The notes beneath the pieces are model-generated. The model saw nothing but the letters and a program-made list of their open reading frames with translations. It did not search any database and had not been told where the DNA came from. From the NCBI RefSeq assembly GCF_040253635.1, contig NZ_JBEJGX010000003.1:2728001-2792000 (forward strand): a stretch of 64,000 bases of DNA. The letters run 5' to 3'. The translations under genes were made by a program, and so were the position numbers. Below are positions 1 through 64,000 of the stretch, one piece after another (position 1 is the stretch's first letter; the number at the start of each line of letters is the position of its first letter). This DNA comes from Streptomyces sp. Edi2. Lineage in GTDB: Bacteria > Actinomycetota > Actinomycetes > Streptomycetales > Streptomycetaceae.

Positions 1-387
1 CTGCTCGGCGCCCTCGGCCTGCTCGCTCTGCTGGGCCTCGGTGACCGAGGCGCGGACCTCGTCCATGTCCAGTGCGCGGGCCTGGCCGATGACGTCCTCC
101 AGAGCCTCAGCGGGCAGCGCGCCCGGCTGGGCGAAGACCGCGATGTTCTCGCGGACGATCATCACGGTCGGGATGGACTGGATCTGCAGGGCCTGGGCCA
201 GCTCGGGCTGCGCCTCCGTGTCGACCTTGGCGAAGACGAGGTCGTCATGCGTCTCGGACGACTTCTCGAAGACCGGGCCGAACTGCTTGCACGGCCCGCA
301 CCACTCGGCCCAGAAGTCGATGAGGACGAAATCGTTGCCGGAGACGATTTCGTCGAAGTTTTCCTTGGTGAGCTCGATGGTGCTCAT
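1..387 (-). CDS. trxA: Thioredoxin (3' end outside window)
   Basis: Cytoplasmic dithiol oxidoreductase that reduces disulfides in client proteins using electrons from thioredoxin reductase. The N-terminal part reads MSTIELTKENFDEIV and is followed by the beta strand and active-site segment DFWAEWCGPCKQF, with the canonical CGPC redox motif at about residues 33-36. The later YGVRSIPTVMI-like region and a Gln/Ala/Glu-rich C-terminal tail run to the left edge, so the stop codon is not visible. The ATG at 385-387 is the only start upstream of the conserved fold. A SigR-like promoter lies about 57 bases upstream, which fits induction by thiol-oxidative stress. The family is certain; which thioredoxin paralogue it is cannot be told. 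Confidence 0.95.
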   Translation of the reverse strand, partial: MSTIELTKENFDEIVSGNDFVLIDFWAEWCGPCKQFGPVFEKSSETHDDLVFAKVDTEAQPELAQALQIQSIPTVMIVRENIAVFAQPGALPAEALEDVIGQARALDMDEVRASVTEAQQSEQAEGAEQ

Positions 388-443
388 GCGTGTTTCCCTG
401 CTTCCGGTCTGTCGACGATTGCCAGTCGGTCTCCGGCTGCGGT

Positions 444-469
444 AACGGGCACAACCCGTGACGTATTCC
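444..469 (-). promoter_or_regulatory. SigR-type promoter of the thioredoxin gene
   Basis: On the minus strand the sequence contains GGAAT (469-465), exactly 18 bases, then GTT (446-444). This matches the GGGAAT-N18-GTT consensus of the Streptomyces disulfide-stress sigma factor SigR. The predicted transcript would have a leader of about 50 bases before the thioredoxin ATG. Thioredoxin genes are classical SigR targets, so the call is an inference supported by position and spacing. Confidence 0.7.
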
Positions 470-553
470 GCACGCCGGACCGTCCCGCACCCCTGCCCAC
501 CGATCGCGTTCCTAGACATCGCAATTCACGTGGGAAACGCCACGCTCCCGCCG

Positions 554-667
554 GGCTCCACGACGGCGGATCGCCACGCCGTTCACCGGCTCCACCACGG
601 CGGATCGCCACACCGTTCACCGGCTCCACCACGGCGGATCGCCACACCGCCCACCGGGCTCCACCAC
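554..667. repeat. 34-bp tandem repeat, 3.3 copies
   Basis: Units start at 554, 588 and 622, each of the form GGCTCCACCACGGCGGATCG followed by 14 more bases; a partial fourth copy begins at 656. The repeats fill much of the 350-base space between the thioredoxin gene and the cupin gene (388-737). No gene is supported in that space, although the repeats keep several spurious frames open. Confidence 0.85.
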
Positions 668-737
668 TGCACCCCGGGGCGCCCCCGCACCCCTTGGACC
701 TCCCCTTCCATCGCGCCCCGGGAAAACGCCCCTGGCT

Positions 738-1100
738 CTAGCTCTTCGGTTTGGCGTAGTCGGTCGCCATACCGCCCGCGAAGTCGTAAAGGATCACCTG
801 TTCGTCCCCCACGACCCAGGCATCGTGACCGGGCGGGCAGACGAACACATCGCCCGGGCCCACCTCGGACTCCGCGCCGTCATTCATCCGCAGACGCATC
901 CGGCCCTGGACCATGTAGCAGTTGTGGTGTACCTCGCAGCTCTCGGTCCCGACGATCGGCCCCACCGACTCCGTCCAGTGCCAGCCGGGCTCGAAGGTGG
1001 CCACGGCAAAGTCCAGTCCGGTGAGGTGCAGGGCTTCGAGGTGGCCCCGGGGAAAGTCGCGCCGTTCATCCGGCTTGTCGACCGTCTTGACTTCCATCAT
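738..1100 (-). CDS. Small cupin-domain protein
   Basis: A 120-residue single-domain cupin. The conserved beta-barrel motifs are visible: CEVHHNCYMVQGRMRLRMNDG (first metal-binding cupin motif region, residues about 52-72) and VGPGDVFVCPPGHDAWVVGD (second motif). Proteins of this type bind a metal ion or small ligand; the substrate cannot be inferred. The ATG at 1098-1100 was chosen because GGAGG lies eight bases upstream; an ATG five codons earlier has only a poorly spaced G-run. The gene stands alone between two non-coding spacers. The next 323 bases (1101-1423) hold no supported gene. Confidence 0.8.
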   Translation of the reverse strand: MMEVKTVDKPDERRDFPRGHLEALHLTGLDFAVATFEPGWHWTESVGPIVGTESCEVHHNCYMVQGRMRLRMNDGAESEVGPGDVFVCPPGHDAWVVGDEQVILYDFAGGMATDYAKPKS

Positions 1101-1423
1101 GAGGGCTTCCTCCATCCACCCCCCTGGTGATCTGGTCATCTCGCCGCCTGATCGCCCGGTCGCCTGACCACGTGGCCATCCGGGCACACCCCCCGATCCC
1201 TCCGGTCCTTCCATGGTGCGCCGCACCGGAGCGCCCGGCCACCGCGCCGGGCGGGCCCCACCGGACCTGGCGGACCTGGCGGACCACCGGGCCCGGCGGA
1301 CCACCGGGAAGAGCCCCACCACGGCCATTCAACGGGATGTCGCCGGGGAGGTGCCGTAGCACGCAGTCGCCACCCCCGACGGCTAGCATCGCGAAAGGAC
1401 CGCCAAGAACGGAGCATTCTTCT

Positions 1424-2299
1424 GTGCGTCATCTGCGCGTAGGCGTCGCCATCTTGACCATGGGAAACCGTCCCGCCGATCTACAGGCGCTGCTGGATTC
1501 GGTGGCCAAGCAGGATCTCCCGCCGGCCCACATCGTGGTCATCGGGAACGGCTCGCCGCTCCCCCCGCTGCCGCACGGCGCCGTGGGCATCGAGCTGAGC
1601 GACAACCTGGGAATCTCCGGCGGCCGGAACGTCGCCCTGGACGAGCTGCGCAAGCTCGGGGACCTCGACATCGTGGTCGATCTGGACGACGACGGCCTGC
1701 TGATCAGCCCGGATGTGTTCAGCCGGCTGGCGGAACTGCACACCAGCGACCCGAAGTTGGGGGTCGTGAGCTTCCGCGTCGCCGACGAGCGGGGCCGTAC
1801 CCAGCGCCGGCACGTCCCGCGCCTGCGCGTCGGCGACCCGGCACGCGGCGGTCTGGTCACCACGTTCCTCGGCGGCGGGCACTCGCTGTCCGTCCCGATG
1901 CTGGACAGAATCGGCGGCTGGCCGGACGAGTTCTTCTACGCGCACGAAGAAACCGACCTGGCCTGGCGCGCCCTGGACGACGGCTGGCACATCCGCTACG
2001 CACCGGAACTGGTGCTCCAGCACCCGTACACCTCGCCCACCCGGCACGCCGTCTACCACCGCATGGTCGCCAGAAACCGCGTCTGGCTGGCCAAGCGGCA
2101 CCTGCCTGCGCTCCTGGTGCCGCTCTACCTCGGCGTATGGGCCGCACTGACAGCCGTCCGCAGCCGCTCGGCGGCGGGCCTGCGCGCCTGGGCCGCGGGC
2201 TTCGCCGAGGGGGTACGGACCCCGTGCGGACGGCGGCGGCCGATGCGCTGGCGCACGGTCTGGCGCATGACGAGGCTGGGCCGGCCCCCGGTCATCTAA
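1424..2299 (+). CDS. Family 2 glycosyltransferase (GT-A fold)
   Basis: A 291-residue inverting glycosyltransferase of the GT2 family, expected to transfer an activated sugar to a cell-envelope or exopolysaccharide acceptor. The nucleotide-binding N-terminus VAILTMGNRPADLQALLDSV, the acidic metal-binding motif DLDDD at residues 86-90 and the downstream catalytic-base segment DEFFYAHEETDLAWRALDDG (about 168-187) are all present. The C-terminal part is hydrophobic and basic and may touch the membrane. The GTG at 1424 is preferred over earlier starts in the same open frame: it directly precedes the Rossmann-like strand, has GGAG nine bases upstream, and the sequence before it is low-complexity. 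The donor sugar cannot be told; the layout is reminiscent of rhamnosyltransferase-like enzymes. Confidence 0.85.
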   Translation: MRHLRVGVAILTMGNRPADLQALLDSVAKQDLPPAHIVVIGNGSPLPPLPHGAVGIELSDNLGISGGRNVALDELRKLGDLDIVVDLDDDGLLISPDVFSRLAELHTSDPKLGVVSFRVADERGRTQRRHVPRLRVGDPARGGLVTTFLGGGHSLSVPMLDRIGGWPDEFFYAHEETDLAWRALDDGWHIRYAPELVLQHPYTSPTRHAVYHRMVARNRVWLAKRHLPALLVPLYLGVWAALTAVRSRSAAGLRAWAAGFAEGVRTPCGRRRPMRWRTVWRMTRLGRPPVI

Positions 2300-2302
2300 A
2301 GG

Positions 2303-2435
2303 GGCCCCTCCTGGCTCCCTTAAGGGGCCTCTCCAGGCTCCGGCTAGGGATCCCTTCCTGGCTCCATTAGGGGCCATCCCTCATTAGGAGCCACCCCCAT
2401 CAGGGAGCCACCCCCATCAGGGGGCCATCCCCTCC
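2303..2435. repeat. GGCTCC/GGGGCC-rich imperfect tandem repeats
   Basis: The spacer between two converging genes is built of imperfect 16-17-bp units, clearest at 2386-2418 (AGGAGCCACCCCCATC, then AGGGAGCCACCCCCATC). The palindrome AGGGGCCCCT overlaps the stop region of the glycosyltransferase gene. The self-complementary G/C blocks could end transcription from both sides, but no classical hairpin with a T-run is present. The last copies run into the 3' end of the next gene. Confidence 0.55.
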
Positions 2436-3373
2436 CTCCGCAGATACGGGTCCGTCACCCCGCCCGGGCAGGCGAGCCGTTCACGGTCCCATCCGGCACG
2501 GCGGGCCCCGGCCTGATAGGCGCTCTCGTAGAAACCGAGCACCGCAGCACGGGGATCGGCCGCGGCACGGGCCTCGTCGTACGGCAACACCGCCAAGTGG
2601 CTGCCACCGCGCTCGGCCCACTGTGCCGCCGCGGGCTCCAGCGGCTCCTCGGCCAGGCCCGCGGGCTCCGGGGCGGTGTAGGAGTAGAACGCGGGCGCGG
2701 CGAACGAGTCGTCGCCGAACCAGAAGCCGAAGCTGATGACCTCCCGGGAGTACGCCTCCCGGGTCACCGGGTCGACCTGCCCGGGCTGGTCGATATGCCG
2801 GTCGGAGAACCGGGTGTGGGCGATGTCGAAGGTGTGCCAGAAGTGATGCACCGGGCTGACCTTCCCCGAATAGCCCGCGGCGAACTCCTCCAGCACCGAC
2901 GCCACCTGGCTGAGCACCTGCCAGTAACGGGTGGCATGCCCGGCGTCGTACGTCGCATGCTCGGTGTCCTCGGCGAACGGCCGGCCGGCGTCGGGCAGGT
3001 CGAACGGCCGGGGGATGTCGGGCTCCACCCGGACGCCCAGCGCGGCCAGTGCCTCCATGACCCCTTCGTAAAAGGACGCCACGGACCGGCCGACAAGCGG
3101 AAAGGAGAACGACCGGCCGTCCAACGCCGCGACGACCAGCTGATGACCGACGAAATCAAAATCGACCGTGAACACCGGGTTACCGTCAACCTGCCCCATG
3201 GGCCGACTGGTGATTCCGCGCCCGGTGAGGTGGAACGGCACGTTCCACCAGTGATTGCGCCGCGGCCCGGCGGCCAGCCGGACCTTCCCCACGATCTGCG
3301 CGAAGCGATGCAACGTCTCTTTGGTGTCCCGCCACTCGGCGAACGGGATCGGCGGGAACAACTCCACCGTCAT
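2417..3373 (-). CDS. DUF5996 family protein
   Basis: A 318-residue soluble protein that I recognise as the DUF5996 family, widespread in actinobacteria but without an assigned biochemical function. Family-like segments include the N-terminal EWRDTKETLHRFAQIVGK, the RNHWWNVPFHLTGRGITS block and the DFVGHQLVV strand; the C-terminal third carries the SFGFWFGDD segment. No signal peptide or membrane helix is seen. The ATG at 3371-3373 is preceded by an AAGGGAAGG element; longer starts in the same frame are low-complexity. It converges with the glycosyltransferase gene and is tail-to-head with the SDR remnant. Confidence 0.75.
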   Translation of the reverse strand: MTVELFPPIPFAEWRDTKETLHRFAQIVGKVRLAAGPRRNHWWNVPFHLTGRGITSRPMGQVDGNPVFTVDFDFVGHQLVVAALDGRSFSFPLVGRSVASFYEGVMEALAALGVRVEPDIPRPFDLPDAGRPFAEDTEHATYDAGHATRYWQVLSQVASVLEEFAAGYSGKVSPVHHFWHTFDIAHTRFSDRHIDQPGQVDPVTREAYSREVISFGFWFGDDSFAAPAFYSYTAPEPAGLAEEPLEPAAAQWAERGGSHLAVLPYDEARAAADPRAAVLGFYESAYQAGARRAGWDRERLACPGGVTDPYLRREGMAP

Positions 3374-3547
3374 CACCTTCCCTTCCCGCCCCGCTCTCCT
3401 GACGGCCGGGCGGACCGGATGCCCATGATGGCCACGAGCCGGCGCAACGGCGTGCCGCCTCCCCGCAACACCCCTACCTGGACGCACCACAACCACCCGG
3501 CCAACCCACGACCGCGCTGTACCGGCATCTATCGGCGTCTATCGGCA

Positions 3548-4009
3548 TCAGGCTCGCATGCCGCCGTCGACGCGGAGGACCGTACCGGTGACGTAGGAGG
3601 CACGGTCGCTGAGGAGCCAGGCGGCGGCCTGGGCGACCTCGTCCGGATCGGCGGCGCGGCGCAGCGGGGTTTGGGCGTTGAGCTGCGCGATGGTGCCCGG
3701 GGACTTCTCCTCCCAGTCCTGCAGCATCTCGGTGCTCGTCGTGCCGGGCGCGATGGCGTTGACCCGGATCCCCTCCGGGCCGTAGGTGACGGATGCCGAC
3801 GCGGTGAGACTGTTGACCGCCCCCTTCGCCGCGCCGTACGCGGGCAGCTCGGGGTTGCCCATCAGACTGCCGACGCTGGAGGTGTTGACGATGGCGCCGC
3901 CCTTCGCCGTGGCGCGCATCGCGGCGATTTCGGCGGTCATGGCCAGCCACGCACCCTTGAGGTTGACGGCGCAGACGTGGTCGAAATCGGCCTCCGACAA
4001 CTGGTCCAT
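3548..4009 (-). pseudogene. SDR oxidoreductase lacking its N-terminal half
   Basis: The frame starts in the middle of a classical short-chain dehydrogenase: DQLSEADFDHVCAVNLKGAW, NTSSVGSLMG (catalytic Ser region), YGAAKGAVNSL (Tyr-x3-Lys), GIRVNAIAPG and the C-terminal GTVLRVDGG are intact. The glycine-rich cofactor motif and the NNAG region that should precede them are absent. Upstream sequence back to about 4100 encodes nothing like them, and the frame begins with an unrelated Gly/Pro-rich stretch. The gene has therefore lost roughly 85 residues by deletion and is unlikely to bind NAD(P). It is divergent from an intact MmyB-like regulator, the usual arrangement for such regulators and SDR targets. 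Confidence 0.8.
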
Positions 4010-4144
4010 CGGGCCGGGCGGCTGGCCCGTCGCCTGATGAGATCGGTGTGTTGTCCATGCCGACGAGCCTGTGTCCGGCCGCCTCGCTCATCCAGGCCCC
4101 CGGAGTACCTGGCTGGGCATCTCGCCCCCGCGCACACTGGGCAG

Positions 4145-5005
4145 GTGAACCGACGAGTACGGCGAGAGCTGGGCGACTTCCTGCGCAGCCGGCGCGAGCG
4201 CATCACCCCCGCGGACGTGGGGCTGCCCGCCGGACCGCGCCGCCGCACCCCGGGTCTGCGTCGCGAGGAGGTGGCACAGCCGGCCTTCATCTCGACCGAG
4301 TACTACACGCGACTGGAACAGGCCCGCGCGCTCCACCCCTCCCGCGAAGTACTGGCCCAACTTGCCCGCGCACTACGCCTGTCGGACACCGAGCGCGACC
4401 ACCTCCACCACCTCGCCGACGCCCCGCCCCTGCCTCCGCCGGGGCCTTCGCGTGAGGTACGGCAGAGCATCGTCGATCTGCTGCACCGGCTGCCGGGCGC
4501 CGCGGCGATCGTGATCTCGGCGACGTACGAGGTCATCGCCTGGAACGACCTGGCCGCCGCCCTGATGGAGGACTTCTCCGCCCTGTCGCGCCGGGACCGG
4601 AGCCTCCTCCGCCGCGCCTTCCTCGGCCCGCACCGGCACGGCCGGCGCCTGTACGGCGTCTCGGACGCGGACGCCTTCACCCGGACCTCGGCCCAGCACC
4701 TGCGCGCCGCCGCAGCGCGCTACCCCACCGACCCGGAGGTGACCGGCCTGGTCCAGGAACTCCTGGCCGACAGCGCCGAGTTCGCCCGCATCTGGGCAGC
4801 CCATGACATCACCGCCCGCCCCACCCCCTGCAAGACCTTCGCACACCCCCTCGTCGGCCCCGTCAGCGTCAACTGCGACGTCCTCGACATCACCGACCCC
4901 GACCAACAACTCCTCATCTACACCGCACCCCCCGGCACCCCCTCGGAAGAGGCCCTACGACTCCTGTCCGTCGTCGGCACACAGCGCATGGGGGTGCCCG
5001 GCTGA
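4145..5005 (+). CDS. MmyB-like helix-turn-helix transcriptional regulator
   Basis: A 286-residue regulator with an N-terminal XRE-type helix-turn-helix (RRELGDFLRSRRERITPADV, then RTPGLRREEVAQPAFISTEYYTRLEQ, about residues 5-65) and a C-terminal PAS-like ligand-binding domain (VISATYEVIAWNDLAAALM, about 115-135). This is the architecture of the MmyB-like family, which in Streptomyces usually controls a divergent SDR gene and may bind fatty-acid-like ligands. GTG at 4145 was chosen because the HTH begins directly after it; the long upstream open frame is a shadow. No good ribosome-binding site is present, so leaderless translation is possible. The normally conserved GLRREEVA-LAGVS segment reads AQPAFIS here. 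Its divergent SDR partner is truncated. Confidence 0.88.
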   Translation: MNRRVRRELGDFLRSRRERITPADVGLPAGPRRRTPGLRREEVAQPAFISTEYYTRLEQARALHPSREVLAQLARALRLSDTERDHLHHLADAPPLPPPGPSREVRQSIVDLLHRLPGAAAIVISATYEVIAWNDLAAALMEDFSALSRRDRSLLRRAFLGPHRHGRRLYGVSDADAFTRTSAQHLRAAAARYPTDPEVTGLVQELLADSAEFARIWAAHDITARPTPCKTFAHPLVGPVSVNCDVLDITDPDQQLLIYTAPPGTPSEEALRLLSVVGTQRMGVPG

Positions 5006-5021
5006 CCTGTCGCCCTCCGCC

Positions 5022-5058
5022 GTGGGCGGACGTGACTCCAACCCGCGGCCGACGGATC
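5022..5058 (-). other. Degenerate 3' tRNA fragment, candidate attachment-site copy
   Basis: The plus-strand segment GACTCCAACCCGCGGCCGAC and its flanks align, in the same orientation, with the 3' portion of the CAU tRNA gene at 24496-24569. Identity is 24 of 27 over the T-arm to anticodon-loop part and about 31 of 39 overall. The similarity stops at the anticodon loop, a common crossover position for tyrosine recombinases. The T-loop is mutated and the 5' half is missing, so it is not a tRNA gene. An integrase fragment follows within 40 bases. Confidence 0.6.
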
Positions 5059-5094
5059 ATCCGCAAACAGGAGCATCAGGAGTGGGGGACGCCC

Positions 5095-5245
5095 CCCTTC
5101 AGAGCGACCGGTCCTGGGCCCACGAGCACGGCGATCCGCTACACCCCGACCGGGCCGGAGGCCGGCCGACGCTTCAACCGGCTTGTCGAGCTGCCTGGAC
5201 TTCCTCCGGTCCGCCTGCACGACACGGTCGGTTCGAGTAGGGGCG
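5095..5245 (+). pseudogene. Fragment of a tyrosine-recombinase integrase
   Basis: In two frames the segment encodes WAHEHGDPLHPD and then RFNRLVELPGLPPVRLHD, which together match the part of actinobacterial phage/ICE integrases just before the conserved HxLR box (a VFTHEDGSPLHPDWVSRRF-type sequence). The two pieces are offset by a frameshift and the fragment ends at the HDT codons. It lies immediately inside the tRNA-like copy at 5022. A related but different fragment lies near 23.7 kb. It is non-functional debris. Confidence 0.7.
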
Positions 5246-5325
5246 GATCCGATACCGAGGCCCGGTCCAGGACGCCCTAGGATGACACCCCGCACTCAGA
5301 AACGAACACATTTTCGGGGATTGCC

Positions 5326-5751
5326 ATGTGGGAGTTCGAGCACACCATCGAGGTCGCAGAAGTGACCCCGGTCCAGGTCTGGGCCCGCTACACCGACACC
5401 GCGACCTGGCATGAGTGGAACCCCGGCATCCTGCACGTGGCCCTTGACGGCCCCTTCGCCGCTGGAACGATCCGGACGACCACCTTCCTAGACCAGGCCC
5501 CGCTGCACTCCACCATCACCGAGGCCACCGAGAACAAAGGCTTCACCGAGGAGACAACGCTCCCTGGCGTGGCAACGGTGCGGTCCATCCACCGTCTGTC
5601 CCCCCGCCCCGGTGGCGGCACTTTGATCACGCACCGCATGGTGATGGACGGACCGACCGTCAGCCAGCCGGCCGAAGCCACTGAGGATCTCACCGAGAGC
5701 CTCCGCGAAGGGCTGAAGTGCCTGGCCAAGGCTCTCCAGCAAACCGGGTGA
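5326..5751 (+). CDS. SRPBCC (START-like) family protein
   Basis: A 141-residue protein of the SRPBCC/polyketide-cyclase-like helix-grip fold. The N-terminal strand EFEHTIEVAEVTPVQVWARY, the DTATWHEWNPGI segment typical of the family and the long C-terminal helix TEDLTESLREGLKCLAKAL are present. Members bind hydrophobic ligands in a central cavity and act as cyclases, lipid binders or ligand sensors; nothing here fixes the ligand. The gene is monocistronic. It is followed by 590 bases (5752-6341) in which I see no supported gene, only short direct repeats at its start. Confidence 0.75.
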   Translation: MWEFEHTIEVAEVTPVQVWARYTDTATWHEWNPGILHVALDGPFAAGTIRTTTFLDQAPLHSTITEATENKGFTEETTLPGVATVRSIHRLSPRPGGGTLITHRMVMDGPTVSQPAEATEDLTESLREGLKCLAKALQQTG

Positions 5752-5780
5752 CCGGACTCTGCCTCCCTTTACGAATCATG

Positions 5781-5845
5781 AAGCCGGTTCCCCACAAGCC
5801 GGTTCCCCCCAAGTCAGCTCTTCACGAGTCAGCTCTTCACGAGTC
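5781..5845. repeat. Two adjacent 15-bp direct repeats
   Basis: AAGCCGGTTCCCCAC at 5781-5795 is repeated with one change at 5796-5810, and AGTCAGCTCTTCACG at 5812-5826 is repeated exactly at 5827-5841 with four more bases of a third copy. They lie just after the SRPBCC gene. The rest of the spacer up to 6341 contains no feature I can support. Confidence 0.8.
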
Positions 5846-6341
5846 CGGGAAGCCCCACCGCGGCGAGACTTCGACCGCCTGCATCTACTCGGGTTCACGG
5901 TCCTGCCACGTTGAGGGCCATGCACAGTTGTCACCTGTTTGCCGTCAGCCCTCCCATAGAGGGCCCAGCGTCGGCGGAGACGGTCCCCGGCAGCCGGCCA
6001 ATCCGGATCGGGCATCCCCCCACCACGGCGTCGGCCCGAACCCTGCAAGGTCAGTCGTAACGAACCGAGGGAGTGTTGCGACGTCAGCCAGGGGTTGCCG
6101 GCATTTCACGTGCCATCAGTACGACGCTGGATCGGCCCCCCAGGCCGCAAAGGCGTCCGCGGACCGCTGTCGCCTCGCTGGACCAGAAACCAAGAGAAGG
6201 GCAGTATGTCCGAATCGCTGAAAGCAAGTAAAAGCGACCCTGCGCGCACCTGAACCCTCAGGTCGCCGACCGCGGTCCCCCGCGCCTGCGGGGTTGCTCC
6301 CGGCACCACGCAGATGGGGCTTGCCGCGGTCTGGGCCGGGC

Positions 6342-7439
6342 TCACCCCGAGGGTTCACGCAGGCGCACCGCGAGGGCGGCGATGTCGTCGTCCAGGCGGC
6401 CTCTGCTGTAGTGGAGGAGGTCGCGGTGGAGGGCCGCGAGCAGTTCGTGGGGTGGCGTCGGGGGCTGTCGGCGCATCCAGGCCGCCAGCGGGAAGAACCG
6501 GCCGTCGCGGGCGCGGGCCTCGGCGATCCCGTCGGTATAGAGAAGCAGCAGGTCGCCGGGGGCGAAGTCGAAGGTGTCGGTGTTGTAGTGATCGCCGATC
6601 AGCTCCGCGAGGTTGAGCAGCGGCGAGGGGGCGGTGGGTTCCAGGGCGCGAAGGTCCCCACGGTTCAGGAGCAGCGGCGGCGGGTGTCCGCAGTTGAGGA
6701 TTTCGATACGCCCGCCGTCGTGCGGGATCTCGACAAGGAGGGCGGTGGCGAAGCGCTCCATCGGCCCCTCGGGGGGAAACGCGGCGTTGTAGCGGGTGCT
6801 GCTCGCGTCCAGCCGGCGCGCGACGCTGACCATGTCGGCCTCGCCGTAGGCCGCCTCCCGGAAGGAATTGACGATCGCCGCGGCCGCCCCCACTGCCGGC
6901 AGGCCCTTGCCCCGCACGTCGCCGATGAGCAGCCTGACCCCGTACCGCGTGTCGACCACCTCGTAGAAGTCCCCGCCGATACGGGCCTCCGCCGCGGCCG
7001 CGAGATACAGCGACTCGATCTCGACGCTCCCGAAACGTCGCGGCATCGGACTCAGCACCACCTGCTGCGCCGCGTCGGCGACGAGCCGCACCTGGAAGAG
7101 GGTCCGCTCCCGCTGGAGCCGGACATGGCTTCCGTACGCGGCCGCCACGGTGACCGCGATGATCCCCGCAGCCGTCCACCACGTCCCCAGGCCGGGGAAC
7201 ACGATGCTGAGGCCGATCATCAGAAAAAGGCACACCGTCCCCAGCAGAACCGTGGGGAGCACCGGCCACATGGCGGCGGCGAGGGCCGGTGCCGCAGGCA
7301 GGAGGCGGCTGAAGGCCATTTCCGGGGGTGTGGCATATGCCAGGCTGGCGATGACGACGGTGAGAATCACCGGCGACAGCCGCACCAGACTCCCCCGGCC
7401 GTGGCGACGACGGAGCCGCGGCCGTTCAGGCTCGATCAC
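6342..7439 (-). CDS. Membrane-anchored PP2C/SpoIIE-type serine phosphatase
   Basis: A 365-residue protein. The first 110 residues hold three hydrophobic segments (around 20-36, 47-78 and 84-104), followed by a PP2C-like SpoIIE domain. Catalytic metal-binding motifs are visible: EARIGGDFYEV, LLIGDVRGKGLPAVGAAA, FATALLVEI and the C-terminal LLLYTDGIAEARARDG, with RLDDDIAALAVR at the end. Such enzymes dephosphorylate anti-sigma-factor antagonists (STAS proteins) and so release alternative sigma factors; streptomycetes encode dozens. The start codon is the first ATG after a stop and precedes the first hydrophobic helix. No partner anti-sigma gene is adjacent, so the target is unknown. Confidence 0.9.
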   Translation of the reverse strand: MIEPERPRLRRRHGRGSLVRLSPVILTVVIASLAYATPPEMAFSRLLPAAPALAAAMWPVLPTVLLGTVCLFLMIGLSIVFPGLGTWWTAAGIIAVTVAAAYGSHVRLQRERTLFQVRLVADAAQQVVLSPMPRRFGSVEIESLYLAAAAEARIGGDFYEVVDTRYGVRLLIGDVRGKGLPAVGAAAAIVNSFREAAYGEADMVSVARRLDASSTRYNAAFPPEGPMERFATALLVEIPHDGGRIEILNCGHPPPLLLNRGDLRALEPTAPSPLLNLAELIGDHYNTDTFDFAPGDLLLLYTDGIAEARARDGRFFPLAAWMRRQPPTPPHELLAALHRDLLHYSRGRLDDDIAALAVRLREPSG

Positions 7440-7556
7440 ACTTCACAGAATATCTACGTAAAGGTGACATAGCGCTCTGACGGGTCGGACCGGACGTCCG
7501 GAGCCGGCCACCTGCTCCGGACCGGCTCGCCTGCTGTGGCGGTGTCTCCTCGTGCC

Positions 7557-7615
7557 GGCCTTGGCGGCCTTGGTGACATTGCCGGGCCTTGGCGGCCTTG
7601 GCGGCCTTGGCGGCG
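7557..7615. repeat. 9-bp GGCCTTGGC repeat cluster
   Basis: GGCCTTGGC occurs in near-tandem copies, first at 7558-7571 and then three to four times at 7585-7613, interrupted by GTGACATTGCCG. The cluster sits in the 383-base spacer between the phosphatase gene and the small secreted-protein gene (7440-7822), which otherwise holds only the hairpin at 7709. Confidence 0.7.
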
Positions 7616-7708
7616 TCGCACCTGCTCCGCGCTCCGCGCTCCGCGCGACTCCGGCAAGGTCCGCGAAAACCTGCGACGCCCGGGACCCGGGGCCGGGAAG
7701 CGGAAAAT

Positions 7709-7741
7709 CCGCTGCCTCGGTGTGTCGCACCGGGGCAGCGG
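7709..7741. terminator. Strong hairpin, probable bidirectional terminator
   Basis: A 14-bp stem (CCGCTGCCTCGGTG paired with 7728-7741, one G-T wobble) closes a 5-base loop. It is flanked by AAAAT on one side and ACTTT on the other, so each strand has a short T-rich tail. Its place downstream of the minus-strand small secreted-protein gene suggests that it ends that transcript. Confidence 0.65.
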
Positions 7742-7822
7742 ACTTTCGTGGCTCAGCGTCGGCGGGAAGTAGTCCTCGCCGGGTGGAGAGCGGTCAGCAG
7801 TGAACGGTCGAGGGGGCGGCGG

Positions 7823-8071
7823 TCAGCGGTTGAAGATGGGCATGATCGCCTTGCTGTCGTCGCACCACACCTCGTGGTATCCGTTCGCCTGGGCATTCGG
7901 GAGTTCCGACGCTTCGCACGCCGCCTTCGAGGGGTACCGCTCGGCACCGATGGGGACCCAGCCGTCGCCGGGGGGCGGGGCGGCGGAGGCGGTGGTGGCG
8001 GTCAGGGGGATGGCGACTGCTGCGGCACTGACAGCGAGTCCTAAGCCGATTCGGGTACGCAATGCCTTCAT
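7823..8071 (-). CDS. Small secreted protein, member A of a local pair
   Basis: An 82-residue protein starting MKALRTRIGLGLAVSAAAVA, a clear Sec signal peptide ending at an ASA-A cleavage site around residue 30. The mature part of about 52 residues has DGWVPIGAERY and YHEVWC segments and two cysteines (in ACEAS and EVWCDD) likely to form a disulfide. It is homologous to the protein encoded at 17684-17950: same signal peptide, DGWV-x-x-G-x-E-x-Y, and YHE-x-x-C. Both genes lie directly downstream of a lipoprotein gene on the minus strand. I do not recognise a named family and assign no function. A 35-bp repeat array separates it from the lipoprotein gene. Confidence 0.8.
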   Translation of the reverse strand: MKALRTRIGLGLAVSAAAVAIPLTATTASAAPPPGDGWVPIGAERYPSKAACEASELPNAQANGYHEVWCDDSKAIMPIFNR

Positions 8072-8121
8072 GGTGGTCTCCTAGCTTGTCTATCTCTTGT
8101 TTGTCTCTTGCTGGTCTTTGA

Positions 8122-8226
8122 CTCTCTGGGCTGGTCGGGCTCAGAGGTGCGTGGGGCTCTCTGGGCTGGTCGGGCTCAGAGATGTGTGGGGCTCTCTGGG
8201 CTGGTCGGGCCCAGAGGTGTGGTGGC
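8122..8226 (-). repeat. Three 35-bp tandem repeats, each able to form a hairpin
   Basis: Units start at 8122, 8157 and 8192, each beginning CTCTCTGGGCTGGTCGGGC. Within every unit CTCTGGGC pairs with a downstream GCTCAGAG or GCCCAGAG (8-bp stem, 7-base loop). The third unit carries a T-to-C change that turns a G-T wobble into a G-C pair. The array lies between a lipoprotein gene and the small secreted-protein gene on the same strand, so it would be part of any readthrough transcript. Confidence 0.85.
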
Positions 8227-8254
8227 TTGTGTCCGGGGTGAAGGTGCCGGGTGG

Positions 8255-9019
8255 TCAGCCGATGGGGTTGACGAAGGTGGCCGGGTGGGTGGCGCTCCGC
8301 TGGTCGACGAGCGTGCCCCAGGGCCATTCCACGGTCAGCGAGGTGGTCTCGTTGGGCGGGGTGACGTCCGCGAAGGCGGGCTGGTAGAAGCCGGTCTCTT
8401 CCTTGGTCATGGCGACGTTGATCGTGAAGTCGGTGCTGTCCCCGGGCTGCAGGGTGATCGAGCTGAACTTCTTCGACGAGCGGGCCAGCGACCAGCGCTC
8501 GCCGCCGTTCTCGGACTTGAGGTCCACGCCCGGGAAGCCGCCGATCTTGCAGGCGCTGCCGCCCTTGTTGGTCAGGACGATGCTGGTGGTCGTCGCGCCG
8601 CCCGCGTTCGGGTCCGGAACCGCGTCGCCGCCGGTGGCGAAGGCCGCCTTCAAGCCGGAGGTGTGGCAACGCTCGACGCCCGCCTTGCCGCCGCCGGTGG
8701 CGTGCGCGCCGCCCGACTGCTTGGCCGCACCGTCCGCCTTGGCACCGGAGCCGGCCTTGGCACCCGCCTTGGCGCCGGAGTCCGCCTGAGCCTCGGAGCC
8801 CGCCTGGGCACCGCCGTCCTGAGCTCCGTTGGAGGAGCCCGCGCCACCGGCGTCGACGGCCGCCGCACCCGCGTCCGTGCGGCCGGCGGGCTTCGCGCCG
8901 GCGGCGTCCGATCCGGAGCAGGCGGTCAGGGTGAGACCGGCGGCTGCGGTCAGAGCCGCGGCGGCAAGGCGCAGGGTGCGGCGGCGACGGGCGGTGCGGA
9001 CGGTGGCGCTGGAGCTCAT
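8255..9019 (-). CDS. DUF4232-like lipoprotein
   Basis: A 254-residue exported lipoprotein. An arginine-rich n-region (VRTARRRRTLR), a hydrophobic helix and the lipobox LTAC place the lipidated cysteine near residue 34. About 80 residues of Ala/Gly/Asp-rich linker (GAKAGAKAGSGAKADGAAK) follow, and then a C-terminal beta domain (VERCHTSGLKAAF through SIVLTNKGGSACKIGGFPGV to LTVEWPWG) characteristic of DUF4232, with two cysteines. The function is unknown; it sits on the outer face of the membrane. ATG at 9017-9019 has GGGGGA upstream. Its promoter region, leader and signal peptide are near-duplicates of those of the gene at 11086, in inverted orientation, and a small secreted-protein gene follows downstream. 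Confidence 0.85.
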   Translation of the reverse strand: MSSSATVRTARRRRTLRLAAAALTAAAGLTLTACSGSDAAGAKPAGRTDAGAAAVDAGGAGSSNGAQDGGAQAGSEAQADSGAKAGAKAGSGAKADGAAKQSGGAHATGGGKAGVERCHTSGLKAAFATGGDAVPDPNAGGATTTSIVLTNKGGSACKIGGFPGVDLKSENGGERWSLARSSKKFSSITLQPGDSTDFTINVAMTKEETGFYQPAFADVTPPNETTSLTVEWPWGTLVDQRSATHPATFVNPIG

Positions 9020-9118
9020 TGTGGGGTCCCCCGGGGCAGTCGGTGTCGTGGGTTTTCTTGCTTCCCTCGGTACGTCACCCACTCTGCCCGGGGCCCCTAT
9101 CGCCGGCCTGCCGCGGCA

Positions 9119-9134
9119 CTAACGTCCGGCTAAC
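9119..9134 (-). promoter_or_regulatory. TTAG-N7-TTAG box upstream of the DUF4232-like lipoprotein
   Basis: On the minus strand the sequence reads GTTAGCCGGACGTTAG, two GTTAG units with an 11-base period, about 100 bases before the start codon. The same box occurs before the lipoprotein genes at 11086 and 18837. Direct repeats at 11-bp spacing are typical of OmpR/PhoB-type response-regulator sites. That it binds such a regulator is inference. Confidence 0.55.
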
Positions 9135-9197
9135 ACGGGTGTGAGCAGCGGAAGGACACCCAGGAAAACCCGAAGAACCGCCGCGACAGCCCGGGTT

Positions 9198-9237
9198 CGG
9201 TTCTGTCTCTCCGACCCCGACCGGAGAGACAGAACCG
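9198..9237. terminator. 16-bp perfect hairpin
   Basis: CGGTTCTGTCTCTCCG at 9198-9213 is followed after 8 bases by its exact reverse complement at 9222-9237. There is no T-run. It stands between the lipoprotein promoter region and the 3' end of the alpha/beta hydrolase gene and may insulate the two minus-strand transcripts. Confidence 0.6.
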
Positions 9238-9243
9238 AGCAGT

Positions 9244-9357
9244 ACGAGACTCAGCATTGCGAGAAGCATGACGAGTCCCAGTGGCACGAGTCCCAGTGGC
9301 ACGAGTCCCAGCGGTACGAGAGCCAGTGGCACGAGGCTCAGCGGAACGAGGCCACGA
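9244..9357. repeat. 15-bp tandem repeat array
   Basis: Degenerate 15-bp units of the form ACGAGTCCCAGTGGC start at 9271, 9286, 9301, 9316 and 9331, with weaker copies on both sides. Because 15 is a multiple of three, both strands stay open (repeating SQWHE on plus, LVPLG on minus), but neither frame has a start region or ribosome-binding site worth calling. Confidence 0.8.
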
Positions 9358-9375
9358 CGTTGGCATGATTGCTCA

Positions 9376-10173
9376 TCAGGCAGCGGCGAGGCCGTTGAGC
9401 AGGTGGCCGAGCTCCGTCGGCGCCTGGATGTGGGCCAAGTGCCCCTGACCGGGAAGCACATGGACGTCGGCACGGGTGACGCGCTGCCGGACGTCGTCGA
9501 ACGACGTTCCGTAGGGGGCCGTTCCGTGATTGCACTGCCCGATGATCAGGTCGACACGATCCGCCCGTCGTGCCATCTCGGCCGGTGGCGGAGCCGAGTT
9601 GAGCGCAGCGAGCTCGGCGTGCGCCGGCCTGCTCAAGTGCCGCAGTTCCTCCCATCCTTGGCGGTCGGACCGCAGTGCCTCGACCTGCGCCGTGTCGAGT
9701 CCGGCGAGCTGCCGGTTCACGATCTCGACGGTGGCGTCCCAGTCCGCCGCCTCCTCAGCGGTCTGTAGATCCGGCAGTATGTGACGGCCGAACGGCCGCA
9801 TCACCGGCTCGTAGGCAATCAGCTGGTGCAGTGGACGATCGTTGGCGGCCAGTAGCGCGATCAAGCCGCCGTAGCTCCAGCCGAAGAGCGCCTGCGCGCC
9901 TTTGCACTCGTCGAGGATCACGCCGAGGTCCTCGACCTCCGCTTGCAGCGAGTACGCGCTGGTCAACGGCCCCGAGGGAGTGCGGCCCCGGCGGTTGACG
10001 ACCGTCACCGACGGCCAGGCATCGACGGCGGCCGCGACATGACGCCACCCGCGAGCGTCACTCATCGCGCCCGGGACGACGACGAGACCGGGGGCATCAG
10101 GCTCCCCGTACACCTCGACCGTGACCCAACTCCCCCCACCGACCGACAGACTTTTCTGAATCGTTTGCTCCAT
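9376..10173 (-). CDS. Alpha/beta-fold hydrolase
   Basis: A 265-residue alpha/beta hydrolase. The nucleophile elbow GWSYGG puts the catalytic serine at residue 100. An oxyanion-region VVVPGAMSDARGWRHVA lies near 31-48, an acidic residue follows in DLIIGQ near 217, and the histidine is in GQGHLAHI near 245-252. The fold is that of esterases and epoxide- or lactone-cleaving enzymes; the substrate is not evident. The ATG at 10171-10173 lies inside a 33-base palindrome shared with the divergent TetR gene. The untranslated region is very short and a TAGATT -10-like element lies just upstream, suggesting leaderless expression. Control by the adjacent TetR repressor is strongly implied. Confidence 0.88.
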   Translation of the reverse strand: MEQTIQKSLSVGGGSWVTVEVYGEPDAPGLVVVPGAMSDARGWRHVAAAVDAWPSVTVVNRRGRTPSGPLTSAYSLQAEVEDLGVILDECKGAQALFGWSYGGLIALLAANDRPLHQLIAYEPVMRPFGRHILPDLQTAEEAADWDATVEIVNRQLAGLDTAQVEALRSDRQGWEELRHLSRPAHAELAALNSAPPPAEMARRADRVDLIIGQCNHGTAPYGTSFDDVRQRVTRADVHVLPGQGHLAHIQAPTELGHLLNGLAAA

Positions 10174-10194
10174 AAATCTATTATGGAGCAAACG
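10162..10194. promoter_or_regulatory. Perfect 14-bp-arm palindrome, TetR operator
   Basis: CGTTTGCTCCATAA (10162-10175) and TTATGGAGCAAACG (10181-10194) are exact reverse complements around the 5-base centre ATCTA. The palindrome lies between the divergent hydrolase and TetR genes and contains the hydrolase start codon. Size, symmetry and position are those of a TetR-family operator controlling both directions. Confidence 0.85.
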
Positions 10195-10209
10195 CTCTAC
10201 AATGCAAGG

Positions 10210-10830
10210 GTGCCCCAGCCAACCCGTGGACGACCACGAGCCTTCGACCGCGACCGCGCGATCCTCGACGCCGCCCGCCTCTTCTGGCGACGCGGCTACT
10301 CCGGGACGTCGACCCGCGACCTCACCGCGGCCCTCGGACTCTCGACCTCCAGCCTCTACGCCGCCTTCGGCAGCAAAGCCGGGCTGTTCGAGGAAGCGGT
10401 GCGGACCTACGCCGAGCGCTATCGGGAGATCTACCGGCAGGCCGTCACCGAAAAGGACCTCCGGACCGTCATCGACCGGATCCTGACCGACTCGGTCCAC
10501 GAGTTCACCCGGCCAAGTGACGCACATCCAGGCTGTCTTCTCAGCAGCGCCGCGATGACCGACAGCACGAGCACGCTCGACACCAGCGCCCACTACGCCG
10601 AACTGCACGGCTGGAATGAGCGGGCCCTCCACGCACGCATCGAGCGAGCGGCCCAGGACGGGGAACTCGTCGCCGGGACCGACGCAACGGCCCTGACCGG
10701 AGTCGTCCAGTCCATCGTGCACGGCCTGTCCGTGCGAGCCAACCTCGGCACGCCCCACGAGGACCTGCTGGCGACGGCGCGCCTCGCCCACGAGCTGATC
10801 TGCCGACACCTCACGTCACCGACTCCCTGA
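10210..10830 (+). CDS. TetR family transcriptional regulator
   Basis: A 206-residue TetR-type repressor. The N-terminal DNA-binding domain is clear: RGRPRAFDRDRAILDAARLF and the helix-turn-helix GTSTRDLTAALGLSTSSLYA-AFGSK (residues about 8-52). A C-terminal ligand-binding helical domain begins around residue 80 and contains the PGCLLSSAA segment seen in AcrR/YxaF-like members. GTG at 10210 is preferred: a TACAAT -10 element at 10198-10203 puts the transcription start at or next to it, implying a leaderless message. An in-frame ATG at 10183 inside the operator is the alternative. Divergent from the hydrolase gene and probably repressing it and itself. Confidence 0.87.
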   Translation: MPQPTRGRPRAFDRDRAILDAARLFWRRGYSGTSTRDLTAALGLSTSSLYAAFGSKAGLFEEAVRTYAERYREIYRQAVTEKDLRTVIDRILTDSVHEFTRPSDAHPGCLLSSAAMTDSTSTLDTSAHYAELHGWNERALHARIERAAQDGELVAGTDATALTGVVQSIVHGLSVRANLGTPHEDLLATARLAHELICRHLTSPTP

Positions 10831-10980
10831 CACCTGTGGCCATGACGATGGCAACCTGACGACTGCTGCCCTGGTTCCGGTGCTGCCCCGGTTCCGGCAA
10901 GCAGTTTCGCGTCTCCAACCAGACGCCACAGACAGGTCATTCGGGTTCCTCCCGGGCGTCCTTCCGCTGCTCACAACGGT

Positions 10981-10997
10981 GTTAGCCGGACGTTAGC
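10981..10997 (+). promoter_or_regulatory. TTAG-N7-TTAG box upstream of a lipoprotein gene
   Basis: GTTAGCCGGACGTTAGC lies about 90 bases before the ATG at 11086 and is identical to the box at 9134-9119 on the other strand. The following roughly 100 bases, including TAGGGGC and AGAGTGGGTGACGTACCGAG, are also shared between the two lipoprotein promoters. An 11-bp-period direct repeat suggests a response-regulator site. Confidence 0.55.
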
Positions 10998-11085
10998 GCC
11001 GCGGCAGGCCTGCGATAGGGGCGCCGAGCAGAGTGGGTGACGTACCGAGGAGAGCACCAAACCCACTGTCCGGGGGGACCCCGAA

Positions 11086-11829
11086 ATGAGCTCCAGCACC
11101 ACTGTCCGCACCGCTCGTCGCCGCACCCTCCGCGTTGCCGCTGCGGCCCTGGTCGCAGCGGCCGGCCTTACCCTGACCGCCTGCTCCGGCGCGGATGCCG
11201 GCGGCGCGAAGTCCGCGGGCCGTACGGATGCGGGCGCAACCGCCGTCGAATCCACCGGCGCGGGCTCGTCCGCCGAGTCCAGCGGCAAGGGCTCCTCCAC
11301 CGGAGCGCAGGGCTCCGACGACCCGACGGGCTCCGGCGCCAAGGCCGACACCAAGACGGGCGCCGCAGGCAAGCAGTCGGGCGGCGCGCACACCACCGAC
11401 GGCGGCAAGACGGGATCCCCGGCCCGCACCCAGCGCCTGGCGGACGGCGTCAGCAAGGCCGAGATCTACAAGCTCGGCGACCAGCACTACCGCGCCAAGA
11501 TCGTCGCCCGCGGTTCGGTCCTGGCCACGCTGGAGACGAAGGGGCACGACGACGGGCTCGACGCCAACGACATGTTCGTCACGCTCACACTGGATGGCCA
11601 GGTCCACTCCTGGATGGGCGGCGGACACCAGGGACCGGGCACCTTCAAGCTCGCGGGCGACTGGACGGCCAAGGTCACGAAGGTCGGCGAGCTGCGCTAC
11701 CGCGCGCAGATCATCGGCCACGACGGCGTGGCCGCCACCCTGGAGACGAAGGGGCACGACGTCGGGCTCAACGCCAACGGCATCTACATCGTGCTCAGCA
11801 ACGGCGGCGTGATCAGCGCCCACGCGTAA
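11086..11829 (+). CDS. Lipoprotein with two internal C-terminal repeats
   Basis: A 247-residue exported lipoprotein. Its first 55 or so residues (VRTARRRTLRVAAAA, lipobox LTAC, then GRTDAGA) and its Gly/Ala/Ser-rich linker are close copies of the lipoprotein encoded at 8255-9019, but the C-terminal domain is different. Residues about 125-247 contain two related units, KAEIYKLGDQHYRAKIVARG...LATLETKGHDDGLDANDMFV and KVTKVGELRYRAQIIGHDG...AATLETKGHDVGLNANGIYI, each with a TLETKGHD-x-GL-x-AN core. I do not recognise this domain. It has a TTAG box upstream and a Ser/Thr kinase gene 119 bases downstream on the same strand. Confidence 0.82.
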   Translation: MSSSTTVRTARRRTLRVAAAALVAAAGLTLTACSGADAGGAKSAGRTDAGATAVESTGAGSSAESSGKGSSTGAQGSDDPTGSGAKADTKTGAAGKQSGGAHTTDGGKTGSPARTQRLADGVSKAEIYKLGDQHYRAKIVARGSVLATLETKGHDDGLDANDMFVTLTLDGQVHSWMGGGHQGPGTFKLAGDWTAKVTKVGELRYRAQIIGHDGVAATLETKGHDVGLNANGIYIVLSNGGVISAHA

Positions 11830-11869
11830 CTGCTCGCCCGGGCAGAAATCTCCCCATCCCTCACGAAGG

Positions 11870-11888
11870 GACCTCCGGATCGGAGGTC
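11870..11888. promoter_or_regulatory. 8-bp-arm inverted repeat before the kinase gene
   Basis: GACCTCCG and CGGAGGTC flank a 3-base centre GAT, about 60 bases upstream of the kinase start. It could be a regulator-binding site or a weak hairpin between the lipoprotein and kinase genes; no T-run follows. Confidence 0.45.
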
Positions 11889-11948
11889 GGGGAGACACCC
11901 CCTAGGGTGAGACCTCGGAAAATCCGGGTGCGGTGAATGGGGAGCTTG

Positions 11949-13505
11949 ATGGAGCCGTTGGAAGCTGCGGACCCACGGGCCGCCGGACCGTATCAGCTGC
12001 TGGGACGTCTGGGCTCGGGCGGGATGGGCCGGGTGTTCGTCGGAGAATCCGTGACGGGACGGCGGGTTGCCGTGAAGCTCGTACGGGAGGATCTGGCGGC
12101 CACGCCCGGGTTTCGCGACAGGTTCCGGCGCGAGGCCAAGCTCGCGATGCGGGCGGGCGGCTTCTGGACCGCGCCGGTCGTCGACGCGGACCCGGACGCC
12201 ACGATGCCGTGGATCGCAAGCCAGTACGTCGAAGGCCCCTCGCTCGACGAGCACGTCATCCAGCAGGGCCCGTTGGACGAGCCCGAGGTACGCAGGCTCG
12301 GCACGGGTCTGGCCGAGGCCATCGCCTCGTTCCACCGGGGCGGACTTGTCCACCGCGACCTCAAGCCCTCCAACGTCCTGCTCGTCGACGACGGTCCGAG
12401 GGTCATCGACTTCGGCATCTCCAAGGCCCTGGAGACCACCGGCGGTACCGATCTGACCAAGGCCGGGACCGTCCTGGGCACACCTGGCTTCATGTCGCCG
12501 GAGCAGGCGCTGGGGCAGCCGGTGGGCCCGCCCTCGGATGTCTTCTCGCTCGGCTCCCTGCTCGTCTACGCGGTCACCGGCGCCGGACCCTTCGGTGACG
12601 GGTCCTCCCACGCGCTGTTGTTCCGGGTGGTGTACGAGGCACCCGATCTCAGCGCCGTGCCGGACGGGCTGCGGGGGCTGGTGCAGGACTGTCTGCACAA
12701 GTCTCCGGAGGGTCGCCCCACCGCCGACGCGCTCCTCGCACGTCTCGCGGGCGTACCGCGGGCGCGGGTCCCCGACCCGCGCATCGCGCCGAGGCCCGTG
12801 GCGGAGACCGTTTCCGACGCGGATGCCCTGGCGGCCACCGGACCGCAGCCCGCGAGCTCAACGGCCACGACCGGGCCGTCCAAGGCACCCGCGGAGCCTG
12901 AGGCACCCGCGGCACCCGAGGCGCCCGAGGCACCCGAGGCGGCACCGCGCGGGCATCGGCCGGTTGCCGAACCGCCGGCCACCCTCCCCGCGTTCACCGT
13001 GGAGAAATGGGGCCTCGCGGCGGTCTGGCGCCGCGTGCGGTGGCCGGCCGTTTCGGCGTTGACGATCGCGTGCTTCCTGCAGTTGGTCGGAGTGATGATC
13101 CAGGGGCCCGGGCCCGCGTTCGTGGCGACCGTCTTCGTCCTGCTGCTGCATCTGCTCTACGGGGTGAAGGTTTCGTTGCCGCTCCTCAGCCCCAGGACTC
13201 TGCGGGTCGGAGCAGACGGGCTCTACGTGCGGCACGGCCCGTACACGCTCACGGTGCCCTGGCGGGACATCTCCTCCGTCACGCTCACCGGAAAGCGGAG
13301 AAGGCGCAGCATCACCCTGACGGCGGCCCTCGAAGAAGGAACGAACACCCGGGTCCCCTCCCCGCTCGACGCCGGAACGGGTGTGCTGAAGTGCACGCTC
13401 GTCTCCCCCGCGAAGAACGAGACGGGCGCCCGTCTTTACGGCCTCGATACCGCACTGCGGCACTTCGCGGGCAGCCGCTACCGGTCGCGTCCCGCCGCGG
13501 GCTGA
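11949..13505 (+). CDS. Hanks-type serine/threonine protein kinase with PH-like C-terminus
   Basis: A 518-residue protein kinase. The P-loop GSGGMG (22-27), catalytic lysine in VAVKLV (43), HRDLKPSN (135-142), DFG (154-156) and the GTPGFMSPEQ activation-segment end are all present, so it should be active. An Ala/Pro/Glu-rich linker with repeated APEAPE units follows around residues 300-335. Two hydrophobic segments (about 368-400) form a membrane hairpin, and a C-terminal beta-rich domain (TLRVGADGLYVRHGPYTLTVPWRDISSVTL) resembles bacterial PH-like domains. ATG at 11949 has GGGGAG just upstream; an ATG at 11937 in frame is possible. The lipoprotein gene upstream could encode a functional partner. 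Confidence 0.88.
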   Translation: MEPLEAADPRAAGPYQLLGRLGSGGMGRVFVGESVTGRRVAVKLVREDLAATPGFRDRFRREAKLAMRAGGFWTAPVVDADPDATMPWIASQYVEGPSLDEHVIQQGPLDEPEVRRLGTGLAEAIASFHRGGLVHRDLKPSNVLLVDDGPRVIDFGISKALETTGGTDLTKAGTVLGTPGFMSPEQALGQPVGPPSDVFSLGSLLVYAVTGAGPFGDGSSHALLFRVVYEAPDLSAVPDGLRGLVQDCLHKSPEGRPTADALLARLAGVPRARVPDPRIAPRPVAETVSDADALAATGPQPASSTATTGPSKAPAEPEAPAAPEAPEAPEAAPRGHRPVAEPPATLPAFTVEKWGLAAVWRRVRWPAVSALTIACFLQLVGVMIQGPGPAFVATVFVLLLHLLYGVKVSLPLLSPRTLRVGADGLYVRHGPYTLTVPWRDISSVTLTGKRRRRSITLTAALEEGTNTRVPSPLDAGTGVLKCTLVSPAKNETGARLYGLDTALRHFAGSRYRSRPAAG

Positions 13506-13940
13506 CGACGCCGTACGGCCACTGACGAGACGGGCGGCGCTCCGTGCCCCGTAGGGCGGAAGCCGAGCCGGACGACTGCGCAAGGAGCCGGGGTTTCCCG
13601 GGAGGGCCTGGCACACGGTCGGGTGCGGCACCAATCGCCTCAAGAGACATCGAGCCGTGCCAACCAGGTACGACACACCCGCGGTCCGCTACGAGGCTCC
13701 CGTCCTCGTTGGCAGTCCCTGAGGGGCCCTGCGACCGCGGCACTCCGTTCCTGGCCGGTTCGGAGCCGATGCACACCTCGTTCACGACGGGTGCCGCCTT
13801 CCCGGGACGGCAACACCTGATCCAGTCCCGCCCCATGACCGACGAAGAGCGCACCAGCCGCTGCGGCAACACAAGCCCCAGCTGTTCCAGTTGGCGTGGA
13901 GCCCGGCGACCACCGGCGTTCCGTGAACGGCCCGACCCGG

Positions 13941-14000
13941 GACGAGGACCTGCCGGCCCTGGACGAGGACCTGCCGGCCCTGGACGAGGACCTGCCGACC
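13941..14000. repeat. 21-bp tandem repeat, three copies
   Basis: GACGAGGACCTGCCGGCCCTG starts at 13941, 13962 and 13983, the last copy truncated. It lies in the 731-base spacer 13506-14236, between the kinase gene and the converging monooxygenase gene. Apart from this repeat and the G14 tract at 14161 I see nothing in the spacer; open frames there lack motifs and ribosome-binding sites. Confidence 0.8.
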
Positions 14001-14160
14001 CGGCGCAGCTCACGAGCCCCGCACCGGTAAGGAGGAGCCCTCACCGCCCCCGGCCACCTCCTCGGCCGAGAACACACCAGCCCAAGGTTCACTGACCTGG
14101 GGGCGGCGCCGTGAGCGGACGGCGAGCACGGCCCCGGCAGGAGACGGCCGATGCCGCCGC

Positions 14161-14174
14161 GGGGGGGGGGGGGG
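14161..14174. repeat. Homopolymer of 14 G
   Basis: An uninterrupted run of 14 G residues, followed by CGGGCCCGGG, lies 62 bases beyond the stop codon of the monooxygenase gene. Runs of this length are rare even in streptomycete DNA. They are prone to length variation and to consensus error. Confidence 0.8.
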
Positions 14175-14236
14175 CGGGCCCGGGCGCAAGCGCCGTCGAA
14201 GGCGGGAGATGGTGGGCCGGTCGGTGCCGTACTGGC

Positions 14237-15373
14237 TCAGGCGGAGGTGCTCACGTCCTCCGAGAACAGGCTGATGATCCCGGCGGGGGCGTTGGCGCCG
14301 AAGATGAAGTCGATGGTGCGGTGGGCGGCAGCAGCCGCCTTCTGGCTCCGGGGGAACATTCTGCTCTCGTGGTCGGCGAGGGCCTGCTCGATGTCGTCGG
14401 GGCGGGCTGCGGTCGCCGTACCGAGTTCGGCGCCGTCGAGCATCGCGAGATTGGCTCCGTCTCCTCCGGGGACGGTCGCGTGTGCCGCGTCGCCGAGCAG
14501 TGTGACGCCGGGGACCCGGTTCCAGCGGTGGTCGTCCGGCAGCTCGTAGATGCTGCGCAGGACGGGTGCGGACGCGCCGTCGGTGAGCAAGGCCAGCAGT
14601 TCCGGCGCCCAGCCGTCGAACTCCGCCGCCACCCGGGCCTTTGCCGCCGGGGCGTCGGTGAAGTCGATCGCATCGAACCACTCCACAGGACGGTGCAGCA
14701 CGACGTAGGTGTGGATGACATCACCGGCTTCACGGTGGGCGAGGAATCCCTTGCCCGGGACCAGGGCGTACAGGGCGCCGTTCCCGACGAGGCCGGCCAC
14801 CCGCGGGTGGGCCGTGTCGACGTCGTGAAGGTAGGTGTCGACGTAGCTCATGCCTGAGTACACCGGCCGCTCGTCCGACAGGAGCGCCCGGACCTTGGAC
14901 CAGACCCCGTCGGCGCCCACGAGGACGTCGGACACGGCCGACGAGCCATCCGCGAACGACACCTGGTGCCGTCCGTCTCCCACGGGGGTCGCCGAGACGA
15001 GCTTCTTGTCCCATCGCACCGTGCCGGGCTGCAGTGATGCGAGCAGGATCCGACGGATGTCTCCGCGCAGTGTTTCCGGCCGTGCCAGGGAACCGTCGTC
15101 CGGCCGGTCGACGACAACGCGTCCCTGCTCGTTGACGACACGTCGTGCCCCGCCGCCTCGGTGGATGACCGAGCGGTACTCCTCGGTGAGCCCGGCCATC
15201 TCGAGGGCGAGCTGGCCGTCTTCTTCGTGGAGGTCGAGTTGCCCTCCCTGGGTGCGAACGCCTGCGGACTTCTCCGCCTCGTAGACGGTGGCAGGGATGT
15301 TGTGGAGGTGCAGGATCCGGGCGAGCGTGAGTCCGCCGAGGCCGGCGCCGATGATCGAGACCGAGATCGTCAT
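14237..15373 (-). CDS. FAD-dependent monooxygenase, TetX-like
   Basis: A 378-residue group A flavoprotein monooxygenase. The N-terminal ADP-binding motif GAGLGGLTLARIL (9-21), the DG motif LVGADGVWSKVR (about 150-161) and the GD motif TLLGDAAHATVPGGDGANLA (about 295-314) are intact. The LDLHEEDGQLALEMAGL segment is typical of the TetX-like branch that hydroxylates aromatic or tetracycline-type substrates. Whether it modifies an antibiotic or a catabolic substrate cannot be decided. The ATG at 15371-15373 is followed directly by the Rossmann fold. It is divergent from a TetR gene over a 99-base region with direct-repeat operators, so it is probably repressed and ligand-inducible. Confidence 0.88.
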   Translation of the reverse strand: MTISVSIIGAGLGGLTLARILHLHNIPATVYEAEKSAGVRTQGGQLDLHEEDGQLALEMAGLTEEYRSVIHRGGGARRVVNEQGRVVVDRPDDGSLARPETLRGDIRRILLASLQPGTVRWDKKLVSATPVGDGRHQVSFADGSSAVSDVLVGADGVWSKVRALLSDERPVYSGMSYVDTYLHDVDTAHPRVAGLVGNGALYALVPGKGFLAHREAGDVIHTYVVLHRPVEWFDAIDFTDAPAAKARVAAEFDGWAPELLALLTDGASAPVLRSIYELPDDHRWNRVPGVTLLGDAAHATVPGGDGANLAMLDGAELGTATAARPDDIEQALADHESRMFPRSQKAAAAAHRTIDFIFGANAPAGIISLFSEDVSTSA

Positions 15374-15419
15374 GGTGATTCCTTCTCCGTTGGTTCGCTT
15401 TCGCTTCCCCGCTCCCTGC

Positions 15420-15466
15420 GACGAACATTGTTCTATTGACGATCATTGTTCGTCAACGGCTAGAGT
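15420..15466 (+). promoter_or_regulatory. Operator with two GACGAWCATTGTTC repeats and promoter
   Basis: GACGAACATTGTTC (15420-15433) is repeated as GACGATCATTGTTC (15438-15451) with an 18-base period. Each half is itself nearly palindromic (GAACA-TT-GTTC), and the outer GACGAACA and TGTTCGTC ends also pair. A TTGACG -35 (15436) and TAGAGT -10 (15461) for the TetR gene overlap the repeats. This is a convincing autoregulated TetR operator between the divergent genes. Confidence 0.78.
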
Positions 15467-15472
15467 GGTGTC

Positions 15473-16231
15473 ATGGCAGGACGACGGGCAGCGCGTGACG
15501 CAATCTCCCGGGACCAGTGGGCGGCGCTGATCTCGGCCAGGAACACCGCCTCGGAAACCGGAGCGCGCCGGGCCGCCGGCCGGGAGAAGACCCCCATCAC
15601 GGTGGAGCGCATCATCGACGCGGCTCTCCAGGCCGTCGAGGCGGGCGGCTTCGAGGACCTGACGATGCGCGTGGTCGCGACGAGGCTCGGGACCGGCCCC
15701 GCGTCGTTGTACGCGCACGTGCGCAACAGGGCGGAGCTCGGCGACCTGCTCATCGGCAGGCTGTGCTCCCAGGTCACTCTCCCCGCACCGGACCCCGCGT
15801 GCTGGCGGGACCAGTTCATGGACGTGTGCGCACAGCTGCGCGATCAGTTTCTGCGCTACCCCGGCATCGCACAGGCCGCTCTCACCGTGGTGCCCGCCGA
15901 TCTGGCAACTCTGCGGGTCGGCGAGGGGATGCTCGCGATCCTGCTCGCCAGTGGCGCGCCCGCCCGACAGGCGGCCTGGACCAGCGACGCAGCCTTCCTC
16001 TACATCACGGGCTACTGCCTGGAGGCATCCGCGGCCCGGCGGCAGAACTCGGACGCCGACGGCCGTGTGATCGACCGCGCCGAGATCGAGGAGCGGCTCC
16101 GGATGCTGCCGCCCGACCTGTTCCCCCATACCGTCGCCCATGCGCGGGAGCTCACCTCAGGCACCGGACACGACCGGTTCACCTTCACCCTCACCCTGCT
16201 GCTGCAGGGACTGGTCCCGCCACAGCCGTGA
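15473..16231 (+). CDS. TetR/AcrR family regulator (TetR_C-type)
   Basis: A 252-residue TetR-type repressor with a 35-residue N-terminal extension. The DNA-binding domain is ITVERIIDAALQAVEAGGFEDLTMRVVATRLGTGPASLYAHVRNRAE (about 42-88). The C-terminal domain runs to residue 250 and is of the long tetracycline-repressor-like class. A short TetR-specific promoter and the duplicated operator upstream imply autoregulation and control of the divergent TetX-like gene. The following 390 bases (16232-16621) hold no gene that I can support. Confidence 0.87.
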   Translation: MAGRRAARDAISRDQWAALISARNTASETGARRAAGREKTPITVERIIDAALQAVEAGGFEDLTMRVVATRLGTGPASLYAHVRNRAELGDLLIGRLCSQVTLPAPDPACWRDQFMDVCAQLRDQFLRYPGIAQAALTVVPADLATLRVGEGMLAILLASGAPARQAAWTSDAAFLYITGYCLEASAARRQNSDADGRVIDRAEIEERLRMLPPDLFPHTVAHARELTSGTGHDRFTFTLTLLLQGLVPPQP

Positions 16232-16621
16232 ACAGTCTCAGGACATCGGCGCTCGTACCCTCGTCCCTCGTCGAAGACCGGCGTCTTCCACGGTTCGAGA
16301 CGTCCGCGGACCTGTGCCTACGGTGCGCACGATGAGCAGCGATTCCTAACAGGGCCGGGGACTTGGGTGCGCACGACATCGGGAGCATGGGCGAGCGCGG
16401 CAGAGCTGCGGCGGCGGGTTCGAGCCGTCGAAGCGCTCCAGGCGAAGACGCGGGAGATGCCGCGGCGAACGTCCCGGAGTCAGTTGGTGATCATGCGGTT
16501 CGTGAATGTCCAGCAGAAATGACGGCGTCTCGCCGGGCGGCAAGAAAAGGGAAGGCGGCAGCCAACTGGCCGTTGGCAGGATGTCCGCGCTGAACACCCG
16601 AGGGGAAAGGACCACACGACC

Positions 16622-17032
16622 GTGGCTCGTGCCATCACTTTGATTCGCTCCACCGCCCTGTCCGACGTCGCTGAGTACGCCTACGCGGCCACGGCGCCCG
16701 CCGAGTCACGCCTGATCTTCCTCGCAGGGGCGTGTCCGCTGAACGATGACGGCTCGACAGCAGCGATCGGGGACTACGCAGGCCAAGCAGCGAGAGCCAT
16801 CGAGAACATGCAGGCCGCTCTTACTGCCTCAGGCGCGTCACTCCACGACGTCGTCAGCACACGGGTTCTCGTCGCATCGGCCCGGCGGGAGGACCTGGTG
16901 GCCGCCTGGCAAGTAGTCCGGGACTCGTTCGCTGACCATGACGTCCCCAGCACGTTGATGGGCGTCACCGTGCTCGGTTACAAGGACCAACTCGTCGAGA
17001 TCGAGGCCGTCGCCGCCGTGCTCGATTCTTGA
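16622..17032 (+). CDS. RidA/YjgF family protein
   Basis: A 136-residue protein of the RidA (YjgF/YER057c/UK114) family, which hydrolyses reactive enamine/imine intermediates or has divergent roles. The family core is visible: SRLIFLAGACPLNDDG (about 30-45), QAARAIENMQAALTASGASLHDVVSTRVLVAS and the C-terminal STLMGVTVLGYKDQLVEIEAVAAV. The conserved arginine of deaminating RidA proteins (in an SRVRVEI-type sequence) is not evident, which suggests a non-canonical subgroup. The GTG start at 16622 follows GGAAAGGA. It stands alone upstream of IS remnants. Confidence 0.85.
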   Translation: MARAITLIRSTALSDVAEYAYAATAPAESRLIFLAGACPLNDDGSTAAIGDYAGQAARAIENMQAALTASGASLHDVVSTRVLVASARREDLVAAWQVVRDSFADHDVPSTLMGVTVLGYKDQLVEIEAVAAVLDS

Positions 17033-17112
17033 GACCTCTTCCAAGGACACCGCAACGCGGGATGGCCAGGCGTCCGCCAGGACGGCTGGCCATCGAGGAA
17101 CGTAGGCTGCGG

Positions 17113-17262
17113 TCAGCCTGCCTTGGCGGGCTCCTCGGCTCGGGCTCGTGTGCTGGCGAGGCGGTAGGAGTCGGTGCCTGTCTCGATGATGGTGCCGTTG
17201 AAGGTGAGCCGGTCGACGATGGCCGCGCAGAGGCGGGGGGCGGTGAAGGTCTTCGTCCAGCC
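17113..17262 (-). pseudogene. IstB-like (IS21-type helper ATPase) C-terminal fragment
   Basis: The last 50 or so codons read TFTAPRLCAAIVDRLTFNGT and then IIETGTDSYRLAS, a close match to the C-terminal end of IS21-family IstB ATPases (ALIDRL-x4-I-x-G-SYRL). Nothing of the AAA+ ATPase core precedes it. The upstream sequence switches to another element's remnant at about 17340. It is mobile-element debris. Confidence 0.7.
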
Positions 17263-17356
17263 GCCCCCGCGTACCCGGCCGCCGACGCACCCAAGCCCCC
17301 GGAGAACCTCCCCACCGGCCACCGACGGGCACGGAAGACCAAGACCACCAAGGGCA

Positions 17357-17498
17357 ACGGCGGCGTCGAGTTCAGCGTGAGGTCCACCGGTGTGGTCACC
17401 GGCCCGTGCGCGCACAGCAACGCGTCGGTCCGCTCCAACGGCGTGTCCCCGCGCACGGACGGGCAGTCGAAGAGGCCGTTCCGGACGGGTGACGCCAC
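17357..17498 (-). pseudogene. N-terminal fragment of a Streptomyces transposase
   Basis: The segment encodes NGLFDCPSVRGDTPLERTDA and then LLCAHGPVTTPVDLTL. This matches my recollection of the N-terminus of a transposase family common in Streptomyces (FYDCLTARGDALFELTDALL then CADGPVRTLVDLTL; annotated as NF041680-like). It breaks off after about 47 residues. The flanking sequence 17263-17356 and 17499-17683 holds no supported gene. Confidence 0.55.
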
Positions 17499-17683
17499 CG
17501 CGGGAACGCTTCCCGCCGGACGCCGGGTTGCAGCAGACTCGTTCCCCCACGGCCTTCGTGCCGGCCATGTGCTTCTTCGGTCGGAGCACAGGACCGGACG
17601 AAGGCCGTGTTCACGTCCCCGGAATCCTCGTACGAGCGATCACGTTCGGGGAATCGTTCGCGGTCAGACCGTCAAGAACAAGC

Positions 17684-17950
17684 TCAGCGCATCCACACAA
17701 TGTAGAAGTTGGGGAGTCCGGGCTGGGGGGCGCTTTGGCAGGTGGCCTCGTGGTACTTGGGGTTGAGCGGCAGGTCACGCTGCGCCTGGTCGACGCACTG
17801 CTGGAAGGAGCCGTACGACTCGCCACCGACCTGCACCCAGCCGTCATTGGGCTGGGTGTCGGCGAAAGCGGCCGTGGCGGTCAGCGGCATGGTGACGGCT
17901 GCGGCACCCACGGCGAGACCGAGAGCGATACGAGTGCGCCAGGACTTCAT
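17684..17950 (-). CDS. Small secreted protein, member B of a local pair
   Basis: An 88-residue exported protein with signal peptide MKSWRTRIALGLAVGAAAVT and a cleavage site near AFA-D around residue 30. The mature part contains DGWVQVGGESYGSFQQC and PKYHEATC, i.e. the same W, E-x-Y, YHE and two-cysteine pattern as the protein encoded at 7823-8071, plus a longer Pro-rich tail ending FYIVWMR. GGAGGAATTC precedes the ATG, which fixes the start eleven codons after the first ATG in the frame. Like its relative, it lies downstream of a lipoprotein gene on the same strand (254-base gap). Function unknown. Confidence 0.8.
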   Translation of the reverse strand: MKSWRTRIALGLAVGAAAVTMPLTATAAFADTQPNDGWVQVGGESYGSFQQCVDQAQRDLPLNPKYHEATCQSAPQPGLPNFYIVWMR

Positions 17951-18204
17951 GAATTCCTCCATTGGTTGTTTTCGGGTCGTTCTCCGCACAGCTCTCCTGG
18001 AGAGACGCTGCGGCCGAAAGCCGCCTGAGCTGTGCGTCCTTCACTGGGTTTGTTGCGCGCACCGGGCCAGAAGTTCACTGGGTGGTGAGCTTTTCCGGCC
18101 AGTGCTGTCCGGGGGCCGGGGCCCTCGTACGAGCTGGTCGGCACGTCCCCCACCGGTAGATCGGTGAGCGGTCTATGGGGCGCGTATGGCGCGGGGAGCG
18201 GGGG

Positions 18205-18837
18205 TTACGGGTGGTACTTCTCCTCGACCGTCTCGGCGGCGCCGGACTTGGTGTCCATGGTCACGCGGACGGTCACGCTGCCGCTCTTCGCAGCCTTCTC
18301 CAGCTGCTCCACGGTGCACTTCGAGGTGCCGTAGCCGTCCTTGCCGATGGACACGCTGCCCGCGTCGTCGGAGCAGATCGCGGCCGCGCCGAGAACCGTC
18401 GTGGCGTTCGCGACAAAGAACGCCTGGTCCGTGCCGCCGCCCTGGGGCTTGACGATCAGCTTGCCGGGCGCAAGGTACTCCAGCTTGCCGACGATCGTGC
18501 GGTGGTTACCCGCGTGGGCGACGCCACCCCCGGCCGCACCGGACCCGCTGCCGGTCTTGGCGGCGGACGACGCCCTGGTGGACTTGGCGCCGTCCTGGCC
18601 CTGCGAGGCGGAGTGGGCCGAGGAGGAGCCGCTCGTGTGCTGGGCCGGGGCCGCGACCGAGGCGTGTTGCGAGTCGGACGCGGTCGAAGAGCTCGTGGAG
18701 CCGACGGCGCTTGCCGCCCCGGAGCCCTGCCCGCAGGCTGTGAGCCCCATGCCCAGCGCCGCCGCGGCGACAATGGTGGTGGCGATGCGGCGGCCGGCGC
18801 GACCGCGGAGGCGGGTGGTGACGGTGGCGGTGTTCAT
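18205..18837 (-). CDS. Lipoprotein with Ser/Ala-rich linker
   Basis: A 210-residue exported lipoprotein: basic n-region RLRGRAGRRIATT, hydrophobic helix and lipobox LTAC with the modified cysteine near residue 35. A linker of about 70 residues rich in Ser, Ala and Gly follows. The C-terminal domain (residues about 110-210, HRTIVGKLEYLAPGKLIVKPQ ... VTMDTKSGAAETVEEKY) has two cysteines (AAICSDD and TSKCTVEQL). I do not recognise this domain; the VEQLEKAAKSGSVTVRV segment suggests a small beta-sandwich. It shares the linker style and the upstream TTAG box with the lipoprotein genes at 8255 and 11086 and, like the first, is followed by a small secreted-protein gene. Confidence 0.8.
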   Translation of the reverse strand: MNTATVTTRLRGRAGRRIATTIVAAAALGMGLTACGQGSGAASAVGSTSSSTASDSQHASVAAPAQHTSGSSSAHSASQGQDGAKSTRASSAAKTGSGSGAAGGGVAHAGNHRTIVGKLEYLAPGKLIVKPQGGGTDQAFFVANATTVLGAAAICSDDAGSVSIGKDGYGTSKCTVEQLEKAAKSGSVTVRVTMDTKSGAAETVEEKYHP

Positions 18838-18911
18838 CGTGGATTCCTGTTGCTCTGCTCGCTCGTTCGCTCCCGGACAACCATCACCTTCGTAGCCCGG
18901 GTTGGCGTTCT

Positions 18912-18928
18912 GCTAACGGACGACTAAT
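18912..18928 (-). promoter_or_regulatory. TTAG-N7-TTAG box, third copy
   Basis: On the minus strand ATTAGTCGTCCGTTAGC lies 74 bases before the start of the lipoprotein gene at 18837. The TTAG halves and the 11-base period are kept while the 7-base spacer differs from the other two copies, which argues that the halves are the functional part. The stretch from here to the IS debris (18929-19123) contains no gene. Confidence 0.55.
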
Positions 18929-19189
18929 GCGGTGCAGCGACGCACCGCAGCGCGCTTGTCGCCGCCCGCATCAGCGTCGCCGGCCCTGGCGTTCAGGTGT
19001 GACTGCCTCGATCAGCCCAGGTACCGAGGGACCACTACGACGAGGAGGGAGAGGAAGGGACGAGGGGCCGCTCGCAGAGGAAGACTCGGGGACGTTCCTC
19101 AGAACGACATCGAACTGAGCTGAACCGGATTTTGTAGCGGCCCTGCAGCCAGGCATGGTCGCCTCGGCAGATGGGAGGACACAGGTCCG

Positions 19190-19283
19190 ATGCCTGCACC
19201 ACGGAAGTACCCCGACGAGCTGGGCGAGCGAGCCGTCCGCAAAGTCCGGCCCTCCGTGTCCATTTGGAGATTGCGCGTTTGAC
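19190..19283 (+). pseudogene. IS3-type transposase OrfA N-terminal fragment
   Basis: ATG at 19190, preceded by GGGAGGA, opens MPAPRKYPDELGERAVRKVR, the characteristic start of IS3-family OrfA proteins in actinobacteria. After about 20 codons the sequence passes into the remnant of an IS4-type element on the other strand. The leader from about 19124 (TGAACCGGATTTTGTAGCGG) probably is the IS3 left end. Insertion or recombination between two elements has destroyed both. Confidence 0.7.
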
Positions 19284-20493
19284 GATGGTCCAGAACGTGA
19301 CGGCCGATGGTGCCGACAAGGTCAATGTCGGTGCCGGTGAGGACGCCCGCGGCCAGGACGAGTTGGTCTCGGGCAGCGGCGAGGGCGGTGGTGAAGCCGG
19401 CCCGGTCCGGGTCGGTGCCCGGGGTGCTGTCGGTGGCGTCGGTCATCGCGGTGCGTAATGCCTGGTAGGCGGTCAGCAGGGCCCAGACCTCCTGCTCGAT
19501 GCCGTCGGGGTGCGGGCCCGCAGGACGCGTCCGCCGAGAATCGTGGACTTCAGCTCGGCGTAGGCGGTCTCGATCTCCCAGCGCTCGTGGTAGAGCCGGA
19601 CGAGTTCACCGGCCGGGTGGGTAGCCGGGTCGGTGAGGGTGGTCAGGAGCCGGTAGTGGCCGGTGCGGGTGCCCTGAACGGTGCGGATGGCGATCTCGGC
19701 ATCGACGACACGCATGGTCAGCGGCCCGATCTGGGTAAGTGTCGAGCCGTCGTTGCAGCGGGCCACCAGGGGCAGGTTCCGGTTGGTCTTGCAGCGCACG
19801 AGCAGATGGGCGCCGGTGGCGGCCGGCTGGTTCAGCAGGGCGGCGGCCGAGAAGTTCCGGTCGCCCAGCAGCAGCATTCCGGCCCGCAGGCTGTCCGCCA
19901 GGCGGCGGGCGTACTCCAGCTCACCATGCGTGGCCGGACCGAACACGGCCCCGGTCACGGACCGGGTGCCGCGGGCCACCAGCGCGGCCAGCCGCAGTTG
20001 CGGGTAGCCCGAGGTCCCGTTGCCGAGCCGCTGCCGGGTGAACACCGCGAGGTTGGCCGGGCAGTCCAAGACCGGCAGCAGGGTGCCGTCGACCGCGACG
20101 ACCTTCAGGCCCCGCCACCGTCCGGCGGCAGCGGTCGTGGCGGCGGGTCCGCTCACCAGGTTGACAGTGCTTTCATCGGTGCCGGACCCAGCCGCTGGCG
20201 GGCTTGGCGAAGAGCGCTGCCGCTGGGCCGGAGCAGCGACAGGCCCGCCAGCCCGGCACACAGTCGATCGAAAACCTGCTGGTAGCCCAGCCCGTTGAAG
20301 AGTGCCGCTGCCAACAGCAAGTACACCGTGACCCGCGCCGGCACCAGCCGGACCCTGCGTTGCACCGCACCTGTCTCTGCCAGCACTTCGTCGACCATCT
20401 CGAAGGGCACGATCTGGGTCAGCTCACCGATATGTCCCGGCGCGAACACCCCGGCCGCTACCCCGACCGTCCTGGTTATGGCAACCTGTTCCA
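19245..20493 (-). mobile_element. Decayed IS4-family transposase element
   Basis: Three frames on the minus strand together give an IS4-type DDE transposase. The N-terminus is ITRTVGVAAGVFAPGHIGEL ... ALRQARQRLGPAPMKAL (20493 to about 20164). The catalytic middle is KVVAVDGTLLPVLDCPANLA ... LLLGDRNFSAAAL ... LYHERWEIETAYAELKSTIL with the DDE residues (to about 19510). The C-terminus includes GIEQEVWALLTAYQALRTAM and then, after a further deletion, TIVKRAISKW. Single-base losses near 20163 and 19509 separate the frames, so it is inactive as read. Its 5' end lies 40 bases from the stop of the neighbouring SDR gene. Terminal inverted repeats could not be defined. Confidence 0.82.
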
Positions 20494-20534
20494 ACAGCGG
20501 AGCTCCTGTAGCGCCTAACTGAACGGCGTTGGCG

Positions 20535-21311
20535 CTAGACCGCGGTGAAGCCGCCGTCAGCGGCGACCACGGCTCCTGTGATGAAGCTGGAGCGTGGTGA
20601 GGCCAGGAAGCACAGGACCTCGGCGATCTCTTCAGGCTGTGCGACTCGGCCCAGGGGCTGCGCGTTGGCGAAGGACGCCAGGTACGCACGGCTGTCGGAG
20701 CGGATCGTGTCGAGGAAATCGGTCTCGATGACGCCTGCGGCAACGATGTTGGCGCGGATGCCCAGTGGCCCGCCCTCGACGGCGAGCACCTTGGTCAGTT
20801 GGGCCAGAGCGCCCTTCGACGCGCTGTAGGCGGCGCCTTCGGGCAGGGCGACGGTGCAGGTGTAGGAGCCGGTACTGACGATGGCGCCGCCGCCGCGGTT
20901 CTTCATGGCCCGGAAGGCTTCGCGGGTGCAGAAGAAGGAGCCGCGGGCGTTGACCGCCATCACGGCGTCCCAGTCCTCGGCGGAGGTTTCGGTGATGGGC
21001 TTGTTCAAGGCGCGTCCGGCGTTGTTCACCAGGATGTCCAGGCCTCCGAAGGTATCCAGAGCCGATTGCACCGCGCGGGCGGCGGTCTCTTCCTGCGCGA
21101 TGTCGCCGCGCATCGCGAGTACGCCGGGAAACTCGTCCGGCAGAGTCGTGATGTCGGGGCGTAGGTCGACGGCGACGACGCGGGCGCCGCGGGCGTGGAG
21201 GAGCGCCACGGTCTCCTTGCCCACGCCGCGCGCGGCCCCGGTGACGAGGGCGGTCTTCCCGGCGAACTCGGCGGATTCGGATGCTTCGGCGGACGCAGTG
21301 GCAGATGTCAT
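20535..21311 (-). CDS. SDR family NAD(P)-dependent oxidoreductase
   Basis: A 258-residue classical short-chain dehydrogenase. The cofactor motif TGAARGVG (about 24-31), NNAG (about 94-97), catalytic Ser in VSTGSY, Tyr/Lys in YSASKGALAQL and the C-terminal SFITGAVVAADGG are all present. It is the last gene of a minus-strand group, Atu4866-SDR-SDR, with 75 bases to the upstream SDR gene. The group lies opposite a truncated MmyB-like regulator gene, which suggests former control by that regulator. The substrate is unknown. Confidence 0.88.
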   Translation of the reverse strand: MTSATASAEASESAEFAGKTALVTGAARGVGKETVALLHARGARVVAVDLRPDITTLPDEFPGVLAMRGDIAQEETAARAVQSALDTFGGLDILVNNAGRALNKPITETSAEDWDAVMAVNARGSFFCTREAFRAMKNRGGGAIVSTGSYTCTVALPEGAAYSASKGALAQLTKVLAVEGGPLGIRANIVAAGVIETDFLDTIRSDSRAYLASFANAQPLGRVAQPEEIAEVLCFLASPRSSFITGAVVAADGGFTAV

Positions 21312-21386
21312 GGTGCGGTCCCTGGAAAAGGTGAGTGTGAGTGCAGGGCGCCGGTGCGGGGCACCTGAAGCGCTGTGGAGGGCTGT

Positions 21387-22145
21387 TCAGTGCGCGGTGA
21401 GCCCGCCGTCGACCACCAGTTCCGAGCCGGTGACGAACGAGGAGTCGTCGCAGGCCAGGAAGAGGATGGCGGGTGCGATCTCGTCGGCGCGGCCGGCTCG
21501 GCGCATGGGGGTGCGTTGGATGTCCGGTTGCTGGTCGCCCTGGGCGTCCAGGAGTTCCTGGATCATCGGTGTGGCGATCACCCCGGGATGCACCGAGTTG
21601 ATCCGTACTCCCCGCCGGGCGTACTCGACCGCGGCGGTCTTGCTCAACAGGCGCACGGCCCCCTTGGACGCCTGGTAGGCCGCAGCCGCACCGCTTCCTA
21701 CCAGGCCGAGTACTGACGACGTATTGATCACCGACGCGTTGCCGCTCGCACGCAGGAGCGGCATCGCCGCCTTCATGCCGAGCCAGGTGCCTTTCTGGTT
21801 CACGTCGATGACGCGGTCCCAAGCCTCTTCCCGCGTGTCCTCGATACCTGGCCAGTCCAGGATGCCGGCGAGGTTCACGAGCACGTCCAGCGTTCCGAAC
21901 CGGTCGCGTACGAGGGTGATCACTTCGTCCCACTCCCGCGCGGAGGAGACATCGAGGCGGGCAGCGACGACCTCCGCGCCGCGTGCCCCGATCCGGTGGG
22001 ACAGGTCCCGCAGGGGGCCTTCGGCGACATCGGTGATCACTAGCCGGGCGCCTTCGCGGGCGAAGAGTTCGGCGGTCGCTGTGCCGAGGCCGCCGGTCGC
22101 GCCCGTGATCAGCGCGACCTTGCCGTCAAGTCGTTGTCCTGTCAT
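21387..22145 (-). CDS. SDR family oxidoreductase (middle gene of operon)
   Basis: A 252-residue classical SDR: LITGATGGLG (12-21), VNLAG in place of the usual NNAG (about 89-93), INTSSVLGLVGSGAAAAYQASKGAVRLL holding the Ser-Tyr-Lys triad, and VTGSELVVDGG near the end. The NNAG-to-NLAG change is an unusual but tolerated variant. A 120-base gap to the upstream Atu4866 gene and 75 bases to the downstream SDR gene, all on one strand, suggest co-transcription. The two SDRs are only distantly similar, so they probably act on different substrates or successive steps. Confidence 0.88.
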   Translation of the reverse strand: MTGQRLDGKVALITGATGGLGTATAELFAREGARLVITDVAEGPLRDLSHRIGARGAEVVAARLDVSSAREWDEVITLVRDRFGTLDVLVNLAGILDWPGIEDTREEAWDRVIDVNQKGTWLGMKAAMPLLRASGNASVINTSSVLGLVGSGAAAAYQASKGAVRLLSKTAAVEYARRGVRINSVHPGVIATPMIQELLDAQGDQQPDIQRTPMRRAGRADEIAPAILFLACDDSSFVTGSELVVDGGLTAH

Positions 22146-22265
22146 GGATATGGTCCTTGAATCTGGTTGATGCTGGCTGACTGGCTGACTGCTGTGTCGG
22201 GACTTCTTGGTCCGCCGACGGCGGATTCGCCCCCGGTGACCAGGGCGGCCGCGGCCCGGCCTCCT

Positions 22266-22532
22266 CTACGACGACTTCTGCTCCCGGTAGAGCACGAGGT
22301 GCTCGTGAGAGAGCACTCCGTCCTGGATGTCGCCCGTGGCGGTGAACCCGGTGTCGTCGACGTAGTCCAGGTGGCTGCCGGTCACCGTGTACCGGCCGGT
22401 GTACGCGCTGCGCCGCTCGCCGCGAGCTTCGTCGTAGCGGCCGTCCGGCCGCAGCTCCTGACGGATGTGACCATCCGCGGTCACCCACATCCCGACCACG
22501 TCGACGTGGTCGCCCTCAACGGCCCCAGCCAT
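22266..22532 (-). CDS. Atu4866-domain small protein
   Basis: An 88-residue protein matching the Atu4866 domain: VGMWVTADGHIRQELRPDGR, YDEARGERRSAYTGRYTVTG and DYVDDTGFTATGDI, a small beta-barrel often encoded next to SDR genes. No signal peptide and no known enzyme motif; a ligand-binding role is possible but unproven. The ATG at 22530-22532 is supported by GAGAGGAG upstream. It is the first gene of the SDR group and faces the truncated MmyB-like gene across a palindrome-bearing promoter region. Confidence 0.83.
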   Translation of the reverse strand: MAGAVEGDHVDVVGMWVTADGHIRQELRPDGRYDEARGERRSAYTGRYTVTGSHLDYVDDTGFTATGDIQDGVLSHEHLVLYREQKSS

Positions 22533-22613
22533 GGCGGACTCCTCTCCTCGAATGGTGCGGTCTTCCCCGCTCGACCGAGTCTGGGCAGGTCAGCGGCCAT
22601 CAACCAGGACGCG

Positions 22614-22644
22614 TGCTGCCTGGGTGTGGCACACCCGGGCAGCA
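22614..22644. promoter_or_regulatory. 31-base inverted repeat, likely MmyB-type operator
   Basis: TGCTGCCTGGGTGTG (22614-22628) pairs with 22630-22644 around a single central G, with one G-T mismatch. It sits in the divergent promoter region between the Atu4866-SDR operon and the MmyB-like remnant. A similar CTGCCCAGTGTG half (minus strand) overlaps the start of the intact MmyB-like gene at 4145. This supports a common operator; the assignment is inference. Confidence 0.6.
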
Positions 22645-22671
22645 CACCGGGCCGCCGCCTAGCCTGAACAC

Positions 22672-22830
22672 ATGGACGACAACCCCCTGGGAGACTTCCT
22701 GCGCATACGCCGCGCCGGCCTGCGGCCGGAGGACGTCGGCATGGCGAGCTACGGGGCGCGCAGAGTCGCCGGACTGCGCCGCGAGGAGGTCGCCGTCCTG
22801 GCCGGAGTGAACGCCGACTACTACACCCGC
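22672..22830 (+). pseudogene. Truncated MmyB-like regulator (HTH only)
   Basis: The first 53 codons (MDDNPLGDFLRIRRAGLRPE, then AGLRREEVAVLAGVNADYYTR-like sequence) are a well-conserved XRE-type helix-turn-helix of the MmyB-like family. The frame then leaves the family exactly where LEQGR is expected and ends within 15 codons. The PAS-like domain is missing. The break coincides with a palindrome at 22840 and the start of a serine-recombinase gene, so insertion or excision of an element probably cut the gene. Confidence 0.8.
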
Positions 22831-22839
22831 GCAAGCCCG

Positions 22840-22857
22840 GTTCGGTCTGGACCGAAC
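22840..22857. repeat. 18-bp palindrome at the regulator/recombinase junction
   Basis: GTTCGGTC and GACCGAAC are exact reverse complements around a central TG. The palindrome lies between the last homologous codon of the truncated regulator and the start of the serine recombinase, 12 bases before its GTG. A 2-base centre is what serine recombinases cut, so it could be the recombination core; this is speculative. Confidence 0.5.
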
Positions 22858-22868
22858 TGCCTCGACCC

Positions 22869-23521
22869 GTGAGCGCCGACACCAAGCCGGTCGGCCACGT
22901 CCGCCTCGGGTACGCCCCGCCTCGACCGCACGGCAGTCCCTGGACGCACAGCTCGACTCCCTCGCCGAAGCCGGGGTCACCCGGGTCTACTCGGAGAAGA
23001 TCTCCACCCGCGCCACCAGGCGCCCCGAGCTGGAGGCCGCCGTCAAGCTCGCCGGGGAGATCCGCTCGTCCGGCGTCGCCGCCACCCTCGTCGTCCACGA
23101 ACACAAACGGCTCGGCCGCGGTATCGAACTCGCCATGCTCGCCGAGGAGCTGAAGGCCGGCGACGTCGGCCTGGAGTTCCTCACCGGAGAACTGAAGGGC
23201 TCGCACGACCCCTCCGGGATCGTGTTCACCGTGCTGGCCGCCATGTCCGGCATGGAGCGCGAGTACATCTGCGACCGCACCCTCGAAGGACACGAGTCCG
23301 CCCGCAAGCGCGGCAAGACCATCGGCGGCGCCGGCGTCACCGACGACGACATGCTGTCGATGGCCCTCCGTCTGCGCGACCAGGAGATGAGCCTGCGGGA
23401 CATCGCCAAGCGTCTCGTCATCACCACCGGCACGAAGAAGGGACAACACCCCTCGCCCGCCACCGTCATGCGGATGCTGCGCGAACACGACGAACAGGCC
23501 GCCGAGCCGGCGAGCGCATGA
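22869..23521 (+). pseudogene. Serine recombinase (resolvase/invertase type), frameshifted
   Basis: Two frames together encode a recombinase of about 217 residues. GHVRLGYA precedes a frame change near 22916 and then comes the N-terminal catalytic core (STARQSLDAQLDSLAEAG, VHEHKRLGRGIELAMLAEEL, GLEFLTG, AMSGMEREYICDRTLEGHESARKRG) and a C-terminal helix-turn-helix (MSLRDIAKRLVITTG ... PSPATVMRML). Restoring one base in TACGCCC-CGCC gives YARAST with the catalytic serine, so a single lost base separates it from an intact gene. It is either recently inactivated or a consensus error. Confidence 0.8.
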
Positions 23522-23597
23522 CGACGGTCGCGAAGCCCCGCAACCTACTTTGCGGCTGGTGTCTGGGCTAGGAGTCCAGGGCCAAGGAGCGCGAGGA

Positions 23598-24345
23598 GTG
23601 GAGCGAGGTAGACGCCTGGTCGACTCCGACCGGGTGTGGGCCCAGGAGAACGGAGAGCCCGTTCACCGACTGGGTGTCACGCCACTTCAAGCGCCTCGTG
23701 GAGTTGTCCGGCCTGCCCCCGGTTCGGCTTCACGGCCTCCGGCGCATCTCCGCGTCGCTGTCCCTGCTCGCCGGGACCGACATCAAGGTCGTACAGGAGC
23801 GGCTGGGGCACTCCTCCCGGCAGATCACCTCCGACACCTACACCAGCGTGGTGCCCGAGATGATGCGCACCGAGGCAGAGTCCATCGCTTCTGTCGTGCC
23901 TCGCATTGTGGTGTATGACGTCCACCGCGAGCTGGAGATCCCCGAAGGAGCGTTCCACGACAGTGTCGTCATCGTTTTCACCCGCTGCTGGCGAGACGAC
24001 GCCGGCACCTGGACGGTCGAAGCAAGGACGGCTCCCGAGACCCCTGCGCTCGGACAGATCAGTACGCCTGGAGGCAGCCAGGACCAGGCCACGTTCGCCG
24101 CACTGCAATGGATTCGCGAGCACTGTGCCGACCGTGGCTGGGACGGGATGCGCATCGAAAACCTGAGCGACCACTACCCGGAGGAGCTGCGCCCGTTCAA
24201 CGCCCTGCTCCGCTTCACCATCGTCAGGCCGGAGGAGCCGGACGTTGCCAAGTGGTGCCCACTGTCCGCGCCCTCTGACGGCCACACAGGGAGCACGCGG
24301 CCTCGTGCCGGCGGTCGGCCGAAGCGGTCCAAGAAGGCTGTGTGA
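23598..24345 (+). pseudogene. Integrase C-terminal fragment fused to an unknown segment
   Basis: VDSDRVWAQENGEP, then after a frameshift WVSRHFKRLVELSGLPPVRL, HGLRRISASLSLLAGTDI and VVQERLGHSSRQITSDTYT form the catalytic C-terminus of a tyrosine integrase. The H-x2-R box, LGHSS and the Tyr of DTYTSVVP are present; the usual HDLRH reads HGLRR. The reading frame does not stop after VVPR but continues for about 145 residues (VYDVHRELEIPEGAFHDSVV ... IREHCADRGWDGMRIENLSD) with no recognised domain, then a basic tail. The N-terminal half of the integrase is missing. It lies 150 bases from the CAU tRNA gene, as expected for a tRNA-targeting element. Confidence 0.7.
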
Positions 24346-24415
24346 GCGCCTGCGGGCCACCGCAACGCCATCCGGGCCACTGTAGGGCCACTGGATCTTG
24401 GTCTGAACGGCTGAA

Positions 24416-24447
24416 CGGGGGCCACCGCGCTGTGGCGGTGGCCCCCG
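24416..24447. terminator. 13-bp perfect hairpin
   Basis: CGGGGGCCACCGC (24416-24428) pairs exactly with 24435-24447 around a 6-base loop. A short TTC and later TTT stretch follow on the plus strand. It separates the integrase-derived frame from the tRNA gene read towards it and may terminate in both directions. Confidence 0.65.
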
Positions 24448-24495
24448 TTCTGACGTTTCCCCAGGTAGAAAGGGGCTTCGCCCTGGGTGCTGCGG

Positions 24496-24569
24496 TGGGG
24501 CGGGTGGGACTCGAACCCACGGCCGACGGATTATGAGTCCGCTGCTCTAACCGGCTGAGCTACCGCCCC
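24496..24569 (-). tRNA. tRNA with CAU anticodon (Met or lysidine-modified Ile)
   Basis: A 74-base cloverleaf: acceptor GGGGCGG paired with CCGCCCC, D-arm GCTC-AGCCGGTTAGA-GC, anticodon loop CTCATAA, T-arm GTGGG-TTCGAGT-CCCAC and discriminator A. CCA is not encoded. The CAU anticodon fits elongator methionine tRNA or the Ile2 species whose C34 is modified; the sequence alone does not decide. Its 3' part is the probable attachment site of the degraded island to its left. Confidence 0.92.
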
Positions 24570-24712
24570 CCACGGCGCGTCGCGCACATTTGTGCGCGCC
24601 GTCTGCCGCAGCATAGCCGCTCATACGATCTGTTGCCCGTGAGGGCTGCCGTCGCGCGACCTCGCACGCCCAAGAGGACTTCGATCACGGGTCGTTCGGT
24701 TCCACGGCACAA

Positions 24713-24737
24713 GAAAAAGGACCCCTTCCGGGGTCCT
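24713..24737 (-). terminator. Rho-independent terminator of the tRNA-Asn pair
   Basis: On the minus strand AGGACCCC, loop GGAA and GGGGTCCT are followed by TTTTT. It is placed about 10 bases after the 3' end of the downstream tRNA-Asn gene, a textbook intrinsic terminator. Confidence 0.9.
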
Positions 24738-24747
24738 CTTCTCTCTG

Positions 24748-24820
24748 CTCCCCCGACTGGACTCGAACCAGTAACCCTCCGGTTAACAGCCGAATGCTCT
24801 GCCAATTGAGCTACAGGGGA
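24748..24820 (-). tRNA. tRNA-Asn(GTT), downstream copy
   Basis: A 73-base cloverleaf with anticodon loop CTGTTAA (GUU, asparagine), acceptor TCCCCTG/CGGGGGA, T-loop TTCGAGT and discriminator G; no encoded CCA. It differs from the copy at 24826-24898 mainly in the anticodon-stem and variable region (CGGAGGG against CGGCAGG). The two are five bases apart and end at a shared terminator. Confidence 0.95.
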
Positions 24821-24825
24821 CCGAG

Positions 24826-24898
24826 CTCCCCCGACTGGACTCGAACCAGTAACCTGCCGGTTAACAGCCGGCTGCTCTGCCAATTGAGCTACAGGGGA
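24826..24898 (-). tRNA. tRNA-Asn(GTT), upstream copy
   Basis: A 73-base cloverleaf with GUU anticodon, same acceptor and T-arm as its neighbour, and a fully paired CCGGC/GCCGG anticodon stem region. Tandem tRNA-Asn genes are probably processed from one precursor. The 219 bases up to the next gene (24899-25117) contain the promoter region but no gene. Confidence 0.95.
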
Positions 24899-25117
24899 TT
24901 GCTCTGTGTGCCTCGAATGCACCGCAGTCCGGGGCTCCGGACGGCGCGCGTTCGCTGCGACACATACATTAGCGCAAGCAGGGGGGTGCTCCGCCAATCG
25001 GTATCGCCTCAGGTCACCTCGGGTGATCTCCGGCCCCGGAGGGTAGGCGCGCGTCACAGCCAGACGCTCGGGTGCGCACCGGCACCGGAGGGGTCCGACG
25101 AGAGGAAGGGTGGAGCA

Positions 25118-25417
25118 ATGCGCTACCGGCTCACGTTCATCGCGGGACTGGCCACGGGGTATGTGCTCGGCGCACGGGCCGGCCGGGAACGGTACGAGCA
25201 GCTCCGCAAGGCCGCCCAGCGGATCTCGCAGAATCCGGCGGTCCGGAACACCGCGGAGTCCGCCGCGCTGACCGGCCGCGACGCGGCGTCGAAGGCGTTC
25301 GGGACGGTGTCGGCCAAGGTCGGCGACCGGCTGCCGGGCTCGGTCGGCGCGCGGGTCCGCTCGCTGCGCGAGCAGCGTTCCCCCGACGAGGACGACTGGG
25401 GCACCAGCAATACCTGA
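25118..25417 (+). CDS. Small YtxH-like membrane-associated protein
   Basis: A 99-residue protein beginning MRYRLTFIAGLATGYVLGAR, a single hydrophobic segment with a glycine pattern (GLATGYVLGARAG) like YtxH-type proteins, followed by an amphipathic, basic and Ala-rich helix region (RERYEQLRKAAQRISQNPAV) and a short acidic tail. It is probably a bitopic membrane protein; the role is unknown. The ATG at 25118 has GTGGAG upstream, and the long frame preceding it runs through the antisense of the tRNA genes and is not coding. Confidence 0.75.
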   Translation: MRYRLTFIAGLATGYVLGARAGRERYEQLRKAAQRISQNPAVRNTAESAALTGRDAASKAFGTVSAKVGDRLPGSVGARVRSLREQRSPDEDDWGTSNT

Positions 25418-25484
25418 GCCGGGGGCCCCCGGCGGCAAACCCTGACGCTGCTCCTATGCGTCGTATGGGGCATCATCTGGGTGC

Positions 25485-26966
25485 ATGGGGATAGTCGCCG
25501 GATTGGACAGTTCGTCCGAGAGCACACGGATCGTCGTCTGCGATGCGGACACGGGTGCCGTCATCAGGCAGGGGTATGCGCCGCACCCCGTCGAGAAGGG
25601 GCCCGAGGCCGACCCGCAGGCGTGGCTGATCTCACTCGGCGAGGCGGCGGGCCGGGGGCTGCTCGAAGGGGTGCAGGCGATCGGTGTCTCCGCGCAGCCG
25701 CACGGTCTGGTCCCGCTGGACGTCGAGGGCAACCTCGTACGCCCCGCACTGGTGGGCAACGACAAGCGGGCGCAGGGCGCGGCCGCGGAGCTGATCGACG
25801 CGCTGGGCGGGCGCAGCGCGTGGGCGCAGGCCGTCGGGGCGGTGCCGCAGGCGACGCATGCGGTGACGAAGATGCGCTGGCTGGCCCGTACGGAGCCGGC
25901 GCATGCGGCCCGGATCGCGGAGATCATGCAGCCGCACGACTGGCTGGCGTGGCAGCTGCTGGGGCGTCCCGCGCGGCGTACGACGGACCGCGGCGGGGCC
26001 TCGGCGACGGGCTTCTGGTCGGCGGCGACCGAGACCTACCGGCCGGATCTGGTGGAGCTGGCGCTGGGCCATCAGGTGCGGCTGCCGGAGGTGCTGAGCC
26101 CGTCGGGGACGGCCGGGTTCACCCCGGAGGGGCTGCTGATCTCGGCGGGTACGGGCGAGACGATGGCGGCGGCCTTCGGGCTCGGTGTCGGGGAGGGTGA
26201 CGCCGTGGTGTCGCTGGGCGCTTCGGGGTCGGTGTTCGGGATCCATCACGAGGCGCTGGCCGACCCGACCGGGACGATCAGCTCGTTCGCGGACGCGACC
26301 GGCCGCCACCTGCCCGTCGTGCACACCAGCAATGCCGTGCGGGTGCTGCGCGGCGCGGCGGAGATGCTGGGGACGGATCTGGAGGGTCTGTCCGAGCTGG
26401 CGCTGAAGTCCTCGCCCGGCGCGTACGGCATGGTGCTGCTGCCGTATCTGGAGGGCGAGCGGACGCCGCATCTGCCGCATACCGCCGGGTCGTTGCACGG
26501 GATGCGCCGGGAGAGCATGAAGCCGGAGCACATGGCGCGGGCGGCCGTGGAGGGCATGCTCTGCGGGCTGGCGGACGCGCTGGATGTGCTGCGCGGGCGG
26601 GGCGTGGCGGTGCGCCGGGTGTTCCTGCTGGGTGCGGCTGCCGAGCTGGGTGCCGTGCAGGCGGTGGCGCCGGGGCTGTTCGGGGTGCCGGTCGTGGTGC
26701 CGCAGCCGGCCGATTACGCGGCGCTGGGTGCGGCGCGGCAGGCGGCCTGGGCATGGGGGGTGGCACACGGCACGCTCACCCCGGCTCCCGGGGCGGAGGC
26801 GGGCGCGGGCGGCGGGGCCGCATGGGTCGATCCGCCGCAGTGGCCGGCCGCCGCGAGCCAGGTCTTCGAGCCCGGTGAGGAACTGCCGGTCGGGCAGGCC
26901 GTGCGCCAGCAGTACACGACGGTGCGCGACGAGATCCATCCCGGGGCGTTCCAGCGGTCGGCGTGA
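25485..26966 (+). CDS. xylB: FGGY-family carbohydrate kinase (xylulokinase-like)
   Basis: A 493-residue FGGY kinase, which phosphorylates a sugar or polyol with ATP; length and motifs best fit D-xylulokinase. The N-terminal phosphate-binding strand VAGLDSSSESTRIVVCDADTG, the substrate loop IGVSAQPHGLVPLD, the DRGGASATGFW segment, the second ATPase motif DAVVSLGASGSVFG and LLGAAAELGAVQAVAPGLFG near residue 385 are present. The canonical SGQMHG motif of XylB is replaced by SAQPHG, so substrate specificity could differ. ATG at 25485 directly precedes the fold. It is convergent with the sigma-factor gene across 232 bases in which I see no feature. Confidence 0.85.
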   Translation: MGIVAGLDSSSESTRIVVCDADTGAVIRQGYAPHPVEKGPEADPQAWLISLGEAAGRGLLEGVQAIGVSAQPHGLVPLDVEGNLVRPALVGNDKRAQGAAAELIDALGGRSAWAQAVGAVPQATHAVTKMRWLARTEPAHAARIAEIMQPHDWLAWQLLGRPARRTTDRGGASATGFWSAATETYRPDLVELALGHQVRLPEVLSPSGTAGFTPEGLLISAGTGETMAAAFGLGVGEGDAVVSLGASGSVFGIHHEALADPTGTISSFADATGRHLPVVHTSNAVRVLRGAAEMLGTDLEGLSELALKSSPGAYGMVLLPYLEGERTPHLPHTAGSLHGMRRESMKPEHMARAAVEGMLCGLADALDVLRGRGVAVRRVFLLGAAAELGAVQAVAPGLFGVPVVVPQPADYAALGAARQAAWAWGVAHGTLTPAPGAEAGAGGGAAWVDPPQWPAAASQVFEPGEELPVGQAVRQQYTTVRDEIHPGAFQRSA

Positions 26967-27198
26967 GGCCGGCGGCGGCCCGGTACCCCCGTAGCCCAGT
27001 AGCCCTGATAGCCCTGTAGCCCATCAGCTGCCCGGTGTTCCGGCGGGTCGGCAGGCCGGTGATTCCGCGGCCGGCAGTTCTGTATTCCCTCGGCCCGGCA
27101 TCCGGCGCTCCCCCGGGCCGGCAGCCCGGTGTCCCCGCGGCCCGGGAGGTCGGCGCTCCCGCGGGGAAGTGGCCCCGCGGCCCGCGGCCCCGGTTGCC

Positions 27199-28578
<1,380 letters not shown>

Positions 28579-28682
28579 CGCTTCTCAGTGTGGAGTACGA
28601 CACACCCCCGCCACGAGGGGCGTGCGACCACTTTTTGAGTCCGGTCCGTGACCGGACGGCTACCGCGGGGAGTGTCCGGGGG

Positions 28683-28815
28683 TGTTAGGAGGCCCCTCAG
28701 GGTGCTCTAAAGGGGTCACTCCGGACGCCCCGGAGGCGCCGGAACCCAAAGGCCCCGGACGCCCCGGACGCGCCGGATACCCGGACGCCCCGGACGCCCC
28801 CCCCGAGAGGACGTT
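28683..28815. repeat. CGGACGCCC-rich tandem spacer
   Basis: Nine-base CGGACGCCC-like units recur in near-tandem fashion from about 28722 to 28800 between the dnaG stop codon and the sigma-factor gene. No classical terminator was found; the spacer has no gene. Confidence 0.65.
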
Positions 28816-30732
28816 CTACAAGGCGGCGTAGCCGCGTTCGCGCAGGGACTGGCCGTACTGCTGGAGGACCCAGAGTTCGTTCTGTACGGCGGCGAGGTGT
28901 TCGGGGTCGGCGCGGGGGCCGAGGCGTTGGAGGGTGCCGCGGATTTCGGTGACGCGATGGTTGACGGCGGCGAGGCGGACGGCGACCAACTGGACGCCGG
29001 CGTAGGCCTCGTCGGGGTCGCGGCGGGTGTGCAGCGGTTCGACGGCGAGCTCGGTGACCATGGCGCGGACGGTGTCGTCGGGGGCGGCCTCCCGCACCCG
29101 GGGGACGTACGCGCTGTCGGCGGCGCCCGCCGAGGCGCCGCCGGCGGCCTCGATGCACTGGCGGACCACGGCGTAGGGCGGGGCGGTGAACTCGTCGGCA
29201 CCGTAGGCGTCGAAGGCCGGGGAGACCAGGTCGGGGCGCTGCAGCGCGAGCTTCAGCAGCTCTCGCTCGACGCGGTGGGCGGGGCTGCGGAGGTTGAGCG
29301 CCGGGCCGCGCGGACCGGGCGCGGGGCGGGCCTGCTCGGTGGCCGGGGGCTGGCCCCGGCGCTGCTGACGGCCCTGGTCGGGGCCGCCGTCGCGGCCGCG
29401 CTCACGGGCCCAGCGGGCGAGCTGGCTGACGCGCTTGACCACGAACTGGGTGTCCAGGATGCCGAGCATGCCGGCGAGCTGGACGGCGGATTCGTGCTGG
29501 ATGGAGCTGTTCTTGATGTTCGCGACGATGGGGGCGGCCTCGTCGAGGGCGGCGGCGCGGCCGACGGTGGTGTCGAGGTTGTGCCGCGAGACGACATGGC
29601 GCAGCGCGAACTCGAAGAGCGGGGTGCGCGCCTCGACGAGGTCGGCGACGGCCGCATCGCCCTTGGCGAGCCGCAGGTCGCAGGGGTCCATGCCGCCGGG
29701 GGTGATCGCGATGGAGGTCTCGGCGGCGAACTTCTGGTCGTCCTCGAAGGCGCGCAGGGCGGCCTTCTGGCCCGCGGCGTCGCCGTCGAAGGTGAAGACG
29801 ACCTCGGAGCCGGCGTTGTCCATCAGGAGGCGGCGGAGGATCTTGATGTGGCCCTCGCCGAAGGCCGTGCCGCTGGTGGCGATGGCGGTGGTGACACCGG
29901 CCAGATGGCAGGCCATGACGTCCGTGTAGCCCTCGACGACGACCGCGCGGTTGGTCTTGGCGATCTCCTTCTTGGCGAGGTCGATGCCGTAGAGGACGTG
30001 GGACTTGCGGTAAATGGGGGTCTCGGGGGTGTTGAGGTACTTGGGGCCGTTGTCGTCGTCACGGAGCTTGCGGGCGCCGAAGCCGACGACCTCGCCGGCG
30101 ATATCGCGGATCGGCCACATCAGGCGGCCGCGGAAGCGGTCGATGGGGCCGCGGCGGCCCTCCTGGGCGAGGCCGGCGAGCACCAGCTCCTGGTCGCTGA
30201 AGCGGCGGCCGCGCAGGAAGCGGGTGAGGTGGTCCCAGCCGGCCGGGCTGTAGCCGACGCCGAAGTGCTGGGCGGCGGCCTGGTCGAAGCCGCGCTCGGC
30301 GAGGAACTTGCGGGCGATCTCGGCCTCGGGGCTGTCGAGCTGCTCGACGTAGAACTGGGCGGCGGCTTTGTGGGCCTCCACCAGGCGGGTGCGCTCGCCC
30401 TGCTGGCGGCCGGGGGTGTAGCCGCCTTCCTCGTAGCGCAGGGTGATGCCGGCCTGGGAGGCCAGCCGCTCGATGGTCTCGGCGAAGGAGAGGTGGTCGA
30501 GCTTCATGATGAAGTCGACGGTGTCGCCGCCCTCCTGGCAGCCGAAGCAGTGGTAGAGCCCCTTGGCCGGGCTGACGTGGAAGGACGGGGACTTCTCGTC
30601 GTGGAAGGGGCACAAGCCCTTGAGGTTGCCGCCGCCAGCGTTGCGGAGCTGGAGATATTCGGACACGACGGCGTCGATCGGGACCGCGTCCCGTACCGCC
30701 TTCACATCGTCATCGTTGATCCTGCCTGCCAC
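28816..30732 (-). CDS. dnaG: DNA primase
   Basis: A 638-residue replicative primase that makes RNA primers at the fork. The CHC2-type zinc finger is intact (C41, H44, C62, C65 in CPFHDEKSPSFHVS ... YHCFGC). The catalytic core follows, with the TOPRIM acidic motifs VVVEGYTDVMACH and VVFTFDGDAAGQKA, and a C-terminal DnaB-interaction domain (from about residue 490). ATG at 30730-30732 matches the family start MAGRINDDDVKAVRDA. It lies upstream of the sigma-factor gene on the same strand, echoing the ancestral dnaG-rpoD association, but the 237-base gap with CGGACGCCC repeats suggests separate promoters. Confidence 0.97.
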   Translation of the reverse strand: MAGRINDDDVKAVRDAVPIDAVVSEYLQLRNAGGGNLKGLCPFHDEKSPSFHVSPAKGLYHCFGCQEGGDTVDFIMKLDHLSFAETIERLASQAGITLRYEEGGYTPGRQQGERTRLVEAHKAAAQFYVEQLDSPEAEIARKFLAERGFDQAAAQHFGVGYSPAGWDHLTRFLRGRRFSDQELVLAGLAQEGRRGPIDRFRGRLMWPIRDIAGEVVGFGARKLRDDDNGPKYLNTPETPIYRKSHVLYGIDLAKKEIAKTNRAVVVEGYTDVMACHLAGVTTAIATSGTAFGEGHIKILRRLLMDNAGSEVVFTFDGDAAGQKAALRAFEDDQKFAAETSIAITPGGMDPCDLRLAKGDAAVADLVEARTPLFEFALRHVVSRHNLDTTVGRAAALDEAAPIVANIKNSSIQHESAVQLAGMLGILDTQFVVKRVSQLARWARERGRDGGPDQGRQQRRGQPPATEQARPAPGPRGPALNLRSPAHRVERELLKLALQRPDLVSPAFDAYGADEFTAPPYAVVRQCIEAAGGASAGAADSAYVPRVREAAPDDTVRAMVTELAVEPLHTRRDPDEAYAGVQLVAVRLAAVNHRVTEIRGTLQRLGPRADPEHLAAVQNELWVLQQYGQSLRERGYAAL

Positions 30733-30779
30733 GCGTGAATTCTACGGCCGGGGGCGGACACTCCTGGCCGGGAGGCGGG

Positions 30780-30970
30780 GGCGGATGGCTGGGGGGGGCG
30801 TCGGCGAGTGGCCGATGGGGCGTCGGCAGGCGGCTGGGGAAGCGTGCGCGGGTGGCCGGGAGGCATCGGCGAGTGGCTGGAGGGCGTGCGCGGGTGACCG
30901 GGGGCAGTGGCGGGTGACCGGGGGCGGTGGCGGGTGGCTGGAACCGTCCGCGGGTGGCCGGGAGGCGTCC
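30780..30970. repeat. GTGGCCGGGAGGC/GTGACCGGGGGCG-type imperfect repeats
   Basis: The 338-base spacer upstream of dnaG (30733-31070) is filled from about 30780 with degenerate units around GGCGGGTGACCGGGGGC, with near-exact copies at 30890-30930. The rest of the spacer is the hairpin at 31006. No gene is present. Confidence 0.65.
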
Positions 30971-31005
30971 GCGAGCGCCGACGGCTCCCCCCACCCCCGA
31001 ACCCA

Positions 31006-31052
31006 CCCCCGCCCCCTCCCCCGAAGGGGGAGGAGGGGGGAGGGGGCGGGGG
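31006..31052. terminator. 17-bp perfect GC hairpin
   Basis: CCCCCGCCCCCTCCCCC (31006-31022) pairs with its exact complement at 31036-31052 around a 13-base loop that contains an alternative closer partner GGGGGAGG. It lies 19 bases past the stop codon of the dehydratase gene on the minus strand. The two possible partners may give alternative foldings. Confidence 0.6.
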
Positions 31053-31070
31053 AGCAGCCTCGCCGTTCGC

Positions 31071-32150
31071 TCACCCCAGGAGTTCCCGAAACCGTTCCAC
31101 CCCCACGTTGCCGCCCGAGAGGATGATGCCGACGCGCGGCGGACGGGGGGACCGACCAGGTCGTTCAGGCCGTTCAGGCACCGGGGGAAGGCCGATGTGC
31201 CCGGCGAGGAGGGCGGCCAGGGCGGTGGCGCCGCTGGGCTCGATGACGATCTTGAGGCGTTCGAAGGCCAGCCTCATGGCCGCGCGGATCTCGTCGTCGC
31301 TGACCAGGACGACCGAGTCGAGCAGCCACCGGTTGATGGAGAAGGTCAGCTCGCCGGGGATTTCGGCGGCCTGGCCGTCGGCGATGGTGCGCGGGACGGG
31401 CACGGTGACGCGGTGTCCTGCGGCCAGTGAGCGCCGGGTGTCGTCGCCCGCCTCCGGCTCCACGCCGATCATCCGGATGCCGGGGACCAGGGCGGTCGCG
31501 GCGGTGGCGGCGCCGGCCATCAGCCCGCCCCCGCCGACCGGGACGAGCAGGGCGTCGAGCGGTCCGGTCTCCTCGATCAGTTCCAGGGCGGCGGTGCCCT
31601 GGCCCGCGATGATGTGCGGATGCTCGTACGGCGGGATCAGGACGAGGCCGCGCTCCTCGGCGATCTTGCGGCCGAGGGCGACGCGGTCCTCGGTGTACCT
31701 GTCGTAGGTGATGATCTCGGCGCCGTATCCGGCGGTGGCGTCCTTCTTGGACGCCGGGACGTCCTCGGGCATCACGATGACGGCGTGGCTGCCCAGCTCC
31801 CGGGCGGCGAGGGCGACGGCCTGGGCGTGGTTGCCGGAGGAGTAGGCGGCGACCCCGCGGGCCAGTTGCTGCGGGGAGAGCCGGGAGAGGGCGTTGTAGG
31901 CGCCGCGGAACTTGAAGGCGCCGACCCGCTGGAAGTTCTCGCACTTGAGGTGGACCTCAGCACCGGTCAGCGCGTCGAGGGTGCGGGAGCGCAGGACCGG
32001 TGTGCGGTGGGCCACGCCTGCCAGCCGCCGGGCGGCGTCCCGGACGTCGTCGAAGGTGACGGCCGGGACGCCGGCGCCGCTGGAGCCGGGGCCGGAACCA
32101 GAGAAGGAGCCGGAGCCGGAGCCGGTGGAACCATGCGGGTTCTGCGTCAT
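31071..32150 (-). CDS. PLP-dependent threonine/serine dehydratase-like enzyme
   Basis: A 359-residue fold-type II PLP enzyme. The Schiff-base lysine lies in FKFRGAYNAL (about 79-88), with SSGNHAQAVALAAR (about 105-118) and the phosphate-binding VPVGGGGLMAG (about 205-215) and a C-terminal ILSGGNVGVERF. This matches catabolic threonine dehydratase or threo-hydroxyaspartate/serine racemase-like members without an ACT domain, so isoleucine feedback is not expected. The first 28 residues are Ser/Gly-rich and atypical. ATG at 32148-32150 is used; a start nearer VTFDDVRDAARRL is possible. It follows the ferredoxin-reductase-like gene by 9 bases on the same strand, so co-transcription is likely. Confidence 0.85.
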   Translation of the reverse strand: MTQNPHGSTGSGSGSFSGSGPGSSGAGVPAVTFDDVRDAARRLAGVAHRTPVLRSRTLDALTGAEVHLKCENFQRVGAFKFRGAYNALSRLSPQQLARGVAAYSSGNHAQAVALAARELGSHAVIVMPEDVPASKKDATAGYGAEIITYDRYTEDRVALGRKIAEERGLVLIPPYEHPHIIAGQGTAALELIEETGPLDALLVPVGGGGLMAGAATAATALVPGIRMIGVEPEAGDDTRRSLAAGHRVTVPVPRTIADGQAAEIPGELTFSINRWLLDSVVLVSDDEIRAAMRLAFERLKIVIEPSGATALAALLAGHIGLPPVPERPERPGRSPRPPRVGIILSGGNVGVERFRELLG

Positions 32151-32159
32151 ACGCGCACG

Positions 32160-33425
32160 CTACGGGAGCAGCGAGGCCAGTGGAACCTCCGGATCGGCCA
32201 GTGCCTCGGGCCGCAACCGCGCCCCGCCGCGGATCAGTTGCTGGATGGATTCGGCGACGTCCCAGACGTTGACGTTCATCCCCGCGAGCAGCCGTCCGTC
32301 CGCGCCGAGCCAGAAGGCGATGAACTCCCGCTTGGCGACGTCGCCGCGGCAGACGACCTGCTCGTAGGAGCCGGGCGGGGCGTAGCCGGAGTACTCCATG
32401 CCGATGTCGTACTGGTCGGAGAAGAAGTACGGGATGCGGTCGTAGCTGATGTCCTGGCCGAGCATGGCGCGCGCGGCGGCCGGGCCGCCGTTGAGGGCGT
32501 TGGCCCAGTGCTCGACCCGCAACCGGGTGTCCAGCAGCGGGTGATCGGCGGCGGCCACGTCCCCGGCGGCGTAGATGAACGGGTCGGAGGTGCGCAGCGC
32601 CGCGTCGACGGCCACCCCGCCGCCGGCCTCCGGGTCGGCGAGGTCCAGCCCGGCCTGTTCGGCGAGCGCGGTGCGCGGCGCGGCACCGATCGCGGCGAGC
32701 ACGTCGTGGGCGGGGTGCTCCTCGCCGTCGTCGGTGCGCACCGCGAGCACCACGCCGTCCTGCCCGACGATCTCGGTGAAGCGGGCGCCGAAGTGGAAAC
32801 GGACGCCGTGTTCGCGGTGCAGATCGGTGAACAGGCCGCCGAGTTCGGGGCCCAGGATGCCGTGCAGCGGGGTCGGCGCGGCCTCGACGATGGTCACCTC
32901 GGCGCCGTAGGAGCGGGCCGCCGCGGCGACCTCCAGGCCGACCCAGCCGGCGCCGGCGATGACCAGATGGCCGTTGTCCCGGCCGAGGGAGGCCAGCACG
33001 CCGCGCAGCCGTTCGGCGTGGGCGAGGCGGCGCAGGTGGTGCACGCCGGCCAGGCCGGTGCCGGGGATGTGCAGGCGGCGGGGTTCGGCGCCGGTGGCCA
33101 GCAGCAGCTTGTCGTAGGCGATCAGGGTGCCGTCGCCGAGGCGGACGGTTTTGGCCTCGGGGTCGAGGTGGACGGCGGGCTGGCCCAGATGCAGTTCGAT
33201 GTGCGCCCGGGCGTACCAGGCGGGCTCATGGACGAAAACGCTGTCGCGCTCTTCCTTCCCGAGCAGGAACCCCTTGGAGAGCGGGGGGCGCTCGTACGGG
33301 TGGTCGCGCTCGTCGCAGATGAGGATCACCCGGCCGGTGAATCCCTCCGCGCGGAGAGTCTCCGCGGCCTTTGCGCCGGCCAGGCCACCCCCGACGATGA
33401 CGAACGTCTGGTGTGCGTCGACCAC
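32160..33425 (-). CDS. FAD-dependent ferredoxin/rubredoxin-type reductase
   Basis: A 421-residue two-dinucleotide-binding-domain flavoprotein. FAD motif VIVGGGLAGAKAAETL (9-24), ERPPLSKGFL typical of ferredoxin reductases of the BphA4/PdR family, the NAD motif VIAGAGWVGLEVAAAA (about 151-166) and the second FAD motif FIYAAGDVAA (about 283-292) are present, with a C-terminal reductase domain (YFFSDQYDIGMEYSGYA). It should pass electrons from NAD(P)H to a ferredoxin serving a P450 or dioxygenase; no ferredoxin gene is adjacent. The GTG start has GAGGAGGAAG upstream. It lies 9 bases before the dehydratase gene. Confidence 0.9.
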   Translation of the reverse strand: MVDAHQTFVIVGGGLAGAKAAETLRAEGFTGRVILICDERDHPYERPPLSKGFLLGKEERDSVFVHEPAWYARAHIELHLGQPAVHLDPEAKTVRLGDGTLIAYDKLLLATGAEPRRLHIPGTGLAGVHHLRRLAHAERLRGVLASLGRDNGHLVIAGAGWVGLEVAAAARSYGAEVTIVEAAPTPLHGILGPELGGLFTDLHREHGVRFHFGARFTEIVGQDGVVLAVRTDDGEEHPAHDVLAAIGAAPRTALAEQAGLDLADPEAGGGVAVDAALRTSDPFIYAAGDVAAADHPLLDTRLRVEHWANALNGGPAAARAMLGQDISYDRIPYFFSDQYDIGMEYSGYAPPGSYEQVVCRGDVAKREFIAFWLGADGRLLAGMNVNVWDVAESIQQLIRGGARLRPEALADPEVPLASLLP

Positions 33426-33565
33426 TTGTCTTCCTCCTCGTTGCGGTGCCGTACGTCCGCGTCCGCGTCCGTAAACGCCCCCCTGTGTGCCCCCGGCCTG
33501 CTCTCCCCGGGTTTCTCTCCCCCGGCCTGCTCTCCCTCGTTGATGCCCTCGGTGCCGCAGGGGTT

Positions 33566-33585
33566 CCCGTTCACCGGTGAACGGG
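33566..33585. repeat. 20-bp perfect palindrome
   Basis: CCCGTTCACCGGTGAACGGG is fully self-complementary and is centred at 33575/33576 in the spacer upstream of the reductase gene. It shares GTTCACC/GGTGAAC with the neighbouring tandem repeats. It could be a regulator site or, because it has no loop, only an extrusion-prone palindrome. Confidence 0.65.
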
Positions 33586-33594
33586 GGTGCCGGT

Positions 33595-33680
33595 GCGGCG
33601 GCGCGCCGGTGAACCGGGGTCCTCGGGCGCCGGTGAACCGGGGTCCTGGCGCGCCGGTGAACCGGGGTGTCCCGTGCGCT
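33595..33680. repeat. Imperfect 27-28-bp repeats GCGCCGGTGAACCGGGGTC
   Basis: Three copies of GCGCCGGTGAACCGGGGTC with 8-9 variable bases between them begin near 33600, 33627 and 33650. They belong to the 441-base repeat-filled spacer 33426-33866, which contains no gene. Confidence 0.7.
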
Positions 33681-33696
33681 GCGGCCGGGGTTCGCT

Positions 33697-33788
33697 GTTC
33701 ACCGTGGTCGGCGTTCTCTGTTCACCATGGTCAGCGTTCTCTGTTCACCGTGGTCAGGGTTCTCTGTTCACTGTTGTCAGGGTGCTCC
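33697..33788. repeat. 23-bp tandem repeat, four copies
   Basis: GTTCACCGTGGTCGGCGTTC plus TCT starts at 33697, 33720, 33743 and 33766; the last copy has diverged. The units carry GTTCAC halves but with 23-base spacing. Confidence 0.85.
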
Positions 33789-33866
33789 GTTCGAAAGCGG
33801 TCGGGTTCGAGCGTCCCGCACGGAGCGTGAAGGGGGAAGAGCATGAGGGGGAAGAGGGGCTTCCCC

Positions 33867-35186
33867 CTAGGGTCGCCCTCGGTTGCCCGGCGCGTGACCA
33901 GGGTGGCGGGTGAGCCGGGCGTGCAAAGAGCGGGCCGAGGTGTCGGTCAGGGCCGCGATCTGGTCGATGACGGCGCGCATCCGGGCGGTGTCGTCGGGGG
34001 CCGCGTCGAACAGTGAACGGAACTGCGGATCAAGGCCGTCGGGGGCGCGGGCGAGCAGCGCCTCGGCCAGTTCGGCGAGGACGATGCGCTGCTCGGCACG
34101 GAGCGCTTCCTGGTCCGGGCGCTGCATGACGTACCGGTCGGCGACGGCTTTCAAAACGGCGCATTCCCACCGCGTTTCGGCCGGAACCACCAGCTCGGCT
34201 CCGTATCGGGTGAGCCGCCCGGTCCCCCACCGGGCCCGGGTCGCGGTCTCGGCCGCGAGGCAGAAGCGGCCGATCAGCTGGCTGGTGGCGTCCTTCAGAC
34301 GGGCCTGGGCGAGCGCGGAGCCGTCGTAGCCGTGCGGCCACCACTCCTGCTCCAGCAGGCGGTCCAGCGCCGCGGCCAGCTCCTCGGATCCGGCGCCGGG
34401 CGCATAGCGCGCACCGGCGACCGCGAAGATCTCGGCCCGTTCGGCGTCTGCGAGCAGGAGGTTGGGGTCGAGGTGTCCGGCGTGCAGCCCGTCCTCGACG
34501 TCGTGCACCGAGTAGGCCACATCGTCGGACCAGTCCATGACCTGCGCCTCGAAGCTCTGCGCACCGGCGGGCGTGTCCCGCCGGAACCATGCGAAGACCG
34601 GCAGGTCGTCCTCGTAGACCCCGAACTTCCGGGACGCCGGGTCGGTGGGGTGGGCGCCGCGCGTCCAGGGGTACTTGGTGGCCGCGTCGAGGGCGGCGCG
34701 GCTGAGGTTCAGCCCGACGCTCACCGTCGAGCCGTCCGCGGTGGGCACGAACCGCTTGGGCTCCAGCCGGGCCAGCAGCCGCAGCGACTGGGCGTTGCCC
34801 TCGAAACCGCCGCAGGGCGCGGCGACTTCGTTGAGCGTCTGCTCGCCGTTGTGCCCGAAGGGCGGATGGCCGAGATCGTGCGCCAGGCAGGCGGTCTCGA
34901 CCAGGTCCGGGTCGCAGCCGAGGGCGGCGCCGAGTTCCCGGCCGACCTGGGCGCACTCCAGGGAGTGGGTCAGCCGGGTGCGCGGGCTGGCGTCCCAGGC
35001 GGGGGTGTGGGCGCCGGGGGTGACGACCTGGGTCTTGCCGGCCAGCCGGCGCAGCGCGGCGGAGTGCAGCACCCGGGCCCGGTCGCGCTGGAAGGCGGTG
35101 CGTCCCGGCCGTTTGTCGGGCTCGGAAACCCAGCGCTCGGTATCGGCCGCGGTGTAGCCGGGGATGGTGGGTGAGGTGCCGGTCAT
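33867..35186 (-). CDS. dgt: Deoxyguanosinetriphosphate triphosphohydrolase
   Basis: A 439-residue HD-superfamily dNTP triphosphohydrolase, which converts dGTP (and often other dNTPs) to the nucleoside and triphosphate. [18 protein letters not shown] and [18 protein letters not shown] supply the H...HD metal ligands (about residues 70-125), [19 protein letters not shown] gives the final Asp and ATKYPW is family-typical. The ATG at 35184-35186 overlaps the stop codon of the upstream sirohydrochlorin-chelatase-like gene (ATGA), so translation is coupled. The much longer open frame upstream is the antisense shadow of that gene. Confidence 0.95.
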
Positions 35187-36118
35187 ACAGCGACGGTAGC
35201 CGCCTTGGCGCTCTCGGGACCGGATCCGGTACGCGCGAGGAGCGCCTGGTCGTAGCGGTGCAGGACGAGACGGGCCAGCGCGGGGTGGTCGCCCAGGGGC
35301 GCGGAGGCGGTCCCCGGGGCGGCGGCCGCGCACTGGGTGGCGAAGCGACCGGGGGCGGTGAAGCAGGAGGCGACGGCGATCCGGTCGTGGCCGCGGGCGG
35401 TCAGTGCTCGGATCGCGTCGGGGACGGTGGGGGCAATCTGAGAGGGGCGACGCGAAGCGTCTCGGGCTGGGGCGGTGGCGGGCGACGGGAGGGCAGAGGC
35501 GTAGGCGGGCAGTACGGGGGTGCCGCCGAGGCGGGCCGAGAGCAGCCGGGCCGTGCGCTCGGTGTCCTGGGCGGAGCGCGGGGCACGGGAGCCCGCGGCG
35601 GCCAGGACCACGGCGCTGCGCGGGCAGCGGCCGGCGGGGAATCCGGCCTCCAGGAGGCGGCCGTGCAGCGCCTCGGCGAGGAGGGTGTGCGGCCCCAGGG
35701 GTTCGGCGACCCGGCCGGTCAGATGAGGGGCGCCGGTCAGCGCGGCGGGCAGGTCGTGGGTGACGTGGTGGCCCCGGCCGAAGAGCAGCGGGACGAGGAC
35801 GGCCGCACCGTCCAGCTCGGCGAGGGTGTCGGCGAGCAGGGGGCGGTTCAGTTCGATGTGCCCGAGCCGTACGGGCAGCCCGGGGCGCAGCGCCCGGACC
35901 CGGTCGAGCAGCGCCCGGACGGTGGGCAGGGCGCGGGGGTCGCGGCTGCCGTGCGCCACGGCCACGAGGGTGGGGGGCGGCGGGGCCGGGCGGCGGAAAC
36001 CGTGCAGCCGGACCCGGCCGAGCCGGGTGCCGAGCTGGGCACTGATCTCGGCGGCGAGGTCTCCCGCGCCGAGGGGGCCGGGGAACGCGGAGGGCGGGTG
36101 CGGTATCGGCGCCGTCAT
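35183..36118 (-). CDS. Sirohydrochlorin chelatase (CbiX/SirB-like)
   Basis: A 311-residue protein with two CbiX-like chelatase halves: [22 protein letters not shown] (His of the metal site near residue 56), [21 protein letters not shown] (about 108-128), and a second half with [21 protein letters not shown] and [14 protein letters not shown]. Such enzymes insert Fe2+ or Co2+ into sirohydrochlorin on the route to siroheme or cobalamin. Siroheme is the cofactor of the NirB encoded at 57 kb. Its stop codon overlaps the dgt start by ATGA. The start ATG at 36116-36118 is followed by a Pro-rich 45-residue extension before the first domain. Confidence 0.85.
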
Positions 36119-36297
36119 GCCGTGAGCGTGGCAGGCGCGCGTTGCGGTGCCGTTTCGCCGCGGCGAAATCCGTGTTCCTTCCGGTTGCCGGCGGGCCCGG
36201 TCGCCCCGGGAAGGACGGGCTGACGGGACGGGCGGCAGGGACCGGGCAGGGGCCCGCCCCGCCCGGTTCCCTGCCGCCCGCTTCCCTGCCGCCCGCG

Positions 36298-37323
36298 CTA
36301 CGCCCCGTGCGCGTCAACCTCCCGCAGGTACGCCGCGCGGTCCGCCTCGTCGAGGAAGGAGGCGCGGAAGGAGTTGCGGGCGAGGGTGCGCAGCGTCTCG
36401 GGGTCGAGGCCGAGGGCGTCGCGTACGGCGGTGAAGTTGTCGCCCGCGTAGCCGCCGAAGTAGGCCGGGTCGTCGGAGTTGACGGTCACCAGTAGTCCGG
36501 CGTCCAGCATCGCGGGCAGCGGGTGGCCGGCGAGGTCGTCGATGACCCGCAGCCGGACGTTGGACAGCGGGCAGACGGTGAGCGGCACCTGCTCGGCCGC
36601 CAGGCGGGCCACCAGCCGCTCGTCCTCCAGGGAGCGCACCCCGTGGTCGATCCGGTCCACGCCGAGGACGTCCAGGGCCTCCCACACATAGGCCGGGGGC
36701 CCCTCCTCCCCCGCGTGCGCGACGCACTTGAGTCCGGCCTCCCGGGCCAGCGCGAAGACCTCCTTGAACTTCGACGGCGGGTGCCCCACCTCGGCGGAGT
36801 CCAGGCCGACGGCGGTGATCTTGTCGAGGAAGGGGCGGGCCGCCTCGAACGTCGCCAGGGCGGAATCGGCGCTCTCGTCGCGCAGGAAGCACATGATCAG
36901 GCGGGTGCTGATGCCGTAGGTCTCCTGGGCGCTGTCGAGCGCACGGGCCAGGCCGTTGATGACCGTCGCGATCGGGACGCCGCGCGCGGTGTGCGCCTGC
37001 GGGTCGAAGAAGATCTCGGCGTGCCGTACGCCCTGTTCCCGGGCGCGGGCGAGATAGGCGTGGGCGAGGTCGGCGAAGTCGTCCTCGGTGCGCAGCACGG
37101 CCATCAGCGCGTAGTAGAGGTTCAGGAACGACTGCAGATCGTCGAAGGAGTAGGCGCGGCGCAGCTCGTCCTCGGTGGAGTACGGCAGGGCGACGCCGTT
37201 GCGCTCGGCGAGCGCGAAGGCCAGCTCGGGCTCCAGGGTGCCCTCGATGTGCAGATGCAGCTCCGCCTTGGGAAGCGGCGCGGGGGCGGTTGGGGCGGAG
37301 GGGGAGGACGGGGAGGAAGCCAC
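36298..37323 (-). CDS. add: Adenosine deaminase
   Basis: A 341-residue purine deaminase converting adenosine to inosine. Zinc ligands and catalytic residues are in place: [13 protein letters not shown] (HxH), [12 protein letters not shown] (His and Glu), [11 protein letters not shown], and [15 protein letters not shown] (Asp-Asp). GTG at 37321-37323 was chosen because AGGTG lies 8 bases upstream; an alternative GTG is three codons earlier. The longer open frame upstream is low-complexity and overlaps the next gene in antisense. A 179-base spacer precedes the sirohydrochlorin chelatase gene downstream; the genes are probably separate units. Confidence 0.93.
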
Positions 37324-37583
37324 GCGGGTCACACCTGTTCTGCGGGTCGGAAGTGTTCTGCGGTACGGGGAGTGTTCTGCGGTACGGGGAGTCGTCAGCG
37401 GTACGGGAAGGTGTTGCGGACAGTGGTCAGCGGTCGTGGTTGCGGTTGCGGTTGCGGGGATCTCCGCCGGTGACCGGAAGGGGCCCGTCCGGCGAGGAGT
37501 CGCCAGGCTATCGGGGCTGGTGACCGGTGCCGCGGCGGCGCTCTTGCCACCCGCGCGTCGATGGCGGCCCTGCGGCCGCGCCC

Positions 37584-38078
37584 TCAGCCGGCCGCGGCTC
37601 TCGACGCCGGCCAGTCGCCGCCCTCGATGGGGGTGCCGGTCGCGCGCAGCCGCGCGGCGAGGCGGTCGGCGGCCAGGTAGACCCAGGCCCGTACGGTCCT
37701 GCCGTCCGCGCACACGGCGTCGGTACGCACCCGCTCGTAAAGGTTCTCCGGGTCGCCGGGGGCGTAGTCCTCCAGCCGGTCCAGCGTCGCGCGCACCTCG
37801 TCGTAGTCGGTGTCGCGGGGCAGGACGAGGTCGCCGTGGACCACCGCGCCGGCGGGTCCGGCCGTCGCGTACGGGTATCCGGGGCCGTCGTAGAGCAGCG
37901 CGCCATCGATGTGGGCCGGTTCCTCGGCCGTGGTCCGGCCACGCAGGGCCCAGGCGTGGTTGGCCTCGCCGGGGCGCAGCGTTCCGTAGACGAAGAACGG
38001 CAGGCGCTCGGGCTCGGGCAGGCGCCCGGGCGCGGGCTCGGGCTCGGGCAGGCGCTCGGGCTCGGGCTCGGTGGTCAT
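37584..38078 (-). CDS. Gamma-glutamylcyclotransferase (AIG2-like) family protein
   Basis: A 164-residue protein with the GGCT fold: FFVYGTLRPGEANHAW (residues about 28-43) is the diagnostic YGTLR motif, LYDGPGYPYATAGPAGAVVHGDLV and LDRLEDYAPGDPENLYERV follow, and the E of LEDY is the usual catalytic acid. Members cleave gamma-glutamyl-amines or peptides, releasing 5-oxoproline. The first 27 residues are EPEPER/LPEPE repeats that look disordered. ATG at 38076-38078 has GGAGAGGAAG upstream. It is divergent from the YdcF-like gene, and the 260-base stretch after its stop (37324-37583) contains no gene. Confidence 0.88.
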   Translation of the reverse strand: MTTEPEPERLPEPEPAPGRLPEPERLPFFVYGTLRPGEANHAWALRGRTTAEEPAHIDGALLYDGPGYPYATAGPAGAVVHGDLVLPRDTDYDEVRATLDRLEDYAPGDPENLYERVRTDAVCADGRTVRAWVYLAADRLAARLRATGTPIEGGDWPASRAAAG

Positions 38079-38217
38079 GGCGGTGCTTCCTCTCCGGGCC
38101 GGGGTGCTCCCTCTGCCACGATGCCAGGCCGCCTGCGCAACCAACACGGCGCGGTGGGGCGTCGCAGCCTGCAAGACCCATCACGACAGGCACGGCCGGG
38201 AAACGGGGCACGGACGG

Positions 38218-38976
38218 ATGCAAGGGCAGGAAACGGGGCCGGTGCGGCGCGCGGGGCGGCGCATACGGCAGCGGGCAGGGAGCGGACTGCGGGGACTACC
38301 CGTACTACGCGGACTACGCCGGATCCGGCTGCCGCGGAGCCGCCGTGGCCGGCGCCGCGCCTATCAGGCGGTCGTCGCCTTGACGGTGCTGGCGCTGGCG
38401 CCCGCGACCTGGATGAACGCCTCGGCGGGCCCCCGGGTGCGCAGTGTCGCGGACGCGCCCGCCGCGCCCGTCGCCATCGTGTTCGGCGCGGGGCTGTGGA
38501 ACGGCGCGCCGTCGCCGTACCTCGCCCACCGGCTGGACGCGGCCGCCGCACTGTACGACCGGGGCACGGTCCGCGCGGTCCTGGTCACCGGCGACAACAG
38601 CCGGGACGACTACGACGAGCCGGATGCGATGCGCGCCTATCTGCTGCGGCACGGCGTTCCGGCCCGCAAGATCGTCAGCGACTTCGCGGGCTTCGACACC
38701 TGGGATTCCTGCAGCCGTGCGCACCGGGTCTTCGGCGTGGACCGGGCGGTGCTGGTCAGCCAGGGCTTCCACATCCGGCGCGCGCTGGCGCTGTGTCAGG
38801 CGGCCGGGGTCGACTCGTACGGCGTCGGGGTGGCCGCGAAGCGCGATGTGACCTGGGCGTACGGCGGTGTCCGGGAGATCTTCGCGGCCCCGAAGGCAGC
38901 GGCGGAGGCGCTGCTGCGGCCCGATCCGCACTTCCTCGGGCCGCACGAGAAGGGGGTGGCGGAGGCGCTGCGTTAG
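38218..38976 (+). CDS. YdcF/SanA (DUF218) family membrane protein
   Basis: A 252-residue protein with an Arg-rich N-terminus, one transmembrane segment (AYQAVVALTVLALAPATWM, about residues 48-66) and a DUF218 domain. AIVFGAGLWNGAPSPYLAHRLDAAAALYD, VLVTGDNS and ILVSQGFHIRRAL-like VLVSQGFHIRRALALCQ are the family hallmarks. SanA/YdcF proteins are linked to envelope barrier function and vancomycin resistance in other bacteria; the biochemical role is unresolved. The ATG at 38218 is the first that leaves a compact basic n-region. The domain should face the cell exterior. Confidence 0.85.
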   Translation: MQGQETGPVRRAGRRIRQRAGSGLRGLPVLRGLRRIRLPRSRRGRRRAYQAVVALTVLALAPATWMNASAGPRVRSVADAPAAPVAIVFGAGLWNGAPSPYLAHRLDAAAALYDRGTVRAVLVTGDNSRDDYDEPDAMRAYLLRHGVPARKIVSDFAGFDTWDSCSRAHRVFGVDRAVLVSQGFHIRRALALCQAAGVDSYGVGVAAKRDVTWAYGGVREIFAAPKAAAEALLRPDPHFLGPHEKGVAEALR

Positions 38977-39038
38977 CGCCCCCGCCACCCCGCCACCCCG
39001 CCGTTAACGCCCCCGCCACCCCACCCGCTGGGGCACGG

Positions 39039-40055
39039 TCACGCCTGCGACGCCTGGGCGTAGAGGCTGAGGACCTTCTGGCCGAAGTACGGGCTGTAGG
39101 AGATGCGGTCGCTGTCCGGACCCTTGGGGCCGCCGCCGTTGAGGCCGCCGATCAGGCCGATGACCCGGCCGGTCCCGCTCTCCTCGTCGAAGTCGGCCAG
39201 CCAGGGGCTGCCGGAGGTGCCGCCGTAGAACCCGCCGCACTCCATGCGCAGTTCATGGGTGCCGGACAGCCGGCTGGTGCGGGTGGCGCAGCGTACGGCC
39301 TTGTCCTGGGGGTCGTTGCGGACGTTCGGGTAGCCGACGACGGTGACGTCGTTGGTGTAACCGGGTGCCGGGGAGAGGGTGTTGCCGCCGGTGGTGTCCT
39401 CGACGGGTTGGCCGCCCTCGTCGGGGGCGACGGTGGCGAAGGCGAAGTCGAGGTCCGCCCCGGCGCCGCTGGTGCCACGGCCGGGGTAGGCGAAGGTGTC
39501 CTCGATCGCCCACACCCCGTACGGCTGCTTGTCCGCGCCGGAACGATACTGCGGGACAAAAGCCGCCCGGGTACCCGGATTGCAGTGCCCGGCGGTGAGG
39601 ATCAGATTGCGGTGCGGGCTGTGCACCACGCTGGCGGTGCAGTGGTGCGCGCGGGCGTCCCCGTCCACGGAGAACAGCACGCCGACGGACGGGACGCCGT
39701 CGAAGTGCCGGGCGATGGCGGCCGACTTGGCGGCGGGAGCGGACCGGGTGGTGGCGGCCCGGTCCGAGGTGCCGCGTTCGGGGCCGGCCGGTGCGGCGGC
39801 CGCCATCCGCTCCCGCGTCCAGTAGGCGGCGGCGTCCCGGCTGGTCCAGGTGGCACCGGGGCGGGGGCTGGGGCTCGGCCGGCCGTCGTGCGCCGCCGCC
39901 TGCGGGGTGTCCTGCGCGGCATGGCCCACGGAGGCGAGGGTCAGGCACGCCGCCACGCCGGCCACCGCGGTCCCGGCCGCGATCCAGCGCCGCCGGACCG
40001 GCCGCTTCTGCGCGTGCCGCGTCGTCGCACCGCGACCGGTGGTGTTGCGTTCCAC
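39039..40055 (-). CDS. Secreted trypsin-like serine protease
   Basis: A 338-residue exported S1-type protease. A basic n-region (TTRHAQKRPVRRRW) and hydrophobic core (IAAGTAVAGVAACLTLASVG) form the signal peptide, with cleavage near AAQ around residue 48. The catalytic triad is visible: His in LILTAGHCNPGT, Asp in GADLDFAFATV, Ser in FYGGTSGSPWLADF. A pro-region of about 60 residues may precede the domain. GTG at 40055 has GAAGGAG upstream and starts one base after the CutA stop codon region, so the gene is likely co-transcribed with cutA; a longer in-frame start inside cutA is less likely. Its physiological substrate is unknown. Confidence 0.88.
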   Translation of the reverse strand: MERNTTGRGATTRHAQKRPVRRRWIAAGTAVAGVAACLTLASVGHAAQDTPQAAAHDGRPSPSPRPGATWTSRDAAAYWTRERMAAAAPAGPERGTSDRAATTRSAPAAKSAAIARHFDGVPSVGVLFSVDGDARAHHCTASVVHSPHRNLILTAGHCNPGTRAAFVPQYRSGADKQPYGVWAIEDTFAYPGRGTSGAGADLDFAFATVAPDEGGQPVEDTTGGNTLSPAPGYTNDVTVVGYPNVRNDPQDKAVRCATRTSRLSGTHELRMECGGFYGGTSGSPWLADFDEESGTGRVIGLIGGLNGGGPKGPDSDRISYSPYFGQKVLSLYAQASQA

Positions 40056-40056
40056 G

Positions 40057-40470
40057 TCAGCTCGTCTCCTTCGCGACCCAGGACAGATAGCCGGCGCCAC
40101 CGTGGGTGACCGGCGTGGCGATGATCTCGGGGGTGTCGTAGTCGTGCGCCTGCAGGAGGTAGGACTCCAGAGCCTCGTAGCGCGCCCGGGCCGTCTTGAA
40201 CAGCACCTGCCACTCCTGGCCGGTCTCGATCGCGTCGTCCCAGCGGTACACCGAGGTCACCTGCGCACTGATCTGCGCGCAGGCGGCGAGCCTCTGCTCG
40301 ATCGCGCCGCGGGCCAGGTGCGCGGCCTTGGCCTCGCTGTCGACGGTCGTCATCACGGTCAGGAATCGGGCGTCCGGGTTCCCGGCGGAACCGGGTGGTC
40401 GGGTCGGTTCGGTCGGGTCGGTCGGATCGGTCGGATCGGTCGGGTCGGTCGGGTCGGTCGGGTCGGCCAC
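40057..40470 (-). CDS. cutA: Divalent cation tolerance protein CutA
   Basis: A 137-residue CutA with the complete trimeric ferredoxin-like core: FLTVMTTVDSEAKAAHLARG, LAACAQISAQVTSVYRWDDAI and WQVLFKTARARYEALESYLL, ending YDTPEIIATPVTHGGAGYLSWV. The first 22 residues are an unusual DPT repeat (PTDPTDPTDPTDPT) encoded by 9-bp GGTCGGGTC units, absent from typical CutA proteins. GTG at 40468-40470 is supported by AAGGA nine bases upstream; starting at the conserved core instead would remove the repeat. The protease gene follows immediately. Confidence 0.92.
   Translation of the reverse strand: MADPTDPTDPTDPTDPTDPTEPTRPPGSAGNPDARFLTVMTTVDSEAKAAHLARGAIEQRLAACAQISAQVTSVYRWDDAIETGQEWQVLFKTARARYEALESYLLQAHDYDTPEIIATPVTHGGAGYLSWVAKETS
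40403..40466. repeat. 9-bp tandem repeat coding for the DPT tract
   Basis: About seven copies of GGTCGGGTC/GGTCGGATC lie at the 5' end of cutA and encode the Asp-Pro-Thr repeat of its N-terminus. The number of copies is likely to vary by slippage while keeping the frame. Confidence 0.8.
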
Positions 40471-40664
40471 AGGTGCATCCTTCGCGGTGGGGGTCGGGAG
40501 GGATCGGGACAGACGGGACGGTGGGCCCGCACCGGCCGAGCAGGCGCGCCCGCCGCCACGGAACCGTTCCGCATCGTACGGACCGAGATGATCATCCCGT
40601 AAGGGACCGGCCCGCCCGGAAGCGGTATGCACCCGGACGCCGTCCCGTCCGCGAAGCGGCTCCC

Positions 40665-40830
40665 GGGCGGTTTCCGGGCGGGGGTCCGGGGCGGTTTACG
40701 GACGATTCCGGGGTTGGCTCCTGGGTTGGCTCCCGGACAGTTTCCGGGCGGCCCGCGGACGGTTTCCGGGTTGGCTTCCGGGCGGCTCCCCGACGGGTTT
40801 CCGAACGGTCCCCGGCCCGTGGGCGCGCTC
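40665..40830. repeat. Degenerate GGCGGTTTCCGGG/GGTTGGCTCC repeats
   Basis: Roughly ten-base units (TTTCCGGGCGG, GTTGGCTCCCGG) alternate across 40665-40830 in the 436-base spacer between the divergent cutA and cupin genes (40471-40906). Nothing else could be recognised in the spacer. Confidence 0.6.
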
Positions 40831-40906
40831 CCCGGTTGCGTCCCGGGGCGCACCGGCAACGATGGAAAGGAAGCTCCGCCGCGTCCGCACGCGAAAGGCC
40901 GGCCTC

Positions 40907-41272
40907 ATGGACGATCTCGATGCACTCGCCCGTCACCTGCTCGACGAAGCCAGGACCTCCGCGCACGGCCGCAGCGCCCACCTCTTCCTGCACGACGGCC
41001 CGCTGCGGCAGGCCGTGATCGCCCTGACCGCGGGCACCGAGCTGGACGAGCACAACACTCCCCCGGCAGCGAGCCTGCACGTCCTGCTCGGCCGGGTCCG
41101 GCTGACCGGTGAGGGCGGCGGCCCGGAGCTGAAAGCCGGTCAGGTCGTCATGCTCCCGCGCGAACGGCACGGGCTGCTGGCCCTGGAGAACGCGGCGGTG
41201 GTGCTGACGGCCGTCACGGGAGTCCCGCTGAGCGAGCGCCGCACGGCGGCCGCGGCGGCGACGTCCGGGTAG
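40907..41272 (+). CDS. Small cupin protein
   Basis: A 121-residue cupin: LALTAGTELDEHNTPPAASLHVLLGRVRLT-like motif 1 (about 43-75) and LKAGQVVMLPRERHGLLALENA as motif 2 (about 84-105). Conserved His/Glu metal ligands are partly kept (DEHN, ERHG). Such proteins are often regulators or isomerases; no partner is evident. The ATG at 40907 has GAAAGG nine bases upstream and begins MDDLDALARHLLDEA; the longer frame from 40862 is not favoured. The gene is monocistronic. Confidence 0.8.
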   Translation: MDDLDALARHLLDEARTSAHGRSAHLFLHDGPLRQAVIALTAGTELDEHNTPPAASLHVLLGRVRLTGEGGGPELKAGQVVMLPRERHGLLALENAAVVLTAVTGVPLSERRTAAAAATSG

Positions 41273-41352
41273 GGGCACGGTGGGCACCCGAGGCAGGGCC
41301 GCGGCGGCGCCCCGGGGCAGGCGGCGACGGCCCGCGACGGCCCGCGACCACC

Positions 41353-41384
41353 GGACTACCGGACTACCGGACTACCGGACTACC
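41353..41384. repeat. 8-bp tandem repeat GGACTACC, four copies
   Basis: Exact GGACTACC units at 41353, 41361, 41369 and 41377 in the spacer between the cupin gene and the converging TSUP gene. A unit of eight is not a multiple of three, which fits a non-coding location. Confidence 0.85.
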
Positions 41385-41529
41385 GATTCTTCACGTCTTT
41401 CTGAATCTTCCGCACTGTCGAGAGCGTGACCAGCCCGAGGGCCCCCGAGTGCCCCCGAACGCCCCCGGGTGCATCTGACCGAGGAGGACAGTACGGCCCT
41501 GCCGCGGCGACCCACCCCCGGTGCCGGGG

Positions 41530-42318
41530 TCAGACCGCCAGCCACTGGTCGTAGCCCAGCTTGCACAGCAGGGCGACGACGACCACCACCAGGACACCCC
41601 GCACGAAGCCGGCGCCGCGCTTGAGGGCCATCCGGGCGCCCACCATGCCGCCGACGAGGTTGAACAGCGCCAGCAGGGCGCCGAGTTGCCACAGCACGGT
41701 GCCCTGGATCGCGAACATCGCCAGCGCGCCGATATTGGTGCAGACATTGACGACCTTGGCGGTGGCCGACGAGCTGACCAGGTCCATGTGCAGGATCGCG
41801 GTGAGCGCGACGACGAGGAACGCGCCGGTCCCGGGCCCGATCAGGCCGTCGTAGAAGCCGATGCCCAGGCCCGCGACGAGGACGGCCGCCACGACGCGCC
41901 GGCGGGAGACCGGCCCCGAGGGCGCGGGCGCGGTCCCGAAGGCCGGGCGGAAGAGGACGAAGGCGAGCACCGCCAGCAGGACGGCCATGATCAGCGGGCG
42001 CAGCACCTCGCTGTTGATCCCCGCCGCGAAGAACGCCCCGGCCAGCGAACCGGCCATCGCGGCGAGGCCGATGCGCAGCGCGCTCCGGACATCGATCGGG
42101 GCCTTGCGGACGTAGGTGACCGCGGCCGCGGTGGTGCCCACGACAGCGGTGGACTTGTTGGTCCCGAGGACGAACGCGACGGGCGTGTGCGGCAGGCCGA
42201 CCAGCAGGGCGGGAAGCAGCAGCAGTCCGCCGCCGCCCACCACGGCATCGATCCAGCCCGCCGCGAGGGCGGCCAGACAGAGCAGGGTCAGGGTGAACAG
42301 CGATATGTCAGGAGGCAC
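41530..42318 (-). CDS. TSUP (TauE/SafE) family transporter
   Basis: A 262-residue integral membrane protein with eight predicted transmembrane segments. AGWIDAVVGGGGLLLLPALLVG and the second-half GFYDGLIGPGTGAFLVVAL are the paired signature motifs of TauE/SafE (TSUP) anion transporters, which export or import sulfonates, sulfite or related organosulfur anions. The start is GTG at 42318. A TATAAG -10 element ends 8 bases upstream and there is no Shine-Dalgarno sequence, so the transcript is probably leaderless. The promoter overlaps the remnant of a DUF998 gene. Confidence 0.88.
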   Translation of the reverse strand: MPPDISLFTLTLLCLAALAAGWIDAVVGGGGLLLLPALLVGLPHTPVAFVLGTNKSTAVVGTTAAAVTYVRKAPIDVRSALRIGLAAMAGSLAGAFFAAGINSEVLRPLIMAVLLAVLAFVLFRPAFGTAPAPSGPVSRRRVVAAVLVAGLGIGFYDGLIGPGTGAFLVVALTAILHMDLVSSSATAKVVNVCTNIGALAMFAIQGTVLWQLGALLALFNLVGGMVGARMALKRGAGFVRGVLVVVVVALLCKLGYDQWLAV

Positions 42319-42502
42319 CGGTTGATCTTATAAACCACGCCCCGCCCCAAGGCCTCCCGACGTGCCACAGGCCCGCCGCGAAGAGCAGCGACAGCAAGCC
42401 CGCGAAGAGGAAGTTGACGGTCTGCGCCCACCCGTCGCGGCCGAGGCAGAGCGAACTGACGGGATGACGGAACGGTTTGGTGACGCGATCGGATGCAGGC
42501 AC
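42308..42502 (-). pseudogene. DUF998 membrane protein fragment
   Basis: The frame encodes HPVSSLCLGRDGWAQTVNFL and then FAGLLSLLFAAGLWHVGRP, a good match to the part of DUF998 integral membrane proteins around their second and third membrane helices. The segment before (RVTKPFR) and after (WFIRSTGAS, stop) do not continue the family, so both ends are lost. It now lies across the promoter of the TSUP gene. Confidence 0.6.
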
Positions 42503-42592
42503 CAGGAGGACCAGGGGGCCTGCACCAGTGCGTCGACGTTTGCCACACGTGAGGCTGAACTAGCTCTCGCCGAACCGAACTTGGAGGAAATC

Positions 42593-43897
42593 GTGGCCAT
42601 CCCTGTCTTACTCTCGTCGCCCAGCAGAACCCGGTATCGCAGCGGTCTCCGGGCGCACGTGGCAGCCGTCTGCTGTGGCCTGCTGCTGAGCGGGGCGGCC
42701 GTCACCACCGCTGCGGCTGCGCCCGCTGATCACGCCCAGGCGCAGGCGCAGTTCAAGGAGCGCGGACGGGGCACGCTGGTCTCCACAGAGAAGCTGTACA
42801 CGCTCCCGACCCCGCAGGCCGCGGCCGCCGAGCTGGACGCGGCCGGGTTCGAACACGACACCGTCCGCTACGGCGTGGTTGCGTACCGGCTGGTCTACCG
42901 GACCGTCGATCCCTACGGACGGCCCACTACGGCGAGCGGTCTCTTCGCGCTGCCGCTCAACAGCGAGGAGCGGTTACGCGCGGTCTCCTTCGCGCACGGC
43001 ACCGGCAGTCACAAGAACGACTCCCCGTCCATGCAGCGCGGCGCGTTCGTGTCCGCGCCGGTGATCGCGCACGCGGCGGCCGGCGCCGCGGGGGTCGCGC
43101 CCGACTACCTGGGGCTGGGCAAGGGACCTGGTTTGCACCCCTGGATGGACATCGGCTCGGAGACGACGGCTTCCCTGGACATGCTGCGGGCGGCCCGGGC
43201 CTTCGCGCCCCTCACCGGACATGCGCTGGAGCGCAAGGTCATGGTCACCGGCTTCTCGCAGGGCGCCTCGGCGGCGCTGGGGCTCGGCCGGGCTCTGGAG
43301 GCGGGTGAGGACCACTGGTTCAGGCTGGATGCGCTGGCACCCGTCAGCGGCGCGTACGACTTCGGTGGTACGGAGCTGCCCGCGCTGCTCGAGGGCAGGC
43401 TGGAGCCCAAGTCCGGTGTGCTGTATGCGGCGTACACCCTGGTGGCATTCAACCGGCTCCACCACGTCTACGACAGCCCGAGCGAGGTCTTCCGAGCCCG
43501 TTATGCGGGCACCATCGAGGCGCTCTTCGACGGCGCCCAAACGGGGGAGCAGCTGATGCGGGGCACCCCGGGCACGCCGGACGAGCTGTTGACCGAGCAC
43601 GGCCGCGACCTGCTCGCGCATCCGACGGGGCCGCTGGCGGCGGCGCTGCGCACAACCGGCGCCGTATGCACCGGCTGGGCCCCCGGTGCGCCGGTTCGGC
43701 TGTACATGGCGACCGGGGACGAGCAGGCCGCCACCGCCAACACCGAGCGCTGCCAGGAGGCTCTGCTCAGGAATGGCGTGGACGCCCCGGTCGTCGATCT
43801 CGGCGCCGTCGACTACCGGGGGTCCCGTCACTTGGGGTCCAATGTCGCGGCCACGTCGGCGATCGTGCGCTGGTTCGGTGAGTTGCGCCGCCGGTGA
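42593..43897 (+). CDS. Secreted alpha/beta hydrolase (lipase-like)
   Basis: A 434-residue exported lipase/esterase. Signal peptide from GTG 42593: SRTRYRSGLRAHVAAVCCGLLLSGAAVTTAAAAPA with cleavage after AAAA near residue 43. The mature enzyme has the oxyanion segment VSFAHGTGSHKND, PDYLGLG, the nucleophile elbow VTGFSQGASAALG and a final LGSNVAATSAIVRWF with a His before it (SRHLGS). This pattern is that of secretory lipases and related acyl hydrolases of the LIP type. The ribosome-binding site GGAGGAAA fixes the start and excludes the longer upstream frame. Its stop codon overlaps a transposase fragment. Confidence 0.88.
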   Translation: MAIPVLLSSPSRTRYRSGLRAHVAAVCCGLLLSGAAVTTAAAAPADHAQAQAQFKERGRGTLVSTEKLYTLPTPQAAAAELDAAGFEHDTVRYGVVAYRLVYRTVDPYGRPTTASGLFALPLNSEERLRAVSFAHGTGSHKNDSPSMQRGAFVSAPVIAHAAAGAAGVAPDYLGLGKGPGLHPWMDIGSETTASLDMLRAARAFAPLTGHALERKVMVTGFSQGASAALGLGRALEAGEDHWFRLDALAPVSGAYDFGGTELPALLEGRLEPKSGVLYAAYTLVAFNRLHHVYDSPSEVFRARYAGTIEALFDGAQTGEQLMRGTPGTPDELLTEHGRDLLAHPTGPLAAALRTTGAVCTGWAPGAPVRLYMATGDEQAATANTERCQEALLRNGVDAPVVDLGAVDYRGSRHLGSNVAATSAIVRWFGELRRR

Positions 43898-44016
43898 CGT
43901 GCACTCGGCCGTGGATCGTGGACGATGACTTGTGGACGCAGGTTGAGCCGTTGCTGCCACCCTGGCCCGAGCGGTCGCCGCGACCACGGCCGATGACAGA
44001 CCGGCTCTGCCTCCAG
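43894..44016 (+). pseudogene. IS5-type transposase N-terminal fragment
   Basis: The first 38 or so codons read TRPWIVDDDLWTQVEPLLPP and WPERSPRPRPMTDRLCLQ, the hallmark start of Streptomyces IS5-family transposases. Then the similarity stops and the sequence becomes the leader of the aldo/keto reductase gene. It begins four bases before the lipase stop codon, showing that the element or its remnant is fused to that gene's 3' end. Confidence 0.78.
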
Positions 44017-44071
44017 GTACCGATCCGGTGGCGACAGCAGTGGCAACAGCGATACCGAGGAGGCCGAGGCC

Positions 44072-44917
44072 ATGGGAGACATCTTCGCGATCGGTGGGGA
44101 GCTGCCTGTCCGGCGGCTGGGGTTCGGGACCGGCGGGCTCGTCGGGCCCGGCTACTGGGGGCCGCGGCACGACGATCCGCGGCGCTCCGTCGTCCTGCTG
44201 CGACGGGCCGTCGAGCGCGGGGTCACGCTGATCGACACGGCCGACAACTACGGTCCGGACGTGGCCGAGGAGTTGGTGGCGCGCGCCCTGCACCCGTATC
44301 CGGAGGGGCTGGTGATCGCGACGAAGGGCGGCGTGGTCCGTACCGGCCCGGACCTTTGGCACATCGCCGGACGCCCGGAGGACCTGCGCGCCATGTGCGA
44401 GGCGAGCCTGCGGCGGCTGCGCACCGACACCATCGACCTCTACCAGTTGCACCGGCTGGACCCGCAGGTGCCGATGGCCGACCAGCTGGGCACGCTGACC
44501 GAGCTCCAACAGGCGGGAAAGATCCGGCACATCGGCCTGGACTCCGTCAGTGCGGCCGAACTGGCACAGGCCCAGCGGCTCGCCCCCATCGCCTCGGTGC
44601 AGAACCGATACAACCTGCTGGACCGCGCCGCGGAAGACGTCCTGGAGCTGTGCGAGAAACAGGGCACGGCGTTTCTGCCGTGGTTCCCGTTGGGCAACGG
44701 CGCCCTGACCGAGGGCGCCGGCACGACGCTCGCCACCGTCGCCGCCCGGCACGGCGCGACCACCGGCCAGATCGCGCTGGCCTGGCTGCTGCACCGCTCC
44801 CCCGCCCTCCTCCCCACCCCCGGTACGGGCTCGCCCGCCCACCTCGACGAGAACCTGTCCGTGACGGATATCGCCCTCACGGAAGGGGACTTGGCCCAGC
44901 TGGACGCCGTGAGGTAG
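44072..44917 (+). CDS. Aldo/keto reductase
   Basis: A 281-residue AKR with a TIM-barrel and NADPH binding. RRLGFGTGGLVGPGYWG at the start, LIDTADNYGPDVAEELVARAL with catalytic Asp and Tyr, VIATKGGVV with the Lys, LYQLHRLDP with the His, and the cofactor end TPGTGSPAHLDENL. Length and motifs agree with plant-type YajO/pyridoxal-reductase-like members. ATG at 44072 follows GAGGAGGCCGAGGCC. Upstream is an IS5 remnant, downstream the convergent small secreted-protein gene. Confidence 0.9.
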   Translation: MGDIFAIGGELPVRRLGFGTGGLVGPGYWGPRHDDPRRSVVLLRRAVERGVTLIDTADNYGPDVAEELVARALHPYPEGLVIATKGGVVRTGPDLWHIAGRPEDLRAMCEASLRRLRTDTIDLYQLHRLDPQVPMADQLGTLTELQQAGKIRHIGLDSVSAAELAQAQRLAPIASVQNRYNLLDRAAEDVLELCEKQGTAFLPWFPLGNGALTEGAGTTLATVAARHGATTGQIALAWLLHRSPALLPTPGTGSPAHLDENLSVTDIALTEGDLAQLDAVR

Positions 44918-44961
44918 TCACGCGGCAAAGACGCCGGGGCGGGAGGTGGCGCCGGCGGTCC

Positions 44962-45180
44962 TCATCGCTCCGTCCCCACCACCAGTTCCACGGCGCCGCT
45001 GCGGTCCGGGAGGCTGTACCCGGCCGGTGCCCGGTCGGGGGCGGGCGCAGCGGCCGGGGTGACCGTCCGGGACACCAGGGTGGCGGTGAGCGCGCTCGCC
45101 CCCAGCAGACAGGCGGCGAGCTGACGGCGGGCCCGGACGGTGACGGCCGGGACGGTGTGCGGTTTGCGGTGTCGTGCCAT
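44962..45180 (-). CDS. Small exported protein of unknown function
   Basis: A 72-residue protein: basic start MARHRKPHTVPAVTVRARRQ, a hydrophobic segment LAACLLGASALTATLVSRTV, then a short Pro/Ala-rich tail with AGYSLPDRSGAVELVVGTE. It looks like a secreted or membrane-anchored peptide. AAGGGAAAC lies upstream of the ATG at 45178-45180. It follows the ferric-reductase-like gene on the same strand after a repeat-filled 246 bases. It is unrelated to the secreted pair at 7.8 and 17.7 kb. Confidence 0.6.
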   Translation of the reverse strand: MARHRKPHTVPAVTVRARRQLAACLLGASALTATLVSRTVTPAAAPAPDRAPAGYSLPDRSGAVELVVGTER

Positions 45181-45282
45181 GGGGGCGTTTCCCTTACGAG
45201 TGGGGGGCGATCGGGGACTGCGGGGCGAGCGCGGCGTGGCGCAACGGGTGAGGCGGCGGAGCGGGATGCACGGCGGAACGGA

Positions 45283-45422
45283 CCGGGTGACGGAACGGAC
45301 TGGGTGACGGGGCGGACTGGGTGACCGACCGGCCGCGTGGACCGGGTGACGGAGCGGGCTGGGCGACCGACCGGTCGGCGTGGGCTGAGTGACCGGCCGC
45401 GGGGACTGGGTGAAGGAGCGGC
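45283..45422. repeat. 17-bp GACCGGGTGACGGAACG-type tandem repeats
   Basis: Units such as GACTGGGTGACGGGGCG start at about 45283, 45300 and 45317 and recur, with an inserted GACCGACCGGCC block, to 45422. The array separates the reductase stop from the small exported-protein gene. It stays open in the frame reached by the frameshifted reductase. Confidence 0.75.
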
Positions 45423-45426
45423 GGGC

Positions 45427-46937
45427 TCAGAACGTGAACTGCTCGGAGTGGATGCGGCCGGCCGGCACCCGGCCCGTTCCAGGGCGGCGGCCGCGGCTCT
45501 GGACATGCCGGGCGGGCCGCACAGATAGACGTCGTGTTCCGCCAGGTCCGGGACGAGGTTGCGCAGGGCCCGGGGCGCCAGCGGGTCGAAGGGGCCGTCG
45601 GACGGGCCGAGGAGGTAGTGCAGCGCCGCCCCCCTGGCGGCGGCGATCCTCTCCAGCTCCTCGCGCAGCACCAACTGGGCGGCGCTGCCCGCCCGGTAGA
45701 GGAGAGTGAGGTCACCCGGGCCACCCGGCAGGGTCTCGAAGAGCGCACGCATCGGAGTGATCCCGACTCCGCCGGCGAGGAGCAGCACCTTGCGCCGGGT
45801 CCGCCGGTGTGCGGTCAGCGCGCCGAACGGGCCGGTGGCCAGCACCCGTACGCCCGGCCGCAGCCGGCGAATCCGACGGGTGTGGTCGCCGCACGCCTTC
45901 ACGGTGATCCGGAGCGCGTCGTCACGCACCGGTGCGGAGAGCGAGAAGGGCAGGGCCGTCCGCCACAGCCGCCGGTTCAGGAACCGCCAGCGGAAGAACT
46001 GCCCCGGCTCGGCCCGCAGTGCGTCCAGACCCACGCCCCGCATGACGACCGAGACCACATCCGGCCCCTCGGTGCGCACCTCGGTGACCCGCAGGCCGTG
46101 CCGCAGCGCCTGGCGTACCGGTACGACCAGCCGGTACCAGACCAGCAGGGTGCCGACCGTGGTGTGCAGCAGGGTCCACAGCCAGACGGCAACCGGGCCA
46201 CCGGCCAGATCCGGGCCGGACAGCTGATGGGCGAAGGCGAGAGCGGCGCTCACGTAGGTCAGCAGATGTACGGCGCGCCACGTTTCATGGCCTAGCCGCC
46301 TGCGGGCCATACGGGCCGAGGTGATGCCGACGCCGGCCAGCAGTACGGTGCCGACGGCGGCCGCGGCCAGGCCCGGATAGCCCATCAGGCCGACGGCGGC
46401 ACCGAGGACATCGGTGCCGGTGTGGGCGGCGTAGCCGCACAGCGCGAAGACGGTGTGGGCGAGGCACAGGGTCAGGACATGGCGGCCGCCGAGCGCGTGC
46501 CAGTGGGCCAGCCGGTCGGCGCCGACGCCGTGTTCGACGGCCGGGACCCGGGCCATCAGCAGCAGCATCACCAGGATTCCGTAGCCCGCGAGCAGTCCGC
46601 TGAGGTGGGCCAGGGTGGCGAACAGCGCATCGAGCCGCACCGAGGGATCGGCCTGCACCAGCCACAGGCCGACGACCAGCACCGCACCGCCGGCCAGCAC
46701 CTGCCGCAGCGCCGTCGGCGTCAGGCGCAGCGGAGGCGCGGGCACCGGTGCCCTGCGCGGCCTCCTGCTCGTCCTCCTGCGCGGCGCGCGGACGGGCCGG
46801 GGCGGCAGGTGCCGGGGGTCGAGTCGCGAATACAGCGGGTGAGTGGTCGGTGGGTCGGCGGGGCCCGGAGTCGGGGCACCAGGACCGGGCGCGCCGCCCG
46901 GTGCGTACCCGTCACTGAGGTCGGCCTGGATCGTCAC
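45427..46937 (-). CDS. Ferric-reductase-like membrane flavoprotein (3' frameshift)
   Basis: A membrane oxidoreductase of about 500 residues. A disordered Pro/Arg-rich N-terminus (1-75) is followed by six hydrophobic helices of a ferric-reductase-like heme domain (His in LAHWHALGGRHVLTLCLAHTV and HETWRAVHLLTYVSAALAFAHQL), and then FAD/NAD(P) domains with ALPFSLSAP, VLLLAGGVGITPMRALFE and DVYLCGPPGMS. A single base is missing in the C-run near 45469: restoring it gives the family C-terminus GRIHSEQFTF with a stop at 45427. As read, the frame continues to 44877 through the next gene. Start is GTG at 46935-46937. It moves electrons from NAD(P)H across the membrane. Confidence 0.82.
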
Positions 46938-47029
46938 GGCGTCGAAAATACGGCTGTCCGGACACCGGAAAGAGCAGGTCAGGCCCTCTCCGCAGATCCT
47001 TAAGGCGGCCTTGAGGATGTGCTGACCGA

Positions 47030-47734
47030 GGGTACGTCAGCAAGGTCGAGTCCGGCACGCTGCTCCCCAGACCCAGCCAGAAGTTCGCCAAGGGCTGCGA
47101 TCTCACCTTCGGGACGGGCGAGTTGTTCTCGGGCATGCTGGAGAGGATCGACGAATGGGAGCACCCGAGTTGGTTCGTCCCGTACCTCAATCTGGAGCGG
47201 AAGGCTTCGCGGATTCTGACCTACGAGACGAACCTCGTGGCAGGCATCGTTCAGACAGAGGACTATGCACGGTCCGTCTTCCGTGTATCCAACCCTCATG
47301 CGAGCGCGGAGGCGATCGAGGACAAGGTTGCCGCGCGACTACGACGGCGTGAGGTGTTCGGGCGGGACGCTCCGCCGCACCTATGGGTAATCCTTCATGA
47401 GGCATGCCTGCGCACCACGGTCGGTGGCGCCGAGGTCATGGCCGGACAGCTCGACTACCTGCTGACGGTGGGCACATCACCACGCGCCGAACTCCAGGTC
47501 ATGCCCTACTCGGCGGGTATCCCGGCCACGTCCTCAATGCCCTTCATCGTGTTGCGCTTTCCGAGTTCCCGCACGGTGTTGTACACGGAGACCCGGGTAG
47601 GAGCCCGGATGCACGATTCCGAACAGGCGGTCGATGCGGCCCTGGACGACTATGATCTGCTCAGGGCGAATGCGTTGTCCCCGGATGAATCATTGCCCCT
47701 GATCAAGTCTCTGCTGAAGGAGTACCGAGCATGA
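47030..47734 (+). pseudogene. XRE/DUF5753 regulator lacking the start of its HTH
   Basis: The frame carries the end of an XRE helix-turn-helix (YVSKVESGTLLPRPSQKFAK, then CDLTFGTGELF) and a complete DUF5753 domain (WFVPYLNLERKASRILTYET, LVAGIVQTEDYARSVF, VILHEACLRTTVGG). A TGA at 47012-47014 closes the frame upstream, and the first HTH helices are absent. Only a TTG at 47123 or an ATG at 47138 could start translation, giving a protein without DNA-binding domain. Its last bases overlap the next gene by ATGA. Such XRE/DUF5753-DUF397 pairs are common in Streptomyces and resemble toxin-antitoxin-like or developmental (WhiJ-type) modules. Confidence 0.8.
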
Positions 47735-48018
47735 GCCCCGACTTGGATCTCGCCGTCGCCACGTGGGTCAAGTCGTCCTACAGCGAAGGCAACGGCGGGG
47801 ACTGCATCGAGTTTTCACGCGACTTCGCCTGGACCAAGTCGTCTTACAGCGAAGGCAACGGCGGGGCATGCGTCGAGTTCTCCCGTGCCCTCACCGATGC
47901 CCACGGCCTCGTCCCCGTCCGCGACTCCAAGAACCCCGGCGGTCCGGCGCTCGTCTTCCCGGCGGGTGGCTGGTCGTCGTTCATCACCGCGGTCAAGGGC
48001 GGGGAGTTCACGGCCTGA
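47731..48018 (+). CDS. DUF397 protein with a duplicated motif
   Basis: A 95-residue DUF397 protein, partner of XRE/DUF5753 regulators. The domain start WVKSSYSEGNGGDCIEF is immediately repeated as WTKSSYSEGNGGACVEF, so the N-terminal half is tandemly duplicated (63-bp period) before the normal VPVRDSKNPGGPALVF and WSSFITAVKGGEF ends. Its ATG overlaps the upstream stop (ATGA), implying coupled translation. With the upstream regulator beheaded, the pair probably no longer works as a complete switch. Confidence 0.9.
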   Translation: MSPDLDLAVATWVKSSYSEGNGGDCIEFSRDFAWTKSSYSEGNGGACVEFSRALTDAHGLVPVRDSKNPGGPALVFPAGGWSSFITAVKGGEFTA

Positions 48019-48042
48019 GGCACGGCAGTAGCTCTGATTGAC

Positions 48043-48068
48043 CGGCCCCCGCTGTCCGGCGGGGGCCG
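48043..48068 (+). terminator. 10-bp hairpin after the DUF397 gene
   Basis: CGGCCCCCGC pairs exactly with GCGGGGGCCG around the 6-base loop TGTCCG, 25 bases past the stop codon, followed by TCGTCAT. A probable terminator. The remaining spacer to 48412 holds the leader of the Ig-repeat gene but no further gene. Confidence 0.7.
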
Positions 48069-48412
48069 TCGTCATGTCGGCGTGCCCCGGCTCACCCACC
48101 CGCGGAGGTCGGCGGCGAGCGCGCCGCCCGCCGCCGAGGGGTCGGTACGCGCCGCCCACGCACGCTGCGCCATCCGGGGGAACCCGGTCGTCAACCCGTA
48201 GCGCGGCGTCCCGCCGTTCCCTTCAATCGGTGCTACCGACGGTGGGGTGCCCATCCCCTGTCGGGGGACCATGGACGGCTGCCGGCGTGCTGCAGTTTCA
48301 TCGTTGTTCAGGGCACCCCCCGGCAGGTCCGCGCGCCCGGACAGCTTCCTGCCCTCCGGCGTGCAACGGCCCCCCGCCTCCTCTGTGGAGCCTTCGAAAG
48401 GGGCTGTCCAAC

Positions 48413-50728
48413 ATGGCACTCGCTCTCACTCTCACCCCGTCCTCCCTCACGGCGGGCCAGACGTTCCAAGCCGCTGTCACCGGTGCCGTCGTGGGAGAGT
48501 TGATCACTTTCACGTATGACGCGGCACTCCCGCAGACAGCGGTCGCCGACCTCTCCGGCAATGCGAGCGTCACCTTCACAGCGAGCACGACGGACGTGGT
48601 GGTCGCCGCCGGTCCCACCAGTGGTGCCGCGACGGCGACCGTGACCGTGACGCCGGCGACGAACTGTGTGGTCACGCTGGAGTCCACACCGGCCAACCCG
48701 GCCCCCGGCCAGCCCGTGACGATCACCGCCACCGTCACCTGCGGCGGGGTGCCCGTCGCGGGAGCGACCGTCGTCTTCGCCACGGTCGGCGGGTCCCTGG
48801 GTGTCGGCGTCACCACCGCCGCGGGCACCGCCACCCTCACCACCAGCCTGCTGCCGCTCGGGCTCAACGTCGTCACGGCCACCGTGATCGCCGCCACCAC
48901 CACCTGCACCTGTATCGGCATCGCCGCCTCGATCGACATCACCGTCACCGCGTTGTCGGACTGTGTGGTCACGGTGACCTCCTCGCCCGCCAACCCGGCC
49001 TCGGGCCAGCCGGTGACCTTCACCGCCACCGTCACCTGCAACGGGGCACCAGTCGAAGGCGCGACGGTACTCTTCGCCTCCACCAGCGGGTCCCTGGGTG
49101 TCGGCGTCACCACCGCCGCGGGCACCGCCACCCTCACCACCAATCTGTTGCCGCTCGGGCTCAACGTCGTGACGGCCACCGTGATCGCCGCCACCACCAC
49201 CTGCACCTGTATCGGCATCGCCGCCTCGGTGAACGTCACCGTCACCGCGCCGCAGAACTGCGTGGTCACGGTGACCTCCTCGCCCGCCAACCCGGCCTCG
49301 GGCCAGCCGGTGACCTTCACCGCCACCGTCACCTGCAACGGGGCACCCGTCACCGGCGCAACCGTCCTCTTCGCCACCACCAGCGGCTCCCTGGGCGTCG
49401 GCGTCACCACCGCCGCAGGCACCGCCACCCTCACCACCAGCCTGCTGCCGACCGGGCTCAACGTCGTCACGGCCACCGTCATCGCGGCCACCACCACCTG
49501 CACCTGCATCGGCATCGCCGCCTCGGTGAACGTCACCGTCACCGCGCCGCAGAACTGCGTGGTCACCCTGACCTCCAGCCCCGCCAACCCGGCCGCCGGA
49601 CAGCCGGTCACCCTCACCGCCACCGTCACCTGCGGCGGCGCACCCGTCACCGGCGCAACCGTCCTCTTCGCCACCACCAGCGGCTCCCTGGGCGTCGGCG
49701 TCACCACCGCCGCAGGCACCGCCACCCTCACCACCAGCCTGCTGCCCGCCGGGGCCAACGTCGTCACAGCCACCGTGATCGCCGGCACCAGTACCTGCAC
49801 CTGCATCGGCGTGGCCGCGACAGCGACCGTGAACGTCACCGCCGCGCAGAACTGCGCCGTCACCCTGACCTCCAGCCCCGCCAACCCGACCGCCGGACAG
49901 CCGGTCACCCTCACCGCCACCGTCACCTGCAACGGGGCACCCGTCGTCGGCGCCTCGGTACTCTTCGCCACCACCAGCGGCCCGCTCGGCATCGGCGTCA
50001 CCAACGCGTCCGGCCAGGCCACCGCCACCACCACCACGCTGCCCGCCGGCAGCACCACGGTCACCGCCACCGTGCTCGCCGGTACCACCACGTGCACCTG
50101 CGTCGGTGTTGCCGCAACGGCGACCGTGACCGTCGGAGCCGCACAGAACTGCGCCGTCACCGTGACGTCCACGCCGGCCAAACCGACCGCCGGCCAGCCG
50201 GTGACCGTTACGGCCACCGTCACCTGCGGCGGCGTACCGGTCCCGGGCGCGACCGTGCTGTTCAGCACCACCAGCGGCCCGCTCGGCATCGGCCTCACCA
50301 ACGCGTCCGGCCAGGCGAGCGTCATCACCAGCACGCTGCCGGCCGGCAGCACCACGGTCACCGCGACCGTGCTCACCGCCACCGGCAGCACCTGCAACTG
50401 CGCGGGTTCCTCCGGCACCGGAACCGTGACCGTGGGCGGGGCGACGGGGCTCACCGCGCACCCGGCCTGCTACCGGCTCAACGTCCCCCCGCTGCCCTGG
50501 GCCTTCGCCACTGCCACGTTCAGCGCGAGTGGTGCAACTCCCGGCGCGACGGTCACCTTCCACCTGAACGGAGCCGCCGGCCCGGTGGTATGCACCGCCG
50601 TCGCCGATGCGAGCGGGAACGCCAGCTGCACGGCGAACCTCACCGTCGGGCAGGTGCTTTCCTCCAGCTACACCGCGACCAGCGGCGGCGCCTCCTCGTC
50701 CAACACCCTGTCCATCTGCCTCACCTGA
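48413..50728 (+). CDS. Cysteine-rich protein with six Ig-like repeats
   Basis: A 771-residue protein made almost entirely of beta domains. A 83-residue N-terminal domain (MALALTLTPSSLTAGQTFQA) is followed by six tandem units of exactly 99 residues, beginning NCVVT/DCVVT at codons starting 48662, 48959, 49256, 49553, 49850 and 50147. Each contains PANPASGQPVTFTATVTCNG, PVTGATVLFATTSGSLG and TVIAATTTCTCIG, i.e. a bacterial Ig-like (Big_3/invasin-like) fold with four cysteines (C, C, CxC). A different cysteine-containing domain (HPACYRLNVPPLPW to ICLT) closes it. There is no signal peptide or membrane helix despite the adhesin-like build. AAAGGGG precedes the ATG. Two small genes follow on the same strand. 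Confidence 0.88.
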   Translation: MALALTLTPSSLTAGQTFQAAVTGAVVGELITFTYDAALPQTAVADLSGNASVTFTASTTDVVVAAGPTSGAATATVTVTPATNCVVTLESTPANPAPGQPVTITATVTCGGVPVAGATVVFATVGGSLGVGVTTAAGTATLTTSLLPLGLNVVTATVIAATTTCTCIGIAASIDITVTALSDCVVTVTSSPANPASGQPVTFTATVTCNGAPVEGATVLFASTSGSLGVGVTTAAGTATLTTNLLPLGLNVVTATVIAATTTCTCIGIAASVNVTVTAPQNCVVTVTSSPANPASGQPVTFTATVTCNGAPVTGATVLFATTSGSLGVGVTTAAGTATLTTSLLPTGLNVVTATVIAATTTCTCIGIAASVNVTVTAPQNCVVTLTSSPANPAAGQPVTLTATVTCGGAPVTGATVLFATTSGSLGVGVTTAAGTATLTTSLLPAGANVVTATVIAGTSTCTCIGVAATATVNVTAAQNCAVTLTSSPANPTAGQPVTLTATVTCNGAPVVGASVLFATTSGPLGIGVTNASGQATATTTTLPAGSTTVTATVLAGTTTCTCVGVAATATVTVGAAQNCAVTVTSTPAKPTAGQPVTVTATVTCGGVPVPGATVLFSTTSGPLGIGLTNASGQASVITSTLPAGSTTVTATVLTATGSTCNCAGSSGTGTVTVGGATGLTAHPACYRLNVPPLPWAFATATFSASGATPGATVTFHLNGAAGPVVCTAVADASGNASCTANLTVGQVLSSSYTATSGGASSSNTLSICLT
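48662..50443 (+). repeat. Six tandem 297-bp coding repeats
   Basis: The Ig-like units repeat with an exact 297-bp period. Units 2, 3 and 4 are nearly identical over long stretches while units 5 and 6 have diverged (SGPLGIGVTNASGQA replacing SGSLGVGVTTAAGTA). The array is prone to expansion, contraction and assembly collapse. Confidence 0.9.
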
Positions 50729-50814
50729 GGCGCGACCCCGGCTCGCACACCGCGGCCGGAAACGCCGTACCGCGGCCCACCTGAACCGGCCCGTCCGCCA
50801 AGGGAGTTGCCGAG

Positions 50815-50915
50815 CGGCACAGCACAGCAGTCGACGAAACAGTCGGCACGGCAGTCGGCACAGCAGTCGACGAAACAGCCGAACCGCCGACGAACCGCCG
50901 ACGAACCGCCGACGA
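50815..50915. repeat. Short tandem repeats after the Ig-repeat gene
   Basis: AGTCGACGAAACAGTCGGCA-type units (50820-50880) pass into three exact 11-bp GAACCGCCGAC units (50881-50913). They lie in the 335-base spacer before the small CNCGGG gene, which otherwise contains only the hairpin at 50931. Confidence 0.75.
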
Positions 50916-50930
50916 AACAGCCGGCAAAAC

Positions 50931-50965
50931 GGCCGTCCCCCGTAGTGCAAGTACGGGGGACGGCC
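50931..50965 (+). terminator. 14-bp perfect hairpin
   Basis: GGCCGTCCCCCGTA (50931-50944) pairs exactly with 50952-50965 around the loop GTGCAAG. No T-run follows. It lies 203 bases past the stop codon of the Ig-repeat gene, so it could partly terminate that transcript before the two small genes. Confidence 0.7.
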
Positions 50966-51063
50966 GCTGGACCCCAAGGATAGGCCCCGGGGGCACGGCG
51001 GTACGCCTGCCGGCCGACGGGGCCGTTGGCCCTCATCGCACAACGTCACAGAAGGAGCGGAAC

Positions 51064-51222
51064 ATGGGCTGCAATTGCGGCGGCGGTGCCCGCCCGACCG
51101 TCATCATCTACCAGCTGAACCTGCCCGATGGCACCGTGCGCCAGTACTACACCTGGCAAGAGGCCGACGCGGCCAACCAACGCGCGGGCGGCGTCGGCAC
51201 CATCCTCGTCATCAATCAGTAG
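51064..51222 (+). CDS. 52-residue CNCGGG protein, actinophage-like
   Basis: A 52-residue protein reading MGCNCGGGARPTVIIYQLNL, then PDGTVRQYYTWQEADAANQR and a final GGVGTILVINQ. The CNCGGG start followed by a beta strand, a xxPDG turn and an Ala-rich helix matches a type of small protein I know from actinobacteriophage genomes (DUF7196-like), function unknown. AGAAGGAGCGGAAC immediately precedes the ATG, an excellent ribosome-binding site. Two vicinal cysteines suggest metal binding or a disulfide. It lies between the Ig-repeat gene and a DUF1360-like gene on the same strand, 39 bases before the latter. Confidence 0.75.
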   Translation: MGCNCGGGARPTVIIYQLNLPDGTVRQYYTWQEADAANQRAGGVGTILVINQ

Positions 51223-51261
51223 CGGCCGGCTGGGTCCCTTCACGGTGACGGGGTGGATCTC

Positions 51262-51549
51262 ATGAGCCTTGTGGCGTTTCTCCTTTCCCTCGGCGCGACG
51301 TGCCGCATCACCAGATTCCTGACGAAGGACTCGCTCGCGGCGGGATTCCGTTCCTGGGTGGCCGGCCGCTTCGGCGACGATTCCAAACCCGCCTATCTGG
51401 TCAGCTGCAGCTGGTGTTCGAGCATCTGGGTGGCTGCCGTCATGGCCCCGCTCGGGCACTGTACCGGAGGGACAACCGGATTCCAGATCGTCGCGACAGC
51501 GTTGTCCCTCTCCTACCTCGCCGGGCTGGCTTCCCGGTGGCTCGATTGA
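51262..51549 (+). CDS. DUF1360-like small membrane protein
   Basis: A 95-residue membrane protein. SLVAFLLSLGATCRITRFLTKD at the start (family-like RLTRL/TKD region), the central motif YLVSCSWCSSIWVAAVMAPL (compare CPWCLGVWVA in DUF1360 proteins) and a final hydrophobic segment FQIVATALSLSYLAGLASRW give two or three membrane helices. DUF1360 proteins occur in phages and sporulating bacteria; function unknown. GGGGTGG lies upstream of the ATG at 51262; a GTG three codons earlier is the alternative. It belongs to the Ig-repeat/CNCGGG group and converges with the alcohol dehydrogenase gene. Confidence 0.78.
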   Translation: MSLVAFLLSLGATCRITRFLTKDSLAAGFRSWVAGRFGDDSKPAYLVSCSWCSSIWVAAVMAPLGHCTGGTTGFQIVATALSLSYLAGLASRWLD

Positions 51550-51624
51550 GCGGTGGGGGTGGGGCCAGGCCGGATATCCAAAAAGATGCGGGAAAGGCCG
51601 AGGCGAGATCCCTATTCGTCACGC

Positions 51625-52694
51625 CTACGCACCACCCGCAGCGAAGTGAATCAGCGGCTTGATGATTCCGTCCTCTTTCGAGGCCATCATGGCAAAGGCC
51701 CGTTCGATCTCGTCGAAGCCGAATTCGTGCGTGGTCATCGGGGTGGGGTCGACCTTTCCGTTCTCCAGGAGCCGGAAGATCCGCCGGAGCCACCCCCGGC
51801 CACCGCGGTTGAACCCGGCGTAGACCTGCTTGTCGGACATGCCGTAGCCGAAGGGCTCCAGGGGATCCGCAGCGGCTCGTGCACCTCGTCGTGGTACCCG
51901 ACGTTGGAGATACGGCCTCCCGGCTTGGTGACCCGGAAGGCCGCCTCCCAGGTCTGCGGGGTGCCAAGTGCCTCGATGGCGGCGTCGACCCCCTGGCCGT
52001 CCGTCAGCTCCATGATCCGCGCGACCGGATCGCACCGGGTGTGGTCGACGATCAGATCGGCGCCGAAGCGGCGGGCGAGTTCCTGGCGGGCGGGAACCGA
52101 CTCGACGGCGATGACGAGGCCCGCGCCGAGCAGCCGGCAGCCGATCGTCGCCGACAGCCCGACCGCGCCCTGGGCAAAGACCGCGACGGTCTCGCCCAGG
52201 GCGAGTTCCGCGTGTTCGGCGGCCACGAACCCGGTGGAGAGCATGTCGGTGGCGTACAGCGCCTGGTGGTCGGAGAGCGAGGCGGGAATCGGGGCGAGGT
52301 TGGCCTCGGCGTTGTTGACGAGGAAGTACTCGGCGAGGTTCCCGTCCCGCCGGGTGGTGAATCTGGCGCCTCCCAGCATCCGCCCCTGGCACTGCGAGGA
52401 GAACCCGCGCTGACAGGAATCGCACTGGAAGCAGGGCGTGATCCCGCCCACCGCGACGCGCTCGCCCTCGGCCAGCCCTTCGACGGCCGACCCGAGCGCA
52501 TGGACCACACCGACCGCCTCGTGCCCCAGCGTCACATCCGGCGCGACCGGCATCGCGCCCCTCATGGTGTGCACATCGGTGGTGCACACCATGGCGGCGG
52601 TGGTGCGCACCACCGCATCAGTGGGGCCCGGTTCGGGGACCGGCTTCTCGATGACGGCGACTTCCCCGACCCTCCGGAGAACGAAAGCCCTCAC
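51625..52694 (-). pseudogene. Zinc-dependent alcohol dehydrogenase, frameshifted
   Basis: A medium-chain alcohol dehydrogenase of about 356 residues. VRAFVLRRVGEVAVIEKPVP, the catalytic-zinc segment MVCTTDVHTMRG and LGHEAVGVV, PCFQCDSCQRGFSSQC (one of the usual four structural cysteines is changed), a Rossmann FAQGAVGLSATIGCRLLGAG and GGRISNVGYHDEV are in one frame. The C-terminal PLEPFGYGMSDKQVYAGFNR ... DEIERAFAMMASKEDGIIKP is in another. One G is missing in the run near 51863 (plus strand). It could be real decay or a sequencing error. GTG at 52692-52694 is the start. It is tail-to-tail with the DUF1360-like gene. Confidence 0.8.
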
Positions 52695-52973
52695 GTCTGC
52701 GTACCTGCCGTTCGGTGCGGGGAGCGAGCGGAGACCGCCGGCCGGCCCCGGACCGGGCTCCGGACCAGGCCCTGGCCGCTCCGGCCGTCCGTGCGGCGGC
52801 CCCGGAGCAGGGCCGTGCCGTGCTCGCGGATACGGATTCGGATATGGGTACGGGTGTGGGCGTGGGTGTGGCGCATGATCCGGGTGTGGCGCATGCCCTC
52901 GCTCTTCCCGCAGGGGAGGCCCGGCGGTGTGTCGGGGCGTCATCTTCCGCCCGTTCGGCCGACCGCCCGGTGG

Positions 52974-53981
52974 TCACCTGGCATGCGCGAGCAGCCGGTC
53001 CGCCTCACCGGTGCGCTGGTAGCGGACGCTGCTGCCGTCCCGCAACCGGATGAGCAGGCCCGCCCGGTGCAGGCGGGTGAGGTGGTACGAGACCGTGGAC
53101 GGGCTGAGGTGGTGCACCGCGGCGAGGCGGGTGGTGGTGAACGGCCGGTCCAGGCTGGACAGCAGCATCAGCCGCGTATGGCCGAGAACTTCACTGAGTA
53201 CCTCACCCGCGCGCTGCGGTGTCCGGGGCCGCCCGCCGCCGCTCCCGGCCGACCGCAGAGCCGGATAGACAAGGCAGAGGCGGTAGCCCGCACGGTGGTC
53301 CAGCGCCAGGAAGCAGCGGGTGGCCAGAGTGGACGGGACGAGGGCGATCTCCCGGTCGTACGCGGAGTTCAGCTCGGTGTCGTGGGCAACGCACAGGGTG
53401 CCGTCGCGATAGGAGACCGAGGGGTGGAGCGAGGCGAGGCCATGGGCCAGCCCCTGCTTGGCGATGACGCCCGCGCGACGGAGGATGTCCTCCTCCGCCC
53501 GTTCCTCGATCACCGGCCAGTGGGGCTCCAGGCAGAGCCGGAAGAACCGCTCGATCTCTTCCACGAACCGCTGGGTGAACCTGTCGTCCCCGCGCACCGC
53601 TGCCTCCTGAAGGGCCTGCAGCGCCCGGGCGCGGGGCCGGGACGTGGTGGACGACGGGGAGAGGGCCAGGTACCAGGCCTTCGCCTCGTCGTCGGGAACG
53701 GCCGGTACCGCCCGGCAGGGGACCGCACCGGACAGGCCGTCCGGCGCGGAACCGTGGACGGCGGCGGGCACGGTTTCCCCGCTGTCACCCAGCAGATGGG
53801 AAAGGAACTGCAGCCGCTTCCACAACCGCGGGTCACGGGCCGTCCGGGCCCACGGGGGCTCTCCCGGCAGGGTGTGGGGCGCGAACCATCCGTGCTGTAT
53901 CGCCGTCACGGTCTCCATCATGGGCGAGACCGCAAAGCGGATTGATCCCAGAGCCCGCATACTCAATTTCATCCGGATCAC
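52974..53981 (-). CDS. ArsR-type winged-helix transcriptional regulator
   Basis: A 335-residue regulator with the DNA-binding domain at the C-terminus. EVLGHTRLMLLSSLDRPFTT, then TRLAAVHHLSPSTVSYHLTRLHRAGLL and the wing RDGSSVRYQRT (about residues 255-330) form an ArsR-like winged helix. The N-terminal 240 residues (FAVSPMMETVTAIQHGWFAP; ERFFRLCLEPHWPVIEERA) match the sensory part of a family common in Streptomyces, usually annotated only as ArsR-like. GTG at 53979-53981 was chosen because GGGGGAG lies seven bases upstream; an ATG three codons later is possible. It is divergent from the I36-type gene across a repeat-bearing spacer. Confidence 0.82.
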   Translation of the reverse strand: MIRMKLSMRALGSIRFAVSPMMETVTAIQHGWFAPHTLPGEPPWARTARDPRLWKRLQFLSHLLGDSGETVPAAVHGSAPDGLSGAVPCRAVPAVPDDEAKAWYLALSPSSTTSRPRARALQALQEAAVRGDDRFTQRFVEEIERFFRLCLEPHWPVIEERAEEDILRRAGVIAKQGLAHGLASLHPSVSYRDGTLCVAHDTELNSAYDREIALVPSTLATRCFLALDHRAGYRLCLVYPALRSAGSGGGRPRTPQRAGEVLSEVLGHTRLMLLSSLDRPFTTTRLAAVHHLSPSTVSYHLTRLHRAGLLIRLRDGSSVRYQRTGEADRLLAHAR

Positions 53982-54046
53982 CGGCAACTCCCCCGTAAAT
54001 CCATGCGGTGCGCCACGACACACGCCGTACGTCATACGCCATACGT

Positions 54047-54088
54047 CACAGTTCGCGCATCACAGTTCGCGCATCACGGTTCACGCGT
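54047..54088. repeat. 14-bp direct repeats CACAGTTCGCGCAT
   Basis: Two exact copies (54047-54074) and one diverged copy (CACGGTTCACGCGT) stand in tandem in the divergent promoter region between the ArsR-type gene and the I36-type gene. A run of similar TACGTCATACGCCATACGTCA sequence precedes them. Repeated sites of this size could bind a regulator cooperatively. Confidence 0.6.
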
Positions 54089-54225
54089 CACACATCCCAC
54101 GTGAACACGTCACGCATCTCACGTCACGCCCATTCGAACCTCATCGAATGGCCTTCCACGCATCCGTGGCTGCCTCTTGAATCGAGCTTATAGCGGGGAA
54201 CGGCCCCGCACTCACGGGAGGAACA

Positions 54226-54609
54226 ATGCGGATGATGCGCAAGGCGATTCTGAGCGCCGGTGCCATGTCACTGAGCGTCATGGCTCTGATCGGCTTCAGT
54301 CCGGTCGCTCATGCCGATAACGGCGCGTGCCCGAAGAACAGCTTCTGTCTGTTCGAGCACGACAACTACCTGGGCGGGCGGGCCGTGTTCCACAAGACCA
54401 CCAGGCACCTGGGAAATCACAAGTTCGACAATGGCACCACGGTGGGCGACAACGCGAGCTCAATGATCAACAACATGGGCGTGGCCGTGGGGCTCTATCA
54501 GGACGGCGACTGCACGGGTAGGCACTACAACGCCCGCAGGGAAAGCACCGATGGAGACTTCAGCAACAACGGCTTCGACAACAAGGCCAGCTGCCTCGTC
54601 GTCAGCTAG
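54226..54609 (+). CDS. Secreted I36-type/beta-gamma-crystallin-like protein
   Basis: A 127-residue exported protein. Signal peptide MRMMRKAILSAGAMSLSVMA to a cleavage site after AHA (about residue 30). The mature domain has CPKNSFCLFEHDNYLGGRAV, then NASSMINNMGVAVGLYQDGD and a final ASCLVVS, with four cysteines. This is the peptidase inhibitor I36 / beta-gamma-crystallin fold found in Streptomyces secreted metalloprotease inhibitors and calcium-binding crystallins. GGGAGGAACA upstream makes the start secure. A strong hairpin terminator follows, so it is a monocistronic unit. Confidence 0.87.
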   Translation: MRMMRKAILSAGAMSLSVMALIGFSPVAHADNGACPKNSFCLFEHDNYLGGRAVFHKTTRHLGNHKFDNGTTVGDNASSMINNMGVAVGLYQDGDCTGRHYNARRESTDGDFSNNGFDNKASCLVVS

Positions 54610-54621
54610 GGCTTTTCCTCT

Positions 54622-54656
54622 GGATCACCTCACTGACCCGGTCGGTGAGGTGATCC
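54622..54656 (+). terminator. Terminator of the I36-type gene
   Basis: GGATCACCTCAC (54622-54633) pairs exactly with GTGAGGTGATCC (54645-54656), and inner GACC/GGTC extend the stem. It begins 13 bases after the stop codon. Confidence 0.8.
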
Positions 54657-54830
54657 GAAGGAGCGCGGGCCTCGGCCTGCACGGCGGCGACTGGCGGGGC
54701 GGCGGGTGACCGTGACATCGGCCGGTGCAGCAGCGGCCGATCCGCCCCCCCGCCCGAGCGGCACCGACCGGCTGAGCAGCACCGACCGGCTCTTAGAACT
54801 CTCTTAACCCCGCTGACTATTCACTCAGGT

Positions 54831-56882
54831 ATGAAATCCCACCTCCCCACGACCACGGGGCGACGCCCCCGTGCCACCCGCGTCCTCGCCGCCTCCCTCG
54901 CGCTCACCGCGACCACCCTTGGAGTCGCCGGATGTGACAGCGCGGCCGCCGGCACCCTGGAGGGCAGCCGCCTCTCGCTTCCCGTCGCGGGCGGCACGGC
55001 CGTCGTCGACACCGCCTCGCTGGCCGTGAACGCACACACCGAGGACGGGCGGCAGCTGGTGCTGTCGGCTCCGGCCGGCGGCGGGCTCGGGAAGCCGGGG
55101 CCGGTGACCCGTACGGCCGAAGGGGCGCGCTGGAGCTACCCCGACAAGGGGCTGAAGGTGACGGCGAGTGCGGAGCGCGGGCGGCTGCGGATCAGGCTGC
55201 GGGCGGACCGCGACGGGTCGGTCAACTGGCCGGTGACCGGCACCGACCGGGCCGCCTCCGCCGTGCAGGTCCCGCGCGGCGAGGGGCTGGACATCCCGGT
55301 GAAGGACGCCTTCTGGAACGCCGGTCCCGAGAAGGGCGGGCTGGCCGGCAGCACCGTCGACATGGGCGAGGGCCTGTCCATGCCCCTGTGGGGCTACTCC
55401 ATGGGCGGGGCGAGCGGTGGCGGGGCGAGCGGCAAGGGCACGGAGAGCGGCAAGGGCGGGCGCGGCGTCAGCTACCTCACCCCCACCGACCTCGGCACCT
55501 CGCTGCAGTTCGCCTCCACCGGCGGGCGGCTGCGCACCACGGCCCAGCACGCCTTCGACGCCGATGAGGGCACCCGCGACTACGAGGTCTCCTTCGCGCT
55601 CACCGACGGCAACCCGGTCGCCTCCGCCACCGACTACCGCTCCTACCTCTCGCAACACGGCCAACTCGGCAGCCTGCGCAAGAAGATCGAGCAGAACCCG
55701 GCCAACGGCAAGCTGCTGGGCGCGTTCCACGCCTATGTGTGGGGCGATGCGCGCACCGCCGCCGGGGTGGACAAGCTGAAGAAGCTGGGCGTGGACCGGA
55801 TGTGGCTCGGTTACGACGCCGGCCCCGGCCCGATGAACGCGCAGGCGGTGCGGGCCGCCAAGAAGGCGGGCTACCTCGTCGGCCCGTACGACACCTTCGC
55901 CAACGGCCAGGAGCCCAAGGGCGCCGACAGCCCCACCTCCGTCTGGCCGGGCCGGGTCTATCCCGACTTCTGCGTCCGCAAGGCCGACGGCACCCCGAAG
56001 ACGGGCTTCGGCAACCGCGGCTGCTACCTCAGCTCGCGTGCCTTCGAGAACGCCGAGCCGGTCAAGCACTACCTCGCCGACCGCACCCGGCAGATGGTCG
56101 CCAACGGCGCGGACAGCTACTTCCTCGATGTGGACGCGACGGGAGAGGTGTTCCGCGACCACGGCAAGGGCCATGAGATGACCAAGGCCGAGGACCGCGC
56201 GTACCGCCTGGCCCGGATGCAGCGGCTGTCGAAGAACCTCGTCCTCGGCTCGGAGAGCGCCCAGGCGTGGGCCAACCGGGTGCTGGCCTACAACCACGGC
56301 GCGCTCACCCCGGTCGACGACGGCCTGTGGAAGCTGGAGAAGGACCGGAAGACATGGGGCGGCTACTACCCGGAGAAAGCCCCCACCGCCTTCTTCAAGC
56401 CGGTGCAGCTGCCCCGCACGATGGCCACCGCCATGTACGACCCGAAGTACCGCGCGCCGCTCTACGAGACCGCGCTGCACGGCTCGCTGGTCAACGCCGA
56501 GCGCTGGGAGCTGTCGTACGAGAAGCTGCCGGCCCAGAAGACCACCAGGGCGCTGCTGGCGATGCTCTACAACACCCCGCTCAACTACGTCCTCGACGGC
56601 CCCACGATCGACAAGAACGGGCCGGAGCTGGCCGCGCTGCAGAAGTACTTCTCGCCGCTGCACCGCGCCGCGGGTACCGAGCAGCTGACCTCGTTCCGGT
56701 GGCTGACCGGTGACCGTACGGTCCAGCGCACGGTGTTCGGCAACGGCAAGCTGACCGTGACCGCCAACTTCGGCAGCAAGGCCGTGGACGGGCTGCCGGG
56801 CGGCTGCGTGGACGCCAAGCTGTCGGGCGACAAGCAGCCGCGGCGGCTGTGCCCGGCGCAGCTGAACGGCTCGAAGGGCTGA
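54831..56882 (+). CDS. Lipoprotein glycoside-hydrolase-like protein
   Basis: A 683-residue exported lipoprotein: signal region TTGRRPRATRVLAASLALTA and lipobox VAGC (Cys about 35). An N-terminal beta-sandwich (to about residue 280) is followed by an apparent TIM-barrel: GKLLGAFHAYVWGD, VDRMWLGYDAGPGPMNAQAV, YLVGPYDTFANGQEP, DSYFLDVDATGEVF (candidate catalytic Asp residues) and ALTPVDDGLW, then a C-terminal beta domain. The shape resembles GH families that act on host-like or wall glycans, but I cannot assign a family with certainty. A Gly/Ser-rich insertion (GGASGGGASGKGTESGKGG) interrupts the first part. No clear ribosome-binding site precedes the ATG. Confidence 0.75.
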   Translation: MKSHLPTTTGRRPRATRVLAASLALTATTLGVAGCDSAAAGTLEGSRLSLPVAGGTAVVDTASLAVNAHTEDGRQLVLSAPAGGGLGKPGPVTRTAEGARWSYPDKGLKVTASAERGRLRIRLRADRDGSVNWPVTGTDRAASAVQVPRGEGLDIPVKDAFWNAGPEKGGLAGSTVDMGEGLSMPLWGYSMGGASGGGASGKGTESGKGGRGVSYLTPTDLGTSLQFASTGGRLRTTAQHAFDADEGTRDYEVSFALTDGNPVASATDYRSYLSQHGQLGSLRKKIEQNPANGKLLGAFHAYVWGDARTAAGVDKLKKLGVDRMWLGYDAGPGPMNAQAVRAAKKAGYLVGPYDTFANGQEPKGADSPTSVWPGRVYPDFCVRKADGTPKTGFGNRGCYLSSRAFENAEPVKHYLADRTRQMVANGADSYFLDVDATGEVFRDHGKGHEMTKAEDRAYRLARMQRLSKNLVLGSESAQAWANRVLAYNHGALTPVDDGLWKLEKDRKTWGGYYPEKAPTAFFKPVQLPRTMATAMYDPKYRAPLYETALHGSLVNAERWELSYEKLPAQKTTRALLAMLYNTPLNYVLDGPTIDKNGPELAALQKYFSPLHRAAGTEQLTSFRWLTGDRTVQRTVFGNGKLTVTANFGSKAVDGLPGGCVDAKLSGDKQPRRLCPAQLNGSKG

Positions 56883-56975
56883 ACGGCGGAATGGCTGCAA
56901 GCTGAACGACTGAACGGCTCAATAGTTGAACGACTGAACGGTTGAAGGGCTGAAGGGCTGAAGGCTTGATCAGCG
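56880..56975. repeat. CTGAACGG/TTGAACGA short tandem repeats
   Basis: Degenerate 8-10-bp units (CTGAACGACTGAACGGCTCA, TTGAAGGGCTGAAGGGCTGA) extend from the stop codon of the glycosidase-like gene to about 56975. The remainder up to the nirB start is its promoter region. Confidence 0.75.
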
Positions 56976-57103
56976 GTGGGGGCCGCCGCCCTTACACGGC
57001 CGCGGCCCCCACACGGGCGGTGCAGTCACACGGGCGGTGCCGCCACCCGGCCGCCGCCCTCACACGGCCGCGCCCCCGCCACTGAGGGCAGCGTTCCGCC
57101 CGG

Positions 57104-57130
57104 GAAACAGTGCAGATGCGGGCGGGTAAC
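57104..57130 (+). promoter_or_regulatory. GlnR-like half-sites upstream of nirB
   Basis: GAAAC (57104), GATGC (57115) and GTAAC (57126) lie at 11-base spacing, 24 bases before the nirB start. Streptomyces GlnR binds GTnAC/GAAAC pentamers with 6-base spacers and controls nirB, so this is a plausible though imperfect site; the middle half is degenerate. Confidence 0.45.
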
Positions 57131-57153
57131 AGCCACGCCGCAGGCTGAGTGGC

Positions 57154-59829
57154 ATGACCTCGATGCCGCCGCACCCCGATGCCACGCCGGACGCCGCACC
57201 CGGCACCCCCACCCTCGTCCTCATCGGCCACGGCATGGTCGGCCAGCGCTTCCTGGAGGAGCTGGCCGACCGCGGTGTCACCGAGCGGACGCGGGTGGTC
57301 GTGCTGTGCGAGGAGCCCCGCCCGGCCTACGACCGCGTCCAGCTCACGTCGTACTTCGCCGGCCGCACCCCGGACGACCTGAGCCTGGCCGATCCGGACT
57401 TCATGGCCCGGCACGGCATCGAACTGCACCTCGGCGACCCGGCCACGGCCGTGGACCGCACCACCCGTACGGTCACCGCCCGCTCGGGCCGGACCGTCCG
57501 CTACGACGCGCTGGTGCTGGCCACCGGCTCGTACCCCTTCGTGCCGCCGGTGCCGGGCAAGGACAGCACGGGCTGTTTCGTCTACCGCACCATCGAGGAC
57601 CTACTCGCCATCGAGGAGTACGCCGAGAACGCCCGCACCGGTGTGGTGGTCGGCGGCGGACTGCTCGGCCTGGAGGCGGCCGGGGCGCTCAAGGGGCTCG
57701 GGCTGCGCACCCACATCGTGGAGTTCAGCCCGCGGCTGATGGCCCTCCAGGTCGACGAGGGCGGCGGCCGGGCACTGCGGCGCACCGTCGAGGGGATGGG
57801 GCTGGAGGTGCACACCGGCGTCGGCGGCAAGGAGATCGTCGCGGACGGGGCGGGCGCGGTCACCGCCATGGGCCTGTCCGACGACTCCCGTATCGACACC
57901 GACCTGGTGGTCTTCTCCGCCGGTGTCCGCCCCCGCGACCAGCTCGCCCGGGACTGCGGGCTGCCGGTCGGCGAGCGGGGCGGCATCGTCATCGACGAGC
58001 AGTGCCGCACCGATGACCCCGCCGTGTATGCGATCGGCGAGTGCGCGCTGGCCGCGGACGGCCGGGTCTACGGGCTGGTCGCCCCGGGCTACGACATGGC
58101 CCGGGTGGCGGCCGCCACCATCGACGGGCAGCTCGGAAGCGACACCGCCCGGTTCGGGGGCGGCACCGGGGAGCCCGCCGGCTTCACCGGCGCGGACCTG
58201 TCCACCAAGCTGAAGCTGCTCGGCGTGGACGTCGCGTCCTTCGGCGACGCACACGGCACCACGGACGGCTGCCTGGACGTGGTCTACGCCGACTCCCGCA
58301 GCGGCGTCTACAAGAAGCTGGTGATCGGCGCCTCCGGCGAGCTGCTGGGCGGTGTGCTGGTCGGCGACGCCGACGCGTACGGGATGCTGCGGCCGCTGAC
58401 CGGCACCGTTCCGCCGCTGGCGCCCGAGCAGCTGGTGCTGCCCGCCGGGGTCGCGGCCGAGGGCGGCGGCGCGCTCGGCCTGTCCGCGCTGCCGGACGAC
58501 GCGGTGCTGTGCAACTGCCACAACGTGACCAAGGGGACGGTCAGGGCGGCGGTCACCGAGCACTCCTGCGGCACCCTCCCCGAGGTCAAGAAGTGCACCA
58601 AGGCCGGTACCGGCTGCGGCAGTTGCGTCAAGTCGCTGACCGCCGTGATGAACGACGAGCTGGCCGCGTCCGGCGTCAGTCTCGACACCGGTCTGTGCGG
58701 CTGCTTCCCGCACACCCGCGCCGAGCTCTACGAGATCGTCCGTACCCTGCGGCTGACGAGCTTCGCGGCGCTGCTGGACTCGCACGGCCGCCCGGAGGCA
58801 CGGAACGGCGACGGCTGCGAGATCTGCAAGCCCACCGTCGGCTCGATCATCGCCTCCCTCGCGCCAGCCGTCGGCGCCGACGGCTATGTCCTCGACGGGG
58901 AGCAGGCCGCCCTCCAGGACACCAACGACCACTTCCTCGCCAACCTCCAGCGCAACGGCTCGTACTCCATCGTGCCACGCATCCCCGGCGGGGAGATCAC
59001 GCCGGAGAAGCTGATCGTCATCGGCGAGGTGGCCCGCGACTTCGGCCTCTACACCAAGATCACCGGCGGCCAGCGGATCGACCTGTTCGGTGCCCGGGTC
59101 GACCAGCTCCCGCAGGTGTGGGCCCGGCTGGTGGCGGCCGGCTTCGAGTCGGGGCACGCGTACGGCAAGGCGCTGCGCACCGTGAAGTCGTGCGTCGGCC
59201 AGACCTGGTGCCGCTACGGCGTCCAGGACTCGGTCCGTATGGCCATCGAACTGGAGCTGCGCTACCGGGGCCTGCGCTCCCCGCACAAGCTGAAGTCCGC
59301 GGTCTCCGGGTGCGCGAGGGAGTGCGCGGAGGCCCGCGGCAAGGACTTCGGCGTCATCGCCACCTCCAACGGCTGGAACCTGTACGTGGGCGGCAACGGC
59401 GGCGCCGATCCGCGCCACGCCGACCTGCTCGCCCAGGACCTGGACGACGCCGGGCTGATCCGCCTGATCGACCGCTTCCTGATGTTCTACATCCGCACCG
59501 CCGACCGCCTGGAGCGCACCTCGGCCTGGCTGGAGCGGATCGAGGGCGGCCTCGACCACGTACGGGATGTCGTCGTGCACGACTCCCTGGGGCTGTGCGA
59601 CGAGCTGGAGGCCCTGATGGCGGCCCATGTCACCCACTACCGCGACGAGTGGGCCGAAACCCTCGCCGATCCCGAACGGCTGGCCCGCTTCGTGTCCTTC
59701 GTCAATGCGCCCGGCGCACCGGATCCGTCCGTCCGCTTCGTACCCGAGCGCGACCAGGTCAAGCCGGATCTGACGCTGCTGGCCGGCCCCACTCTGCCCG
59801 TTCGCACCCTGGAAGGGACGTCCGTCTGA
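57154..59829 (+). CDS. nirB: Assimilatory nitrite reductase, large subunit
   Basis: An 891-residue NAD(P)H-dependent nitrite reductase that reduces nitrite to ammonia in the cytoplasm. FAD domain with LVLIGHGMVGQRFLEEL and VVVGGGLLGLEAAG for NADH, DPAVYAIGECAL, a BFD-type [2Fe-2S] site (CNCHNVTKG ... CTKAGTGCGSC, about residues 452-490) and the sulfite/nitrite-reductase half with the siroheme-[4Fe-4S] cysteines in SCVGQTWC and GCARECAEARGKDFG. No truncation is seen. ATG at 57154 has only a weak upstream site. It is coupled to nirD by TGATG. Siroheme could be supplied through the chelatase-like protein encoded at 35-36 kb. Confidence 0.96.
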   Translation: MTSMPPHPDATPDAAPGTPTLVLIGHGMVGQRFLEELADRGVTERTRVVVLCEEPRPAYDRVQLTSYFAGRTPDDLSLADPDFMARHGIELHLGDPATAVDRTTRTVTARSGRTVRYDALVLATGSYPFVPPVPGKDSTGCFVYRTIEDLLAIEEYAENARTGVVVGGGLLGLEAAGALKGLGLRTHIVEFSPRLMALQVDEGGGRALRRTVEGMGLEVHTGVGGKEIVADGAGAVTAMGLSDDSRIDTDLVVFSAGVRPRDQLARDCGLPVGERGGIVIDEQCRTDDPAVYAIGECALAADGRVYGLVAPGYDMARVAAATIDGQLGSDTARFGGGTGEPAGFTGADLSTKLKLLGVDVASFGDAHGTTDGCLDVVYADSRSGVYKKLVIGASGELLGGVLVGDADAYGMLRPLTGTVPPLAPEQLVLPAGVAAEGGGALGLSALPDDAVLCNCHNVTKGTVRAAVTEHSCGTLPEVKKCTKAGTGCGSCVKSLTAVMNDELAASGVSLDTGLCGCFPHTRAELYEIVRTLRLTSFAALLDSHGRPEARNGDGCEICKPTVGSIIASLAPAVGADGYVLDGEQAALQDTNDHFLANLQRNGSYSIVPRIPGGEITPEKLIVIGEVARDFGLYTKITGGQRIDLFGARVDQLPQVWARLVAAGFESGHAYGKALRTVKSCVGQTWCRYGVQDSVRMAIELELRYRGLRSPHKLKSAVSGCARECAEARGKDFGVIATSNGWNLYVGGNGGADPRHADLLAQDLDDAGLIRLIDRFLMFYIRTADRLERTSAWLERIEGGLDHVRDVVVHDSLGLCDELEALMAAHVTHYRDEWAETLADPERLARFVSFVNAPGAPDPSVRFVPERDQVKPDLTLLAGPTLPVRTLEGTSV

Positions 59830-60311
59830 TGACCACCGCACTCACCGCCCTCGCCCCCATTGCCCACCCCGGGGCCGTCGCCGCGGCCGCCACGGCCGCC
59901 ACAGCCACTGCATCCGCCACAGCCGCCACGGCCGGTACAGCCGGTACAGCCGGTACAGCCGGTACAGCCGCCACGGTTGAGATCCGCTGCCCCCAGGGCT
60001 GGGTCGCGGTGTGCACGATGGACGACCTCACCCCGGGGCGCGGGGTCGCCGCCCTCCTTCCGGACGGCACCCAGGCCGCGCTCTTCGCCGACCGCGCCGG
60101 GCAGGCCTATGCGATCGCCAACCGCGATCCGTTCACCGGCGCCCAGGTCCTCTCCCGTGGCTTGACCGGCTCGGCCGACGGCCGGGCATTCGTGGCATCG
60201 CCGCTGCTCAAGCAGCGTTTCGACCTGGCGTCGGGGGACTGCCTGGACGACCCGGAGGTCGCGGTGGCGGCCTATCCCGTACGGACGCGGGGCGGGGAGC
60301 GCGACTGCTGA
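59829..60311 (+). CDS. nirD: Assimilatory nitrite reductase, small subunit
   Basis: A 160-residue NirD. The core IRCPQGWVAVCTMDDLTPGR, GVAALLPDGTQAALFA, AIANRDPFTGAQVLSRGL and VASPLLKQRFDLASGDCLDD matches the Rieske-like fold that lacks the cluster ligands in this subunit. It is preceded by a 50-residue Ala/Thr-rich stretch with AGTAGTAGTAG repeats, not found in typical NirD. The start overlaps the nirB stop (TGATG), so both are made from one message. A start nearer VEIRCPQGW is conceivable but has no ribosome-binding site. Confidence 0.93.
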   Translation: MTTALTALAPIAHPGAVAAAATAATATASATAATAGTAGTAGTAGTAATVEIRCPQGWVAVCTMDDLTPGRGVAALLPDGTQAALFADRAGQAYAIANRDPFTGAQVLSRGLTGSADGRAFVASPLLKQRFDLASGDCLDDPEVAVAAYPVRTRGGERDC

Positions 60312-60329
60312 GACCTGCCCCTCCCTACC

Positions 60330-60425
60330 CATGAGCGCATGGGCGCCCGAGCACATGGGGCCTGAGTGCACGGGGGCCTGAGCACACAGGGGCCTGAGCA
60401 CATGGGGGCCCGAGCACACGGGATC
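60330..60425. repeat. 16-18-bp GGGGCCTGAGCACA-type tandem repeats
   Basis: About five imperfect copies of GGGGCCTGAGCACA with CATG or CACG joints lie between nirD and the SRPBCC gene. They end just before the operator-like sequence at 60432. Confidence 0.75.
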
Positions 60426-60431
60426 ACAGGC

Positions 60432-60470
60432 GCAACCCAGCGGTTGCACCTCCTGTCGTCACGTGCAACC
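60432..60470 (+). promoter_or_regulatory. Three GCAACC/GGTTGC half-sites, probable ArsR operator
   Basis: GCAACC (60432-60437), GGTTGCAC (60442-60449) and GTGCAACC (60463-60470) form two overlapping inverted repeats with spacings of 4 and 13 bases, about 50 bases before the SRPBCC gene. Position in front of an operon that ends with an ArsR gene suggests autoregulation. Confidence 0.6.
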
Positions 60471-60518
60471 ATCAGGTAGCACGTAAGCACCGGAAGGGCA
60501 CGACAGGAGGAGCACCCC

Positions 60519-61034
60519 ATGAGCACCGACAGCGATCAGCACAAGGACAGCGGCGGGGGCGGCGCAGGTGGCGCAGGCGACACCAACGACCGCATCGAGC
60601 GGGAGATCAGCATCGCCGCACCCGTGGAGCGCGTCTGGGCCGTGCTCACCGAGCCGGAGCACGTCGGCTCGTGGTTCGGCCAGGGCGAGCCGGCGCCGGT
60701 CGACCTGCGGCCGGGCGGGATCATGGAGCTCGACCACGGTGAGTACGGCCAGTTCCTGACCAAGATCGTGAAGGTGGACCCGCCGCACCACTTCTCGTAC
60801 CGCTGGGCCAGCGCGCACCCCGGCGAGGTGGCGGTCGAGGGCAACTCCACCCTCGTCGAATTCACCCTCACCCCGGAGGGCGACGGCACCCACCTGCGCG
60901 TGGTGGAGAGCGGATTCGCCGGCCTCCGCATCCCCGAGGACCGCAGGAAGACCGCCGGGTACGAAAGCCACTCCGCAGGCTGGTCCGGCCAGGTGGAGAA
61001 CATCCGGCGGTACGCGGAGCAGCTCGCGGCATGA
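60519..61034 (+). CDS. SRPBCC/AHSA1-domain protein
   Basis: A 171-residue protein. Behind a 20-residue Gly-rich leader comes the AHSA1-type START domain: IEREISIAAPVERVWAVLTEPEHVGSWFG, HHFSYRWAS, STLVEFTLTPEGDGTHLRVVE and a final GYESHSAGWSGQVENIRRY. Such proteins are regularly paired with an ArsR repressor in actinobacteria and may be ligand-binding partners. CAGGAGGAG precedes the ATG. The stop overlaps the ArsR start by ATGA, so the two are coupled. Confidence 0.88.
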   Translation: MSTDSDQHKDSGGGGAGGAGDTNDRIEREISIAAPVERVWAVLTEPEHVGSWFGQGEPAPVDLRPGGIMELDHGEYGQFLTKIVKVDPPHHFSYRWASAHPGEVAVEGNSTLVEFTLTPEGDGTHLRVVESGFAGLRIPEDRRKTAGYESHSAGWSGQVENIRRYAEQLAA

Positions 61035-61516
61035 CGAGGGCCGGAGAAGCGGGCGGGGGGCCGGGCCGGGGCGTTGGCCAGGACTCGGGAGGGGGCGGCG
61101 GCGGTCCGGGCTCGCATGTGGACGCCGGCCAGGGCTCGGGCGTTGGCCAGGGCTCGGGGGCGGGCTCGGGCGTTGACCGGGGCTCTGGCCAGGGTTCCGG
61201 CTCGGACGCCGTGGCGGAGGTCTTCTCCGCGCTGGCGGACCCGACCCGCCGCCGGATACTCGACGCCCTCGCCGCGCACGGCGAGGCGACCGCCACGGTC
61301 CTGGCAGCCGAACTGCCGGTCAGCCGCCAGGCCATCGTCAAACACCTGGGGATCCTGGACCGCGCCGGTCTGGTCGCCGGCCACCGGGAGGGCAGGGAAG
61401 CGCGCTACCGGGTCATACCGGAGCGGCTGGGGGTCACCGCCCGGTGGATGGACCGGGTGGCCGCCGCCTGGGACACCCGCCTCTCGGCGATCAAGCGCCT
61501 CGCCGAGGAGGAGTGA
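61031..61516 (+). CDS. ArsR family regulator with Gly/Ser-rich N-terminus
   Basis: A 161-residue repressor. Residues 58-140 are the winged helix: VAEVFSALADPTRRRILDAL, ATATVLAAELPVSRQAIVKH and LGILDRAGLVAGHREGREAR. No CxC metal site is present, so it is not an arsenic sensor. The first 57 residues are a Gly-Ser-Gln low-complexity arm (GQGSGVGQGSGAGSG) with no counterpart in ordinary ArsR proteins. The ATG overlaps the SRPBCC stop (ATGA). It probably represses the operon through the half-sites at 60432-60470. Confidence 0.9.
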   Translation: MTRAGEAGGGPGRGVGQDSGGGGGGPGSHVDAGQGSGVGQGSGAGSGVDRGSGQGSGSDAVAEVFSALADPTRRRILDALAAHGEATATVLAAELPVSRQAIVKHLGILDRAGLVAGHREGREARYRVIPERLGVTARWMDRVAAAWDTRLSAIKRLAEEE

Positions 61517-61672
61517 TCACGGACGCGACGCCCGGGGCAGAGGGAGGGCGGACGGGGAGGACGTAAGACGGACAGGGGACGGACAGCCCTCCTCCGGCCT
61601 TCCTCCAGCCCTCTCCGGTCCCGGCCGCCCCACCCACGTACTCTGGTCGCCCCCGTACGGAGGAGCACAGGC

Positions 61673-62617
61673 GTGACCCGGTGGAACACCAGCCACATCG
61701 CCGACCAGACCGGCCGCTCGGCGGTCGTCACCGGCGCCAACAGCGGACTCGGCTACGCCACGGCGCGTGAACTGGCCCGCGCCGGCGCCCGCGTACTGCT
61801 GGCCTGCCGCAACGAGGCACGGGGCATGGCCGCCCTGGACCGGCTGCGGTCCGATGTCCCCACCGCCGAGGCCGAGTTCCGGCCCCTCGACCTGGCCGAT
61901 CTCTCCTCCGTACGGGACTTCGCCGCCGCCCTCGACGACTTCGACGGCGACCGCCTCGACCTGCTCATCAACAACGCCGGCGTGATGGCATTGCCGTACC
62001 GGACCACCGCCGACGGCTTCGAGATGCAGTTCGGCACCAACCATCTCGGCCACTTCGCACTGACCGGGCTGCTGCTGCCCAAGCTGCTCGCCACGCCCGG
62101 CGCCCGGGTCGTCACCGTCTCCAGCATGCTGCACGCCCTCGCCGACCTCGACTTCACCGACCTCAACAGCGCGCGCTCCTACCGCCGCTGGATCGCGTAC
62201 AGCCGCTCCAAGGGCGCCAACCTGCTCTTCACCCACGAACTGTCCCGGCGGCTGGCCGCGGCCGGCTCCCAGGTCGTCGCGGCCGCCGCGCACCCCGGAT
62301 ACGCCTCCACCAATCTCATGACCGCCGGCGTCCGCATGGAGGGCCGCACCTCCGCCGAGCGGATCATCGACTTCGGGACGGGCCTCGTCGCCCAGTCCCC
62401 GGACGGCGGTGCCCTGGGTACCCTCTGCGCGGCCACCGCGCCCCATATGCGGCCCGACTCCTTCATCGGTCCGCGCAACGGGCTGCGCGGCGCCCCCGTC
62501 CAGTCCTTCCGCGCCCCCTGGACCAGGAAGGACGCCAACGGCGAGCGCCTGTGGGCCGCATCGGAGGAGCTCACCGGTGTCCGCTACGACTTCTCGCGCC
62601 CGGCTGCGGCATTCTGA
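61673..62617 (+). CDS. SDR oxidoreductase (retinol-dehydrogenase-like)
   Basis: A 314-residue short-chain dehydrogenase: [18 protein letters not shown] (about 18-35), [44 protein letters not shown] with the Tyr and Lys, and [10 protein letters not shown]. The [13 protein letters not shown] segment is typical of the oxidoreductase group annotated as retinol-dehydrogenase-like. GTG at 61673 is preceded by GGAGGAGCACAGGC. The gene is separate from the ArsR operon by 156 bases and is followed by a 15-bp repeat array. Confidence 0.9.
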
Positions 62618-62630
62618 ACGAGCGGTACGG

Positions 62631-62705
62631 CACAGACCGGCACGGCACAGACCGGCACGGCACAGGCCGGCACGGCACAGGCCGGCACGGCGCAGACCGG
62701 CACCG
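62631..62705. repeat. 15-bp tandem repeat, five copies
   Basis: CACAGACCGGCACGG-like units start at 62631, 62646, 62661, 62676 and 62691, the middle ones with GGCC for GACC. They lie directly after the SDR gene. Confidence 0.9.
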
Positions 62706-62846
62706 CCGACCGCACCACCCCGCGTCAAGACCCCGTGAAGAACACCCCGTTGCCCGCCAGGAGGCCGCCAAGGCCGTGGGCGGCGGCCGCTCTGCCCCGC
62801 ACGCTGGCCTGGTCCCACACGGTGCCGCACGGAGGTACGACGCACA

Positions 62847-63365
62847 ATGCCGATGGTGTCCCGGCCCGATGGCCGGCCCGAGGAACCGCCGGATACCGCC
62901 ACCGGCACCCTCAGCACCCGACCGGGTGCCGGCCGCAGCGGCTCCGGAGCCGGATCCGGAGCCGGCCATGCCACCACCGACCGCCTCACCGGCCGCCCCG
63001 ATAACCGCACGGCTGCCACACCTGCCGCGAGCGCCACGCCCACCACACCCGCCAGACCCGCCACACCCGCCACACCCGCCACACCCGCCACGACTGACGA
63101 ACCCGACACGACTGACGAACCCGACACGACTGACGAACCCGACACCCGCCACCGGCTCACCACACTCCAGGGCCTGGCCGCCCTCTCGCCCGATGCCATG
63201 GCGTCCGTCGCCTACGGCCCCGAGTCGATCGTGCTGGTCCTGGCCGCGGAAGGCAGCTACGGCCTCGGTTTCCCCCTCCCCGTTACCCTCGCCATCGCCG
63301 CGCTGGGGGAAGAGCTCGCGAGGGGAAGGGCTCGCGAGGGGGACGTGAGGGGAAACGACCCGTGA
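62847..63365 (+). pseudogene. Truncated APC-type permease (N-terminus only)
   Basis: After 100 low-complexity residues (ATPATPATPAT and three DEPDTT units) the frame encodes RLTTLQGLAALSPDAMASVA and YGPESIVLVLAAEGSYGLGF, then PLPVTLAIAAL, a good match to the first membrane helix of APC-superfamily permeases (SLDALASVAYGPEAIVLVL type). Then it changes to ARGRAREG and stops; the remaining eleven or so helices are missing. Whatever upstream start is used, no transporter can be made. The repeats in front may not be translated. Confidence 0.65.
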
Positions 63366-63466
63366 TGCGGAACTGCTCACTTCTCACTTCTCACTGCTCA
63401 CCGCTCGTGACACGGAACTGCTCGTGGTGACGCTCCGTTGTCAGTGGTGCGTCCTACCGTGAGGTC

Positions 63467-64000
63467 ATGAACCCCGCGAACCCCGCCATGGATTACGAAG
63501 GTCACTGCGCCGCCATCGTCGACCAGGCCACACTGCTGGCGTCCTGCCTCACGGAGCAGGACGCCGACCTGACGACCACCGTCCCCTCCTGCCCCGACTG
63601 GAACCTCGCCCAGCTGCTCCGTCATCTGGGCGAGGCCCATCGCTGGGTCGAGGACCTGGTACGGACCCGGGCGACCGAACCCCCGCCCGAGACCGCCCTC
63701 CGCGTCCTTCCCCGCGACACCACCCAGTCCCCCGCCGAGGCCGCCGCCTGGCTCACCGAAGGTGCCCGGCGCCTTGCGGACACGCTGCGCTCCACGGACC
63801 CCGGCACCGAGATCTGGACCCCGCTCCCCTCCGGCTCCCCGCGCTTCTTCGCCCGCCGCATGGCCCACGAGACGGTCATGCACCGCGCCGATGTCACGCT
63901 CGCGCTCGGCAGCGACTTCACCGTCGACCAGCACCTCGCCCTCGACACCGTCGACGAATGGATGGAACTCGGCTCCCTCCCCGAGATGTTCGACTTCCAT
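63467..64000 (+). CDS. Maleylpyruvate isomerase family mycothiol-dependent enzyme (cut by edge)
   Basis: The first 178 residues are visible. The DinB/MDMPI fold is recognised from YEGHCAAIVDQATLLASCLT, the motif TTTVPSCPDWNLAQLLRHLGEAHRWVE (His of the metal site) and FARRMAHETVMHRADVTLAL with the HExxxH-like pair. The C-terminal part continues beyond the window. Members use mycothiol as a cofactor or transfer it, and many actinobacterial paralogues have no assigned substrate. ATG at 63467 is preceded by GTGAGG. The antisense open frame here is a shadow. Confidence 0.88.
   Translation, partial: MNPANPAMDYEGHCAAIVDQATLLASCLTEQDADLTTTVPSCPDWNLAQLLRHLGEAHRWVEDLVRTRATEPPPETALRVLPRDTTQSPAEAAAWLTEGARRLADTLRSTDPGTEIWTPLPSGSPRFFARRMAHETVMHRADVTLALGSDFTVDQHLALDTVDEWMELGSLPEMFDFH

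Follow-up and report, generated by a model that had tools for sequence, protein, structure and literature searches.

A pair of phage-type genes accompanies Ig and TIG arrays that lack a signal peptide in Streptomycetaceae, and many Ig arrays have an RNA leader

Background

The Ena pili of the Bacillus cereus group are surface fibres built of beta-sandwich subunits, which are synthesised in the cytosol, carry no Sec signal and are joined by inter-subunit disulfides. Fibrillar adhesins with Big or TIG stalks and the ice-binding adhesins with DUF3494 domains use the same kinds of domains (Big_3_5, Big_1, TIG and Ice_binding) as the long arrays described here. Actinobacteriophages carry DUF1360 (PF07098/phrog_781) and DUF7196 (PF23826/phrog_2069), which belong to the same families, have the same cysteine motifs and share a neighbourhood in the same way as the chromosomal pair of genes that adjoins these arrays. 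Actinobacterial cis-regulatory RNAs, such as the Actino-pnp, msiK and mraW RNAs listed in PMC2864571, are also relevant, since the actinobacterial cis-regulatory RNAs of Rfam 15 are structured 5' leaders with a likely effect on expression, as is the leader of the arrays.

Results

The Ig-array gene and its product

The window (the whole 64,000-nucleotide stretch of Streptomyces sp. Edi2 DNA that was analysed) contains an Ig-array gene at 48413..50728 (+), which was delimited from the list of open reading frames, Pfam matches and a reading of its repeats. Its 771-residue product consists of a first domain, six 99-residue Big_3_5 repeats with a C...C...CxC pattern (Pfam, E 2e-39) and a C-terminal domain. 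The six cysteine-bearing repeats span residues 85-663 with a cysteine spacing of 25-55-2-17 (once 25-56-2), which sums to 99 residues, and with CxC once per repeat. The first domain (about residues 1-80) is free of cysteine, and the C-terminal domain adds four, for a total of 28 in the protein. The open reading frame, the cysteine spacing and the N-terminus agreed with the original prediction of a signal-less protein with six such repeats and four cysteines in each.

No signal peptide was found in the 771-residue protein when its N-terminus was read directly, and residues 1-12 contain no K or R. The reading frame stays open for 125 codons upstream in the window, with possible starts inside, which left room for a missed Sec signal; none was found, and in the homologue L007 such a signal is excluded because an in-frame stop lies five codons upstream of the array start with no intervening start codon. 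Compared with Sec-dependent adhesins, the array has the Ig-like/TIG stalk (by Pfam matches), and the array starts that were read have no charged n-region of an N-terminal signal peptide. No cell-wall anchor domain (LPXTG or similar) was found among the Pfam matches, and visual inspection of the C-terminus (SICLT) showed no anchor.

Searches of PDB sequences and of PHROG families returned no match for the Ig-array protein, no phage relative was found by tblastn against 50,697 phage records, and no viral contig with a relative was found. A phage origin of the array is therefore unsupported. The proposal that the three genes form a domesticated phage-structure module survives in part: both small proteins belong to phage families and the array has no phage relative among those searched, which indicates that a bacterial array has been combined with a pair of phage type, rather than a whole phage-structure module. 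Long Ig and TIG arrays without an export signal at their start recur in these genomes, and the literature search found no explanation for such arrays of Streptomyces or for their leaders.

The two small phage-type genes

Downstream on the same strand, as had been predicted, are a 52-residue protein with an MGCNCGGG N-terminus and a small CxWC membrane protein, which were assigned to DUF7196 and DUF1360, respectively. The DUF7196 gene (51064..51222, +) encodes a protein with a predicted beta-beta-alpha-beta fold that matches PF23826 with 48.6 bits, above the curated cut-off of 27. The DUF1360 gene (51253..51549, +) encodes 98 residues, or 95 if begun at the ATG at 51262, the start to which homologues align; the protein matches PF07098 with 22.2 bits, just above the curated cut-off of 21, and phrog_781 with an E of 3e-19, and its predicted structure is all-helical, with three helices that resemble membrane spans. 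The C, W and C of the CxWC motif are unchanged across 40 DUF1360 proteins, and among 34 DUF7196 proteins the first cysteine is invariant and the second nearly so. These conserved cysteines (MxCNCG and CxWC) may bind metal or each other. No fold match in the PDB was found for either protein, fold and sequence searches against solved structures gave nothing at E ≤ 0.001, and a literature search on DUF7196 found no paper, that on DUF1360 a single one.

The phage character expected of the small proteins was borne out by their family matches and by viral contigs. Both families occurred in 19 of 19 viral contigs, with DUF1360 located 4.6-7.4 kb upstream of DUF7196 (one match being weak), and in phage Tonitrus the two genes bracket the portal gene (phrog_776) and phrog_859. 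None of the 19 contigs has an array. By family matches, therefore, the pair is of phage type and the array, which has no PHROG, tblastn or viral-contig match, is not.

The locus is not an obvious prophage, as had been noted. Four of the eight flanking genes scanned in the window match PHROG families (aldo/keto-reductase-like and DUF397, both of unassigned function, a DUF5753 DNA-binding protein and an alcohol dehydrogenase), none of them structural; neither terminase, portal, capsid or tail genes nor a lysis gene were found among these flanking genes.

Conservation of the three-part module

Loci of Streptomycetaceae were collected by DUF7196 alone, which yielded 35. In 33 of them a DUF1360 gene (≥ 116 bits) of the same orientation lies no more than 1 kb from DUF7196, and in 31 an array-like open reading frame lies within 2 kb, so the three genes are neighbours in genomes other than that of the window. 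The 163 kb near the pair contained 32 array-like regions, as against 2 in 437 kb of more distant flanking DNA. This comparison alone carries the array enrichment; 26 further loci could not be used as a control, since 14 of them were leader-model matches and all 11 with arrays were among those 14. Because of these co-occurrence counts, the arrangement is far beyond chance, and DUF1360, DUF7196 and an array constitute a conserved three-part module of Streptomycetaceae; the counts include related genomes and are therefore not independent. Among 392 Streptomyces genomes, the 24 with true DUF7196 were the same 24 that have DUF1360 with at least 115 bits, where the large scans for DUF7196, DUF1360 and the leader scored no more than the 10-21 best candidates of each genome, and absence is accordingly no proof.

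The two genes of the pair have remained neighbours, in either of two orders, in the genera Streptomyces, Kitasatospora and Wenjunlia. In a tree, 19 of 20 chromosomal DUF1360 proteins form one group (support 99/98). The DUF1360 protein of L066 groups with those of phages with weak support, yet a TIG array adjoins it.

No array was found beside the pair in four of the 35 loci (L010, L012, L013 and L057). In L012 the leader persists, together with the beginning of an array gene that has been lost, and a leader with an Ig array occurs at another site (L232) of the L057 genome. At L062, the nearest repeat-like open reading frame has an apparent signal peptide and no Pfam match, and a TIG array lies 1.9 kb away. 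Decayed copies were seen at L061, at L013 and in G399 at 9.90 Mb.

Interchangeable arrays

Arrays of several kinds adjoin the pair in Streptomyces and Kitasatospora and differ by lineage: cysteine-rich Ig arrays, ice-binding plus Ig arrays, Ig arrays of 1.8 thousand residues and cysteine-poor TIG arrays. Ten of 11 array-like proteins searched with Pfam match Ig, ice-binding or TIG models, and in the L007 array Big_1 is slightly below its cut-off. The array beside the pair is thus interchangeable among domain families. The giant Ig arrays of L059, L060, L063 and L065 contain 67-72 cysteines, and of ten divergent TIG open reading frames beside the pair seven contain none or one, with 2, 3 and 6 in the remaining three, counted on the longest open reading frames; the TIG array of L066 contains none.

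The RNA leader

The Ig-array gene is preceded by a structured RNA leader (5'UTR; 48228..48412, +), which was defined with a covariance model and pair counts. The original prediction did not mention this leader. Leaders of this kind, about 180 nt long, are conserved ahead of Ig arrays and have a covarying pseudoknot and a predicted helix over the ribosome-binding site. Side-by-side comparison of the upstream DNA identified a -10-like box, TTCAAT (48222..48227, +), as a putative promoter element, and a TNNAAT box is present upstream of the leader in class-1 Ig loci.

In helix A, the 5' arm GGGTGCCC (48245..48252, +) pairs with the 3' arm GGGCACCC (48311..48318, +); this helix is paired in all leaders having letters on both sides and is invariant in class 1. 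The 5' arm of helix B, CCTGTCGGG (48257..48265, +), is the pseudoknot partner of CCCGGCAGG (48319..48327, +), and since the latter lies 3' of helix A, helix B crosses helix A. Its pairs covary; the first is CG in 11, UA in 11, UG in one and CC in one of 24 leaders (five were dropped). In helix R, an anti-ribosome-binding-site arm, ACGGCCCC (48366..48373, +), faces the 3' arm GGGGCTGT (48400..48407, +), which includes the Shine-Dalgarno GGGG. In the window, the highest-scoring partner of this 3' arm was an alternative 5' arm, GGACAGCTTC, and the best Shine-Dalgarno duplex also employs a 5' arm other than that of helix R in L043 and L003.

Across the leaders, 98.3% of 303 cells were paired and three pairs were changed on both sides; the covariation score was reached in none of 500 shuffles and the number of pairs changed on both sides in 3 of 500. 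The conserved secondary structure and covariation expected of a cis-regulatory RNA are therefore present, in a modest number of sequences of which many are related. When the leader was folded by itself, its minimum-energy structure was unremarkable against shuffles (z -0.99). A duplex of at least six pairs over the Shine-Dalgarno sequence was found in 14 of 14 class-1 leaders, and class-2 leaders have 7-8 bp next to it in eight of ten and 5 bp only in two. The predicted pairing thus offers an expression platform by which the leader can cover the ribosome-binding site. A known RNA class was rejected, since no Rfam family was found for any of the leaders tested; in the window, two chance-level matches (E ≤ 10) were outside the leader. 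The leader is accordingly a candidate class of regulatory RNA.

A strict sequence pattern reached the leader in only 6 of 392 genomes and was replaced by the covariance model, which found 22 places in the 392 genomes, the 19 best directly upstream of Ig arrays and the three weakest with no signal-less array downstream. The leader of the window scored 100.7 bits with this model (R1), of whose training set it is a member. Leader and array occur without the pair in G176, G108 and G145, and nine of the 24 carrier genomes had no leader match in a scan whose stricter filters lose weak matches. The conserved structured leader is thus frequent at the start of Ig-array genes, whether these adjoin the pair or lie at other sites of the genome.

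Upstream regions of the TIG arrays in L202 and L205 are visually similar, with one weak model match. A short pattern for TIG-array leaders gave 17 matches in the genome of the window and 13 in a reversed control, and one of its three exact matches (L209) falls within an open reading frame resembling a coding gene; because of these two results, no shared TIG-array leader is claimed beyond visual similarity.

Discussion

Signal-less arrays, phage-type genes and a leader together point to a route, as yet uncharacterised, by which surface-type fibres are made or displayed. The explanation that we favour as a whole, with tentative confidence somewhat short of an even chance, is one of RNA-gated fibres that start in the cytosol and that the phage-type pair would handle at the membrane, with export, location and RNA switching as inferences. 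The leader would gate translation of the array in response to a ligand, a protein or a physiological cue, and the array, once synthesised in the cytosol, would fold into a fibre resembling an adhesin. The pair of DUF1360 and DUF7196 may then dock the array at the membrane or aid its crossing by a non-Sec route, and in doing so might reuse a function that phages employ at the membrane beside portal and head assembly. The more specific proposal of an undescribed display and export system, in which a riboswitch-like RNA class controls signal-less Ig/TIG fibres and a membrane pair derived from the phage head region carries interchangeable fibres towards the surface, is doubtful at present. Streptomycetaceae have perhaps taken the pair from the actinophage head region twice, the position of the L066 DUF1360 among phage proteins next to a TIG array suggesting a second take-up.

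Other explanations account for parts of these observations. A cytosolic array might be freed by lysis at hyphal death, or coat the resulting spores, with the pair as a phage-like accessory at the membrane. The array types lack a signal peptide wherever their starts were examined, which fits this explanation, as does the release by lysis of phage proteins encoded in the neighbourhood of DUF1360 and DUF7196, but the scanned flanking genes of the window contain neither a lysis nor a structural gene, and we regard it as unlikely. Interference with phages, in which a pair derived from phage head regions prevents related phages from assembling their portal or head properly or disturbs the entry of their DNA, with the array serving as its decoy or scaffold, would agree with the way both families flank portal and head genes of actinophages and with the patchy distribution of the module (24 of 392 genomes, on the best 10-21 candidates scored in each), a common trait of defence genes. 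However, PADLOC assigned none of five module proteins to a family, and the frequent adhesin-like neighbour and its swapping between domain families would be left unexplained, which makes interference distinctly unlikely.

A thiol-based role, in which DUF1360 (CxWC) and DUF7196 (CNC) would together form a relay for disulfides or metal and so mature a cysteine-rich array, draws on the near-invariance of these motifs, on the four cysteines per Ig repeat and on the cysteine-laden giant arrays. We consider it very unlikely, as 19 phage contigs hold both genes with the array absent, and the TIG arrays are mostly cysteine-poor or cysteine-free, which sets back disulfide formation as a common purpose. 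That the locus is a decaying prophage remnant or a set of chance neighbours is suggested by the phage families of both small proteins and by the decay of some copies, but it is extremely unlikely given the adjacency of the pair across three genera in two orders, the several kinds of array beside it in Streptomyces and Kitasatospora, the single group formed by nearly all chromosomal DUF1360 proteins and the absence of structural phage genes from the eight flanking genes.

For signal-less Ig/TIG arrays the module supplies partners, the two phage-type proteins, and a regulator, the RNA leader. Since these can be deleted or mutated in common laboratory strains, how the arrays reach the outside, or act inside, becomes directly testable. 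Two unnamed phage families also gain their first context outside phages.

Comparison with known systems

Unlike fibrillar and ice-binding adhesins, the arrays have no signal peptide that could be seen and no Pfam wall anchor, and the RNA leader and the phage-type pair are added. The pair of actinobacteriophages is found around portal and head genes and is free of arrays in 19 contigs, whereas the chromosomal pair adjoins an array and has no portal or head genes. In contrast to the actinobacterial RNAs of Rfam 15, the array leaders tested match no Rfam model. No match to Ena subunits was found among the Pfam matches of the proteins searched, and the hosts of the arrays differ from those of Ena pili and form no endospores; the resemblance of the arrays to these pili is confined to the proposed working principle.

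Gene organization of the trio in the window

The original prediction of an Ig array followed by a DUF7196 protein and a DUF1360 membrane protein agreed with the ORFs, the cysteine repeat pattern and the Pfam matches. In the window the 771-aa Ig-array ORF (48413-50728) precedes the genes for DUF7196 (51064-51222) and DUF1360 (51253-51549), both of which scored above the Pfam cut-off. The Ig repeats matched Big_3_5 (E 2e-39), and their cysteines are spaced 25-55-2-17 in six occurrences of 99 residues each, with 25-56-2 in the last repeat; each repeat closes with CTC or CNC. The first domain is Cys-free, and the C-terminal domain contains four cysteines.

The array had also been described as having no Sec signal, and a Sec signal from an overlooked upstream start was looked for and not found. 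In the homologue at L007 an in-frame stop lies 5 codons ahead of MAVVV with no start codon in between, and Lys and Arg are absent from the first 12 residues of the other array starts read (four more Ig, two TIG-divergent, one TIG-convergent and five giant Ig).

DUF5753 proteins usually carry an N-terminal DNA-binding part; at 47123-48018 a DUF5753 ORF lacking this part is followed by a DUF397 protein with a duplicated core motif, and DUF397-like ORFs also occur near the module at L043 and L004. The alcohol dehydrogenase-like gene adjoining the trio (51625-52943, minus strand) is divided between a 402-aa and a 320-aa ORF in different reading frames, through a sequencing error or because the gene itself is broken. 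Three tRNA genes are clustered at 24496-24898 (minus strand).

Conservation of the pair and its interchangeable array

With the 52-aa protein as query, 84,980 species genomes yielded 13 loci: two in Rhodococcus and 11 in Streptomycetaceae (Streptomyces, Kitasatospora and Wenjunlia). The DUF7196 family profile, A1, matched in 25 of 392 Streptomyces genomes, with two copies in G333, and in none besides the own genome among 316 genomes drawn from the class; G230, with a weak partial match and no DUF1360, was left out. The window, 11 loci and 24 fetched loci, minus a duplicate (L044, the same as L006), gave 35 loci, the two Rhodococcus loci being tallied with the phages. In 33 of the 35, an ORF matching DUF1360 at 116 bits or more is located on the same strand within 1 kb of DUF7196; the exceptions are L061, with a DUF1360 fragment, and L013, with no DUF1360. 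An independent search detected DUF1360 in 46 of the 392 genomes at E<=0.001, and the 24 scoring at least 115 bits were identical to the 24 DUF7196 carriers. Low-scoring copies include L271 and L272, which by eye adjoin portal- and terminase-like genes.

In 31 of the 35 loci an array-like ORF (Thr-rich, with few charges and at least 250 aa) was found no more than 2 kb from the pair; the counts are not independent because many carrier genomes are closely related. Array-like regions numbered 32 in 163 kb close to the pair versus 2 in 437 kb of far flanks of the same loci. None was near the pair at L010, L012, L013 and L057; at L012 an array gene has been lost apart from its leader and initial codons. 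The parts very probably constitute a conserved module.

The kinds of array were assigned by Pfam for 11 proteins, 10 of which matched, and by composition and by eye for the remainder. Cys-rich Ig arrays are encoded upstream in the same orientation as the pair, the gene order being Ig-DUF7196-DUF1360 (the window, L003, L004, L009, L043, L047 and L048) or Ig-DUF1360-DUF7196 (L005, L006, L007, L008, L046 and the degraded L061); those of L005 and L006 open with an ice-binding-like DUF3494 domain, identified by Pfam and by alignment, respectively. TIG proteins, mostly with 0-1 Cys, lie upstream on the opposite strand (L011, L045 and L049-L056). Downstream are Cys-rich Ig arrays of ~1,830-1,900 aa (L059, L060, L063 and L065; cut or interrupted in L058 and L064) and a six-repeat TIG protein (L066). 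At L062 a TIG protein lies 1.9 kb away, and a nearer repeat-like ORF has an apparent signal peptide.

Degraded copies were also observed. L061 (G333, 8.39 Mb) is a second module with an array of ice-binding type, by eye, and broken DUF7196 and DUF1360, in a genome with the intact L046. L208 (G399, 9.895-9.906 Mb), in which a leader and Ig array are followed closely by a 31-residue DUF1360 fragment, is a decayed module; G399 retains an intact pair adjoining a TIG gene at 6.45 Mb. In the own genome (C3) nine further sites (~0.06, 0.13, 3.10, 3.16, 3.73, 3.83, 6.42, 8.34 and 9.00 Mb) together encode 45 TIG domains. The TIG arrays at L202 and L205 have no visible signal peptide, a beta-propeller-like start (by eye) and an upstream GGGCTGCCCATCCCTC element resembling the leader core.

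Phage relatives of the pair

The suggestion of a domesticated phage-structure module was supported for the pair, which is of phage type, but not for the array. All 19 viral contigs in which DUF7196 was detected have DUF1360 4.6-7.4 kb upstream (weakly in L100). No array-like ORF was seen in them. In Rhodococcus phage Tonitrus, DUF1360 is followed in turn by the genes for the portal (phrog_776) and a head protein (phrog_859), DUF7196, a single small gene and the gene for the major head protein; in Gordonia phage Baddon the portal gene immediately follows DUF1360. A tree of 40 DUF1360 proteins united 19 of 20 chromosomal sequences in one group (support 99/98) and placed that of L066 among phage sequences with weak support; on this placement, L066 may represent a second take-up from phage, again ending beside a TIG array.

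AlphaFold predicted DUF1360 confidently as all-helical (pLDDT 95.5; helices 3-21, 24-37, 42-46, 50-68 and 72-94) and DUF7196 as a small fold of beta-beta-alpha-beta topology whose CNCGGG tail is loose (pLDDT 82.5). Neither matched the solved structures compared.

A probable RNA leader conserved upstream of Ig arrays

Conservation upstream of the Ig genes spans ~130-180 nt ahead of the ATG. Helix A (GGGTGCCC/GGGCACCC) and helix B (CCTGTCGGGG/CCCCGRCAGG) form a pseudoknot, since the 3' arm of B lies outside A; there is also an inner hairpin. The GGGG of the Shine-Dalgarno sequence falls within helix R (GCAGCCCC/GGGGCTGC). All 14 class-1 leaders can form a duplex of 6 or more pairs covering the Shine-Dalgarno sequence; in the window, L043 and L003 the best-scoring such duplex takes a different 5' arm. 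ACCGAC ahead of helix A could by eye alternatively pair with GTCGG of B, and this alternative might act as a switch.

Pairing across the 14 leaders was maintained in 98.3% of 303 cells and fell to 35-59% when partners were slid. Both sides changed at three pairs, two in B and one in R. None of 500 shuffles scored as high in covariation; 3 had as many doubly changed pairs and 36 as many pair types. Helix B contains one G-G mismatch in two leaders and one C-C in another; helix A says nothing for an RNA because it is invariant within class 1. Stability of the single-sequence fold was not exceptional (z -0.99), and Rfam 15 contained no match. The leader is in all likelihood a real structured RNA.

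A covariance model trained on 12 leaders, R1, gave 22 matches, distributed over 20 of the 392 genomes. Each of the 19 best matches (E<=2.7e-4), 13 of them outside the training set, lies shortly upstream of the ATG of an Ig array with no visible signal peptide; the three weakest (L244, L245 and L247) have no such ATG downstream. Downstream of those at L245 and L247 are apparently secreted proteins, with a signal peptide by eye; the leader, if real there, may therefore extend beyond signal-less arrays. The leader was not seen upstream of the DUF3494-type arrays (L005, L006 and L061).

Ten class-2 leaders precede other long Ig arrays, most of which begin MSTTTVTSTPNPSVFGQ or similar. In these leaders helix A is GCCCATAC/GTATGGGC, helix B is mostly CCTCTG/CAGAGG, and the duplex adjoining the Shine-Dalgarno sequence has 7-8 pairs in eight leaders and only 5 in two. 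Pair 1 of helix B in both classes is CG in 11, UA in 11, UG in 1 and unpaired in 1 of 24 leaders, 5 of 29 rows having been left out where the rule found no arm.

The pair was present in 15 of 18 genomes with leader and array versus 24 of 392 overall (Fisher p 2e-18, uncorrected for kinship and with an R1 training set partly from carriers); 10 of the 13 untrained matches were in carriers. In all nine scanned genomes whose pair adjoins a TIG gene (G055, G135, G189, G204, G219, G396, G399, G411 and G423), an Ig array with the leader was found elsewhere in the genome. A weak match to the leader model (L007, 13415-13522, minus strand, E 0.005) just upstream of a TIG-like array (12428-13237) hints that TIG arrays share the leader.

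Possible function and relation to known systems

The module combines adhesin-type beta-sandwich arrays that start in the cytosol, a membrane protein accompanied by a small peptide, and possible translation control. The most economical and most likely reading is that the RNA leader would gate synthesis of a fibre and that the phage-type pair would be needed to place it at the membrane or surface, a proposal that, as a whole, is tentative and somewhat short of an even chance. Among its rivals, the array could instead be set free by lysis, or the module could interfere with phages. Thiol chemistry acting on the array is a further rival, opposed as a general purpose by the Cys-poor TIG cargos.

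The module fails the test for a prophage, in agreement with the original prediction that none was obvious, and that for a Sec-exported fibrillar adhesin. PADLOC returned no match for five proteins. In the literature searched, no paper on DUF7196 was found, and DUF1360 occurred in a single one. On these grounds the combination of parts is considered new; the proteins themselves come from domain families already known.
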